From Heterotrichella gracilis (taxonomy: Eukaryota > Sar > Xanthophyceae > Tribonematales > Xanthonemataceae): DNA of 64,000 nt. Below, one piece after another: positions 1 through 64,000 of this stretch. The position numbers and the translations under genes were made by a program. How positions within the stretch are numbered: the first letter of the stretch is position 1; the number at the start of each line of letters is the position of its first letter. The notes beneath the pieces were generated by a model. The model ran no database searches and was not told the DNA's origin. It saw only the letters and a program-made list of their open reading frames with translations. Where the stretch lies: positions 124,001 to 188,000 of the forward strand of contig JAULBX010005553.1 of NCBI GenBank assembly GCA_032358255.1. The letters run 5' to 3'.

Positions 1-730
1 CTGCCCCCATTTCCCCTCTGCCAAACCCCATGAGGTGCGTTGCAGGAGCGGCAGCAGCCAGCCTATAAGAGTCCATGGGTGCATGCAGGTGCAACGCCCA
101 GGTACCCCCAAACCGCTCAGCAGTAATAAACCCCACCTTGAGGTTTTGCACTGCATCTGATATGGAGGCCTCGCCGCTGTCCTCCGCCTTCTGGGGAGTG
201 ACATGCTCAAAGCCAGGCGGGGGGCCATCTGCAAGGGCGCAATGGCAGGGTTTGTTGTTGGTGAATGTGGTGTGTGGGGGTGCGTGAGGGTGCAGGTACA
301 GGTGGGGTGTGCGTGCCCAATGCCAGACGACATGCCATGCATCACAGTAGCGTGACCACGGCTGCTCTGGTGGGCGCGACTTGCATCTATGCATAGAGGT
401 GCAGGCAAATGGACTGGCGTGTACAAATTGCGAGGCTGCAGTAAACAAAACTGGTGCATGGGGTTCAAGTGTTGCTGCTTGCATATGCAAGCTGGGCTTG
501 CGCCAGTGGGCCTGTAAAGATAACCAAATTTATGGGTGAAAAGGTGAGAGCTATCACAACGCACCGTCTTGTGTCGCATCTTCTTGCTCTGCTCTGTCTG
601 CCCAAGCAGCATTGCCCTGCGCATGCATGCATATTCATGATTATCACAATTCATGTTGCGGGCACATTCTCGGGAGTGTGGGTGCATGTGAGAAGCATGC
701 AGCACGAATGTGTTGGCGGATCCTTACCAT
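1..730 (-). CDS. 3'-truncated unknown gene, multi-exon
   Basis: The best supported exon is 228..137. Read on the minus strand it starts after a TTGCAG acceptor and ends at AAG|GTGGGG, coding GPPPGFEHVTPQKAEDSGEA and then SISDAVQNLK. A further exon starts at 17 after TTTGGCAG and runs off the window. Upstream, a start-codon exon ending ATG|GTAAGG (ATG 730..728) and an exon beginning at 511 after ATCTTTACAG fit in phase. The frame from 511 to 137 has no stop, so either it is one exon or the poorly coding middle part (about 451-229) is an in-frame intron. I recognise no domain. If 730 is the start, the gene shares a 768-base divergent promoter region with the cobyrinate synthase fusion. The exon at 228..137 looks real; the 5' structure is weak. 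Confidence 0.4.
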
Positions 731-738
731 CAGTCGTG

Positions 739-1506
739 CTGTGGAAGTGTGCATACTATGACATAATAGAACTCTAGGCATCGACACTTACGTTGGTCGC
801 CATTGCGCTGGCTGGCCTCTCGCCCAGGGCTACTTCGCAAACAACCACCAAAAGCTGGATATATAATCTTTGTAGTTTGGATTGTAACTGGGACCTGGTG
901 GGTCTGCAGCTCAGCTTTGTTTAGGCATATGCATGCATTTGCGGCCAATAATAAGGTTGCACCGATGCTCCGCGGATTGACGAAAATCGAGCCAGGAGCA
1001 GGTTGTTGTACATGGGTTGTGCTTTGATACCGTTTGAAACTCAACAACAGGCGTTTAAAGTGGCGACAGTCTTGTGTCTGACTGGTGGCCAGGGGGTACC
1101 GTTTCGCCGAAACGAGGGTGTTGAAAGGGAGGAGTATAAGCGAAACCGTGTGCGGGGGTGCCATTGGTCGATCGAAATCGTACCTTTTGGCAAAAAGTGC
1201 AAGGCAGTGATAAACATGCGTTGAACTGCGGTTTGAACACCAAAAGCAGCTCAACTATCGCGTGCTGCAGCAGAAACAAACAAAGCTTTGCCTTTAGCAA
1301 ACTCGTTGGTTGGTTGAGAGAGTCTGCTTGCAAAACTTTGGGTGTTGGGTGCCAGCAAAACTGCGTTGGGTGACACCTCCCTGCAGAGACTGAGGGACAG
1401 TGGGATATGTGTTGCAACCCGGGCATGTTTACCGCGCCGTTACCCTAGATGTAGCAAGCCTTGCCGAGTCTCTCCGTTGTAGGCGTGGTTTTGCGCGTAC
1501 GCCACA
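739..1506. other. Divergent intergenic region
   Basis: No convincing gene is seen. It separates the minus-strand gene ending at the left edge from the cobyrinate synthase fusion and probably carries both promoters. An ATGGCGACCAAC|GTAAGT string on the minus strand at 803..792 looks like a leader exon or short upstream ORF. An in-frame TAG at 1480 lies just before the ATG at 1507, so the fusion cannot be extended upstream within the same exon. Confidence 0.5.
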
Positions 1507-4500
1507 ATGGTGAAGGTGGTGGTGGTTGGGGGCACCAACAGTGGGGTGGGCAAAACATCCATATCCATTGGCCTTATGGCTGCACTGAGGTGAGGTTTGT
1601 GCACGTTTTCCTGCGTTGGTGTTTCCTATGCGGTGGCAAACGCTAACACGCATTTTCCCTGCTCAGGAACCGTGGTCTGACCGTTCAAGCGTTCAAAGTT
1701 GGCCCAGGTAAGCTGAAGGTTGTTTTCTGGTTGTGTGAAACACTCACAGCGCCGCATAGCTTACTCACGGCGCATGGTGTGCAGACTTCCTGGACCCTCT
1801 GCACCACCAAGAGGCAACCGGGCGGCCCTCAGTGAACCTCGACGGCTGGATGCTCAGTAAGGAACAGAACCTGGCCACCTTTCAGCGGCACACAGCGGAC
1901 GCTGATGTCGCAGTCGTGGAGGGGGTGATGGGCCTGTTCGACGGGAGGGACGGGAAGACAGAGGACGGCAGCACTGCGCAGATGGCAAAGTGGCTGGGCG
2001 CACCCGTTCTCCTGGTGCTGGACTGCTGGTCTATAGCCCGGAGCGCAGCAGCGGTTGTCAAGGGCTACCAGGAGTTCGACCCAGACCTCAACCTGGCTGG
2101 CCTGGTGCTCAACAAAGTGGGTGGGGACTCGCACACCACCTGGTTGAAGGAGGCGTTGGAGTGCTCTGGTTCCAAGGCAGCGGTGCTAGGAGGCGTCCCA
2201 AAGGTGCGAACAGCTGGCAGGAAACGTGCACCCGTGCGTGCACCTCGAGGTGCATGGTAGTAGGCGTCCGTTTAGTCACACCCAAGGAACGCCAACACGA
2301 ACGTCGCTGTGCAGGTGGACGAGGTGACAATCAAGGAAAGGCACTTGGGGCTGCACTTGCCTGGCGACGCAGACTTGCCAAGTGGGTACATTCAAAAATT
2401 GGGGGATTTGTTGGAGAAGCATGTAGATCTGGATGCTCTGCTGGAGATGGCAGCAGAGGTGGCGCCTGCTGAGCGTACCAAGGAGCAGCTAGTGCAGGAG
2501 GTTGCGGGGCCGAGGGTCAGAATTGGGGTTGCGCACGACGCGGCCTTCTGCTTTTACTACAACGAGTAAGTGGGTTGGGCGGTGCATATGCATGCATTAG
2601 CAGCCAGCTCAAAACACCCCGGAAACTAGAACTTGGCGGTTGCCCCAACTGGCCAGTCCACTAAGTTGTGACCAGTTTGACTTGATCCCTGTTGCTGGGT
2701 CTCATGCTTGCACCACCCTCCCGGCGCACAAGGCATCCATCCGCATGGCCATGAAGGCGGTGCACAAACGCCACAGCAGCGACGGCCGACCTACCATCCT
2801 CATCCACGCCGCACGCACCGCCTGCCTACCTCTCTCACCCCACACCCCTCACACCCCGCCCCGCCCTGCAGCAACCTGGCCCTACTGACAGCAGCAGGCG
2901 CCGAGCTGGTGCCCTTCTCACCCCTCACCGACAACCTCCCCGTGAACCTAGCGGGGGTGTACCTGGGTGGGGGCTACCCGGAGCGCTTTGCCGCGCAGCT
3001 GGCAGCAAACCGGCCGCTGCTGGCGGCTGTGCGGGCGCTGGCTGAGGCAGGGGGGGTGGTGTATGCGGAGTGCGGGGGGCTTATGTACCTGAGCCAAAGC
3101 ATACAGCCGCTGGACGACGTGGCCTACCCAATGGGTGCGTTACCAACTGCAGCACAATGCACATCAAGCAGGGGGGTATTGGGCTAGCAAATAGTTCCAG
3201 TGGCTGCAGCCAGTTGCATTTAAGGGTTGTCTAGGTGGCATGCGTCCACCCTTAGTGGCCACGCACCATGCACGCTTGTTGATGTATGGGCTGCTATCAT
3301 CTTTCAGGTACACTGTGCGTTCCAGCGTGCAATTCGCACTGTTGAACCCGCAAACGGTTGGCCTGGCCACACGCGCCCCTGTACCATCCCTCATGACCCA
3401 TGACCTAATGCCGCTCCCGCGCCTGGTGCCAGTCAGGGCCACCTAGGCGTCTGCATGGGTTCGTTACTGCATTGTTCCATAGCGTCCTCCCCTGACACAA
3501 CCACCAACCCCGCCCTGCCCCTGCAGCCGCTGTCTTCCCCTTCCGCACCCTGATGACCGCAAAGTCCATGAAGATGGGGTACGTGGAGGTGACCACGCGA
3601 GATCCCTGCGCGCTGTTCCCCTCACACGCCGGCGCACGCGGCCACGTGTACCACTTCAGCGAGATCGTGCAGGAGCGGGTGGTGAGCGGCCTCACCTCGG
3701 GCAAGGCTGCGCAGCCTGCTGCGGGGGAGCACGAGTGGGTGGCCAGCTACTCTGCTGCCATCCAGGCGCCGGGGGCGGCGCCTGTGGAGGAGGGCTACTC
3801 GTGGCGGAATGTGCTGGCCAGCTACGTGCATCTGCATTGGGGCTCGGCGCCTGAATTTGCCGCGCAGCTGGTGGAGCGGTGCCGCAGGTGGGGGGGGAGG
3901 GGGGGGGGGGGGGCGGGGGCNNNNNNNNNNGCATTTCTGTGGGGGTGCGCCAGCCTGGGGCACCAGGGGGGGGGCCCGGGGGCAGCTCTGCAGCTGGGGT
4001 GCTTAGGGTGTTGAGTATGGGGGGAGGGGGGAAGGTTTTGGCGTGCGGGGTGGGGCAGCTGGGCCTCACCTGTGTATGCAATTGTTGGTGTGTGTTTTCG
4101 GCAGGCGGAGAGGGGTGATGGTGATGCATGGATCAATGGGGCAAGGGTTAAAGCAGAGAATGAACCCATGCGCCAATGCATCCGCCAGATAGCTGCACTC
4201 CGCCCCATGCTGTTTGCACACTCTGGTCCTGAAGGCCTGTCCTTGGCCCTGCAGTGTGGACGTTGAGACGGTGACATCAGCAGCAACAACTGCAGCCAAC
4301 CAGGAGCCCTACCCCCCCCTGGCCCCCCACCTACCCCCTGCACTGTCGCAGCGCCGCGGCCTGCACAGCGCGGCGTCCCTGCCCAACTTCCGCTCACACA
4401 GCAGGTGCGAGTGACCTCCATGGCAGCGCGTGTGGCCTGTTACTGGGACACAGCGCCCATGTGCTAATGCCACCATGCACCCAGCGCAATCCCAAGCCTG

Positions 4501-7500
4501 CATACCCAGGCAGCCACATCCACTACTTGTCATTATCCTCACTAATGGATGGCAGCTAAACATGCTCATACACAACAAGCACTGCCCAGGCAGGGGGGAG
4601 GTGAGAAGGCTGAGTCGCACACCTCCATCACCCCTCAGCCATGGGCATCGTGGCCGCCCCCCCCCCCTCCGCCTGATGGTGTCCCTCCCCTACTTCCACC
4701 CCCTAGTCCCTCATCACCCCTTGCACCCCCCACCAGGTCCAACTCCGCTCGCAGCCTGTCCTACGACGGCACCCACCCCGACACCCGTGGCCCCCTTGGG
4801 TGCACCTGTGACCCAGACCCTGGCGCCTACCCCGCCGCGCCCCCCTGCGAGGCCTGCACCTACAACGCGCACCTGCCCGCGCACCACCACCACCACCACC
4901 ACCAGCCGCAGCACCACCACCACCACCAGCCGCACCCCCTGCGCCTGCCCCCCTCCCGCTCCACCGCGTCGCTGTACACCAAGGGGTACCACGAGGTCAA
5001 GGGGGGCCAGGATCGCGACGCAGCTGCGCGCTCTGAGTCGCCCAACACCCCGCTGGGCAAGGTGTCGAGCTCGGAGAGCCTGCAGGTGGGTTTAGGGTTT
5101 AGGGTTTAGTGGGGGGGGGGACTCGTATGGACATGCAAAATCGATTCCTTGTTTGCAAAAGGAACAAGTGGCCCTTCCTGTGGTCATATTTGCGTGTGAA
5201 TGTTGATTCACCTTGGGTGAGTCAGTGCCCTTTCCTATGTCCATGGCATATTACCCACAATACAGGCCTTGAGGACGGCTATGGTGTTGCCGCCCTCCTG
5301 AACCCCCTGTCCCTTCCCTCCAGGTTGCGCCGCAGGGCTACTTCCCCTCCCCTCCCGGCTCGCCCAACGACCCCCCTGTGCACCTGGAGTCAGCCTTCAA
5401 CAGCCGACACGCATCCTACCAGAGCCACAACCCGCTGTACCGCCAGAGCCACCGCCCCACCTCGGCAGCCTCCCTTGACCTGATGTACCCCCCTGGCAAG
5501 GCGCTGCTGGGCGACGTGGGTTCCACCTACCCCATCAAGGCAACCTCCCTTGACTTGGGGGCGCTGCAGTCGCTGCATTCGTCGCCCAGCCAGGGCGATT
5601 TCGGGAGGGACAGGGCAGGTATGTGGCCTGTTTGCTTGATCATTCCACCCTCCACTACCCCTTCTTCAAGCCAGTAACAACCTCCCATGCACACGCTCTT
5701 GCATATGACTCTGCGCAATGGGGATTATTTCTTATTCTAATGTTAAGAATGCACTTTTTAAATACAAATTATATGCTAATGTGGGCAAATGAGGTACAGA
5801 AATAGATTGCGCCAGGCATACCCATGCAGGGCTCCATGTGTTGCATGGCTGCATGGGCTGTAGCGTACACCTACCCTGCTCATGCAAATGCTACGCACCC
5901 CCTCACACCCTTTCACACCCCTCCCCCTCCCCGCACACAGCCACCGCCTCTGGCCGGCTTGAGGACGCCACCTCCTTCCCATCCCGCCGCTCCCTGCAGC
6001 ACCTCTCCTCCTCATCCTCGGCCCACCTGGCGCCCTCAGAGAGAATCGTGTCCCTGCTGCCCTCCGGCACAGAGATCCTGTTTGCCCTAGGCTTGGGGGG
6101 TCGGCTGGTTGGGGTTTCCGACCTGTGCGATTACCCTCAGGAGGCTGTCAGCAAGCCCCGGGTGGTGCGGAGCTCGGTGGACACCTCAACCATGAGCTCA
6201 GCGGAAGTGGAGGTGCGCGAGGGGTAGGGTGGGTGGTAGGCGGGTGAGATGTTAGCCAAGAGGGGGGGTAGGGCGGAAGGGGAGCAAAGGCTGCAGGTAG
6301 TGGGTTGGCTGTAGGGCTTTGTGGCGGGGTTGGGGTGAGCGCATGAGGTGGGAGCGCATGGGGCGAAGGTGCGTTGCCGAAGGTGGTGCATACCAGGGGT
6401 ATGGTGCTTGGAGGGCTCGGCTGGCTGCACACCCAGCGGCCCCTGTAAGCAACCATGTGTCTCAGCTGCACGTCATCCATGCCACGTCAGGAGGACATTG
6501 CATGCACCAAAGTCATCTGGCCACGCCCCCTCATGGAAAGTAGGAAGGACAATGAAAGCGCTGCCGCCACATCCATGCCACGCCCCCTTACGCCTCACTA
6601 GCCAGCATGCTGCCATGCTGAGCTGCACCATGTCCATGCCACATCTTCTTATTCCCTGCTTCCCCGCTCCCCCACAGGCCGCCATGTCCCAGCTGCGCGC
6701 CCGCCGCCGCTCCCCCTTTGTGGTGGACGTAGACGCGCTGCGCCGCGACCAGCCCGGCCTGGTGCTGACGCAGGACATGTGCCGCACGTGCGACGCCGAT
6801 GCCGACAGCGTGGCGGAGGCGCTGCATGCCGCGGGGCTGGGGCAGGCCGCCACGCACACCATCGTGCTGCGGCCCAGGAGCGTGGCGGATGTGATGGACA
6901 ACATTCTGGAGGTGGGGATGGGTGCATGGTGATGGATAACAAGGGTGGTACGCCAGATAAGTTGGGTACCTGCATTCCGGCAGCATTCTGATGGCGCGGG
7001 GCCAAATGTGTGCCTTTCCATTTATCGTCAGCGATGCAGCCGCATAGATAGGGTTCATGCATAGTGGGGTCCAGATGGATAAAGCGCTGGAGGTGCGGTG
7101 CTGGGTGTAATGTCGGGCTGGTTTATTTTGCGAGGGGTGTTTACCTAAAATCACCCGTGTAGGGATAGCAGCAAATGAGATTGACTGCAAGGGATAATTC
7201 TCTTGATTGTGTTGACTGACCACCATGGCCACCCCATACAGGTTGGCCAGGCAGCAGGCGTGCACCCCGAGGCCCTCAGGCTGGTGGACAGGCTGCGCGC
7301 AAGGCTGCGGGCGGTGGCAGTAGCGGTGGCCGCCAGCGGGCGCCGCCCCCGCGTGCTCTCCCTTGAGGGCCTTTCTCCCCTTGTGCTGGGTGGCCAGTGG
7401 CTGCCTGAGGTGAAGGCGCTGGCGGGGGGGAGGGATGAGTGGCAGCAGCCTGGGGACGCACCCATGCGCATCACGTGGGAGCAGGTACGAAATAATATGC

Positions 7501-8502
7501 ATTCATGTCATTAATTTGTAAGTATGCTTTTGGGGTGGGGCAGGGGAGTTTGAGAGGCAAGCGATGTGCATTGGGTGGAGTTGGGGTGCATGGCGGTGGG
7601 TTTGAGGTGTAGGCGCTGTAAGTGGGGAGGGACGAATTGCAGCAGCTGGGTACCCACCCATATGAGTGGGAGCAGTTGGGAGGCGGGGCGTGTAGTTGGA
7701 TTGGGGGTGAGGGAGGTGCATTGGGGTGGGGCAATGGATGTGCAGGGGATGTTAATGTGGGTGTGTGAGGGGAAGTGGTGCATGGCATAGGAGGGGAATA
7801 GTGTGCTTCTGAAGAGGGCTCTGATGGGTGGGTGGGGTGACAGTGTAGCATAATCTATGACTAGAAGTATGGCGTGAGCAGCTGCGCCCACATCCAAATC
7901 CCCTGCGATGTGCTGCCCCCCTCACCCCCCTGCCCCCCTCCCCTCCTGCAGATTGTGTCGTACGCCCCTGAGGTGCTCATCCTGTCGCCCTGCTCGCGCA
8001 ACCCCCAGCAGACCCTGGCTGAGGTGTGCCACCTGGCGGGGCTGCAGGGCTGGTGGACGCTGCCCGCGGTCAAGTCTGGCCAGGTGTACATCGTGGACCA
8101 CGCGCTGTTCAGCAGGCCGGGGCCAAGGTGGGTGCTGGCACACGCAAAATGGTTACAAGGAGAATGACAACGGATTGCAACTGCAAGGGCATTCACAGAT
8201 GCTTTGTTTTCTTGTTTCTTATTTCCTGTAAATGTTTCCTGTGATGACGAGATATATTATGATTTCTTATTTCTCAAGGATTTTATCTATTTTAGAACTC
8301 ATTTTGTCATCAATTTATTCCATTAAGTTATGCCCCTTTCTTTTGCAGGCTGGTTGACGGCGTGGAGACCCTAGCGCGCATTCTGCACCCCGACCACGCG
8401 CCGCGCCGCTGCCCCGAGCGCGCAGTGCTCAAGCTGTCGCTGTCAGGCGGGCAGCGGTGCAGGCAGGCGCTGCTCACAAACTACTTTGTGCCCTTCACCT
8501 AG
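1507..8502 (+). CDS. cobB: Cobyrinate a,c-diamide synthase (CobB/CbiA) fused to BtuF-like corrinoid-binding domain
   Basis: Fourteen exons join in phase: 1507-1589, 1667-1707, 1785-2203, 2315-2565, 2872-3134, 3527-3887, 4255-4404, 4737-5085, 5324-5618, 5941-6212, 6678-6911, 7242-7484, 7952-8127, 8349-8502, giving 1096 aa. Residues 1-472 are a full CobB/CbiA enzyme, which amidates tetrapyrrole acetate side chains a and c using glutamine and ATP: P-loop [11 protein letters not shown] (8-18), KVGPDFLDP (38-46), [10 protein letters not shown] (86-95), class-I glutamine amidotransferase nucleophile AECGG (Cys332) and HLHW (His454/456). Residues 473-769 are a Ser/Pro-rich linker with a His tract. 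Residues 770-1096 resemble BtuF-type binding proteins: [20 protein letters not shown], then TQDMCRTC. There is no signal or transit peptide before the P-loop, so a cytosolic location is inferred. All bridging introns keep frame, so one polypeptide is likely, but two adjacent genes are not excluded without transcripts. Confidence 0.85.
3921..3930. other. Assembly gap (10 N) in a G-rich intron
   Basis: Ten unknown bases follow a run of G at about 3889-3919 inside intron 6 of the cobyrinate synthase fusion. The flanking exons join in phase across it, so no coding sequence need be missing. The length is probably a placeholder. Confidence 0.95.
4882..4929 (+). repeat. CAC-triplet tract coding a His-rich linker
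   Basis: Two runs of CAC (seven and five codons) separated by CAG-CCG-CAG code histidines 572-578 and 582-586 in the linker between the amidase and the BtuF-like domain. The tract may be a plain triplet expansion or a weak metal-binding segment; nothing here distinguishes the two. Confidence 0.85.
5091..5109 (+). repeat. Plant-type telomeric motif (TTTAGGG), interstitial
   Basis: About 2.7 units of TTTAGGG begin five bases after the splice donor at 5086 inside intron 8 of the cobyrinate synthase fusion. TTTAGGG is the telomere unit of land plants and many green algae, but this copy is internal and short. Confidence 0.9.
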
Positions 8503-8572
8503 GGGCGCGCCGAGGTGCAAATACACCTACCCCAATGTTGGTATGTTTGGGTCCCACTACTTTGTGCCCTTC
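8481..8572 (+). repeat. 16-base direct repeat around the fusion gene stop codon
   Basis: The 16-mer CTACTTTGTGCCCTTC occurs at 8481-8496, as the last codons before the stop, and again at 8557-8572 in the presumed 3' UTR. In the second copy the frame continues as HYFVPFGEEPGGGCVPA and then a stop. This suggests either a small tandem duplication that replaced the old C terminus or an alternative last exon. Confidence 0.8.
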
Positions 8573-10639
8573 GGCGAGGAGCCGGGCGGGGGGTGCGTCC
8601 CAGCGTGATTTATCTAATAGCGCTTCATGGTGGTGGAAAGTCCGCCTCCCGGGGCAAGGCGTGGTTGGGGGTGCGCGGCGTGCAATTGGGCAGCTGGGAG
8701 GAAAATGCTGCGAAACCGATGGGTGGGGTGGTTGGAGGCCGCTGGTGAATAGGCGGGAGTCAGCCTAGTTGATGGGCCATGGTGCGCTATCTATGCTTGA
8801 TTTGCAGTGCTGCGGCTGGGTATGGGGTGCAAGGCACGCCATGCCTGAGCTGACGCCTAGTGTAAAGATGTGAGCTTTGGATCGTTGTAGTGGGTGCTCA
8901 GCCAGTAGCGAGCATTGTAATGGAGCCTGTTGTCTCCTAAAGGGTTTGGTGTTTTGTCTGTCTCTTCCCCGTTGCCTGTCCGGTGCTATGGCTCCATCCC
9001 TGTGTTGCTTCCTTGGTGCGGCGCCCGCCTGGTTTGCCATTGGCCTGCCGCTAGTGCCTCTCAGTCCCCCTTGTCAGTCTGCGGTGTTGTGCGTGTTGCC
9101 AGCCGCGTGTGCCACTAGTCCCGTCCCCAGAATAACAGTTCCCTATTTGTGCACGGCGATGTTAGCCGTGATTTAAGCCCTTTCAAGCCCAGCCCCCAAT
9201 TTTGTTCCAGGCAGAAATAGCCACATGGGTTTCTGTTGTAAAAGGCACATTTTTCCTGGGTTTCTCCCGGCACCCTGTGCAAGGTACACCATGCAGAGCA
9301 GAGCAGCTGAGCTCGGGGATGTTGTGGATGGATGCTGGGGGAGTTTCCTGTGTTTATGTGTGTATGAGGGCCCTATGCTGCGATTTCACAGGACTGGCAA
9401 TAGGTTAGCCAATGGCAGATCGCTAGCTGGGAAGCAAGCGGTTTGCGGTAAAGAAGTTGCTGTAGAAGTATTTGAGGAAGGGCAATACTGTACACCTTAC
9501 ATAGTTCTATCACAATTGTTGATTAGGCTAGTCATCAACACCCACGTCGTATATGACAGTCCCAAGCCCTGCCCTTTTGGCAAATACCTGATTTAATTCT
9601 CCCGTAGTTGCTTGTCAGCACCTAAGCTTAGCTCATGGGATTGGTATCTAGGTTTGAACAATTTGGTTTCTTCCTGCTGCGCTGATAGAGGCGAGGGCTG
9701 GATCCCTCTTGGTACAGAACGTGTGAGACATTGTGTTTGAGAGGCCGCCTCTTCATTCTTCATTTTTAATATGTCCATGCGGTGTATTTATGGGGATGCT
9801 GCAGCGCTGGAGACATCTACCAATTGGATTTCATGTTGTATTACTTACTAAGGAGTCACCTGGTCCAGCAGCGGGATCAGGGGCACGCATTCACCATGCC
9901 AATCATTATGGCATGCGGCATGAGCCTAGATAGCTTGTAGTTGATTGCAACTTGTCAATTATTGTAAAAGTTCATTCATAGTTCCCATCAATTGCAGAAT
10001 TCTCAGAATTCTCCCTTTTGAACGTATTCTCTGAGACGGTCTGAGAACATGTTACATATTCTTTAACATGTACAGTACATGTTACAAGGGGCATGCATGC
10101 TGCCAGCTGATGCAGTGCGCAGAATCACATCGGCCCATGGATTGTGATCATGAACTTGCAGCGCCCTGGGTAGATGCTAGCCCCCTGGCAGCCTAGTAGG
10201 TGTGCGGTGATCACCTAGACGCCTAGGGCCCCTGGGTGGCAGAGCTGCGCCGCCGGCCCCCTAGGTGGCACAGTGACAGTGTCATCTCATTCAATGACTT
10301 CAATGCTTGGAGCAGTCCCACCCCCACGTGGTCAACACTAGAGTCTCAGACAGTGCTAGATACTGAACACCTTGTGGGCCACCGCCTGAGGCTACTGGGT
10401 GGCAATATCTCCACTGGAAACGCATACCACTGCGCCGCAGGCCTGAGGCTAATGAGTGGCACTGTCACAGTGTGCCACAACTCGGAGTTACAAATGGCAG
10501 GGGCAGCCTGCCCCTACCCACTGTAGGGGTGTTGCAGGCTGCGGCGCCCAGTCACTGGGATCCTACGGTAGGCTACCTACGCCAGTGCGCTCCGGCCAAG
10601 TCACTGGGATCCACATGATGTTGAAGTTACTGTACCATC
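8503..10639. other. Intergenic region with small repeats
   Basis: I see no convincing gene here. The first part must include the 3' UTR of the cobyrinate synthase fusion. At 10064-10084 there is a perfect palindrome, and 10250-10500 holds repeated GCCTGAGGCTA and GGTGGCA phrases plus palindrome-like GGCACAGTGACAGTG and GGCACTGTCACAGTGTGCC strings. No transposase or tRNA is seen. Confidence 0.5.
10064..10084. repeat. Perfect 10-base inverted repeat with 1-base spacer
   Basis: TAACATGTAC, one A, then GTACATGTTA. A further ACATGTTACA copy lies at 10048-10057, giving a cluster of ACATGT half-sites. It could be a dimeric protein-binding site or the remnant of a small inverted-repeat element. Function unknown. 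Confidence 0.75.
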
Positions 10640-10839
10640 TCACTTGCGCGGCGCCTGGAACCTTGTTGCCTCAGCCCGCCTTACCGCTGCTGGCCTGCGC
10701 AGCCCGTACCACACCACCACCCCGCACCCAGCCGCCACCAGCGCCATGGTGCCCAGCCCCATACCTGGAGCCGCGGGCTTGGCCTCTGTGGGTGCTGCAT
10801 GGCGCTCTGTGCTGATATCGCTGCTCCTTGCGCCTGCAT
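10640..10839 (-). CDS. Possible last exon of a tail-anchored protein
   Basis: On the minus strand an exon can start at 10839 after CGCTTGCAG and run 65 codons to a stop ending at 10640. Its codons are GC3-rich, as in the sure genes nearby. The C-terminal half reads MGLGTMALVAAGCGVVVWYG followed by a basic tail, which is the look of a single tail-anchor helix. The exon begins in the middle of a codon, so upstream exons must lie to the right of 10840; I could not place them. The opposite strand is also open here, so this call is tentative. No family is recognised. Confidence 0.3.
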
Positions 10840-12558
10840 CTGCAAGCGGCCCGCATGAGGTCACAGGAGTGGGAGACTTGGAGGGGGTGTGCACAGGCCC
10901 CAGGGGCCATTGACCATCCGCTGACTTGTTGCGTGGCAAATGCAGGTGGGCTACTTCGTGCTCACATGGTGCTGGCTGCTACAAGCAAGAAAGTGCAGCT
11001 CTGCCTCTCTGAGAGCCAAGCATGTGGGCACAGGTGGTGCACCATGCTGGCATGGCATGGCAAGCTGGTGCACTCCTTTGCCATCCGCCACATGTGTTGG
11101 GCACAGTTCCTGAAGTGGTGGCAAATTGCAGCCTGCCATGCAAATGTACAACAGCTGGATCACTGCAAGTGACCTGGGGCACAGGCTGACAGGTGTCCCC
11201 AACCACCTTACCTGCTGTGCGCTGCGCCGTTGCCTGCTGTGGGTCGCCTCCCCGTGCCACCTCTTTGCCCTGAGGCTGCATGGCGTGCGATGGCTCCTCC
11301 CCTGCCAGTGTCTGCCCGCTACTGGTCATGGCCACGCGCTGCAAGGCACTGGTTACTGACCTCTCAGATCCGTTCCAGGCTGTCAGGTGACCTGGTGCAT
11401 ACAACCTGTCAGTGCCATAAACAGAATGGCTGGCATGGGAATGGCATGGCAATGGCATGCCGTTCTTCACCGTTGGCATGCGGGGCGTAATGGTTGTGCT
11501 TCAACATAGTCAGTAAGGGAGACCGGAACTAATTTCACCTAGTCTTGGCAAACAGGGTTTTGTGAAACTTGACTCAAGCAGCTTGCCATGAGTGTTGCTA
11601 GTACATTCGCTGATGATGTTATCGCTCGGAGGTCTTCAGCACTCAACGGCAACGCTGCAGTATTATACTGTCCTTGGTGAACTTCTAAAACAAGATAAAC
11701 AGTTTGCTATCAGGGCCTAGCTAGGCTATAGCTTAGCCTAGCAACGGTGTTTGCCAGGTGGCAAGCAGGCATCAAGACTGAGACCGTCCCCAATGGGTTA
11801 GCCTGACCTTTTGTAGACATGAGAAGGACCTATCGATTCTATCAATACCCCACTTGAGAACGACCAGGGTATGTGCTTACTGCCAATATCGAGGGCAACC
11901 TCCCTCCCTTATGAGCCCACTACGTCCCAGGGCTGGTGTATAAAGTTCAGGGGTGGTATTGCAACGCTTGGACTCAAATGACAGTATCAGGTCCCCAGTC
12001 GGCTCGATCACAGATACTCAAAAAGTCGTTTGCCACGATACTCAACTGGGCACCAGCGCGCTGCAGCGTGGACAGCCCTCGCTATTGCCATGAGCTAGTA
12101 CTTGTACTACAGGGCCGGCAGCGCACAACCACAGTAGCCACAGCTTGGGATGTGCACACTCTGGAGACTATCAGAACCCTTTATGTCAGTTTCATCCCCA
12201 CAATGCTCGCCGCGCGGAGCTCAGCAGGCCTTTTCCGCTTGTTAGCTGGGCATCAGTGGGAGCAGTGGAACCCTTCAGGGTTTGGCAAAACCCTTGTGAG
12301 TGGGCGCTGCTGAAAATTGACCAAGCTAGGTGCGCGGCACCTTCGCAGCAGGTGGTCCGCAGATACATCAGCGCCCGACTTTTGGATAGGAGCCTGCGCA
12401 CGTGCAGTTCCGTTGGAGACCCTTCGACCAGCCTATTGGGCGCGCAAGTGAAATTTCAGCCCGCAGGATTGCCCTGGAAGATGGCAGGAAGGCACACAAA
12501 ATTGCTGGGGGCATAGTTGCGCGAGGTCCCCACTGTGCGCGACTCTCAGCTTCCTTCC
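10840..12558. other. Intergenic region
   Basis: No gene is identified. The first part may hold unplaced upstream exons of the tail-anchored candidate at 10640-10839. The last few hundred bases lie upstream of the LEA-like gene and probably contain its promoter. Codon use in the open frames here is unlike that of the sure genes. Confidence 0.4.
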
Positions 12559-12566
12559 TTATAAAG
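12559..12566 (+). promoter_or_regulatory. TATA-box candidate of the LEA-like gene
   Basis: TTATAAAG lies about 142 bases before the ATG at 12708 and is followed by a C- and A-rich leader without upstream ATG. Spacing suits a TATA-directed start near 12590. No other core promoter in the window is as clean, which would fit a strongly inducible gene (inference). Confidence 0.5.
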
Positions 12567-12707
12567 AGGTTTCGACAGCGCCTTCGAACGATCATCTTTC
12601 TCCAGCAACCACCCTGTATACCTGGAACGAGCGACTCATCCCAAACCTCCTTCCAACCCATTCCTGAACACAGTCACAGTCAAGCTACAGTAGCCAACGC
12701 AGCAAAT

Positions 12708-15579
12708 ATGGCCGAGGCCAAATACCCAAGAAACGGTGAGCACTCACTGTCCTACACCAGGACGTCAACTTGTAAACACCTTAAACGCCTACATGGCGCC
12801 TGCGTGGTTTGCCGCTGCGGGTGAACGCTGTGCCTGCCGTTCATGTCATTGACACACATGCCGGGAGTGCCAGTATGAAGCTGGGGATTTATATGTTAGG
12901 TTTGCAGCAGGATGCGTGCATACAGGCAGACCGTGACCCATTGTCTTATATTGGGTGTCGAGTGTTTTAGTTTACCCTTCCCTGACAACCAGCGGTGTTT
13001 TCCTGCAGAGGACTATATCAGCAAGCCTGCCCCACCTACACCAGCGGTGCCCAGCAAGGGTGATGTAGCCAAGAAGGCTGATGCAGCCAACCCAGACAAG
13101 AAGAATAACAAGTTCCCATGGGAGGACCCAGAGTGGCGCAAGAACGCCATCAAGGTTGGCGGCACTGTGCTGGCCATCCTTGGAGCAGGACTCCTGGTCA
13201 ACAAATATGTGAAGGAGGTAGGTGAAGGGCCCACTTTCCATACACATCATGGTTGAACCTGGCACACCATATTTCTCATGCTTGATTGTTATTTACCTGG
13301 CTGCCACGCCAGAATGTGGTTTGCTACATGGCCCTGTGACCATTTCCTGGGTTGCATTTACTGCCAGTCAGCGGTGGCTGAGATCATTGCATTTGTACGC
13401 CACCGCAGCAGCCCTAGTCATCCTTCCAGCAGTAGCTAAAGCATGCTTCAGTACCAGCAATGGGCATGAGTACACAATGTACAATAAACGGGTTTCAAAC
13501 TAGATGCAGTGGCATCACTTCATGCTTTATGCATCTCCATGCAGCATTGAATCTACACTGACTCCCCACCATCATGCTGCGTGCAGAGGAACGACAGCGA
13601 CGTCCTGACCGATGCCGGCAGGAAGGTCAGGGGGGCAAAGCGTGACGGTGAGGAGTTTGCTGAGCACCAGGAGAAGCGCCACTGGTGGGGCCACAAGGGC
13701 AAGAAGGCAGGGGAGAAGGTGCGTAAATTACATAGAAGCGGGGACTGCATGCATGAAAGCTGTATAACACAGTGATTTTTCCATTGTGACAAAGTCTTGA
13801 ATAGTGCAAAAGCAGTGATGCCAGTAATAGCATGGTGCCATGTAGTATGTGCGATGCAATGAATGTGACCTGTGGCTTGATTGTGGTGTGCATGGCTCTG
13901 ATCAGTGAGGAATCCCGGATGCAGTGCAACCCAGTACAACTTGCAACCCAGTGCGCATTCTGGACACTTTATCACAAATGTGCTATATAGGCCAATTGTG
14001 CACACGCACTGTATGCTCTTGGTGTGCTCAGTTCAATTGCCTCCTGCCTGCAGATTGGTGACATTGAGGCTGACATCAAGTACGGTGCCAAGCGGACAGG
14101 TGACCGCGTGAGGGACGCTGCAGTGGACAGCAAGCACGCCACCAAGCACGCTGCTGACAAGGCAAACCACGCCACCAAGCACGCTGCCGACAAGGCAAAC
14201 CACAAGGCAAAGAACGCGTACGAGGATGCAAAGCACGCCGGCAGGAGGGCTGGTGACAAGACCAAGGATGCGTTGGGTGATGCCAGGGATGAGGCGGGCA
14301 GGTAAGGGCATTTGAAACTGGCTGCATGTTGTCATTTTACTTCTGCCTAAATGTGTTAGTTGCCTGGCACTGGGTTGCGCTTGATTTCAAATCAGTGCAG
14401 GAGGGCTTTAGGAGGGGTTCTGGCACATGATACGGTCTGCCTGCATGCTCCATCTACACACATACCATTTGCTTGCTGCGCGTTTACGGGAATCATCAGT
14501 CAGCAGGTCATCTGCACAAGTTATTACAGTAGGTGCAGCTGAGTTCCAACTGCATGTGTGCCTCAACCTCCTACGTTCCAGATTGTTCACTGACAAGTCA
14601 TTGGTGCCATCTGCAGGAAAGTGGATCAGACCAAGGGCCTGATTGGCAAGTCCGGTGATGCCATCAAGCACGGCACCTACGATGCAGTGCACGGTGTACA
14701 GAGCGGTGTGTCATCGGCTGCGCACGCGGTGAAGAAGGTGGGTGCACACGCAGTTGCCTTGGCTTGCGTTGTACTGCCAGTTGCTGTGGTGTGGCTTTGT
14801 TGTTTCTGTCTAACCTGCCAGCAGTGCTAGGGCTCCTGTTTGGTGAAGTGTGTAATGAGCTACCTTGACTGCCCCTTGACATATTCAAAAGTGTGCGCAA
14901 TATGCTGTTGTCTGCTGCTGGAAATGCTAACCAGGGATGGTGTATGTATTGTGTGACGCGGCTCAGTTTGTATGTGCCTGACCCCTCTGCACCTCCTCTT
15001 GCGCAGGGTGCCTCCAACACCGTGGGTGCTGTTGACGACTCTGCACACTACGTGGGCAAGAAGATTTACGACGGTGGTCACGCAGTGGTGGATGGCGTGC
15101 AAGGCGCAGCAGGCTATGTTGGTCACAAGGTGCGGAGCTGGCTGTAGGTTGAATGGTACATTGTATTGAGGGTGCAGGGGTGTGAATGCTTGCTAGAATG
15201 GGTTTAAATGATGATGGCTGCTGTTGCCATGTCCATAATGCAATAGGACGTGAAATGCAATGATTGGCACGACTTGGTAAATTCGTGGAGAAGAATCTTT
15301 TGGCACTTCTTCTAAGTTACTTACATGTATATTTGTTTTTGAGATGATACTAGCTGCATTACATAGTATGTGCCCCGCTTTCCCCTTATCGCATTCTCTG
15401 TGCATGCACCAACCCCATCTCCCCGCACCTTGCAGGGCAAAGAGGCCAAGGATGCCACTGGCAACGCTGCATGGACTGCTGCCGACAAGCTGAACGCTGC
15501 ACAGCGCGACGCCAGTGATGCTGTGGACGAGAGGTACCATGAGGTCAAGGGTGGCAGGCCATGGTGGAAGCTGTGGTGA
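12708..15579 (+). CDS. LEA group 3-like protein with an N-terminal membrane anchor
   Basis: Seven exons join in phase: 12708-12735, 13009-13217, 13587-13718, 14054-14301, 14617-14737, 15007-15129, 15436-15579, giving 334 aa. Residues 57-77 (IKVGGTVLAILGAGLLVNKYV, shown as one helix) form a single membrane span after a Pro/Lys-rich N terminus. The rest is Ala/Lys/Asp/His-rich with 11-residue periodicity, including two exact units ATKHAADKANH, as in LEA_4/group 3 proteins that fold into amphipathic helices on drying or freezing and shield membranes and enzymes. It ends in an aromatic tail, GGRPWWKLW. Most introns fall between similar helix blocks, consistent with growth by exon or repeat duplication. 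Similar cold- or desiccation-induced proteins are known in Chlorella, but the precise match and stress regulation are inference. Confidence 0.8.
14138..14203 (+). repeat. 33-base tandem repeat x2 in coding sequence
   Basis: Two nearly identical 33-base units inside exon 4 of the LEA-like gene code two copies of the 11-mer ATKHAADKANH. They differ by one silent change (GCT/GCC), so the duplication is recent compared with the rest of the diverged 11-mers. Confidence 0.85.
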
Positions 15580-18500
15580 GCAGCGGTGGGGGTGCTTGAG
15601 CTGTCCCGCGGGATGGAGTAGGAGGATGGGATGCTGCTGAGATGGTGGAGCTGTGCACCCCGAGGGCACATATCTTTTTACTAACCCCAGTAGCTGCTGA
15701 TGTTGTACTGCATGGCAGTTACATATGAAAGGATCAGGTCGTTGTCTTCCAAGCGGCAATCCATTGGTGCCCATGCATGGACACATTGCGTGCACTCTGA
15801 TACTGAGTAAGAAATAATGAGGGCATCAATCCCTGTTTGGGATGTAGGTCAGGATCTTTCCAGCTGTCAGCTGTAGTGCGTGTAGGTTGCAGCTGTGTCA
15901 AGTGTTTGATGCTGGTCATATGTCTACAACCAGGTCCTACACAGTTATGCGCTGAAGTAATTTGTTGTGAGTGTTTATTTGTCGACATAATTCACTGTTT
16001 TAACTTAGATGGTGCACACTGTTGGATGTATTTTGTTTGGTATGTTGCAATGAATTCTGAGATGCAGGCGAGTTAGCAGCAACTATGTTGCTGTGTACAG
16101 CTGCATGGTAAAGCGTCAGTGATGCAGGTTGCAGTCGCTGTACATTATCATAGGCACCTGTTGCACACCATGATCAATAGGGACTTGGGGATTATGTGGC
16201 GAGGAGTGGAAGGGGTGAAAAGATTTATTACGACGATGCTTCAGTGGTATATGGATAATGGTATCGCAGCCATGTTAATGTTAATAAATCCTGTAGCTGG
16301 CACAGTGAACATTCATTGCAACAGAAAAAATTGGCCTGAGCAGCCTGCAAGAAATAAAGAAAGGGAATGTACAGAAGATCTCTTGGAGTCAAGGGACCAC
16401 GACCAATACTGGCTCACACAATGACACCAATGTGTGACACCAACCAGAATATAGCTTTAAGCATAGATCAAAGCTAAAACGGCATTCTTTCTAACTAGGT
16501 ACAAGTCAATCATGATCATCCTTTTACAAGGCTTCCTTAGCAAGGAAGGGCAGCACACCATGATGGGCACCCACTTCAGGGCAGCAGGTTGGATGATAAT
16601 ATTATATAAAATTTGCAATGCATGCCATGCCAATGATGGCTGTCTCTTTCTCTGAAGCCCTGAAGTCAGTACTGCTTGTGGCTCACCTCCCCATGTCAGT
16701 ACAACATTAAATTTTATCCCTGCATAACGTCCTGCGAAACGCCAATGGTTGCAACTCGTTGCCACGCGGCTATAATCTAAGGCACCTATGCTGTGTACCC
16801 ATTTGAAATACAATAACCACTTCTGCTCCTGGTGTGGTGCGCTGGTGCGAGCCAGTGGCCCCCTAACTACGCCTCTGTGCGTTCCCTTTCCAGGAGGTCC
16901 CCCCCTTTTCCTTTCCTGGCATTGGCTCCAACTGTAACAGGATTATTATCAATAAATATATTCCATCTGAACCCTACATAAGGGTTTACCGGCGTACCAT
17001 GGCTTGGTCAGAAACCATAAAGAAGGATAGCTCTGGAAGCCTCTAGGCAATGCGTGATTAGCCGGAATAGTTGGCTTCTATCATAGTTGGCTCCTATCAT
17101 GGTTGGCTCCTATCATTTTGCGGCAGCTACACTGAAGCATGCCACGTATGCTACGTATCCAGGCACTATGCAATTTGCAACGTCTGGAACGCCGTTGCTG
17201 ACGAGCATGCCTATGATATAACGCTGAGCAAGAGCCAGCGGAAGCCCAACACCTCCAAGCTTGCAAATTGCTGTCACCGAGTTTCATATCACTATTATCT
17301 TGCAACATCAGCATGAATTTGAATGCCTATGCTTGACCAGCCATTCTGGCTGGCTTGCGTGGCCTAGTGCGAGCCATGGCCCTGCAGTCACTGCCAGGGC
17401 ACTCCACCAAGGAAGGAAAATGCAGCGCACTACTTGAACTAATTTTACAGCAGTGTATATTTCATGTTACACATAGAAAATATGGAAGCGCAAGCGACGT
17501 TACTGTAGTATTGAGGGTCAGCACTGGGCCAGAACACCCTCCAAGCTCTGCTTGGCAGTGAACACAGCAGCAAATTACAGAGTGGGGTAAGGCAGTATCA
17601 TGGCGGCTAGCCCAATGGCAAATGGGGCACACAGGTATGCAACCGTGGGCATTGCCACAGCCACCAAATTTTGTTGTAAACATAGCTGTCCACTGGGGGA
17701 GAAGTCTGCACTTCCGAAGGCTTCCTGGCCAGGCTGACGCTGGAGTGTTGCAGCCACAGCATGTGCATCAAATTCTAACTTAGCCAGTGGCGGCTGGTAG
17801 ACTTGCCACCATCAGGGAGGTGTCCCCCAGCATGCCCATGCATGCCATGGCATGGCAGAAGCAGGAAGGGGACGTGCAGAGGCATAATTAGGGGGCCAAT
17901 GAACCAGGTTGCACAAGCGGTGTTAATTAAAATTGCGGTAACTTGGGCAGAGAAGGACAACTAGCCTGAGGCAGTAATGCGGCATCTACCCCGGGAAACA
18001 GCAGCCTGCATAACGGCAGCTGCAGAACATCAGTGTGCAATTACTGATTGAGTGCCAGTGACATGCGCATGGGGAGCTGCAGCTGCTCCAGGTCTAGAAG
18101 CCCCCTTGCATGCACATGCCCCTCCATCATCAGCATGGAACCTTCCCGGGATGATCCCCACTTGCGGAGCCCTGTGTCACACATCATGACATGCAATGAT
18201 ATCCGAGGGCGCACTGCGTGTGGCAGGAAGCACCATTTGTGACCCAGAAGCAGAGTCACCCCATGTCACTTGTAGTGGGCTTAGCAAGGTAGTGCAATTT
18301 AGTACTAGTCGCGTGACTTGGAAAGCCCCCGGGGTGACAAGCCGCCCTGGCAGGTACAACACACACCGGCGCACGCATGACTAGGAAATTGATACCAGAA
18401 CACTGTCAGAGAGAGAGAAGAATAAATTGTGAATTCACTGTGCCACCGCAATGCCAGCTAATTCCAAAATTGCTGCAATGCATGATGTCAGACTTTCAAG

Positions 18501-19542
18501 TTGGAACGCGTTGCGCTGTGCATGCACTGGAGTGCGGGCGCTGAACTCGGTGCCACCCGGTAGAAGCTAATTGCATACTATAGCTGAGCTGTACCCTAGA
18601 ATATACAAATAACAGATATTATATGACCCAATCCCAGACTTTGTACATACCTAGGCCTCCAATGATCTGGCCCAGGCTTCAGGCTGCTGGCTGCTGGCAT
18701 GCCATGTGAAGTTGCTTTACACTGCTCATCAGTGAGCGCTGTGGCAATTGTTTTTTTGAAATTTCTTATTTTTGCATCAGGGCACAAACTTGAAGCTCAG
18801 CAATGCTTGAAGCTTAGGAATTGGTCTATCAGATTTCTTTGTTACAATGGAATAAAACGGACAAATGGATCATCCGTGCTGGAGGTCTGTAATATATCTC
18901 ATATATCAAAGTCCTCCTGATTTGTGGATCTGATATCTGCATGCATGTGGCTTTTAAATGGTTTACCATTGTATTTTGCTTCTGTCTAAAAACCGTTTTT
19001 ATGGCATTCATCTTGCATTGATCAGTGAATGGGATTCCTAGGAGTGACTAAGCTTCTCACAGAAATCTGGCTGACCCAGTTCCAGACTGGTGTGATCGTC
19101 AACTTCAAACAGATGAACAAAAATCTGTCTGTTTTTGGTATTGCTACAACTAAGGCACCTAACCAGCAGGCATTGGCGTGCACTACTAAAACTATAAAAA
19201 GTGCGGGTGTTGCAATGGAAAGTATGTCAGCCACTAGCAGGCAGAGACTCTGAGAGAGAGATAATTCATCAGAAATGCCCAGCGCATGGGCGTAAAAGCA
19301 ACTTGGCTGGCAACCAACAAAAAAAGTTCAAGCAAAATAAAAAGAGCACAATCTGTTCTAACAACTGCAGGATTGGAATCACTTGCCAAAGGCAAGCGCC
19401 ACAACATGAACCGTCAAGATATTCTCGCCACAGCAGAATGCCCAGGACTATGCGCCACTGTGCATTTTCCTGCCGCAAACCCCCTTGCCGCACTGTGACA
19501 GCATGATGTACATTACATTGGACAGATAGATTTGCTGCAAGC
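15580..19542. other. 4-kb gene desert between convergent genes
   Basis: No supported gene in almost 4 kb between the LEA-like gene and the root-cap-domain gene, which point at each other. Only their 3' UTRs are expected. Open frames are short and lack the GC3 bias of real exons. It contains a 16-base tandem repeat (17069-17116) and many TGCATG words. No tRNA, transposase or reverse transcriptase signature is seen. Confidence 0.5.
17069..17116 (+). repeat. 16-base tandem repeat x3
   Basis: Three head-to-tail copies of (A/G)GTTGGCT(T/C)CTATCAT, each differing from its neighbour by one base. A small minisatellite in the gene desert. Confidence 0.9.
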
Positions 19543-21554
19543 TCACGCTACCGAGTAGCGAGCTCCTGCCACACCCCTGCGTCCCCTCAGCAGCTGCAGG
19601 TCATCCTCCCCAATCTCCTTCAGTGGCGTGTTCAACCACTCCCTGATCTCTCGCCGTATCATACCATTCCTGTCAGTCGGCAACTCTTGTGCATGCCGTC
19701 TTGCCAATGCCAGCCTGTCACTGAGATGCCTCCTTGGCACTTCGCTCTGCGACGTCACTGCCTGAATGTCCTTGCTGATCTTCATGTATGTCCCAACCGA
19801 GGACTTGGGCTTGAACGTGAATACTGTGCTCACAGATCCGGCCTTGAGGTTGTTCCCCGTCTTGAAGTAGCCATCTAGCTTGCTGTGGTCGGAGGCTGGT
19901 GGCGGTGGTGCAAAGCTGTCCTGCCACAAGTTGTGGATGAAGTCATGGCCCCACAAGCCATCCTTTACAATGTATTCATCCTCCGCACCCTCCACATGCG
20001 GCTGGCTGGCGGCCTGGGCCGACTCCATGGGAGACTGCTGCCCATTGTGCCATGTCTGGCCAAGAATCCCATGCATATTGCGCACGGACCTGCAGGTACA
20101 CATGAAATGGTGTTGCCACAGTTTGGGAAGCAACATTCAGGAGCCAAACAATGTTGTCCCGGGCAAGTACAGCCATCATGCATTGCCATACGGGTCACGC
20201 TGACAAATACCGGAGAGGAGTATCCAACTCCTAAGAAGTATGGAAGTAAGCCTGTGCACTCAAAATACTGTTATTGTGGGAAAGGGCTGTTACCACAGCT
20301 TAGGGTTTTAGGGCTTGAAATTGCGTAGAATTTGCTAGGGATTGGAGATGCCAGCTTTCCCTTAACGCTTGCGCACATGTTGCCAAGAGAATATGACATA
20401 TTATGATGATGTTTCTTTTCAAAAGCGTGTTTCATTACTGCGAGACTCGCTGAGGGCAAGCCTACAATATTCCACTGAGCCCATCGTGCCCCAAAACGTG
20501 TCAGTGCTTGTCAATTGACTCACCCGTCCATCAGAGCCACGTCAATGTCAAAATGGTTTGATCGGTCTTTGCAGTAGATGGCGATAGCAACCTGGGCTGT
20601 GTCAATGTCAAGTCTCCATCCCGTTTGCATCTTGGCCAGCGCCAGTATGAGTGTGCCAGCACTGTTGCCCTTGTGCAGTTTCATGTGCTTGCTCAGTGGC
20701 AGGGAGGCAGTGATATCCTGGTGATCCAGATACACTGCAGACAGGGGACTCTAGTTGGCTAGAAGTAGGACAGCACTGCCCAACAGGGTCTCAAAGGTGC
20801 CTTGCAAATGTTGAGGTGAGCGCAAGCGGCAGGCATCAGCCCTGCGCCACTGTGCCTGGTGCCATCCAAGGTGCTGTGTGTATACCATCATTCAAACGGT
20901 GCCTCAAGTGTTCCGAGTGCACAGCCAGCGCACCTGCCAGCTGGCCTTGGCCGCGTGCCTCCACAGCCAGCAGCGTGTCGCTGGCGGTCCTCAGGGCAGC
21001 CATGGTGATGAAGGCGGCGGGTGTGCCACTCGAGCCCTCAACGATGGTGAAAACTGCATTCAACTGCAGCAGGCACAGCAAAGTGTCAGCTCAACTGGGC
21101 AAAAACAGATGAGAGGTTTTTGCTCTGTCACGCACTGTTTGCACCTACAGCTTAGCCGCTCTCACCTGGTATCTGCGCTCCGTCAGGAGGTTGTAAACTG
21201 TGTTTGGCCGGGCTTGGAAAGGGAACCGGATGCCATCAAACCCGGTTAAGCTTGGGATTGGCTGTCCTGCAGGGTCCTTGGCTTCACCTGGGTTTACAAG
21301 ACTCGAATTATTTGACGTCACTCACCACATTCAAGCAAGCCATGCCCATAAAGAGCGACCAAAAAGGCTTTGATTTTTAAACAACACTAATAACTTCGGC
21401 AGCCACAGGCTAACGGCAATACTGCCTTACCGTCTGCAGCTGTACCAGACTGCCGGTGCCCGTTTGCGAAAATACGCCTTCCCGAGGCCGTCCAAGACCC
21501 AAACATAAGCAACAGGGCCAGCGTGTGGTACAAAGTGAGATGCCGCTGCACCAT
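19543..21554 (-). CDS. Secreted root-cap-domain (LEA-related) protein
   Basis: Five exons on the minus strand join in phase: 21554-21431, 21287-21166, 21063-20934, 20734-20524, 20089-19543, giving 377 aa. The start was chosen because it opens a clear signal peptide, MVQRHLTLYHTLALLLMFGS. Next comes a vWD-like beta module: LTGFDGIRFPFQARPNTVYN, then LLTERRYQLNAVFTIVEG. A root-cap type segment follows: HFDIDVALMDG, VRNMHGILGQTWHNG and a GAEDEYIVKDG motif, which mirrors the VEGVLGKTYRPG...GGEDKY pattern I recall from plant Root_cap/LEA-related proteins. A charged C-terminal tail of about 130 residues has no match that I recognise. Function in plants is unclear; extracellular matrix or slime roles are suggested by secretion. 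The domain call is by motif only. Confidence 0.65.
20300..20313 (+). repeat. TTTTAGGG/TTAGGG-like telomeric motif in intron
   Basis: TTAGGGTTTTAGGG lies in intron 4 of the root-cap-domain gene. The second unit has the extra T seen in Chlamydomonas-type telomeres. Too short to be more than a motif on its own. Confidence 0.6.
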
Positions 21555-24387
21555 CTTGTAAAACGAAGCAGCGCGCCGGGTTGGCTAAGGTTGGCAACAC
21601 AACCTGGGCCACCTATACACCAGGTTGACGTCCAAGCTGACACCTGCGAAGGTATGTAGGCTGTTGGTTTTCTGCAATCCTATATGTTATAAGTTCGGTG
21701 GTTCTTGTGCGTCGGTTGCGTCGGGTGTGCCTGTGCCTGTGAAGGGTCTGTCGACTGTGGCATGTGGCACCCGGTTGGCCTCACCCGGTGCCCAGATTAC
21801 GGCATGCACAAGAACTTGGACAGGAGGGTTTGAGGGCGTTGAAGCGAACTCAAGCCATATTCTTGGGCACGAGTGCACGCTGCCGTACTCTGTCCTTGAG
21901 GGCTGGGCAGTCGACACGATGCACGGGTGCATGCATGCATCTACCCATGCAATGAAGCACAACCCACTGCAGCAAAATGACTGAGAAAGGCTGCGCTCAC
22001 CTTGAGTGGAGGTGAGTTAAACTTTTTAAATCTCAGGTGGGTCCTTGCAGTATTTCCCGAGCTCCAGTAGGTCTGAAGAGGCCTGTGGCCGTGACATATG
22101 CGGCATCGCAGGGGTTCATCCACTCGCAGCTCCACCAATATTACCTGTCTGCGCAGCTGTGGTAATTAAGCGACAATCTGTCCGACTCTGCACGTCTAAG
22201 TTTTCTGGATAAGCATATGTCACGAAGCATAAACAGAGTTTGGTGCATGCCGGGGTCTGTTTTGACTCACCCACCCGCGCTCCCTGGATGCCTGAGAAAT
22301 CGCCACGCGTCATGCAATTCCCCGCGAAAAAATGCATGCATAGAAGCGCTCGGTGTGTCACAGGAAACGTGATCAAGTCAACGCCTCTTGTTCTTAACAC
22401 AGTCATGGATGTTGCACATCAATCGTGCTTTGAACAGCAGTCCCTCTGTGTCGAACCGAGTGAACATCAACAGCATCGTGGTATGCATGCATATGTTCGA
22501 ACTTCAAGGTAGAATAGCTATTTCCAGTTTGGGTCCCCCTGTCAAGATCTGCCCAAAATTTGCCTGGTGAATTGGGTTAGCAAACACCGCTGCCACAGGT
22601 GTAGGCATCCCACTGAGGACATACCGGAAGGGAAAGCTTATGAAACACGTTCAAAAGGATGGCAGGTGTGGCACCACCGTTACAACAAGTTTGCAGCGCA
22701 TAACCGCTATGTAACATTACCCAGCACATAGTGGTAAGAAATCTGTCAACAGCCCTTGTAAGCAATATCGCGCTTATTACCAAGTCGCTGTCCACCATGC
22801 CAATGCAGACCATCTGCAAACAGTGCACAGACTGATATAACTCAAGTGGTACACTCAATTGCTTACAGTCCTGTAGTAAACCGGTATTCAGCTTGGAATA
22901 TATTGCAGTTGGATCAAGCAATTTAAAAAAATATTGCAGCATCTATTTATTAGTCCAGGGAGCGTGAAATGCCCACGCCATTGCATGTCAGGTCTGACAA
23001 AAAAACCCGAGTAATTGCACAGCAGGTTTGCCCATCAGCTCAAAAGACATGATATTATAGATGCATACATGGAGTAGCTGGTACCCACGCTGGTTCCTGT
23101 GCTCTGAAGACTGCTCACATTGAGCAACAATTTGCGCGCTGCATCACACATGACCTGACGGGGATAGTCATGTGTGGCCCTCAACCCCTGCACCTGCTAT
23201 ACCCGCAGAACACGTTGACTGACACGCACAGGAGCAAATGCGCGCCGGCTACGCCTTTTTTGCCTTGCCCAAAATCGCCGCGCTGACAAGAGGTGTACAT
23301 GCTCAACATTGTCCCGCCACAGGTTGCCGGAATATTGCCTGCAGACAACAAAGGCACGAATTGATATGTGCCCAGTGATATGGTACCACCATTGCAACCC
23401 ATGCTGCCGCAGTTATGAGGGTTCCGCGAATCTAATTCACCATTTCATTCGTTACATGGCAAGCACATTAATTCAATATTTCAATGTCGCCTTCGCCGCA
23501 ATTGAGGCCCACCAACCAGATGCTCAGCAGTGCATTCATGAACAATTTAATTTTACCTCTGGGTCATGACACCATTGTGCAGCAAATCGCACATTACATT
23601 TTTGCCTGGCATGCCAGTGAGTTTTTTGCAACGCTTACAGCACTCTGCATTTAAGAGTTTAAGAGTAACTGTTGACATTGCGGTGTTTGCCCCAGCGTAA
23701 ACAGTTAGGAGTACAATGGCATCCCTATAACATCCTGAAAGTCAAGCATTACGCTGCAAACATCTCAAAGCAGCTGCAATGCGAGAAAAAGTATCACGAG
23801 TGCTGCATCATTGTCAAAGTGCACCGGACTTGGCCAGGTGTGCACATGCAGCACGCATTAATTGTAAAAGGTTGCTGGGCAGAAGTGTGGACACCGCACA
23901 ATTGCTGGGCTTTGTGACATGACAACATCCCTCCTGCCACATATTTGCTGCTGTTGGATGGTGTATACATGCAAACTGAATACAAAAAATTATGCGTGAA
24001 ACCTGCCATCACGCCTTACTAGTAGATAACTCAATAGTATGCAGGTGCCCTCCCTAAACAATTATTTATTGCTCCCCCAGTACTATATTGGAATTGTCCA
24101 GTGAGGCTAGGTCGAAATTGATCTGGCAGTACAAAACCATGTGTTGCCACGCAGGTGCAGCACATGCACAGCCCTCCTGTATGGCAGCAGTGTAGCAGAA
24201 ACGCAGCGATAAATCTATAGGTAGTACTGAGTAATCCCCAAATATTTCCAATGCACAACATGCCGACAAACTTTAAACACAATCAGTACGCTGACAGGGA
24301 CTCCATGAAGACAGGCAAGTGGGATATAGGAATAAAACATTGCCCATGCGCTTCAGGATGGTGAAATCCACACTGGTCTGCTACACT
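21555..24387. other. Gene-poor region
   Basis: No supported gene. The right part must include the 3' UTR of the calcium pump and the left part the promoter of the root-cap-domain gene. A minus-strand open stretch near 21940-21690 (coding ...VQVLVHAVIWAPGEANR...) caught my eye but has no usable donor or start. The sequence is AT-richer and TGCATG-rich. Confidence 0.45.
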
Positions 24388-27300
24388 CTACATGTCAAGG
24401 ACCCGCTTCGATGCTGTTTTGGTCACAGCAGCGATAGCCGGAGCCTTGGCACCGGCCACAGATTCCACATCCTCAGTGGGCTGCTGCAGTTTGCTGGTTT
24501 TCTGGGCTTTGGCAGTGGGCGCCTTCCTTCCAGCCCTCTTCTTCCACCGCCTGCCGCACCCAACAGAAAGCCTATCACTTCCTAGCTCACGTGGCAAGGT
24601 GGTGGGCAGCATCAATAGGTGGTGGGCAACAGGCAACAAGTCGTCAGGAGGATGCTGATGCATGCAAGCACTTACTTGGAAATGAACTTGGTCAGCAGAG
24701 CAACGGGGATGGAGCCAAAGCCGACTCCAACTGCAAAAACCCACTCCGCCCAGGATTGTGGCCTGACTTTGAAGATGCCCCCCAGGAATTCCATGAGGAT
24801 GATCTGGAAGCCAGCAGTGCCAATCCATATAATGGAAAACACCACACTGTGACGAAGTCCCTTGAAGACGTTGTATTCATCATCCACCTTCCGGGCGTTC
24901 AATTCATTGAAAACCTGCAGGCACAGGGGAGGTGGGTAAGCCTTGGGCCACATGGGCTGACCTAACCAGCAAGAACTTGTTGTCATCAATGTCAACAGAT
25001 GTTATTATCAAGTATGAGGGTGCAAGTGCCAGACTGCCTGCTGATCGGGGTGCATGCAGTAAGCTACAGCAAAAACACCCCTGCTGGTGCGTATTCTTGA
25101 CAAAAGCTGCATGCCAGGGCGAACTGACAAGTCTACAAACAGCATAAAGCAGCTAATCATGTCAAATGACTGCAGATCCACACGGCAGCTTGCTGCCTGG
25201 CTACAACGTTTACCTGGCACCAAATAAAGGCATTGAAGACGATTGAATTTGTCTTTTCCTGCTCATCATCTGAGACTGTTTGGTACTCAGTCTTCCCCTC
25301 CTTGTACAGCGAATCAGCGTCCTGGTACCGGGACCCAAACTGCGAGGAGGAGGGCTCTGTGATTTGGCACAGGGTCTTCCCATCATACCCATCCCACAGG
25401 CAGATTGGCGTTTCACCTGCATGAACACACGCAAGGCTGGTGTCAAGATGTGCATTGCACCTGGAAGCAATGACAACTACGCTGCTGATGCAAACACCCA
25501 GCCACACATGTTTTGCAGCCACACTAATATATTGCAGCAGCAGTTGCGCAGCACATGCCAGGTACTGCATACGGTGGAGCAACCATCGCAGGCCTGCACA
25601 GACTGCATTTAGGCTCCAGCTGCAGGTCAATTACCCCATATCATGCACAGCACACCGCTAGTAATCAACAACTGTGGTTCACCCCCACATGCAGGCGTAT
25701 GGCACGGCCTCCACCCGGCTCACCAGGCAGGTACGGCGCGTTGGCAACCTCGTTGGTGAAGCAGCTGCCAGACACACAGCACAGGTTCACGGTCCCGTTG
25801 GCGCTGGGCGCAAAGTCATAGGGGGAGGACTGCGTGTTCTTGATGTCTGTGTAGGTGGGGCACTTGGGGGGCAGCTTGTAGTCGTCAAACACGGTGGGGA
25901 CGCCGTACAGGATGAGGAACATCCAGAAGACTTGGTAGCAGGACTGCACCAGGATGTGCTTCCACATGCGCTTGCTGATCAGGGGCTCGTCACGGCCGTG
26001 CGGCTTGGTGTCCAGCAGGTTGGGGGTGGGGGGCTCAGTGGCGAGCGCTGCAAGCAACAAACATAATTTCAGCTCAAGTCACACCACGCAGACTCCAACA
26101 AAATGCCCTGCCACATACTAGGGCTTGTCACAATTTCCCACTCCACAAGCATGCCCCACTACCATGCCCAGCCCACAGTTTCCCCGCCTGTGACATCCCA
26201 GGGATGCACGTGCACTACAGCCCATTTCCCGGCGGCGTACCCAGCGCAGCAAACGAGTCCATTATGAGGTTGACCCACAGCAGCTGCAGCACATTGAGCG
26301 GGGTGACGCCGGTGACGACTGCCGCCACAAACGCCACCACCAGCGCCACCACGTTGATGGTCAGCTGGAACTGCAGGAACTTGCGGATGTTGTTGAACAC
26401 CGAGCGGCCCCACAGCACCGCCTTGACAATGGAGTTGAAGTTGTCGTCCATGATGACGATGTCAGCGGCCTCCTTGGCCACCTCAGTGCCAGCGATGCCC
26501 ATGGCCAGGCCCACATCTGACTCCTTCAGCGCGGGCGCGTCGTTGGTGCCGTCGCCAGTCACAGCCACCACCTCGCCCAGCTTCTTCAGGAGCTTGACCA
26601 GCGTGTACTTGTCCTTGGGTGACGACCTGGCAAGCACCTGTGCACACACCAGTAGGCAATGGACGTCAGCTGGTGAACTGTCTGTTTGCTATGCAAATAT
26701 ACACCTTAAAGGGTGACAATGGTGGTGTAGTTCACATTGCATAGCGGTATAAGGTCAGCGCCAGGTGGGACTACACAGTCAAGTGATGCATGCATGCAGT
26801 TTGAACTTTGGCACTTGCCGTGCAACTAGCCGTACCTGCAGCTTTGGGAGCAAGGGGATGAGCTCCTCTTCTGGCATCCTCCTGAAGTCGGGGCCCTCCA
26901 TGGCCAGCCCACCCTCTGTGAGGATGCCGCAGTCAGCTGCGATGTGCTTTGCGGTGTGGATGTTGTCGCCGGTGACCATGCGCACAACGATGCCTGCCTT
27001 CTTGCAGGTGGCCACTGCGCTGGGGACCTCCTTCCTCACGGGATCCTGCAGAATGCAAGTCACAGAATGTTCAAAAGTGCAGCTGCATGCCACCCACTCA
27101 TATGCAATGTCCAATGAGGGGATAGGTAGGTAAGGAAGTGTCTGCATTCCAGCTTTAAAGCCAGATTATGATGGTAGATACATACCACTGTAATTGGCAA
27201 TGGCACTAGACGTACTATGCCATGTGCTATGCCACTGATGAACCACATGGACTACTTGTGGCGACAACCACAACAGAACCCAAGGCAGCTCTGCAGCACG

Positions 27301-30104
27301 CACCTTGATGCCAACGATGCACGTTGCTGTCAGGTTGGCCTCTGGAGGTGTGTCAAAGAACTCTGGAGGGTGCTGCCCCTCCTCGAAGTCCACATAGCTC
27401 AAGCATAGGGTGCGCAGCCCCTTGGTGGCCATGTCAGTGACTTTGACGAAAAGGTTTTCCCGCAGGGCATCTGTCATAGGCACAACATTGCCGGCAGCGT
27501 CCACTGACTTGGTGCATTGCACAAGCACCATCTCCGCAGCTCCCTGCAAATCAACCATGGTTGTCACACACCATGCAAGAAATCAGGGGTCTTGCCCACA
27601 TTTGTAGTGCAAATTTATAGCGCACAATATTGGTCCGTACCTTGTTGTATAATCTCAACCCGCCATCTGGCCGCTTGATCAGCACACTAGCCATCTTGCG
27701 CTCAGAAGAAAAGCCATACAACTGGACTATGGCAGAATGATGCTCATCGCGAATCTGCTTGTAGTCTACTCCCCAGTTTTTCAGCAGCACCAGCAGAGCA
27801 CACTCAGTTCTGTTGCCAACAAATTCCATGGGTTTGTCTTCGTGGTCAATGAGGAAAGCCTGCACACGCAACCACCATTGCAATCAAGCTTCAGAGGTTT
27901 ACAGCCTGGCAGCATCATAAGTCAGCATGGCTGGTAGCACAAGCAGACAAGACGTTCATCTGAATGTCCTGCTGAGATGCATGTGAGCAAGATTTGCCTG
28001 TAAGCCCTGCAAGCAACCATTGCATACCTTTGAATTCATAGCAATGTTCTCACAAATCTGGTCCCGAATGGCCTGGGTTGGGAGCTCCTCAAGCTGTGGG
28101 GGGTCGTCATACTTAACACCACCAAACCAGCCCTCAACCACTGTCATCCTGTTCTCAGTCAGCGTGCCTGTCTTGTCTGAGCAGATGGCTGTTGCGCCTC
28201 CCATGGTCTCGCATGCTGCCAGCACCCGCACAAAGTTGTTGTCCTTCATCATCTTTTTCATGGAGTAGGCCAGGGAAATGGTGACAGCCAATGGCAGCCC
28301 CTCAGGCACAGCAACCACCACCACAGTCACGGCAAACAGGAAGTAGTTCAGTGGGCCTTCGCTGAATTCACTGAGTGGGAATCCCTTGTTGACGATCATC
28401 CACCTGCAGCGAAAGCCAAAAAAGTGTAATTTAAATTTTCAGAACACAGCGCGGAGAATGCAAGGCAGAAGACACTAGACTTCAGGTTTCAACATGCTGT
28501 ACCTGATCATCAGGACGATAAAGCAGAGGATACCAACTGCCAGGCCCAGCTTGCCGATGGCCGTCGCCAACACTGCCAGCTTTTCTTGCAGGGGCGTGGG
28601 TGGGCTCTCCCCAGTCACCAGGGCCATTGTCTTTCCCCAGTCACTCAGCTCGCCAACAGCCGTGACCAGCACCACGCCGCTGCCCTCTGTCACCTTCAAC
28701 ATGGAGCGGCATGGCAGTGAGTAACAAGCCTTCCAGCTTTGCAAGCGTAATAACTCCACCCTTGCACCCTTGAGCCACCCAGCCGGCCTGATACCAACAC
28801 TGGGTGCGCCATTTTCGAGACCCTCTGTGACCAGGGGGCCTAGTAATGTGCTGTTGGGGCACCTCATCAAAATCAAACCCACACACGTCTAGTCCACCTA
28901 CCAGCTACAACTGCCCATGGCACGCCTCACAACCGGAACTGCCACAAGCTAGCTGTAAGGCTTGCACAAGCAAAGCAGAAGCTTTCCCCTACCTGTGTAC
29001 CAGACCGCGCCCAGGGGTCCTCATCCTGGCCCTTCTTCATAGGATCGCTTTCTCCAGTGAGGGAAGCCTCGTCAATCACCAGCCCAAATGACTCAATGAT
29101 CAGCGCATCTGCCACCACTTTGTCCCCAGTATCCAGGATGAGCACGTCGCCAACCAGCACATCGTTGTTGAATATCAGCACCTCCTCTCCCCCGCGGATG
29201 GCCTTCACTTCAAACACCTCCTTCTGCTCGTTGAGCTTCCTGAACTGAATGTCCTTAGCGTAGTCATTGCCAGCACCTGCAAAGGAAAGTGCATGCCATT
29301 GACGAGTGCAACCCACAGATAGAGGCGCTTGTAAAAGACACTGCAGTAGTGCACAGCATGCTTGGCAAAGGGCCAGCACAGCAAACGGGAGTTGAGCAAC
29401 ACTTACCAACCAAACTCACAACCAGCACCGCCACCCAGATGGCCACCCCCTCCACCCAGGCAGATTGTTCCCGCTCGTGAGGCACAGCAACCCCCAGCAC
29501 CGTAGAAACCTGCAACCACAGCCCAGTGCTTAAGTGCGTGAGCCTCGCCAGCACTGTGTATAAAAGAGCCTGCTCTAGGCACAGGAGCAACGGGACAGCA
29601 CAGTGTTCCGCCAAGACTCGGGACTTACCGCAGCAGCTGCCATAAGCAGAATCAGTGTGGGGTCCTTTAGCTGCTCAAACCACAGAGAAAAGAAGTGCTT
29701 GGAAGGTGCCTCCTTGAACTTGTTTGCCCCAAACAGCTCTGTCCTCCTCTCCACTGACAGGTCCCCAGTGCTGTGCGGGTCCAGACCTTTCTTGACGTCC
29801 GAACCGAGCGCAGTTGCCAGTCCAGCGGCTCCGCCATATGATTCAAGTCCTGCTTTACTCTTCTCCTGCACAGGGTGCACGGTGCTCGGCGGTGGAGGTT
29901 ACCAAGAAGCAGGACATACATGTGCATGCAAGCACGGCTACACCAGGCCGCTGTGTGCAACACAAGGCAAAATCCGGCAACAAGTCCCCCACAAGCGCAG
30001 CGCAAGGGAAATTTTTGCCGCACCTCGTTGATGTGGTTCAGTTCCTCTGGAGATATACCAAACCCGGAAGGCACCTCCGCCCATTCCGAGACCTCCATCG
30101 CCAT
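24388..30104 (-). CDS. PMCA-type (P2B) calcium-transporting ATPase
   Basis: Fourteen exons join in phase: 30104-30024, 29865-29629, 29509-29407, 29276-28993, 28693-28503, 28403-28028, 27859-27641, 27543-27304, 27045-26836, 26637-26241, 26047-25724, 25416-25214, 24914-24676, 24550-24388, giving 1088 aa. It pumps Ca2+ out of the cytosol at the plasma membrane or vacuole using ATP. Visible motifs: TGES in the actuator domain, PEGLP in TM4 (332-336), phosphorylation site CSDKTGT (Asp375), KGAAE nucleotide-binding segment, TGDGTNDAP (674-682). The N terminus is short, unlike plant ACA pumps with an N-terminal calmodulin site. The C terminus ends in a basic segment ([17 protein letters not shown]), the animal-like place for a calmodulin site. 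The TM7-TM8 loop (about 831-943) is unusually long and has six cysteines. Family certain; location and regulation inferred. Confidence 0.93.
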
Positions 30105-31288
30105 CCCTCCGAGGAGGGCGGACTCTGGTGTGAGGAGAGGCTACGCTACACAACCCGCTAAACAACAAAAGAAGTTGACGAGTTCTGGCGGGTGCTCTTG
30201 CACAAGTATGTGTTCAACAGCTACTCTTTAACTCGACTTTTGCAGACTATGCATGTGCTCGTGATGCCAGTCTGGCTCGTGGATGTCAGACCAAAACGGA
30301 TTTGCCCCACAACCCCGCACAAATATAGAAGACACCGAGTTCGCAACCGAGCAACGGAGGCGTTGTATAAATACTTGGTCACACAAGCACAGCACACGAT
30401 ATGAACTTGCTCGGATGTGAAGGCTGCGCGCTGGTGAAACAACAAACTGCGTGTCCTTGTAACTATATGAGTGTGTTGTTGGGCACAGGTGCTATAACAT
30501 CCTAGCAGCAAGGCTTTGGATGTATATGTGTGCGTGGTTCATATTGAGCTCATCTTCAGAACTTGCTCCCGCCACTGCCCAGAAGCAGGCTCGTTTTTCG
30601 CGCGCGCCCAAAAGCCTTGAAAAAGAAATGATTTCTGCCGGGCAGAAAAACCTAAACCCTAAGCAAGGGTAAAAAGAGAGCATGCATGCCGCAATCGATC
30701 GAGCCCAAGCTTCACGGCGGTGGTCGGCGACGCTAGGCAAATCGTATTTTTAACCCTTTTTGTCGCCACAGAAGCTTGGCCAGATGGACCTGCCGCTGCC
30801 CGTGCCCCCGATTGTCTAGGGGCATGCCGGCGGAGTGGCGAATTCAACAAAAGTTACTGTATTTAATAGTACACTCAGCACCGTTTGTTATGCGGTGCCG
30901 GAACGGCTCCGTTTGGCTATGTCGTCATATACAGTTGCTGCTTAGCTAGTGAGTGCAGCGACGCCGCCGGGTCATACATGCAGGAGGATTAATCTGGCAC
31001 AGAATCGAGCAAACCCTTGACCTTTGGAAGTTTGAACTACACTGGCACCTATGGCGCCCCGAGGCAATAAGCACACTCAACTTGCAGAAAAGGGTAATAA
31101 TCTAAAACCCCACCTATCCTGCTTGTAGCAACAAGCACAAAACAGCATCCCATACCTCTTGCTCTCCAGAAGTTATGTATGTATGCATGGTGTTGTGTAT
31201 TCTGGGTGTTGTCACAGTATAAAAGGAGAAGTAAGTGTGTTTGGTTCCTCTCACAAATGCAGCATTTCAAGGAGAGGAGCACTGGAGG
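30105..31288. other. Divergent promoter region of the calcium pump and the acidic FW-like gene
   Basis: No gene is seen. At 30651-30662 there is CCTAAACCCTAA, a telo-box-like motif; in plants such motifs sit upstream of growth-related genes. A TATAAAAG at 31218-31225 faces the plus-strand gene. Confidence 0.5.
31218..31225 (+). promoter_or_regulatory. TATA-box candidate
   Basis: TATAAAAG lies 71 bases before the ATG at 31289. If used, it places the transcript start near 31245-31250. That would exclude the in-frame ATG at 31235 and leave a short upstream ORF beginning at 31257. Confidence 0.45.
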
Positions 31289-33597
31289 ATGAGCTTGAGG
31301 GACAACTGGACACGCTGCGTTCCTGTGGGCAATGCCTTCTCAGGCCTGTACTGCCATATCATACAAGAAAGATCCACAGATCAAAGCAGGTCCTCCAACA
31401 GCAGCAAGTCACAGGGTGCAGCACCCCGCCGGGTCCTTCACACAGCGCAACCGCAGGGTGGCACGCCTATTGCCCCAGCAACCAGCACCCCTCAAGGCCC
31501 ACCTGGCAGTCAGGAAGGCAGCCAGTTGGTTGGGCCCAGCGCCAGCTTGCAGCCAGTGTTATCCACAGCTGGGTCATCCAGCACATATCAACGTGTATCT
31601 GAGAAGACTTTTGACACCTGTGTGCGTGTTTGCAACACTGGCAGCACAGTACTGTACACTAACTGGGCCGTGGTCAGTACTGTGGAGCGTGCAGCAGCTC
31701 GGTGCGCGTGCTCGCAAACAGGCGACTTTGAGATATCACCTGAGGCCCCACTTGGTGACCCTCAATTTGATGAAACTGCACACAGAGACCCTCAATTTGA
31801 TCAGCTGGCAGCCAGCACAGACAGCCAGTGCACTGTCACCAGGAGCCAGCTGGGAGAGAGTTCCAGCACAACAGATACCACCCAGGAGGGGTCCCAGACG
31901 TGTCATATGGTTGATTCCGTCCAGGTTGTGGCAGAGACGGCAAGGGATGTGCTGTTGCCAGGGGAGCAGCAAGACTTGCAGTTCAGATTCTGTGCCGCGA
32001 CTCCGGGGGTATACCACATCACTTGGCACCTGGTCACCCAACCAGCGCTGCGGGAGCCCGTTCTCTCCCAGTGGATGCTGACGGCAACACAGGAGAGCCT
32101 GGATGCATGCACAAGCACTGATGATGAGCAGCATGAGGTGAGATTCCCCTTGCACATTGTGACAATGGGTTGCCAGTGACAGCCCTGGAGCTCCCGCCAT
32201 CCATTTATATCAGCATTGTGCAGCATTACCTGCGCATGGCTCTGCAGTGCACCATTTCATGTGAAGACATTGATGGTTCATATTGCAAAGCCTGACTTGT
32301 GTTCTTGCAGGTTGCGCACCTCATGGGCATGCTGTTGCCTGGGACTTGCTTGCTGAAGGAGATGATGCAGCTTGCGGGCGAGCTCTTCAACTCGAGCATG
32401 GCAACTGCCCAAGAACCTGTTGATCCTGCGCCGGACTGCGATTGTGAAATTCCGGCGTGCGAAAATGCAGATTGCAGCCAGAGTCAAGCTGCCAATGATG
32501 ATGACAATGATGCTGACAGCCACCCGCATGCCAGCTTCAGCCTGGATGATAATGGCAGTCCAGAGGATGAAGAGCACACTTATGGCGGTAGCAGTGACCC
32601 AGAGGAACTTGAATGCTCCCAGGAAATTGCCACTATTATAGTAGCAGAACATGATGATGCGGGGGCCCAGATCCCAGCGCTGACCGCTCCAGGCACAGAT
32701 CACTACAAGGATCTTGCGCCAACTGTCCAGTCAGCTGTCCCCCAACTTGCGCGCATTGCCTACCTCCTCCAACTCCATCCAGTTGGGTGCAGTCACACGC
32801 CAGCCATAGCACACATGCTGGTTTCAGATTTTGGGAAGCTGTATACGATGGCTGAGGGGAGGACAACAGCGCAGCCAGCTGAACCATGGGATGGTGCACT
32901 TTACAGCATGGTGGAAGTGCTAGCAAAACTGCACGCATCCCATTGTTCACAAGCAACAGGCCAAGGCTCCAAGGATAAAGGTCTCAGCACCACTTTAAGG
33001 ATGCAGACCGTCCGCGATGAGCCGCCGCAGGAGTCCCATTCTGTTGGTACAATTGATGATGGTGGATGTACTGGGGGCAGTGGCGATGTCGATAGTACAG
33101 CTGTGGCAGCCGGTGAGCAGCAAGGGGAGGCCATTCCCTGTGTGGATGTTGGCTGCGCAGATGTCGGGGATGGATCACTCGCACAGCACGATGAGGGTGC
33201 CCTGCAGCATTCTGCTACAGCTCAAACAGCCAGGGAGGTGGAGCAGCTCTTGAGGCAGCATTTGCAACAGCTGATGACGCAAGCCATGCCAGCCAGCAAC
33301 GCTTCGCCTGTTGAAGGAGCTGTGCACAGCATGCCTGCATCTGGCGAGGTACCCGACCAAGTGCACATTGAAGCTGGCAGCGGCGCACTGCACGGCAGTG
33401 CAGGTGGGGAGCTATGTGGGGCAAACACTGCAGCCCCATGCCTGGAGTCCCTCTGGAGCGCAGTGCAGCACCGGCTGGAGGGCATGGAGCAGCGTGTGGT
33501 GGCTGCCGTTGTTTATGCTGTGCACCATGGCGCCATATGCGCTGCCGCCCAAGAGGTGGATGGGATCATTGCGCAAGCAGTTCCTGAACAGTTCTGA
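31289..33597 (+). CDS. Acidic, Ser/Gln-rich protein with weak NBR1/ILRUN FW-like motif
   Basis: Two exons, 31289-32137 and 32311-33597, join in phase to give 711 aa. I chose ATG 31289 because of the TATA box at 31218; an in-frame ATG at 31235 would add 18 residues. The first exon holds segments like the four-tryptophan FW domain of NBR1/ILRUN: FDTCVRVCNTGSTVLYTNWA, then a LLPGEQQDLQFRF stretch and GVYHITWHLV...SQWML. That domain is an immunoglobulin-like fold used in selective autophagy or signalling adaptors. The second exon is disordered, with DDDNDAD and SPEDEEH clusters and a short coiled stretch near AREVEQLLRQHLQQLM. No PB1, zinc finger or UBA is seen, so this is not a plain NBR1. The opposite strand looks membrane-like but only because it is the complement of acidic codons. 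Confidence 0.5.
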
Positions 33598-33930
33598 GTT
33601 ACTCCAGGTCTGATTTAATCCATTCTAGTGCAAATTATTGCAGACTTGAAGTATCTCCGAATTTTAATCTATTTATTTGAACGCATTTCTGTCTTTTCTG
33701 AAATTTATATAAATCTTTAAAGTTGATCTGCAACCTGGCTTGGACCAGAGTCACGTGGACAAGCAGTGTGCTGTGCGCTACAAACTTATCTGGCGCAGAC
33801 ATCAGACAGTACTTTCGCTTGACATTATTATTATGATTTTACCCACCGCACAAAGAGTTCATTGTGTCAGACCGTCTGATATTGTTGATGTGATATTGTT
33901 AACCCATTATATTTTTAAACTTGGACATGA

Positions 33931-33961
<31 letters not shown>

Positions 33962-34684
33962 GAAACGCCCTGAAATGACATAGGCCTAACCGGTTGGGAT
34001 TATGCTTGATTTTTACAGCCCATTTATTCTTACTAAGTGAAGCCAGCCTGACACGCTCGCCTCAAGGCAAGTGCATTGCTGTAGACCTGACATGAGATGA
34101 TTTCAGTCATTGCATAATCTTGAGAAAACGCCAAACACTGGTCAGACCCATGCCATGCGGTGCAATGCACCATCAATGACACATTGATGCACAAGGCGGA
34201 TCCAAGATGATTTATTGCTGTGTTACAAACAGTGTGCGCCACGGTCTCCCCTGCCCTGCCCAATTGGATTAATTCAGAAACGCTGTATATACGGTCATTG
34301 TCGCATGTCATCATTGATTGGCCAAACCCTTGATAACCTCATTCATTGTGGCAGACTGGTTATACGTTGACTCACCCAGCGCACGGCATGCCCCCACTCT
34401 AAAATATACATCGCATACCACCATCCATTTCAACGAACTACCAACTCTGCGTGCTGTTGGCTTGCCAGTAGCAGTGCCACGCCAAAGCACATGCACTGCC
34501 GATGTGTGTACTGAAATTGCACTCTCTGCATACATGTCCTCTGCAGTGCAAAAGGAGAACATGGCATCCAATAGTTGTTACTGCGGGATGCACTGCCCTA
34601 ACTGCAGGAATATGCACAAAGTGCTACATCCTAGGGGCACACCGTCTTTATTTGCAACTACGCCCCTAAGGCTGCCCCATCGCA
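33598..34684. other. Intergenic region between convergent genes, with AAAG microsatellite
   Basis: Holds 3' UTR sequence of both flanking genes and an AAAG microsatellite (33930-33962). No gene or RNA is seen. Confidence 0.6.
33930..33962 (+). repeat. (AAAG)n microsatellite
   Basis: About eight units of AAAG/GAAA in the spacer downstream of the FW-like gene. Likely length-polymorphic. Confidence 0.95.
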
Positions 34685-36503
34685 TCACCCAGTCTGCTTG
34701 CCCTTAAACACCCCACTTGCAAAGCACAGAAGCTGGCTGCTCCAACTCAAGTTGCGCACCCCCTCGCCGCCCCCTTCACCCACCACCCCCGCACCCACCG
34801 CCGCCACATCCCCTGCCTCGCCAGCCACCAGCGCCACACCCACATCCTCCTGCTTCACCTGCTGCACCCCCCCGCTGGCTGTGTGGTGGGTGTGGTGGCG
34901 GCTGAACTGCGGGTGCACCTGCTCCACCCCATCGTCGTCCTCGGAGGTGCTGCCGCCTGATAGCGCCACCTTGGCCATGGCCTGCTGGGAGTCGGCAGAC
35001 ATCTCCTGCAGGGCGCCACATGGCATGTCAGGGTACAGTGCGCCATTTCCTTTGCCATTTCCTCCTCTAACAGCTGGTCAAGAACAAGCTGCGTATTTAT
35101 TTACGTGTTTTCTGAGGGCAAATGTTGGGGTTGGCATTCAGCAAGGAAGGCAACACCACAGGCCTGGCCTTGCACCTTGCGAGAAGGGATGAGCCCGATG
35201 CGCTGAGCATGCGGGCCATTAGCACGGCATTACTATGTTCCATGCATATACGCCTGTACAGTACGTGGCGTGGACTTGGTGAGGCACCTGGCGGGGCGCG
35301 CACCTGTATTTCCCTGGCTCGCGCCCCACGCCGCCGCGTCCTGCCCCACGCTCCTTCCACGCTGCCCCCCTGCACGTGCCCCTGCCCCTGCACTGACGCC
35401 GCCTGCTCTGACCCCACCCCCGCCCCTGCAGTGGTGTCGTCATCCCCAGCGCCTCCCTGTGCGAGGCCTAGGTCTGATACCCCTGCAGTGCCGATGCTGT
35501 TGCCAGCACCCCACTGGTGGCTGCTGTTCTGCCTTGGCTGCTGGTTGGCTGTGCTGCCCAACCGGTCACCGGCTCCATGCGTGCCAGCATTTGGAGCTGC
35601 TGCCGGGCCCGCTCCGCTGCTTGCAGGCTGTCCATGTTGGAGCGCGGGGACTGGCTTGCTGCACGCTTCAAACCCTGCAGCAAGCCAAGCATATATGCTT
35701 GGTAAAGGCCTTGTGAAGGCGTGGTACGGTGCACTCGCAGGTTGCGCGGGGGTTGTACTTACCGTTGGAGAGCGACCTGGTACTGACCATGGCGGCATTG
35801 GTGGGTGCCGCTGCGCTGGTTGGCTCGGCGCGCGCTGTCATCCTTGAAGTGGGCAGCGGCCTGTGTCCAAAAACACCCATGAGAAAATAGCCAACGCAAC
35901 GAACCCATAGCAACATGGGTGCACTCTGATGAGCTGCACTTCCATACTGGGCAAGCCACTTGTGCAATGGGGTGTCGTGGGTGCGGTGCTGTGCTGCGCA
36001 GCCCACCTGGCTGGCCTGGATGCGGCAGTGTCCCCCAGAAGCACATCGAAGGCAGCCTGGTTCCAGGTCTTGCAGACGGTGGCAGCGTTTCTCACCTGGA
36101 CCAGACATATAAAGGCCTTGAGACCACGCTGTGGCCAAGGAATGGTTGACAAGCATGTGGGCACAAAAATGTCACTTTGCTTGAGGCAACGTCTAAGAGT
36201 GGCATTGCAACACTCGCCCATAAGCTGGAAATCTTCATATATAGGTACTATGCTTGCAATAGACAGTCACCACAGCGCATATGCATATGCACCACTCACC
36301 CACTTCCTGCCTGTTGGCCCCTCCTGGCACAAGGTTTCGAACACCCTGTGCAGCAAGCCATCTGGCAGGTCCTTTTCCCACATGGTTGAAGTGGGGTAAC
36401 TTGGTACTGCACAGTGGTTGCTTGTCACTTCAGACGCGGCAGGGTTGTGCGAAGGCTGTGGTGCTTCCTGCTCCTGGTTCTGCCTCTGCCTCTTCCGAGT
36501 CAT
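34685..36503 (-). CDS. F-box domain protein
   Basis: Five exons on the minus strand join in phase: 36503-36300, 36095-36007, 35860-35763, 35674-35304, 35005-34685, giving 360 aa. After a basic start (MTRKRQRQNQ) the F-box reads LPDGLLHRVFETL in exon 1 and VRNAATVCKTWNQAAFDVLLG in exon 2, split by the intron at the usual place. F-box proteins bind Skp1 and bring substrates to SCF ubiquitin ligases. The rest is Ala/Gly/Gln-rich and disordered with no repeat or substrate-binding domain that I can name. Exon 4 is open in two frames; I used the one demanded by splice phase, although the other codes a more natural helix (SLQAAERARQQLQML). An unmapped exon between 35304 and 35005 is possible. F-box firm, tail uncertain. 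Confidence 0.6.
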
Positions 36504-37074
36504 GGTTACAGCGTTCAAACCAGGCTTCTAGTACATAAAACAAGCAGCAGGAAGTGTACTTATCAAACCCTCTACAGCATAAGAGATGCACTGACTCCCT
36601 GAGACTCCAAGTATATCGAAAAAGCGTTGGTCACGTTGGTCTCGGCGCTTGTGGGCAAAGGCTGAATAATGGTCACCTGCTTCCGCACCGCTATGTCGTG
36701 CCTGCTAGGACTGCTCACCAAACGCACTGGAAGCGTGTCACAGCTGCTGGTCTGTGATGAGGATAGGCTTCGATAGCAATTGGAGAGCCTTTTACAACCA
36801 GGCGAGGCAAGTTAGCGTCACAAGAATATACGGTAATGGAACGGGGGGAATTTTTGGCCGGTGGTTGTAGGCGGGCGGCGGCACAGGTGGGACCGGCGGC
36901 CGACCCTGCCTCGCCTTTTTTGCGTATGAAGGGCGGCGCATGCATGCGCCTCTCCCTCTTTCGCCACTTGCACTCCCAACGCCGTCAGGGCAGAGCAGCA
37001 GACGGGCGTTGCGTGGCCACCTAGCTACGCAGACATCCTGACGACATAAGTGGGGACGCGAGGACACAGCCACC
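36504..37074. other. Divergent promoter region, F-box gene and eS17
   Basis: A 571-base region between two divergent starts. No gene is seen. The eS17 start has a CACC|ATG context. No clear TATA box is seen for eS17, which is usual for ribosomal protein genes. Confidence 0.5.
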
Positions 37075-38834
37075 ATGGTATGAAGCGCCCACTGGCACGG
37101 CAGACCTGCCCATATACGCATACTTGGGGCCATAACCGCTGCACTGGACGGGGTTCAGCCTGTGTATCAGCTTGAGAACCATTGCACGTATCATGTTGAC
37201 AGACAGTTTCCACAAGGGCTAAGGACAGGCTTGTCTTCAATGCAACATCCGCAGTATAGGGGCTCAGCAAGTTACAGCTTTATCTCTGAGGATCAATGCT
37301 GCACAACACCTAACCTGTCATCAGAATGGTCTACAAACACACCTACGAAATACACACAGCAGCAGCACCCCTCCCTGGGCCACCTTTTCATTTTGGTTGC
37401 AGGTATGCTTATGCATTGGGGTTCTTTGTGCCACAGGGTCGTGTTCGCACCAAGACCGTGAAGAAGGCTTCACGGGTCATCATCGAGAAGTACTACAACC
37501 GTCTCACCCTTGACTTTGACACAAACAAGAGGGTATGTGAAGAGGTGGCCATCATCCAGTCCAAGAGGCTGAGGAACAAGATTGCCGGCTTCACAACAGT
37601 AAGTTTTGGTGCAGTAAGCACTGCCTTCCACATACACACCACTGCTTGCACACATGGCAGCCTGATGTGAGCTTGAAGATATGGCTGATGCCCTGGCTGA
37701 CTCACGGTATTGTGTTGCAGCACTTGATGAAGCGCATCCAGCGGGGGCCAGTGCGCGGCATCTCCCTGAAGCTGCAGGTATGGATGCACTGTACATTAAA
37801 ATTTGGGGGTGAATGGAGGGTCACTTTGCTGCAAAAAATGCTTCCTGCGCAAAGTGGCATCTTCAAGGCACTGGAGACGTGCAGAGGCTGGGGAGGAGGT
37901 TGCAGGCTGGCTGGGTACAGTTGTTTCAGATGAGCTGTCAGCATGCTGCAGCTAGTATGTTGGGCTCAGCCATCACCAGCAAGGGTCCCACACCAGCCCG
38001 TTGAAGATGGCTGAGTCTGTTGGGACGCACAGCGCTGCATGTATTGGCTAGGCAGGAAACCCACTGCAACCTGTTGGGCGCGGCTCTTGAAAGGTGTGCG
38101 TTGGTGCTTGCAGGAGGAGGAGCGCGAGAGGCGCATGGACTTTGTGCCCGACGAGTCTGCCGTCAACACCGACCTGATCGAGGTGCGTTGCATGCCATAG
38201 CATAGATTTGCCATCTGCACCAACATCGCCATTATGGATCCAATAACAGTTGCTCAAGTGCAATTGCGATGGTGTGGGGCGCTCTCACTGCTGGCACTGC
38301 TGGTGGTGTGGGGCACTGTGGGGCGCACTCACCGTTGGCTTGGCGCGCTCACTGTTGGCACTGTTGGCGGCGTGGCTACGTTTCTTGCTGGGAGCGTGCG
38401 CGTTGCGGCTGCAGGCGTATGACAGGAGTCGGTGCTGACGTTGCATGTTTGTCACTCGCAGGTTGACCGTGAGACCATGGATATGCTCAAGACCATGAAC
38501 ATGGCCAGCCTTCCCGGCGTGTCACTGGTGCAGGTATGTCTATATACACAGTCTTTGTACACACTTCTACCTACATGTGTATCCTGCCACGCCCCACACT
38601 GTGGCACACATGCACAGTGGGTGTAACCCAAAGCGGGTGCCATGCATCTCCAGGCCTTGCGCAGTTTGCATTTACAATTGGAACACACAGTTGCTCAGTA
38701 TATATCCCACTCATTCACTCATAATAGCATGTTGTATATGCCTGGGGGTTCAGTGCCCTGACCCCCTGTTGTTGTGTGTTGCGCAGCCCCAGACACAACA
38801 GGTCAGCTTCCAGAAGCCCGCCTACCGCAAGTAG
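37075..38834 (+). CDS. RPS17: 40S ribosomal protein eS17
   Basis: Six exons join in phase: 37075-37077, 37437-37598, 37721-37777, 38114-38182, 38462-38533, 38787-38834, giving 136 aa, the normal length (about 135). The protein is a structural part of the small cytosolic ribosomal subunit. It starts [20 protein letters not shown] after the Met and is alignable to eS17 over its whole length, including the [10 protein letters not shown] and [11 protein letters not shown] segments. The first coding exon is only the ATG, cut directly by a GTATGA donor, so the 359-base first intron separates the start codon from the rest. Such early introns are common in ribosomal protein genes and often aid expression. 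No second copy is seen in the window. Confidence 0.96.
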
Positions 38835-40827
38835 ATGTGCAACACCCTGATGTAGTCAGCGATCCTGTAACACTAGACACCTGCAACACACAGTGCCATG
38901 TGGGTGGGCGACCTCGGGCCGCCACACACCCTGCATTGTGTCCTATACCGCCCCCTGGAAATGTGTGCTAGGCAAGGGCGCTGCGTATCTCGCATGTGGC
39001 AGAGCACCGTCATTTGCACTTTTCTCAGAGCGCACCATCAAATGCTTGCATTCTGCCCAGAAGTTTGGTGAATGCTGCTATGGACAGCACTGGCTGGGCG
39101 CTGCTGTGGGGTGGCTACGCAGGCATGTCAGAAGTCTGTTGTGGGGCAGGGCCAGTGACTGCTGACAGGTGCATGGACACCCATGGCTGCTTCCAAGCTG
39201 CGGGGATAAGACCTTCTAAGAGTGTTCTGCCAGGCATTGGAATGGAATAGGGTGAGAATTCCACCTGCATTGCAACATATGTATGTGGGCCCAAAGCTAG
39301 GGACAGTTTTGGTTGCCAATGCGAGTGAGTTACAGCTTGGTGACCCACGGCGTGCTTCCAACTTGTCAATGGGACCATCTCCATTGGGTGGCATCACTTG
39401 CACAGCCCGTGCACTGCGCCACACGGCGCCACCTGTCTTGGGCCCGCCGCTGCACCGCCAGTCAGACTTGGGTGCCCAGCTGGCGGGCGGACGCAATGCA
39501 GCGGCGCAAGCCGCACAAAAGCTGACGTATACGAAGCCTGCAGCAACCCACTTGCCCCAGAACAAGTATAGCAGTTCTGTGGTATCTGCTGTTCACCATT
39601 GTTCCGTCAGATTAGATGCGCACGGCTGCTGGCATCCGCTGCATGCCACTTGAAGCAACCTATTTTCTTCGAAACCGGTGCAGCTCCAGGCACTCGTAAT
39701 CTTCGAATCTAAAGCGATTGAAATTATTCTATATTCGTGATATCGCTGTGTCTGGTGTGACGAGGAGAGGACTTGGCGGTGGTGTCCAGCAGTGCCAGGT
39801 GTGGGCCGAGGTCACGCACTCGCAATGCTTGTAACGCTCTCGCAGAAAGTTTGAGCCAACTGTAGCCTAGTGTACGACGAAACTTCGATATTTCTGTACC
39901 GGTATGTGGCTGTCTGGGTGATGCGTTTGTGGGTCGTTACGGGGTTGTGAACGTTGTGGGGGTCTTTTGCCTGTTGGCACCCCGCCATTGGCTTGTGCAT
40001 AGCTGGCACCTGGTTCGAGACCTTCGGTGCGTAGGGTGAGGCTACCTCTAAGGAATGCACATGTTTACAGAAACTGGGCATCCAAGATTGCCTGGCTAGG
40101 TTGTGGTTTGTGCGTGAATGGCAGGCGATCTGGTCTCGGGTTGCAATGTTCCCTGGTCGGGCCAGTACACAAGCAAAGGGGCAATAGCACCAGAACACAC
40201 TCCTGCACGCCTTTCACCGCGCAAATACAGCATTGTTTAGGCACATGCACGCCACCCATTGCCACGTAAGTGCACAGATCGTATATACGCATACGTCTCG
40301 GTGTGCATGCGAAACATGCGCCTGCTGAGAGAGGATTGGGCTCGCGAGTCATTGATCCCGTGAAGCCCGCTCAATCACCCTTTGGCTGTGGCAGAACCGT
40401 GTTTTAGTCGCACCTGTGGTACATGCTATGCCTCCGCTCTGTCTCTTCTTCCCCAGCATGTTCTGTGCCTCAGCCCTTATAGACTACCATGGCCACAAGC
40501 ACCCCCATGCCTGAAACAGTGGTGGATTAGATGGTGCCTGCACCCCACCCTGCCCACTAGTATCACGGTATCTGTAGCAACAGTAACCTATTCCAAGCAC
40601 CTCGCCCGTGCCAGCGGTGCGGCATGTACGCACGCCTGGTGCGCAGCCGAACAGGTAGTGCATGGCTGGCCCTGCTGAGGTTTTGGTTTGAGGGTAGTAC
40701 TAAGTACCTGTGCACCTCTTCAGGCGGCAGCAGCCAGGGTTTGCCACTCCTGACCCCCACAGGCCCTTTAAAGTACCACCACCATCACTACCAGGGGCGC
40801 ACCCACCCACCCACAGCCGCCACCACC
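38835..40827. other. Intergenic region
   Basis: Contains the eS17 3' UTR and the promoter of the WSC-GH16 gene. Open frames on both strands at 39130-39650 have no start context, splice sites or family resemblance that I trust. Nothing else is seen. Confidence 0.45.
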
Positions 40828-42829
40828 ATGGCACGCACAGTACCCACCGCAGCAGCAGCCACGCTGCTGTGTGTACTTTGCCTGCTGCACTCAGCAGCAC
40901 CAGTAGCATGCGCCAGCAAGCCTCCCCGCTCCCCTCCCCCTCCCCCTCCTGTACCCCCAGCACCCCGAGCACCAGCAGACTACCTGGCACCTCTGGGCTG
41001 CTTCAGCCTTAAACTGGTGAGTCGCCTTGTGATAGCGACTGGGGAGGAAGTGAACCAACAGGATGCATTATAATACACTATCTGCACACGCGCATGCTGG
41101 GTTGCATGTTGCACCACGCCACAATGGAACCCACAGCCTTTGCCACCAAGCCCGCAGGCACCCACCCAACCCATGTACCACACCCACCCACTGAACCCCC
41201 ACCGCACCCACCCACCCCTGCAGCACCAGGACCACATGAGGCTCATCAGCTCCCGCACACCCCTCACCGGATGCCAGAACGGGTGCCGCAACCTGAAGCA
41301 GCCGCTGGTGGCATACAGCGGGGCCAGATGCTGGTGCGCGGCACAGCTGCCGGGACAGGCGGCGCGGCGGCCGCAGTCGGAGTGCGAAGGGGGCAAGAAC
41401 CCCGGCAGCTTTGCGCTCTACTACCGCTTCACAAGTGAGTGGTGGTCTTGGTGGTGGCGGCTGCGGTGGTGGTGGTTGCAAGCGGTTACAGTGGTGGTAG
41501 TGGTGGTGGTGGTGGTGAAGTGGTGGATGAATGTGCATTGTATTCCCAGGCATTTATGCATGCCCTGGTGATTTCCCTGACAGCACTGGCCGAGGGGCAA
41601 TGGGCAGCGGATGTGGTGGCAAGGGAACACAGCATTACCCTCCACTCCGCATCTGAATGCCCCCCTGCCAATCCCCTGCAGAGCGTAACTGGGACTGCCA
41701 GCTCAGCGATGTGCCTGTGAAGAGCCTGACAGCAGACTACGGGAGGGAGAACGTGGCCTACCCAGACAGCCACACCATGCGCATCGACATGAAGGGATAT
41801 ACTGGGGCCAGGGTGCGCGCAGCGGGCCCAGCGGTGCAGTACGGGATGGTGCAGATGTCCATCAAGGCGTCAAACACCATCGGACCCGTGGCGGCAGTCT
41901 ATGTGAGTGTGGTGGTGTGGAGCGGGGGCTGGTTGGCTAGGGTTGTCGAGGGTGCTGGGTGCAGGGTGCTGCCCGCATGGGGCATGGGGCATTGGTGGTG
42001 CTCTTTTGCAAGTTGCACAAATTTTCATTGGTGTGCGGAGCATCTGAGAAAAGCCTACCTGCCTGCACATGTCCGCCATCATTGCGCGAACAGCTTTGCC
42101 GAGCATCCACACCACCCGCATCGCTCGCGCATCACCCGTCTCATGCCCCCCCCCTCCACCTCTCCGCAGATGTCCTCCGATTTTGACCAAAATCGCAACC
42201 AGGGCTGCGATGCCAAGGGCTGCTACCAGTCCGGTCCTTGGGACGAGGTGGACATGGAGTTCCTTTCAGGATTCCCAGTGGATGGTCCCACCTTTTGGAC
42301 CAACACCTACCGGGGGGGCTGGCCGCAGCACAGGCTGGCGGATGGGAGCATGGTGCGCGATGCCAACACCATGGCTGGGCGCGTGAACACCAGCGTCATC
42401 ACCCGCGCTGTGAAGGGCTGGTGGGGCGCCAAGGCCACGCGCAAGGAGTACAACACCTGGCAGCAGTTCAACACCTACTCGTTCGACTGGCAGCCGCAGA
42501 GCGTGCGCTGGTACTACCAGGGGGCGCTGGTGGACAGCCGTGGCTACCCAGTGCCAATCCCGCAGGATCCCTCGCTGCTGTTTGCCTCCTTCTGGGCGTC
42601 ACCAAAGGGCGATTTCGGCGGCCTCATGGACCCCAAGCACCCCACCTATTCTGTCTTCCTGGCGGACATCCGGCGCGTGGTGTGCCACCCTGGCAAGGCC
42701 TCGCCATCACCAAAGGTAACCCCGAAGCGCTCGCCGCCACCCAAAAAGTCGCCGGCCAAAAAGCCGCCGCCGCGGAAATCCTCCCCGTCCCCCAAGAAGC
42801 ACACCCCACCTCCCAAGGCCATGGGCTGA
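40828..42829 (+). CDS. Secreted WSC-domain glycoside hydrolase family 16 protein
   Basis: Four exons join in phase: 40828-41016, 41224-41434, 41682-41902, 42170-42829, giving 426 aa. The ATG has a strong ACCACCATGG context. A signal peptide (TLLCVLCLLHSAAPVACA) is followed by a PPPPPP linker. A WSC-like cysteine domain covers about 55-130 (LGCFSL...GCQNGCRN...CWC...CEGG), a carbohydrate-binding fold. The GH16 catalytic core follows with the ExDxE signature in WDEVDMEF (Glu233 nucleophile, Asp235, Glu237 acid/base). The C terminus (about 380-426) is Lys/Ser/Pro-rich, like cell-wall anchoring hydroxyproline-rich tails. GH16 enzymes cut or rejoin beta-1,3/1,4-glucans or xyloglucan. The substrate cannot be told from sequence, but cell wall remodelling is likely. 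Intron 2 has a GGT-repeat stretch. Confidence 0.88.
41491..41517 (+). repeat. GGT triplet microsatellite in intron
   Basis: A GTGGTGGTAGTGGTGGTGG run in intron 2 of the WSC-GH16 gene, close to the donor. Simple-sequence repeat. Confidence 0.9.
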
Positions 42830-44611
42830 GCGGAGCAAAAGGTCCTGGGGTTAAGGGGATGCCCTGAACCCTTGGCGAGGGTTTCAAACCCTGATGTAGC
42901 TGTAGATCCGACCCGATCGATTGCAATGGGCAAAGTCACAGTGCACAGGCTGTGGCTTGCTCCCTGGGGAGATCCCTCTGCGATTGGATCGTGGTCCAGC
43001 AGATGGTGTGTGTGTGAGCCTTGGGCCATTGAGCAGTGCGATTTGTGCTAATATTCCGTGAGAACTGTGCCTTGTCACAACATGACAGGCTGCACATTGG
43101 TCTCAACTTTTTGAGTGTGCGTGTTATGAGATCTAGGGTGTTTACAGAGGCAAGACATGGCAAGCAGACATGGCGTGCTGCAGGACGGATTCCGTCGCGT
43201 TTGTTGCCCAGTTTGTTGGGTTCCCTATGCTCAATTGATCAATTGTTTAAACACCATACATTTTCCACCGTCAAATCAAACATCCGCTATGAACACTCAA
43301 TCACATCACATGAGATTCTCGTATTGTTATGCAATATGCACATGAGTGTGCGCTTTTTCCCCATGAACGAATCACGTTTTAGAATGGTACAATATGTGTA
43401 CAGTTTTGCATGGTACTTTTACATGAAATCGGGTTGAAATTTCCCTTCCATCCCCCCATTCATCCGCTGTCATGACAACACTTTTATCACCATTCATATG
43501 CTGCCATACCTTTACTGCATGCATTCATGGATTTGCTGCCAGCCCTTTGAGCCATTGAACATTGTCGGGGCATGTGAAAATACTACCTGCGTGTCTGGCA
43601 GGCGGACTGGCAATTATACATTGAGACACCTCGCGATTGTCAAGGTTGATGACAGCTTTATAAACATACTGCCAATGGGCAATTTTCAATCTAGGAGTAA
43701 CACCCTTGGCCTCGTGGCGTTTCGAACTTTCCATGCAATAATTGCAACGTGACGCATCATGGTGAATGCATCGCAGGGACACTGACCATGATGACGGACA
43801 ATATCCCTGGATTCAGTCTGTCACAGCAACACGCCTGCAGGCCAGCATGCATGCTTGAAAATTTTGAAGCTCCTGCAGCAGTGCACAACATGTATCGCAT
43901 GTGCTGGCAATATGTACTGCGCCGCGGGGGTGGGAGGCAATGATCTATGCAATGGCCAGGCCCTCCATGATGATCCAGCTGCAGCTTAATAAGATAATAT
44001 TTTGCAAATGTCAACACGAAACTCTTCACGCATTCAATTTGATCAGAGGACTAATGATTGATGATTCATGACAACACATGACTCCACATGCAGTCACCTG
44101 CATGCGGTGATAGCGCTACCACCTCAAGATGTGTCACACCAAGTCAGGAGGCTAAGCTACTAGCACAGTGACTGATGGTTTGCGTCAGTCACCAACTTCC
44201 AAGGGGGAAATTGGAGCAAAAAAATCCATATTCATAGAAATTTAGTTCGTAAATTGTATTCACCGCTCAGCTGTAGCCTACATTGTACACCATCAGCAAA
44301 ACTGGGAATCCCGATGCAGCAGGCGCCGCATGTGCCCGCGACATTAACCCATTTTTGGCTGTTCAAGCCAAACCAATGACGCATCTATACTGCTTGCCTG
44401 CGGGCGGCAGTGCACAATGCTTTGAAGTTGGCGCTGTACCATGTGGTGCCAACTGTGCAGCGAGCAAGCCATCAAATGTATGGCCTAATTCCGGATATAG
44501 GTGTGATTTCTGATGCTGACAGATTGTCCCCTAAATGCCCATGCAGGTTTCTGTAGAAAGGTTCGCACCACCTTCTCAGAATGACAAGCAGCCCCCCCCC
44601 AAAAAATCATT
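42830..44611. other. Intergenic region between convergent genes
   Basis: No gene is seen. Only the 3' UTRs of the WSC-GH16 and NFKBIL1-like genes are expected. Sequence is AT-richer than the genes; open frames are short. Confidence 0.5.
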
Positions 44612-47600
44612 CTAGGTGCTCTTTTGCTCTGCGTCGGCACTTTCCTTCATGAGGCCAGTCAGCAGCTGCGACACAGCCTTGACGCGGCCCAATATGGCCC
44701 CTCGCTCGCGCGGGTCCAGCCGGGACCCAAATTTCCCCTCAAACTTGTCTGGGTGCCAGCGTACCAGCTCCACCCTGAGTCGCTTCTTTTTCTCCCCTGG
44801 TCCAGAAACCCCATGGAGAGCAATGGATTTGATGTCGTCTGCTGACGCATCCATGCCTCCCATCCATGGGATGTCGGCGGCTGTGATGGGGGTAGCGCTG
44901 GGGGTGTGCAGGAATGTGTGCCATTTGGCTTCGTACTGGGCGCGTCGGGCCCCCACGTCACCCTGCACAAATAGATGGGCACTTTTACACAGAAAGCCAC
45001 TTCATGATATTTATTCAACATTGTCAATGCCGAGTGTGACAGACGAGAAAGGTGAACTCTGCACATCTACGACAATTACACACGGCGTTGCTGCGGTAGC
45101 TGGCCAGGGCAACACAATCATGATGATGCCACACCTCATAAAGTGCATAGCACTAATGCGCTGCTGTCCCAGATATGCATGTATACATCTTGCCTAATGC
45201 CGAGCAGCTCTCGTAATACCATAATGACGCAATGGCCATACATTTGTACTTTTGATGACATTGCAAGCAGTTGCTATTGCTTGGGCAGGCACTTTTATTG
45301 GGCGGCCCATGACTGCAACCCCAAGCCGCATGATGCACCTGGCACCACCACCCGCCACAGCCAGCGCCCCAATGCCCACCCCTTGGCCAACACTCCCAGC
45401 AATGCAAACTCAACACGCTGCACAGTGCCCCCCCCGACATGCACCCATGCACCAAGACTTCAATATTTATATGCCCAACAGAACCTGTCCAGGCCACTCC
45501 GCCCCACCTGCAGCACAGCCTGGCGCCACAGCCTGTCCCGCTCCTGCTCCTCACGCAGGATGCGCTCAGAGGCGGCAGCTGCGGCTGCTGCGGCGTGCGC
45601 GGCGGCCTCCCTGTGGCGCCGCACCTGGCAGCAGGGCGGGGAATACTGCTGAGTCAAATAATGCGTGCAGCACAATAATGGCGGTAGCTGCATTGGCTTA
45701 CTTTGTTCACATTGCCTGGCCTGTGGCTGATAGCTGGTACATGGGTAAATCAAGACAATTAAAATAAGTACCCGAGTTGGCATGGTGGGACAGTCACGGA
45801 GCGCCTGTATCACATATACGCATGTATTTATGTGGATTATAATTGTTCCTTGGCACGGTGTGTAATCCACCATGCCGTTTTGTGTACTTATTTGCGAATT
45901 TCCATGTTTGCCCACCCCACCCACCTCCTGCGCGATGAACTCCGGTGCCTGCGGAGCCTGCCGCCTGCGCGCCGCCATGCCCTCCCATATGCGCCGCGCA
46001 TATGCGTCCTCCCCTTCCTCCTCCCCATGGCCCAGCCCTGGCGCGGCGGGTGCAGACCTGGAACCAGGGGCGCATAACACACGATCAGCGTGGGCGTGTG
46101 ACAACTGATGGGTGTGCATCTGTATCATGTGATGCCACATCAGCACCGGCATGTGACAGCGTGCATGTGTGCATATGTACCATGTGATGCATGTGACAGT
46201 TGTGCGTGTGTGCATGCGCTTGACGCCAATGTCTCGCACACATGACCCGCCACCAGCAGGTGACGCCATATCATCGTGAAGCAGTGACCCATCCCCAGCA
46301 TGATATGCCAGCAAGTGCACCTACTGCCACACTAGCAGGTGGCACCACCCGGCTACCTACAGTAATTGCAGATCTGCCCGTATTGCCGGACTGCATGTGA
46401 CTAATTAATCTATGTCCATTCCAGCACATCCAGGCCCTGGCACCAGCAACACAATGCAGCATTGACCAGAGGAACAACGTCTGGTCAGGGTCGCGGCGCT
46501 TTCCCGCGGCACTCCATGGCACCCAAATCTCCCCCCCAATCACATTGACATATTATCATTCCCCATGCACCAGCACAGGTGATGATGCCCCAGGCCCCAT
46601 CCCACGCCTCACCATCCATAATCCTCATCTTCTTCGTCGTAATATTCCCCGTCGCTCATCTCAGCCCTCAGGCGAGCGCCCCAGCTGTCACCACCCCCAT
46701 CCGACGACCACCCCGCTCCATCGGATGCATACTGGCCCCCTGGCACTGCACTGCCATCCACTCTGCAGGGAGACGCACAATGAAGGTTGATTCATTCCCA
46801 GTTTCAGCACCGCATCCATGCATGGCTTTATAGTGCAAGCTTGACAATATTTTGTACCTGTCGGTGCTCAAATCTGGCACATGCACTGCCAGTCCCGCCA
46901 GCTCGCGCACTGTTTGGCCTCGCGCATTCCTGGCCTCAAGCAGGCGAGCCTCTGGGACCTACGGGAATACAATTGAAAAAATTTGATCAATAGCATCACA
47001 GGATTGATGCAGCTGAAGCATGCAGGGTGTCAAAACCATGCTCTGTAGTTGACAATGTAAGAGAAAAGGTTGTACTTGCCTGTTCCGCCTAGAGCAGTAC
47101 AGAGCAAGAGCCACCACCCGGACTATGGTGTGGCGGTTAGTGGCGTGGAAGACTCGTGCATATCACCCACAGCATATCCCTGGATGGCAAAACCGAAGCA
47201 GCGCCATGTGCCGCCACGGGAGGTGCACCATAGTGGGTTTGCGCAGCTGTTCTCACCTCAAACAGTTTTGCCAGCACTGCCAGGTGTCCCCCCAGCGCCG
47301 CCAGGTGGGCAGGGGTGTTGCCCTCTCGGTTAGCAGCAAGCACCGACGCGCCATGCCTGAAGGCAAACCCTAGCTCAAACCCTATTCAGTCCGCAACGTT
47401 CCAGATTTGACACTGGCAGCGACAGGCGCCGGATGGAACATGACACCCATGCTCGCAAAGTTTATATACCAGTACACAAGTGCCACTTCACAGGCACAAT
47501 TTTAAAAGCAGTCATGTGGTGAAGATCCATGCCCCATACGCACTGCGAGTGCAAGCAACCCCAATGGGAGTAGGACAGTTGCTTACCGTAGGAGGAGCGA

Positions 47601-47940
47601 GACTACCTTTTCATGGCCTTGACGAGATGCCTGCACACAAGTACACCAGAAGGCCGGCTGTTAGTTGCATGTCTAGCCTAGTTTGCCATATGCATGCATG
47701 CATGGTGCTGGGGCAACTCTGAAGTACCTGGTGCAAAGCCGTGTTCCCTGCCTCGTCTTCAAAGTTTACGTCTGCATCTCCGCGGCTGAGGAGCCTCTTG
47801 CAATTTTTCCTGTTCCCTTCTGCAGCGTACAGCACAAACTTCCACGATGTCAAGTCGAGTCGACCGCTCTTGACGCCTTTCGGCGGAGCTTCGTCGTCCT
47901 TCCTCTCCCTCTTTTTCCTTTCCTTACCCTCAGAAGGCAT
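44612..47940 (-). CDS. NFKBIL1: NFKBIL1 (IkappaB-like)-type ankyrin protein
   Basis: Eight exons on the minus strand join in phase: 47940-47728, 47630-47587, 47356-47257, 46958-46858, 46762-46613, 46057-45925, 45624-45508, 44962-44612, giving 402 aa (human NFKBIL1 is 381). A basic start MPSEGKERKKRERKDDE is followed by about two and a half ankyrin repeats (residues about 30-115, with NTALHQ, ASRQGHEKVVSLLLR, NTPAHLAALGGHL), an acidic DEEDEDYGW stretch, a Glu/Arg coiled coil (EEQERDRLW) and the family C terminus ADIPWM (314-319) ... LVRWHPDKF (351-359). The family is widespread in eukaryotes and has been linked to mRNA processing and NF-kappaB-like control. Algae lack NF-kappaB, so an RNA-related role is more likely (inference). 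Confidence 0.85.
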
Positions 47941-48939
47941 AACCTAATACTGGAGCTCATCTGCTTTGAGTCCAATCAAGGTGGCAACCCACATGGGCTC
48001 TGGCATGAGGTTAACGCCCAATACGGTTTAGAAACTCTGTGGAAGTTGACAAGCGCAAGCACAATTCCCCGATGTTGCACATAAGGCTGGTGCAAGCACT
48101 TTCGTTAACAAGCAAGGCCTGCACCTTTATCTAGCTGGACGTCAACTTTGAACTGGGTGCTGTGCCTGTGAAACCAATTTATCATTATTCCATAATGGGC
48201 AGTCTGCGTCCACTGTTACTTCAGCTTGCTGTGCTCAGCAAGTGTTGCAAACCCACGAAAAACCACAAACCACCTCGATATTTTATTTAGGACAGCGTTC
48301 AGCAACTCTTGGTTAACGAGCGCAACGACCTGGAAACGGAGTTGGGTTAGCGTTAGGGTGGGATGCCGCAGCATCGAGTCAATACGGAGTCTTGACACAG
48401 CGCCCAGGTAATTCGTGTCTAAAGAATAACAACAATCGTTTTTTTTCAGGCCAAAGCTGTCCGATTGCGGTTTTAAAACCGCTGCATCCGTCACGCTGTA
48501 TATGCATGCATGTGCTGTTGACATCAGGTTGATGTGCTTGCACTTGCTTGGCCTGTTGAGCAGGCACTACTGTATAATTAACCATTTTGGTCAATTCATA
48601 AATTCAATACAGCGCCATATGTATCATTACGCCGAATACGAGTACCTATTTTCCAGATCCACAGAGGACATCTGTCCCTGGGTAGCATGCAACTAAACAT
48701 AATTTGCCGCCCCTGTTTCCTGCAGATTTAAAATATTTGAGCACACGGAAGCTTAGCAATGCTCATACATCTGCACTTGCTGTGGGGCAATCCACAATCA
48801 GTTGGGGTCCCAAGGACCAGCCAGGAATGTAATCTCCTATCCCAGTCATAGACCATCACCCGCTTGCTAATCGCCAGCAGTCAGCCCACCCTCAACCACC
48901 CATGGCGCTTCGGTAGCCACCAGCAGGCTTTGCAACCCG
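47941..48939. other. Divergent promoter region with a short upstream ORF
   Basis: Separates the NFKBIL1-like gene and the glycosyltransferase. No gene is seen. A four-codon ORF (MALR, 48902-48916) sits 23 bases before the glycosyltransferase ATG and would be translated first if the leader includes it. Confidence 0.5.
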
Positions 48940-51900
48940 ATGCTGTCCCCAACAGCACCCTCCCGCAGGGGGGGGCGAAGGCGCAGGCGCTGGGTGGTCC
49001 CCACCACCGCGCTGCTGGCACTCATTTTTTTTTCGGGCGCCTTTCAGCAGCTACGCCTCAGGATCTTCACAGGCCACCTCTTCCCGCACCACGCGGACTT
49101 CCATCCTGTGCATAAGGCGGGGCATGCAGTGACAGAACATAAGACAGAGAATGCAGTGACAGAACAGCGAGGCGGGGGGGCTTCAAAAACCTCGCAAGCC
49201 CAGCTGGTAAGCAGGCGCTCGGCATGTGGCCACACTTGCCTGCATCCAGGCTTGGTTGTTAAAAATAGTTGGGATGCAATGCCATTAACATGGGATTAAG
49301 ATCCTTTGCTGCGTTCCCCCCTGTGCCATGCGGAGCAAATTTGAGTTGCGCTGTGAATTTCAGTCACAAAATCAGTATGCTTATACCAGTGGCTGCATTC
49401 GGCACCGCCCGTGGTAGTCTTCACCATGGCAAATGTGGCACATTGCCATGCACATTGCAATGTACACCAACGAAAACCCTGCCTAGGGTCCATCTTGACC
49501 CTCCCCACCCCCTTCCCCCCCCACTGTCCCACAGGCCACCGGCAGCGCCGCCATGCAGGTCAAGGTGGTCATCCTACTCAAACAGCAAAAGTGCATAAAG
49601 TGGGTGCGGGACGACGAGGAGGGTGCGTGCTTGGATGCCCTCATGGATGCATGCCCCAGCGCTGTGCTGCACCCCACACCGCCCACATGCTTGCGCGCAG
49701 CCCTGAGGAGTAGCAAGCAGTGTGAGCTGGCGGCGGGGCTAGCGCCGCACTACAAGGAAACGTGCGTGGCGGTGGAGGTTGCACGTGGACGTGTGCAGTC
49801 GCATGGTTTTTGAATGATACTGCATGTAGTCGCAATGCGCATGATTATGGAAAGTGGCATGAAAACACACGTGGCAGTTCCCAGTCCACATGGAAGTGCG
49901 GGTTGAGTCATTGCACTACAAGGGGACGCGCGTGGCTGTGCGGATACCGCCAGGTGGCGCATGTGACCTTCTGCATTTGCATGATACAGCACGAGGCAAT
50001 TCCCAATCGCTTGGAATGCGTTTTGCACGGCACTGCGCAGTGGCGACATGCACATGCGCATGCGCACCTGCGGGGCACACCATGGGTACCTTTGGGCGCA
50101 TGCACACGTATGCACCACAGGCAGCTAAAGGAAAACACTTGTTGCAATTCCAGGTACATGTGGTGCGCAGTTTCATCTGCACAGAGCAAGGTGCTATGGC
50201 ATGTGCATGTGCATGACACACAAGTACAAGTCTGCATTTGTAAAGCCAAATGCATGTCATGCGGCTGTGCGCATAGGTGTGCAATCGCCATGTGCCACAC
50301 TCGCCACCCTTCCCCCCACATGTCTAGGTGGATGGCTGCCTTCCAGCGCGCCATACCCTTCCTGCAGCGCCTGGGGTGGACCGACATCATCGCCGCCACA
50401 CCCGCAGACAAGATGGCGCTGGACTCGGCACAGGTAGGGTTGAGGGTTCAGAGGGCAGGGGGCAGGGGCTAGAGTTTGGGGTGTGGGCAGGGGCTGGGCC
50501 TAGGGCCAGGGGGCAGAGGAGGGGCTACGCTGCAGCACACAATCACCCCAACACCTTTGTGTGCTATGTGATTGAATCGCTGTTGCGAAGAGCCTCCACC
50601 ACCCGTTTGTCCTGCCTCCGCAGGTGATCATCACCACCTACACAAAGAACACACCCGCCCTCATGCGCCGACACCGGCATGCCCACTTCCTGCTGCTGGA
50701 CAAGGGGGATGATACGACACCCCTGTGGAGCTTCGAGGGGTCAGGAGGTAATGTTTAAGTATATATTTGTTTTAATATAAATATATTTTGATTCAGTACA
50801 AGTTGCCTTTAAGTAGCTACTCACCCGGCTCAAAGCTCTTACAATTGCAGATGTTTTGGCAATCCTAACAATATGAGCATAATTTGTTAAAAAGATTCCA
50901 ACTAGTTGTTTCAAAAGATACCAAACTTCTTAACCCGCCGACACCCACATCCATTCCCACATCCACACCCGTACAGGTCTGGGGCTTAAAGGCCTGCTGG
51001 CAGACAAGCGGGTCATCGCCCTGGTCAAATTCGCCACATTGCGTCCCCCCTCCCTGGTGAACGGGCCCTTATTCCAGGGCAGGGCCTCCCTGGCCATGCT
51101 GCCCTCAGCCACGCACACCACCCAGCGGCGGCCGGTGCTGGGCAAGGGGGAGCTTGATAAGGTGGGTGTTGCATGGGTGGGGTGGGGGGTGTTGGGGTGC
51201 GGTGGGGGAAGGGAGGGAGGGCATGTGTGTATGCAGGTGTGCATGTTCCATGGGTAGCTGTATGGTCAAGGGTGAGAATGGGCGTCATGGCGTTCCATCG
51301 CCATGCCATGTTTCAGCCCTTGCAAGGCACACACACCAGAGCATGGCGAGCAGTTTTCCATGAAACCCACTCTCAACTGCATGCCGACTTTGGACCCTTC
51401 CCCCCCAGAGCCATCGCAAGGCCATGGAACCCTAGCATCTCCATGCAAGTTCTGCCAATGTCATGCAAACCCTACCGGCGCCATGCATACCATTCCCTCC
51501 CCTCCCCCGCAGATCCGCGCCCTTGTCCCCGTCCCCTTCATGTACCGCTACCCCCTGGAGTGTGGCGGCGCAGCACTGCACCACCTGGATTTCCTCCCCT
51601 TCTTCACGCGGCCAGACACCTGGCGGCCCACCCCCCTGGCGCAGCGCAGCATTGACCTCATGTTTGTGCCCCACCAGGGGAGCAGCGATGTGGTGCGGGA
51701 GTACAGGTGAGGGAGGGGCTGGTTGGGCGCAGGTGGGGAGGGATACGATTGGAATCCTGGTCACAGCTGGGGAATGAAGACTGTGCAGGGTTTGGTGCAA
51801 AATCTGTTGAGTGGAATACGGTTGCGCCAATATATATTCAGATTAGAACAATATGAGTTTCTTTTTATTTTAATTGAGGGATACATTCATCAGAAAAATC

Positions 51901-52805
51901 AACAGATTTTCATTATCTTTCAGTCTCCCCCGCTAGTTATGAAAAATGAAAAGAAAATAAACGCCAAAGGCGTGCATAAGGCGGCATAGCAATTATGCAT
52001 AGCCCCCACCCAAAAATGAGGGATATTAAGGGAGTAGACCAATGCAAATGGTGTCATCCCCGTTGGCCTGGAGCCATGCATGAGCCCAACCCTGCGAGGT
52101 GCGACAACAGACATGCACATGGCTCACTGGATGTCCCATTCCTCGTTCCTGCAGGGACCTGGCGGCAGCGGCCGTGCGGCGGTTGGGCCGCAGCTACAAA
52201 GTATGGGCGCCCAAGCACCACAGCAACCACACCGAGTACCTACACGCGCTGGCCAATGCTAAGGTGAGGGGGACAAGCGTTGGTGCGGCTCTGCCGGAGG
52301 GGACCACATGTCTGTAGGGTTTGGTAGATACATGCATTTCAATTTCAGTTCAGAGATACTAGATACCAGATACCAAATATGTATATCCTTCTTTCAATGG
52401 ATAATGCATGGTATTGGTGCCTGCGGAGCCCCATGGGCGTTAACGTCCCCCCTCCTTCCACAGGCAATCTTCTCCCCCCTTGGCCTCGCCGAGTGGTCCT
52501 TCGAGGACTTTGAGGCCACCATGGCGGGCTGCCTCGTCATCAAGCCAGCCGCAGACACCATCCTCACCTACCCAGACCTCTACTCAGGGGAGGCAGCGCT
52601 CAGCACCCGCCCCGACCTCAGTGACCTTGACAAGGTGGTGGGATGGGTGGTGGCGGAGGCGGGGGGGGCGGCGCAGCGGCTGGTGGGGGCGGCGCAGGCG
52701 GCCATGCAGGAGTTTGCGCACCCAGCGCGGTTTGCGGGGGATTTGTCTGAGGTGCTGGAGCAGGGGCTGAGGAGCGCGGGGGTGGCGGCGGAGGCGATGG
52801 ACTGA
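48940..52805 (+). CDS. Type II membrane glycosyltransferase, exostosin-like C terminus
   Basis: Eight exons join in phase: 48940-49206, 49535-49761, 50328-50433, 50624-50747, 50977-51161, 51513-51706, 52155-52263, 52464-52805, giving 517 aa. A cytosolic basic patch (RRGGRRRRRW, 9-18) precedes one signal-anchor helix (about 18-35), the layout of Golgi glycosyltransferases. The C-terminal SPLGLAEWSFEDFEATMAGC (408-427) and the following VIKPAADTILTYPDLY match the fsPxGxGE...DFEAxxxGCxxIKP...TYPD block, which binds nucleotide sugar in exostosin-like/GT-B enzymes. Upstream HYKET|WMAAFQRAIPFLQRLGW and LLLDKGDD segments fit the N-terminal half. The substrate is unknown; wall glycan or glycoprotein synthesis is likely. 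The exon 2 donor was chosen as AC|GTGCGT because only this phase fits exon 3. A four-codon upstream ORF is present. Confidence 0.75.
49747..50170 (+). repeat. Degenerate exon-derived repeats in glycosyltransferase intron 2
   Basis: The end of exon 2 plus the donor (CACTACAAGGAAACGTGCGT) reappears at about 49914-49937 as CACTACAAGGGGACGCGCGT, still readable as HYKGTRVAVR next to the exon's HYKETCVAVE. Flanking words (GGCAGTTCCCAGTCCACATGG, GGCAATTCCCAATCGCTTGG, GCAATTCCAGGTACATGTGG) recur every roughly 100-150 bases. This looks like an old tandem duplication that started at the exon end. Confidence 0.55.
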
Positions 52806-52990
52806 GAGGTCTAGGGCGGAAGGGGAGGAAAAGGGGGGGGGGGGGAAGGGGGGGCGGAAGACCCCAGGGGGAGACCCCGAGGGTCTTTCAGCTGAATTGT
52901 AACTTTGCCACATTCTTGCCAGTCACAAGCGTCTCCTTGCCGCTTCAAAAATGGTGAAAAAGGCCTCAAGAAGGCAAAAAATAACTTGAC

Positions 52991-52997
52991 AAAAAAA
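52991..52997 (-). terminator. Pol III T-run terminator of tRNA-Leu
   Basis: Seven T on the minus strand, two bases after the tRNA 3' end, the standard RNA polymerase III stop signal. Confidence 0.85.
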
Positions 52998-52999
52998 CA

Positions 53000-53079
53000 T
53001 GACACCAGTGGGATTTGAACCCACGCCCGTGAGGACCAGAGCCTAAATCTGGCGCGTTAGACCACTCCGCCATAGTGTC
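53000..53079 (-). tRNA. tRNA-Leu (anticodon UAG)
   Basis: The minus strand folds as a class II tRNA. The acceptor stem GACACTA pairs with TGGTGTC and has discriminator A; the A box is TGGCGGAGTGGTCTAACGCG; the anticodon stem CCAGA/TCTGG closes the loop TTTAGGC with anticodon UAG; the long variable arm TCCTCACGGGCGTGGG runs into the B box GGTTCAAATCC. Leucine identity is supported by the variable arm and discriminator A. No intron. It lies between convergent genes and ends in a T-run. Confidence 0.95.
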
Positions 53080-53804
53080 CAGAGCATTGGGCGATTTGGA
53101 TTTTCCTGGGGTTCAAGAGCGGCTCACACCAGGTTTGCTAAATCTGTTTCCTCGGGATGTTGAACCCGCCCTCAGACGAGTCAGGGCTCTTATAATCATA
53201 TCGATATGACAGCATAACGCGAGGGCGGTGTGGCTGGTGCGGCGCCGACGGCGCCGCGCCGTGTCCAGGGTGCTGTGACAGCCTCGTTTGCCTCTGCCTG
53301 CAGCGCGCGCGAAACCTTGCATGCATGCACAATGTCACGCAGCCCAGTTGCTTGTAGTGTAGACCAGGAGACTCCCAAAGTGCGGACAACCGATTCGTTC
53401 AGTTATTGACAACCAATCACTGTAGTTGCTGAGGTGATATTCTCACCCCATTGCCCTGGCACTGAAGTGAAACTTGCAGTTGCGCGAAGGTATCCCTCGC
53501 AGGGTGCACCAATATATGTGTGTCAAGTTACATAACAATCCATTACAAAGACAACAAATGTCAACCCAGTGGGTGCTGTCACACCACAATTGTTTTATGT
53601 GGCTGCAGCACTGCACATATGTGTAAGCACATAAATAAGCAAACGAATGAAGGCGTCAATTGTCACAGTTACAGTGCACGCCAGTCCACATACTACTCTT
53701 CTCTGCGCCAACACACACACCCCACCACAGCAGCATGTCCCACCATCAGCAGCGCCCCCCACCCAACCGACCCGCCGTTCCCGCCACACGCCGCCAACAC
53801 GCCA
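53080..53804. other. Spacer between tRNA and F-box/LRR gene
   Basis: Expected 3' UTR of the F-box/LRR gene and upstream flank of the tRNA. A GCGCCGACGGCGCCGCGCC stretch near 53240 can form a small hairpin. No gene is seen. Confidence 0.5.
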
Positions 53805-56361
53805 CTAGCGGGCTGGGCGCACGGAATGAAACCCAAGTACACCCTCATCGTGCACCAAACCCACCGCACTGATGCCGCTCAACCTCTCAGTGCCACCCGC
53901 GGGTGACAAATTCTCCTTGAGAGCCTGCAGCCTGGCCCCCACAAAAGCTTCACACAGCCTGAAGATGGTAAGATCCACCTCACCCCTCCCATGGTCCCCC
54001 ACACCACCACCACCACCACCACACCAGCTACCTGTTGGGCGCACATATGAACCCCAGGTACACCCCCACCGTGTACCACACCCAGCCGCGCTGCCGCCGC
54101 AAGATCTCCGTGTGGCGGCTGCGGGTCACCAGCCCCCCCTTCAGCTCGTGCAGCCTGGCGCCCACCAGGGCACACGCCGCCACCAGCGGCCCCGCCATGC
54201 CCACCGCATACCCCATGGTCACGCACATCACCGCCTTGGCCACGGGCTGCACCAGGCTCCTGCGGTTGTAGCTGTTGCCGCTCAGACCCAGGCTGTGCAG
54301 GGTCCTGCTCTTCAGCACCTGTGCCAAAAATGTCCACCCTCATGGCCAGCATTTCCAAATACAACAAAAATTGGAAGGGAGGAAAGCGTGCAATTCAAAT
54401 TCAGGGCGGCAGTCAATTGGTGGTTGGTTTGACCCCAATGATGGTAATGCGAGTCAAAAGCATGACAAACTACCAATAAAATAATAAAGGCAAGTTCCAA
54501 CATCCCCTACCTGCGCCGGCTGGCCTTCCAGGGAGTTGTTCCCCAGGTGGAGGATCTGGACGGACTGGAGCAGGGGGCACGACACGGGGAAGGGGAAGGA
54601 GCGCAGCTGGTTGGCCGCAAGGTTGAGGTGGGTGAGCTGCAGGCGATCCAGCCCTGGTGGGGCGCTGGTGAGCAGGTTCTGGCTGAGGTTGAGGTCCTTG
54701 AGGGCGGGGAGGGCGTCTGCCCCGATGGACACCTCGGTGAGGTAGTTGTTGGAGAGGTCCAGGTGGGTGAGGTGGCAGAGGGCGGTGGAGTTGCACAGCG
54801 GGGCCACGCCCAGCAGCTGGTTGCCGGTCAATCGCAGCTCCTGTGGGGAAGAAATATTACTCAAAATTCTTGAATTTATTTGAAATCACAAATGGCATAT
54901 CGCCTGCCAAGGCAGAGCTGGCTGAACTGCTGGATGGATGCGCTCCAGTGGTGCCGCCTTGCCTCACATGCGCTCCAGAGCCAGATACGTGCCCTCCAGC
55001 AGTACAGCCAGTACAGCGGTCAGCTTGCGCTAGTTGCAGAAGGCGTGTAAGTAAACAAGTAAACAGCCACTGCAGTGGGATGGGACAAAGGCACTTCTTA
55101 GGGTTTAGGGTCTTGACCACGGGAACCAAGTACCGACCCCACCTGCAGGGACGACAGGTTGGCGAGCGGCGAAGGCTCCATCCATAGCTGCATGCAGGCG
55201 GACACAGTCAGCGAGGTGAGGTGCGTGAGCAGCGCCATGGCCTGAGGCACCGCCATCAGGTCCTTGATGGAGGCAAGGGTCACCGCCCGCAGGCGCGGCA
55301 GCTGGCCCAGACTGGCAAACACCATCTCAACATCCAGGGCGTCCTCAAACGCCATGTGGCGGAGGGAGACCTCCTGCAGGGCTTGCAGGGTGAGCAGGCC
55401 CACGGGCGAGAGGTCAGCTGTGGTGGCGTCGCCGGCGCCACACAGCTCCAGGGATTGGAGTCTGGTGAGGGGCGCAAAGAGGGTGGCTGGCGCGCGCATG
55501 AGCGTGGGGTCTGAGGGGGGGTCTGCGGGCGTGTGGGGGCCTGGGGGTGGCTTGAGCTGCAGGAGGAGGGTGAGTATACCGGGCGCCAGCAGTGCCCTGG
55601 CCCAGCAGCTGCTGTCATCCGCCGTGAGGTGGAGGGTGTGGAGGTTGGGGAAGGCAGCCAGGGGGAGGGCGGTGGGGGGTTGGGCACTGCAGGCTTGCAG
55701 CCGAAGGTCCATGTGGGAGAGGCTGGTGGGTAGGTTGGCTAGCAGGGAGTGGATGCTTTGTGGCTGGCTGGAGTGCTCTTCCTCATTGCGCAGGTCGTAG
55801 CCCGCAAGCCTGAAGGTGTGCGCGGCTGGGGAGAGGAGGGCCAGGGCGTTGGGGAGGGCTGTGTATGCATGTGCGGGTGGTGGTGGGGGGGCCAGGGCTG
55901 CACAGTTGATGTCCACGTTGGACCAGCAGGGCGCCTGGGCTGCGCGCCTCCAGTTGTGGCACACCAGGCGGACGGTGGGCCTGTGAGGGGAGGTGCCGGA
56001 GGGCTTTGTGAGGACTGGGTGGGTACTGAGGGGTGCTGGTTAGGGTTTGCAAAGGGGATAGGAGCTCATCAAGCCGTTACGCTTCGTGGGACAATAGATC
56101 GTACTTCCTGAAGCTATGCAAGCAAGATGGGTCACCCGGCCTGGGTGGTAGGGCAGTGGGCCGCTTTGCAGCCCTAGTGAATTGGCAGCGTTTCACTTGC
56201 ATGCATAACCACATGCGTGCATGCACATTGAGCGGCGGTGAGACTCACCAGCACGAGAACGGGAGGTGTTCAAACACCAAGTGCAAGAGTGAGTCAGGCA
56301 GTGATGCCCAAGGGTCTTCTTCTTCATCCCTGGCGACTGATTCTAGTTGGACGAGCTTCAT
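53805..56361 (-). CDS. F-box/leucine-rich repeat protein
   Basis: Five exons on the minus strand join in phase: 56361-56249, 55980-55143, 54840-54511, 54318-54032, 53958-53805, giving 573 aa. The F-box begins near residue 20 (SLPDSLLHLVFEHLPFSC) and continues across the intron as VRLVCHNWRRAAQ. LRRs follow, degenerate at first (LTRLQSLELCGAG, LPRLRAVTLASI) and then canonical (LTHLDLSNNYLTEV, LPALKDLNLSQNLLTS, LTHLNLAANQLRSF, VQILHLGNNSLEG). The protein should be a substrate receptor of an SCF ubiquitin ligase; the target is unknown. Exon 4 codes a hydrophobic stretch (AKAVMCVTMGYAVGMAGPLV) and ends VGARLHELK...YLGFICAPN. Exon 5 is a diverged copy of that end (VGARLQALK...VLGFHSVRP), so the C terminus comes from a partial tandem duplication, or exon 5 is a decayed copy and the true end is elsewhere. 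Confidence 0.75.
53818..54176 (-). repeat. Partial tandem duplication of an LRR-gene exon
   Basis: About 150 bases at 53818-53960 and 54036-54176 are recognisably the same sequence. On the plus strand both read GGGCGCAC..ATGAA.CCCAGGTACACCC and later GAGCCTGCAGCCTGGC/CGTGCAGCCTGGCGCCCAC. The copy unit is about 215 bases including intron sequence. The right-hand copy keeps better coding character. Confidence 0.8.
55098..55110 (+). repeat. TTAGGGTTTAGGG motif in LRR-gene intron
   Basis: Telomere-like motif 32-45 bases after the splice donor of intron 2 of the F-box/LRR gene (which reads the opposite strand). Confidence 0.8.
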
Positions 56362-58022
56362 GGTTGGTGGATTCGGCTGCACGCAAGCTAGAGCGCCAAT
56401 TGCGTTGCGTTACCAACTGCGCCGCAGCGTAGTCAGCTAATGATGAGCAGTGACGCAGGCGAATTGGATAACTCGGCAGAGCAAACAATGCTCGGTGGGT
56501 GGCAAGGAAGGACACGTTGTTAGAACCACTAGCTTGTATCGATGCGCCCACATGGTTCCAGCTAGCTCAGATCGAACCCTTGACAGCAACGATGCCAAAC
56601 GACGTTGCAATTGAAAAGAAAAGGTACCTTCTGACGAATGTTTTGTCTTACAGTTTGTATTGTGGAGCGTGCGCGCCGTTGATGTCCTGATCAGGCCAAG
56701 CTTTTGCAAAGTGACCTAGGCCCGGGGTTTTGAGGGTACATATCAATCCAGCCCAAACCCCGTGCAACCGCGTTTGGTGTGACACTAAAACCCGCAGAGT
56801 GACATCCTGACTCAAGATGCACTCTCTTAAGGTGTTTCCTGCCAGTTTCTTCGTGCACTGCAGTGGTTTACCAAAACAGGGACTGAAACCTGCCCTCTCG
56901 GCATGCATCATGCCTGGCCAGATGCCTGCCGCAGATGCAGCCAGTGTCAAGGGGATCATCTCCCTGAAGGCAGTTGATTGCCGACGGAGTGCTTTCATCG
57001 GAGTCTTCAAGCTAAAAGCCATTCGAAGCCTTTCAAAAGATTGGCAATCCAGTTGTGACTTTTGGCAGGCTGTTGCCAATAGTGTGTCTAAGTTCAACCC
57101 TCACAATTAGCTGGCCAAGTTGACAAGCACAGCGCCAACATTTGCTGCCCTGCACATACTTGACAGTGACTGTCTGATTATTCCTTGAAGCATTTATTAC
57201 AAAGTCCTTCTAAGCTCCACGGCTCAACACAGGCTGTAGCCAAACATACACATGGCGCGCCAAAAATCTGGAAGTCAAATCAGGATGCGGTGTCTAGGCA
57301 TAACACCAGAAGTCATTGAGAAAATTATGAGCGTCTGCTTTAATAAAATAAAATAACCCCCATCTTCCTTCCTTTCTAACCACTGGGCATACATCACCTA
57401 CCCTGGCAAACAAGGGGAAGGGCACCCACATAGCGTTGCTGCTTCAAGTGCAGCTTTTAGGCAAGCGTTTCAGCACCAATACAGGAAAAGGTCTCAGCTG
57501 CTGCTCCAAATCACGTCACCAACAGAGAACCGTGGAATTGAACGCAACAAATACCTCAAACAAAGGACAGTCAAACAGCACAGCGGCTTCAAGAAATTCC
57601 ATAAAATATGAGAAAGGAGCAACGATGGTGTTGCGTTGGTTATGTAACACCGGCCCAAGCGGACCTGGTGCATTTTTTTAGTTGGAATACTACAGCAAAC
57701 ACATTAAAAAAATTCCCATGTCCAGATCTACGGCACACCAGGGCACATAGTTACCCCACAATGCAGTGGCACAGCCCTGATAACATAGAGTGCCTTTATT
57801 CAGTGAATAAGTGACACAAGGAAGACTCGCGTGATCACAGCTGGCAGCGCTGCGTCAACACGGCCTCTCATAAACAATGCGGCTTCCTGCTCGCTTTCAA
57901 GCCACAGCAACAAAGGGCGCTGCACACCGCACCCACACACTCCAAGTATTTATAATATAGTGGAAAAAGACTAAATACCTTGTAAATAATCCACCAAAAC
58001 AACTGCGGCCACACCGGCTCCC
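56362..58022. other. Intergenic region
   Basis: Promoter side of the F-box/LRR gene and 3' UTR of the armadillo/ankyrin gene, which lies to the right on the same strand. An open frame at 56817-57110 (plus) and its antisense counterpart show no splice sites, start context or family. Nothing else is seen. Confidence 0.5.
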
Positions 58023-61000
58023 CTACTGCGCCTTGGTGCGAGATGGCAGGGAGCTGAGCATGGCCGACATGTCGATGTCAAAGTGTGCGTCAGGCTCCAG
58101 GGCGCACGTGACAGCTGGCGCCGCCTCCTTCACGCTCCTGCGCTTCCCCTTCTCTAGGGACTTGCCCCCGGACTTGCTGCTGCTGCCCTTGCCGCTCTTG
58201 GCCTTCCTGCCGCTGGGAGGTAGCTTCCGGGAGGAGCTGAATGAGCTGTGGGCGCTGTCATCCCCGCTGGTGCTGCCCGACTTGCCGCCCACCAGGCGCG
58301 CAGCGATGTCGCCGCTGACGGTGGCCACCCCGCTGGACACCACGGGGCCCAGTGCCATGTCGGTGCCTAGCATCGAGGCCAGGCGCAGCCGCTCCGCGTT
58401 GAAGTTCAGCTTCACCTTGTGCTTGATGGGGTACTCGGTGGCCAGCTTGGTGGCGCGCGCGGCGATGTCCTGCAGGCACGCGATGCGCTCCCGCACCACC
58501 AGCACGCGGGCGGCGACCAGGCCGGCGTCCAGGCCCGACGCGCCCTCCAGCTGCGTGGCCTTGCGGTCATTGGTTTCCACCAGTGCGTCGATGATGTTGA
58601 GCATGGCGTCCTTGGCGTCCGCAAGCTTGGCATCCAGGGCCATCAGGTTCTCCTCGCCCCTGTCCAGGGACTTGAACACCTCCTTGGCCATTGCGGCCAG
58701 CTGGGTGCAGTGGGTGCCCTCGTCGCCGCCGCTGCGGATGGCCTCCAGCTCGGCGCGGTCCTTCACAGACTGCGAGGAGGCAGGGGGAGAGGGGAGTCAG
58801 GCATGATTATGACAGCGCGGCACAAGGGGATTACTTGTTATATTTGTTTATATTTTCCGCAATTTATTAATACAATATGGCGCTGTCCTTGCGCAGCGCA
58901 AACTGGGCACATGGCGCGATGTGGCGGGGTGCAGCAGGCGACCGGTGTAGGCAACAAGGGCGGGGTGAGCAGGCCATGCTCGCATACCCAGTCACAGGCA
59001 ACACTGTGCAGCCAGGAGAAACATGTGTGCATATGAGCAAAGCGCAGCCGGCCACCGGGTGCCAACCAGGGTTGCGAGTGCGCACCAGCATGTCCACAAA
59101 CGCCCTGCCCAGGCTGTCCTGCAGCGCGGTGGCGGCCCTGGCCTTCTCCTGCCACAGGCGCTTGAACTCCACCACGCGCGCCGCCGCCTTGTTGGCGTCC
59201 GAGAAGGCGTTCTTGTGCATGCGCTTGACAGCCGCGCACAGCCCCTGGGGGTCGCTGGTGCTGATGCGCACCCCCGACACTTCGCCCACGGGCACCTCCA
59301 GTGCCACGGTGGTGCTGTTCTCAACCACAATTGTCGCCTTGTAGGGCAAACCCAGATGGATCAGGGACTGGGTGATGGTGGGCTCGGGTGGGGGCGCGCT
59401 CATGCAGGAGAATCCCCGGGATGAGGCCTTGGGAGGGGTGGTGGTGGCGGTTTTCAGCAATGTGACCACGCCGGTGTGGAGGGAGAAGGATGCGGTGTAC
59501 TCGGTGGTGGTGGTGGCGGTGGGGGGTGTGGTAGGCTCCTCGGGTGCCTCCGCCATAGTGACCTGGCAGGGGCGCTGGGTGCGCAGCAGCGAGTTGATGT
59601 ACTGGTCATTCACCAGGTGGTTGTAGCAGTCCGAGTCGGGCTTGGCCAGCGTGTGCGCCGCCCTGCCCTCCACGTTGGGGCGCGAGGAGTCGCAGCCGGT
59701 GGCCAGCAGCGCCTTGACGATGGCACTGCGGGAGGGGGCGGGAGGGGGTAAGAAGTGAGGCAGAGGCTGGTATGCATGTGCGTAGAGGGCCATGTGCCGC
59801 GTGATCAGCCCAACATGCAATCGGTGCGATGGGCGCATAGTACCTGAGTATGGGACATGTGCATGCATTGCATTGACATGCGGCACAGTGTGAGGAGAGG
59901 TCAGGGTTCAGGGCAAGGCGCAGCAAGTGGGGTGGGGCAGGGCAGGTGGCGGCACTCACAGGTGGGAGTTGATGGCCGCCAGGTGCAGCGGCGTGTTGCC
60001 AAAGATGTCTGCTGCCTCCATGGGTGCCCCCGCCTCCAGCAGCTGGCCCATGAACACAAGCTCGCCCAGCTGGGCCGCCCAGTGGATGGGCTGCTTGCCA
60101 ATCTGCGCACAGACACAGGCGGGTCAGCATGGCGGAAGTGCAGTGGGTTCAAAATCCAAGCTGGAGCCAGCTAGGTGTGCTACGCAAGGAGCAAGGCCGG
60201 TCAAGCAGTCATACACGTGATGTACCCTAGGGTAGGGTTTTTGTGGGCCTGTTGTGGTAGGCATGGGCAGGCGGCCAAAGACAGCCACTCATGGCGCACC
60301 ATCCAGACCCTAGGCTATGGTTCCATGCAAGTGAACCTACCGTGTTGATGGCATACTCCATCAGCTGCTCATACTCCTGCTCCTCCTTGGACTCGGGCAC
60401 GCGCGACACGCCCTGGCTCATCTGCACCGCCATCTGGTGCTCCGCCCAGCTGCTGCTGCGTCGCCGCTGCAGGCCCACGCCCGAGTCGGAGTGGGACTCG
60501 GTGAGGGCCCGGGGCTTGCGCACGCTGGTCTCGGAGCGCGCCAGGTGCAGCAGCAACTCCTGTGCCAGCTGCTGGGTGGCGGGGGAGGGTGCGGCGGGTG
60601 GCTGGGGGAAGGCCAGGGTGAGGACGAGCTCCACGCCGCCCGCGTGGCGCAGGGCGACAAAGCTGTCGTGGTCCTTGCAGCTCATCACCTCAACCAGCTT
60701 GAAGGCCTGTGGAGGTAACAGGGGAAAAGGTTAAGGCATCGCACCACACGTTCACCAGCTCCTGCTGTGGGTGAGGAAATCAATCAAGGGTGTGGCCCAA
60801 CAAATAGGTGGCCAGGTGGCTAGGTTTGGAGATGGTGGTTGGAGCAGTGTTGCAAGGTGTCAGTTTGCTCAGTCCCTGCACCCTGGGCCCTCTCACCTCG
60901 CTCACGATCTGATGGGTGGGTGCCGCCTTGATCAGCGACAGAACGGTGCGCAGCGCGTCGCAAGTTGCCAGGTCAGCAAGCGCCTTGGTGCCCTCAAAGA

Positions 61001-61847
61001 TGCACTCCGCGCCCGAGAACAGCGTCTTCTGCAGCGCGTTGTTGAGCGCCACCAGCGCGCTCAGCGTGATGCTCTCCTCCAGATTGGTGGCCCGCAGCAG
61101 CCGCACCAGGGGCGATACCCCGCCCTCGCGCACAAAGGTCATGCAGGCTGACTTGGACTTGCTGCACAGGTCCTTGACGGTCTCCAGGGCTGACTGGAGG
61201 AAGGGGTTTGCAAACTCGTACTGCACGCTGTAGGGCACCGAGGAGGAGGCGGCGGCGCTGCACCAGAGGGAGGCAGGCAGGGTGAGAGGACGACAGGGGA
61301 GCGAGCGTGTGCAAACCTACTGCAGGGCTATCAGGTGCACGGAGCATTTTGTGCAGGTTGTGTTGGGACTCCCACTGGGGAGGGTATGGGAGGTGCAGCA
61401 CGGGTGCAGGACTAGCAATCCACCTGCACCTGGCCAGGACAGGGAGTGATGCAGGGCAGGCCCTGACCTGATGCAGGGCCTAGGTGTGTGTCATTGACGC
61501 GCCACCCACCTACATAAGGGTTTAGGGTTTACGGGATCGAAATTGAGGGTTTGGCGCGCCACCCACCTGGTTGTGGGCGCTGGCTTCTTGCTGAAGGGGC
61601 TGGCCTGCCTGCCTGGCCCTGCCTGCCCAGCAGCAAACTCAAGCTGCGCCTCTGCAACGATATTGAGCAGGGTCTTCATGGCACAAGGCGTGGCTGCTGG
61701 CTCGGCTGGCACGTTGAACTGGTCGGGCTTGCTGAACGCGTCCATCTTGCTGCCCACCACACCCATACTGCGGAGCCTGTCCATGGCCTCATCCTGCATT
61801 TGCTGGAAGGAACCCCGCCTGTCGACCAGGAGCAACGCTGGCTCCAT
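58023..61847 (-). CDS. Armadillo- and ankyrin-repeat protein
   Basis: Six exons on the minus strand join in phase: 61847-61567, 61257-60897, 60706-60341, 60102-59960, 59725-59086, 58769-58023, giving 845 aa from the first true ATG (MEPALLLVDRRG). The frame stays open upstream, so an earlier exon is possible. Armadillo-like helices fill about 94-300 (VSPLVRLLRATN, SALVALNNALQKTLF, VELVLTLAF). Ankyrin repeats cover about 337-410 (KQPIHWAAQLGELVFMGQLL, GNTPLHLAAINSHL, AIVKALLATG). A Thr-rich stretch, a charged helical region (HKNAFSDANKAAARVVEFKR) and a basic Ser/Lys tail (SSSRKLPPSGRKAKSGKGSS) follow. Both repeats bind proteins; the combination suggests a scaffold. The exon 5 donor was taken as ATGCTG|GTGCGC; a later in-phase donor would add nine residues. 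No known full-length homologue comes to mind. Confidence 0.75.
61516..61534 (+). repeat. GGGTTTAGGGTTTACGGG motif in intron
   Basis: Telomere-like motif 33-51 bases after the intron 1 donor of the armadillo/ankyrin gene (opposite strand). Confidence 0.8.
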
Positions 61848-63176
61848 GGCTGCTGTGGTTGGTGCGGGACCCGCACAGCAGGAACTGGGGGGAGACTGGT
61901 GCGTTTCAGAGGATGCGGAGCTCTGGCGCACAGCTGGTGCCGTGCATCGCTGTTGGGATCGACGAGGCGCTGCGATGTGATGCTATGCGAGCCTGCAAGA
62001 GAGCAAGGAACAGCGTCGGAGAATGAAGGTCCACAGCAGGGGGATGCCAGGGAAACAGCAAAGGTGCAGAGACCCAACCGTGACCAACTTGGAACTCATA
62101 AGCAAGGCAACGGTGGATTGAGACGGTGCGACGGTGCAGCAGTGAGCGCATGTCGAGGAACAAAGCGCACAAACGTTTCTGTGATGGTACAGGCTGTCAT
62201 GGCTGTGGTAAGGCCAGGGACCGCACCCGTTTTCCCAAGCTTGGCGATGGTTTCAAGCGAAAACGGAGGCGGTAGATCGACAGCCAACACGGCACAAGGG
62301 TTTTGCGAGAAGCCTGTGACGGAGTGCGCAGACTGTGCGTTTGTCCAGAAAAACCACCCACGCGGCCCACAGCCCAACAACGGTACAATGGGACCAGTCA
62401 CTAGCACGGAGGTTTCGCAAACTGCTGCAACTACTCTGGCCAGGGGGAACGCCCTTGCTGTAAACCGAAGGTGCTGTTTGCCTGCGAATATTTGGCGAAG
62501 GCTGTAGAAGCCACCCCCACACCAAAACCCCAATGGGCAGCGCAGAACGCCGTAAGGCCCGCGGTTGAGGCCGGTGGATATCAGAGCTACCCACGAGCGT
62601 GAATCGCGCAAGGACTCCCTCTTTCCCCCAAGAAACAAACGCCTCGACTGACCAGACTTTACCAGCGGTTTGGTGCAAGGTCAAGCGCTGAATCTGCGAT
62701 GTCGTCTACCAGCTTTCAGGTTGGCGGGTCACCCACCTGCTTCCAAATCTCTCCTACGCCAATGGTCCCCCAACACGCAAGGAGCTGTGGTTGCGCTGAC
62801 TTACTCTCCAAAAGCTCAAGCCACCACCGAGGTACGGGTGCGTGCCTGTGGAGTTTGTTTCACACTGGAAACTCCAACGCAGTAGGCGAAAGGAGGGCAA
62901 TCAGCACAGTGCAGGCCAATCGGCTCGGCACACAAGGCAGGTACAGAAGTCGTTGTAATGGTTCCGGCAGTAGAACTGTGACAGACATAACACCGTAGAC
63001 ACCTCGTCTGTGATGTCGTTGAGGTCTTTGTGAGTTCAAGGAACAGGAGTTTGTGGCTGTTCTGCGGAAAGGCCACTTTGCAGGTGACAAACGTGAGGAG
63101 CGGACTGACGTCGGGAAATCTTGCCGCGGTCCAGTTGTCGCATGTGTTCATCCGATGAGCTTTATCGGCGACTCGC

Positions 63177-63273
63177 TGAGCAGCCACGCTGGCCACGCCA
63201 GTAGGCTCATGACTCAACCACTGTACCTGCTCTGAGCAGCCAAGCGGCCACGCTAGTAGCTCATGCTCAATCG
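63177..63273 (+). repeat. Diverged 41-base tandem duplication
   Basis: GAGCAGCCACGCTGGCCACG... at 63177-63217 recurs at 63233-63273 as GAGCAGCCAAGCGGCCACG..., each followed by CTAGTAG/CAGTAGG-CTCATG-CTCAA. Two copies with a 15-base spacer, in the spacer upstream of the last gene. Confidence 0.75.
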
Positions 63274-63378
63274 TTCACGTGCATTGTACCGGAGTCGGAC
63301 GATGCCAAGAGGCGCTGATGTAATTCTCAGCCATAGATCCGTGGGGATCCAAACCCAAGATCCGTGGGCCCAGCGATC

Positions 63379-63400
63379 GACCGCGCGGGCAAGCGCGGTC
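63379..63400. repeat. Perfect 8-base stem hairpin
   Basis: GACCGCGC, loop GGGCAA, GCGCGGTC. Very GC-rich stem in an otherwise ordinary spacer. Function unknown; no T-run follows. Confidence 0.7.
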
Positions 63401-63877
63401 GGCGAAGCGCCTGTTCACCATGTCGCCTGAAACCAGGAATGGCCATGTCCCGGGCTAAAACTGGTGCTAAAGCACACGCCACTAGGTGGGTGAGAACTAT
63501 GAAGTGGTGTTGACATATCCTTGCACGCCTACATATGGGAGGCTTCTCAGCCTGTTGCTTTCTCACTTTGTGTCAGCCCAGTGCCCAGTGTGTGAGGGCA
63601 TGTGTGTTCAATACCAAGTCACTGGACTGGCGCTTGACTAGCTGTTGCGCTGTTGACACAGTGCCTGGACCTACCTTATCGACTGCAACCGTATGCCTTG
63701 CTTAAGTAGCTCTGCCTGTGACGCAAACACAGCCCCAGGCCCACCTGTAAAACGTTGCACTCGAGTTTACCATGACCTGTTCAGGGAATCAGGCAGCGAC
63801 CCAGTGCAACACTTCTCGTTAAAAGGGGACCGGCAAGGGCCAGATATACAAGTCAGCTGCGCCTGGCTTCATATGCC

Positions 63878-63992
63878 ATGCGAACCCAATGCCTCGCCCC
63901 CTGGCCGGAGCACTATTGGCGGGCAGTGCGACTGTTTTTGGGGACGTTCATACCGGTGCTGCTGGCATATGTGTTCATCCCGCTGCACCAAG
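63878..63992 (+). CDS. First exon of a membrane protein, cut by window end
   Basis: ATG at 63878 opens 38 codons plus one base, ending at a GTGTGT donor (63993) eight bases before the window end. It codes MRTQCLAPWPEHYWRAVRLF followed by a hydrophobic helix (LGTFIPVLLAYVFIPL), a signal anchor or first membrane span. The rest is outside the window, so no family can be named. A second ATG at 63873 is in another frame and gives a Cys-rich peptide without splice support, so I prefer 63878. Confidence 0.5.
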
Positions 63993-64000
63993 GTGTGTAA

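Follow-up and report, generated by a model that had tools for sequence, protein, structure and literature searches.

The gene located at positions 1507 to 8502 (+ strand) of the window, as we call the whole 64,000-nucleotide stretch of Heterotrichella gracilis DNA analyzed here, raised a question about what a eukaryote could do with a cobyrinate a,c-diamide synthase (CobB/CbiA) apparently fused to a binding domain with four cysteines. Eukaryotes are usually considered to import cobalamin in its finished form, and therefore a substrate at the cobyrinate level is not an obvious one.

The coding region comprises 14 in-phase exons and 13 introns of 77 to 467 nt, all of them GT-AG, and its 3291 nt encode a protein of 1096 amino acids that ends at a TAG stop codon; the exon structure proposed in the initial annotation was reproduced exactly, from 1507-1589 through 8349-8502. 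An in-frame TAG is present at 1480-1482 and no in-frame ATG lies between it and position 1507, so that the model lacks a transit peptide, barring an unseen upstream exon. Within the window, eukaryotic neighbours were found, i.e. eS17, too conserved to indicate the lineage, and a FAP147 match at low similarity, the sole PDB hit among the neighbours; another frame gave none. Its spliceosomal introns and eukaryotic neighbours identify the CobB-fusion gene as a eukaryotic nuclear gene. A bacterial contaminant, already considered unlikely in the initial annotation, was ruled out by the 13 introns, the coding linker, eS17 and the FAP147-like sequence.

The CobB half occupies the first six exons of the spliced model. 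Exon 1 (1507-1589) carries the start codon and the P-loop (residues 1-27), exon 2 (1667-1707) is followed by exon 3 (1785-2203), where the alignment places D45, E87 and D94, and exon 4 (2315-2565) precedes exon 5 (2872-3134), which belongs to the glutaminase domain and contains the nucleophile C332 at 3071-3073; exon 6 (3527-3887) encodes H454, H456 and the end of the CobB part, with CobB similarity stopping at about residue 472. Residues 1-472 constitute a complete enzyme, with a P-loop synthetase and a Cys/His glutaminase domain, that passed the equivalog cut-off of NF002204 (475.8 bits versus 254; E 1.1e-142) and the cut-off of TIGR00379 (430.5 bits versus 261.4). The Pfam matches of the fusion protein were PF07685 (1.5e-26), PF01656 (2.7e-19) and PF01497 (1.2e-15), and a PDB search with the CobB half gave no matches at E 0.001. 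The P-loop (GKT), D42, D45, E87, D94, Y263, C332, H395, H454 and H456 are intact. D45, E87 and D94, which we take to match residues important in Salmonella CbiA, were kept together with H456 in all 48 aligned bacterial and archaeal CobBs, and C332 and H454 in 47 of them, confirming the completeness and the residue positions claimed at the outset. Full length, domains and catalytic residues are shared with CobB/CbiA, at 55% identity or less to the bacterial members found (the nearest by identity, at 55%, being G031 and G069), whereas only the fusion has introns, a 16-residue insertion at its residues 415-430, and a C-terminal binding domain. By its sequence, the CobB half is a member of the CobB/CbiA family, and an ATP- and glutamine-dependent a,c-amidation is predicted for it.

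Intron 6, which separates the two halves, contains 10 N (3921-3930), and the join between them thus depends on a splice that spans a gap in the assembly. The linker (residues 473-767; 295 residues), of low complexity and rich in Ser, Pro and His, begins in exon 7 (4255-4404), continues through exons 8 (4737-5085) and 9 (5324-5618) and ends in exon 10 (5941-6212). Exons 7-10, which had been kept out of the coding-score training set, all had coding scores, from +0.26 to +0.35; exon 7 reached +0.29 in the proposed frame, exon 8 +0.34 and exon 9 +0.35, both other forward frames of these three exons being negative and the best reverse frame reaching +0.13. The location of the gap would also suit two adjacent genes, a CobB gene whose end lies in exon 6 or shortly beyond it, and a linker plus four-Cys gene starting in or after the gap. 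Such an arrangement is favoured by the end of exon 6, close to the natural CobB end (in 42 of 48 prokaryotic CobBs the C terminus lies no more than 12 residues from residue 472 of the fusion), and by the single Met of the whole linker, located in exon 9, as a possible separate start. However, exon 6 ends at a donor site, its junction with exon 7 is in phase, the open frame of exon 7 (from 4193) contains no Met, and exons 7-9 look coding in the joined frame upstream of and around the only Met, so that an independent second gene would have to start in an exon not seen here. We consider two genes unlikely, and the locus seems to specify a single protein in which a CobB-type enzyme is joined to a corrinoid-linked four-Cys domain.

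A 325-residue binding domain had been proposed at residues 770-1096; the domain is present, but its bounds are actually about 768-1064. According to the spliced model and the alignment, it starts in exon 10, with the first cysteine, C800, at 6126-6128, and extends through exon 11 (6678-6911; C863 at 6780-6782 and C866 at 6789-6791), exon 12 (7242-7484, including G949) and exon 13 (7952-8127; the fourth cysteine, C1001, at 7991-7993) into exon 14 (8349-8502), which also contains the C-terminal tail and the stop codon. The four cysteines, found in (S/T)HEC(D), QxxCxxC and PCG loops, are common to all 86 aligned sequences, fusion included, 80 of which were fetched by patterns containing three of the four; the Chloroflexota relatives retrieved independently of any such pattern, 11 of 11, carry all four as well, one of these (L149) being identical to the pattern-fetched L036. 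The set is missing from the seven substrate-binding proteins located near bacterial cobB (7/7). We know of no tested function for this four-Cys family. Its free-standing bacterial and archaeal members, annotated as 'cobalamin-binding protein' or 'ABC transporter substrate-binding protein', share with the fusion the PF01497 fold family, the four cysteines and 34-44% identity in the loci kept. A single scan of viral contigs with the binding domain gave 3 pattern matches and no relatives.

The proposal of a BtuF-like periplasmic carrier found no support. The fusion scored 26.8 bits with NF002894 (BtuF), far from the cut-off of 234, and its binding domain is internal to a protein that starts at the CobB P-loop, with no signal peptide or lipoprotein signal on inspection. 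All 69 relatives in alignment A4 matched substrate-binding-protein models and 58 of them matched NF002894, under the cut-off for the one member shown. In 51 of 85 relatives a stop codon lies in frame no more than 60 nt upstream of the domain and leaves no space for a signal peptide, and the nearest start codon is within 21 nt of the domain in 77 of the 85. BtuF proper was ruled out by the cut-off, the absent signal peptide and the four-Cys set. BtuF is periplasmic according to the available part of PMC10828217, and has in common with the four-Cys domain a weak sequence match and the class III binding-protein fold, modelled on a relative whose predicted structure (pLDDT 95.8) had iron-, B12- and heme-binding proteins as nearest PDB entries, Vibrio BtuF being third. 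The four-Cys half is apparently a cytosolic relative of BtuF from a widespread prokaryotic family.

Besides its fused state, the fusion differs from the free-standing proteins in lacking the conserved His, Glu and Trp of the family (79, 83 and 85 of 86 sequences, respectively), which are replaced by D798, L799 and G949, and its ligand may therefore differ. Rather than carrying a corrinoid, the four-Cys half might be a metal or iron-sulphur redox module, e.g. for cobalt reduction before adenosylation or decyanation, coupling reduction with amidation. The constancy of the cysteines in 86 of 86 sequences even where other pocket residues have changed, their distribution between the pattern-free Chloroflexota relatives and the cobB-near binding proteins, and their predicted location in loops after strands, as modelled on a relative, point in this direction. 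We regard this role as rather improbable; it would be compatible with corrinoid salvage or repair.

Part of the four-Cys family is corrinoid-linked by its bacterial gene context. A cobalamin riboswitch (RF00174) was detected in 17 of 74 scanned four-Cys loci, within 8 kb of the gene on either strand; 9 riboswitches in four-Cys loci compare with 0.12 expected from whole-genome counts in 21 genomes, far above chance. All 11 other loci in the tree group of the fusion domain were scanned, and a riboswitch was present in 5 (L006, L008, L010, L035 and L051). Recurrent neighbours among 85 loci were a TonB receptor (9), DUF6580 (11) and a Dph6-like ligase (11), and a tblastn search with CobB gave no matches in these 85 loci.

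Several of the nearest bacterial CobBs sit in corrinoid gene clusters, with several genes named by eye, and cyanobacterial copies in L160 and L163 lie outside such clusters. Both ring genes, CbiC and CbiD, are present in five of the eight CobB genomes examined, and most CobBs among these eight are probably biosynthetic. CbiC and CbiD matches were absent in the other three, G376, G007 and G024. G007 shows the run importer-TonB receptor-CobB-CobA-BluB-PduO-CobU-CobT-CobS-CbiB. In G376, the nearest CobB row by tree path, CobB and a four-Cys gene stand head-to-head, and next come a partial riboswitch match, the binding protein, FecCD permease and ATPase of a BtuFCD-type importer, and a CobQ-type protein; this is the only adjacency of both halves among nine Chloroflexota genomes matching both. 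The presence of CobB beside an importer or riboswitch where neither CbiC nor CbiD was matched in the genome indicates that it occurs in corrinoid scavengers. According to the available part of PMC6461909, precursor salvagers carry cbiA/cobB in 46% of cases and predicted non-producers in 2.6%. The three orphan clusters resemble the fusion in offering a CobB without CbiC or CbiD match, there beside an importer, but differ in having separate genes, riboswitches in the cluster, and CobQ-type or nucleotide-loop genes. A ready-made bacterial fusion was searched for in the CobB loci, and no binding-domain match shared the frame of CobB; long open frames were read for 7 of the loci, and a 1279-aa frame in G394 resembles CbiX-CobB by eye.

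In a quick tree, the CobB half groups with a Chloroflexota CobB (SH-aLRT 94, not starred). The four-Cys half was placed elsewhere, in a group supported 93/96 (not starred), and the G376 four-Cys gene that adjoins the nearest CobB falls outside this group. Of the bacterial donor anticipated earlier, the Chloroflexota affinity of the CobB half was recovered, but a single donor of both halves, looked for in the trees of each half, was not found. The end branches are long, 0.73 for the CobB half and 1.41 for the binding domain.

CobB occurs in corrinoid scavengers, and we read the fusion as an amidotransferase for the salvage or repair of corrinoids with a tethered four-Cys corrinoid holder, a reading to which we give a probability of about 0.5. 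The apparently cytosolic class III four-Cys domain, tethered through the 295-residue linker, would hold a corrinoid already inside the cell, and the CobB half would spend glutamine and ATP on a corrinoid at the cobyrinate level that is hydrolysed or not fully amidated, adding amide groups to its a- and c-acetate side chains. The amidated corrinoid would then be completed or reused, amounting to salvage or repair rather than synthesis from scratch. We infer here the substrate, the ligand, what the cysteines bind, the role of the tether and the cell compartment. A eukaryote may in this way complete or mend unfinished B12 rings made by other organisms. Of the salvage role suggested in the initial annotation, the bacterial precedents stand, i.e. 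CobB without CbiC/CbiD beside importers and riboswitches, but the periplasmic BtuF-type carrier does not. Counting against salvage are the splice across the gap, the altered pocket residues, the failure to trace both halves to one donor, the rarity of CobB next to four-Cys genes in the loci and genomes scanned, the 57 of 74 four-Cys loci with no riboswitch in the fetched stretches and the 13 of 25 four-Cys genomes in which CobB was not found. The CobBs nearest by identity, G031 and G069, also count against it, as their genomes contain both CbiC and CbiD.

The enzyme might instead amidate another tetrapyrrole or an unrelated acid, for instance of the sirohydrochlorin type, the four-Cys half being the partner for that ligand. 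CfbB (Ni-sirohydrochlorin a,c-diamide synthase) is a close family (413.5 bits), eukaryotes have sirohydrochlorin for siroheme, and the pocket residues of the binding half are altered. Nevertheless, the CobB equivalog cut-off was passed and that of CfbB (560 bits) was missed, which leaves the sirohydrochlorin/F430 alternative as first formulated unsupported, and the corrinoid clusters around several of the nearest CobBs and the partly riboswitch-linked partner family make another substrate quite unlikely. Less likely still is a relict or moonlighting gene that was acquired horizontally and kept although it does little or nothing with corrinoids, which would fit the long end branches and altered pocket residues but not the intact catalytic residues and four cysteines, the 1096 open codons and the coding scores of exons 7-10.

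No published description of a CobB-binding-domain fusion was found in the literature covered, which excluded subscription journals and supplements. A transcript of the haptophyte Chrysochromulina brevifilum with CobB similarity has been reported, and the available part of that report mentions no fusion or partner domain (PMC4057078). The algal cobalamin acquisition protein CBA1, for which a BtuF-like fold has been suggested, differs from the fusion in that it reportedly associates with membranes and has a signal or hydrophobic sequence, and no amidotransferase is mentioned in the accessible text (PMC10828217). In the parts available, none of PMC11439496, PMC8085122, PMC11302038 and PMC10828217 uses the word CobB, and in PMC7455551 it occurs as the name of an author; PMC10878165 deals with Anabaena BtuF.

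Taken together, these results raise the possibility, still a doubtful one, of a dedicated eukaryotic corrinoid-finishing enzyme that would alter corrin side chains and be tethered to a four-Cys cytosolic domain, acting as corrinoid holder or iron-sulphur reductase. As far as we know, eukaryotes are held not to alter corrin side chains, and this would be the first known eukaryotic activity of its kind. If true, some algae would scavenge B12 precursors besides finished B12, and such salvage would broaden what algae can obtain from bacteria; a eukaryotic CobB with a corrinoid-linked domain offers a testable case for algal corrinoid salvage or repair. The finding also highlights a widespread four-Cys bacterial family, part of whose loci also contain cobalamin riboswitches, TonB receptors, DUF6580 and a Dph6-like ligase; the function of this family could be studied in ordinary bacteria.

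The gene at window 1507-8502 of the forward strand, when rebuilt from the sequence, comprised 14 exons and 13 introns, all 13 of them GT-AG, and encoded 1096 residues in 3291 nt. The first in-frame Met, at 1507, follows an in-frame TAG at 1480-1482, and the protein therefore begins at the P-loop; barring a further exon upstream, no transit peptide was seen. Between the cobyrinate a,c-diamide synthase (CobB) half and the BtuF-like binding half lies a linker (residues 473-767) in which Ser, Pro, Ala, Leu, and His are abundant. When exons 1-6 and 11-14 served as the training set of a codon model, the withheld linker exons 7-10 scored +0.29, +0.34, +0.35, and +0.26, respectively, in the joined frame, below 0 in both other forward frames, and at most +0.17 in a reverse frame, and on these scores the linker looks coding. 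The weak point of the fusion model is a 10-N gap, the sole assembly gap of the window, at 3921-3930 inside intron 6 and exactly between both halves. Among 48 prokaryotic CobBs, 42 stop within 12 residues of the place matching the end of the algal CobB half. Just past the intron 8 donor site (5091-5109) there are two full copies and part of a third of TTTAGGG, a plant-type telomere motif.

The neighboring frames provided evidence on the host. An open frame at 37314-37667 for the N-terminal part of the cytosolic ribosomal protein eS17 marks the contig as part of a eukaryotic nuclear genome. A flagellated organism is probable, because an open frame matching MYCBPAP (31235-32176) had as its sole PDB match, at low similarity, FAP147, a Chlamydomonas axonemal protein. 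A further frame (41657-42826) matched glycosyl hydrolase family 16, and others matched P-type ATPase, LRR, and WSC models.

The CobB half passed both the CobB equivalog model NF002204 (475.8 bits; cut-off, 254) and TIGR00379 (430.5 bits; cut-off, 261.4), and an identity as CfbB, the related Ni-sirohydrochlorin a,c-diamide synthase, was rejected at 413.5 bits, below the cut-off of 560. Residues Asp42, Asp45, Glu87, Asp94, Tyr263, His395, and His456 were the same in all 48 aligned prokaryotic CobBs, and Cys332 and His454 in 47 of them. Exon 6 (3527-3887, forward strand) carries a 16-residue insertion in the glutaminase domain (residues 415-430) that is missing in all or nearly all of these 48 proteins.

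The binding half belongs to PF01497 (Pfam). Of the 591 pattern matches listed in a genome scan, 585 were confirmed, and the best 80 of these at least 585 relatives, from many bacterial phyla and archaea, were 34-44% identical to it. Together with five plasmid-derived relatives, they made up the 85 fetched loci. Cys800, Cys863, Cys866, and Cys1001 were present in all 86 aligned sequences, the alga counted, the fetch patterns for 80 of which already included three of the four. All four were also found in the five plasmid-derived relatives and in 11 of 11 Chloroflexota relatives obtained without the pattern, one of them (L149) identical to a pattern-fetched locus (L036). The set was missing in all seven substrate-binding proteins near cobB; of these, one shows a Cys at the position of the first and another a Cys pair close to the fourth. 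The alga deviates at Asp798, Leu799, and Gly949, where His, Glu, and Trp occur in 79, 83, and 85 of the 86 sequences. The predicted structure of one relative, L006 (pLDDT 95.8), best matched iron-, B12-, and heme-binding proteins in the PDB, with Vibrio BtuF ranking third. A start codon lay within 21 nt upstream of the domain match in 77 of the 85 relatives (at 3 nt in 45 of the 77), further away in two, and was lacking in six. An in-frame stop within 60 nt before the domain leaves 51 of the 85 without space for a signal peptide, one being possible in the remaining 34; judged from their sequences, the relatives thus look cytosolic.

Cobalamin riboswitches (RF00174) were sought on either strand, up to 8 kb on each side, at 74 of the 85 loci (L057-L065, L084, and L085 were omitted). 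They reached the gathering score at 17 loci, and none did so in the fetched stretches of the other 57. The score at L046 was close to the threshold. In the 21 genomes with a scanned locus, taken from 25 four-Cys genomes searched for CobB, 37 riboswitches were scored in 95.3 Mb, a possible undercount given that only the best candidates (up to 74 per genome) were scored; the 0.31 Mb of their loci held 9 versus 0.12 expected, distributed over 7 of the 21. Clustering of neighbors across the 85 loci, with clusters named from one representative each, revealed a TonB receptor at 9 loci, a ~180-amino acid membrane protein, DUF6580, at 11, and Diphthami_syn_2, a PP-loop protein, at 11. Eight loci (L010, L011, L035, L037, L047, L050, L051, and L078) combine a riboswitch and the four-Cys gene with a DUF6580-type membrane protein and a PP-loop protein resembling Dph6. 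The riboswitches and this gene context indicate that part, at least, of the four-Cys family is linked to corrinoids in bacteria, and the Dph6-type amide ligase next to a corrinoid-linked four-Cys protein hints at amidation there as well. On an Alicyclobacillus plasmid (L004, 1272-5933), a riboswitch is followed by nrdA and nrdB, encoding class I ribonucleotide reductase, and then by the four-Cys gene.

CobB was present in 12 of the 25 four-Cys genomes. A search of eight CobB genomes for the corrin-ring markers CbiC and CbiD found both in five and neither in G376, G007, and G024. The entry for G024 is a 5.18-Mb chromosome; the other two genomes are not necessarily complete. In G024, a CobQ-type protein and CobB cluster with a riboswitch, TonB receptor, binding protein, FecCD permease, and ATPase. 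The G007 cluster, with riboswitches at two places, encodes a binding protein, a permease (by eye), an ATPase, a TonB receptor whose best model was the B12 receptor (score under that model's cut-off), CobB, CobA, BluB, PduO, CobU, CobT, CobS, and CbiB. In G376, CobB stands head-to-head with a four-Cys gene, followed by a partial match to the riboswitch model (38.3 bits against a gathering score of 31.5) and then by genes for a binding protein (with a lipobox, by eye), a permease, an ATPase, and a protein of the CobQ type. A published survey (PMC6461909) gives cbiA/cobB in 46% of precursor salvagers versus 2.6% of predicted non-producers. Taken with CobB in these three genomes, these figures indicate that some corrinoid-scavenging organisms retain CobB. 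The CobBs nearest by identity (G031 and G069) lie downstream of a gene for a binding protein; both fetched stretches contain a riboswitch, and permease and ATPase genes were identified by eye in G069. The CobBs of the next, cyanobacterial branch (G204 and G235) neighbor unrelated genes.

A quick 49-sequence CobB tree paired the alga with G376 (SH-aLRT 94, not starred); by identity, it was slightly closer to G031 and G069 (55%) than to G376 (53%). In the binding-domain tree, the algal half instead clustered among Dadabacteria, Nitrospirota, and other lineages (93/96, not starred) on an end branch of 1.41, and 5 of the 11 other loci in this group have a riboswitch; the four-Cys gene adjoining the G376 CobB fell outside it. 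Among 81 Chloroflexota-sample genomes, CobB was matched in 29 (E up to 1e-80), the binding domain in 26 (E up to 1e-20), and both in 9, adjacent only in G376. A single transfer of a gene pair may have supplied both halves. A 1279-amino acid open frame in this sample (L161 1742-5578, genome G394) resembles, by eye, a CbiX-CobB fusion.

A CobB/binding-domain fusion was not found described in the open-access literature searched. Published work reports a CobB-like transcript in a haptophyte (PMC4057078) and the algal CBA1, which is also BtuF-like but is a protein other than this fusion (PMC10828217). The product of the algal gene, which is built from already known families, would with a probability of about one half be an amidotransferase for corrinoid salvage or repair that carries a corrinoid-linked domain of its own.
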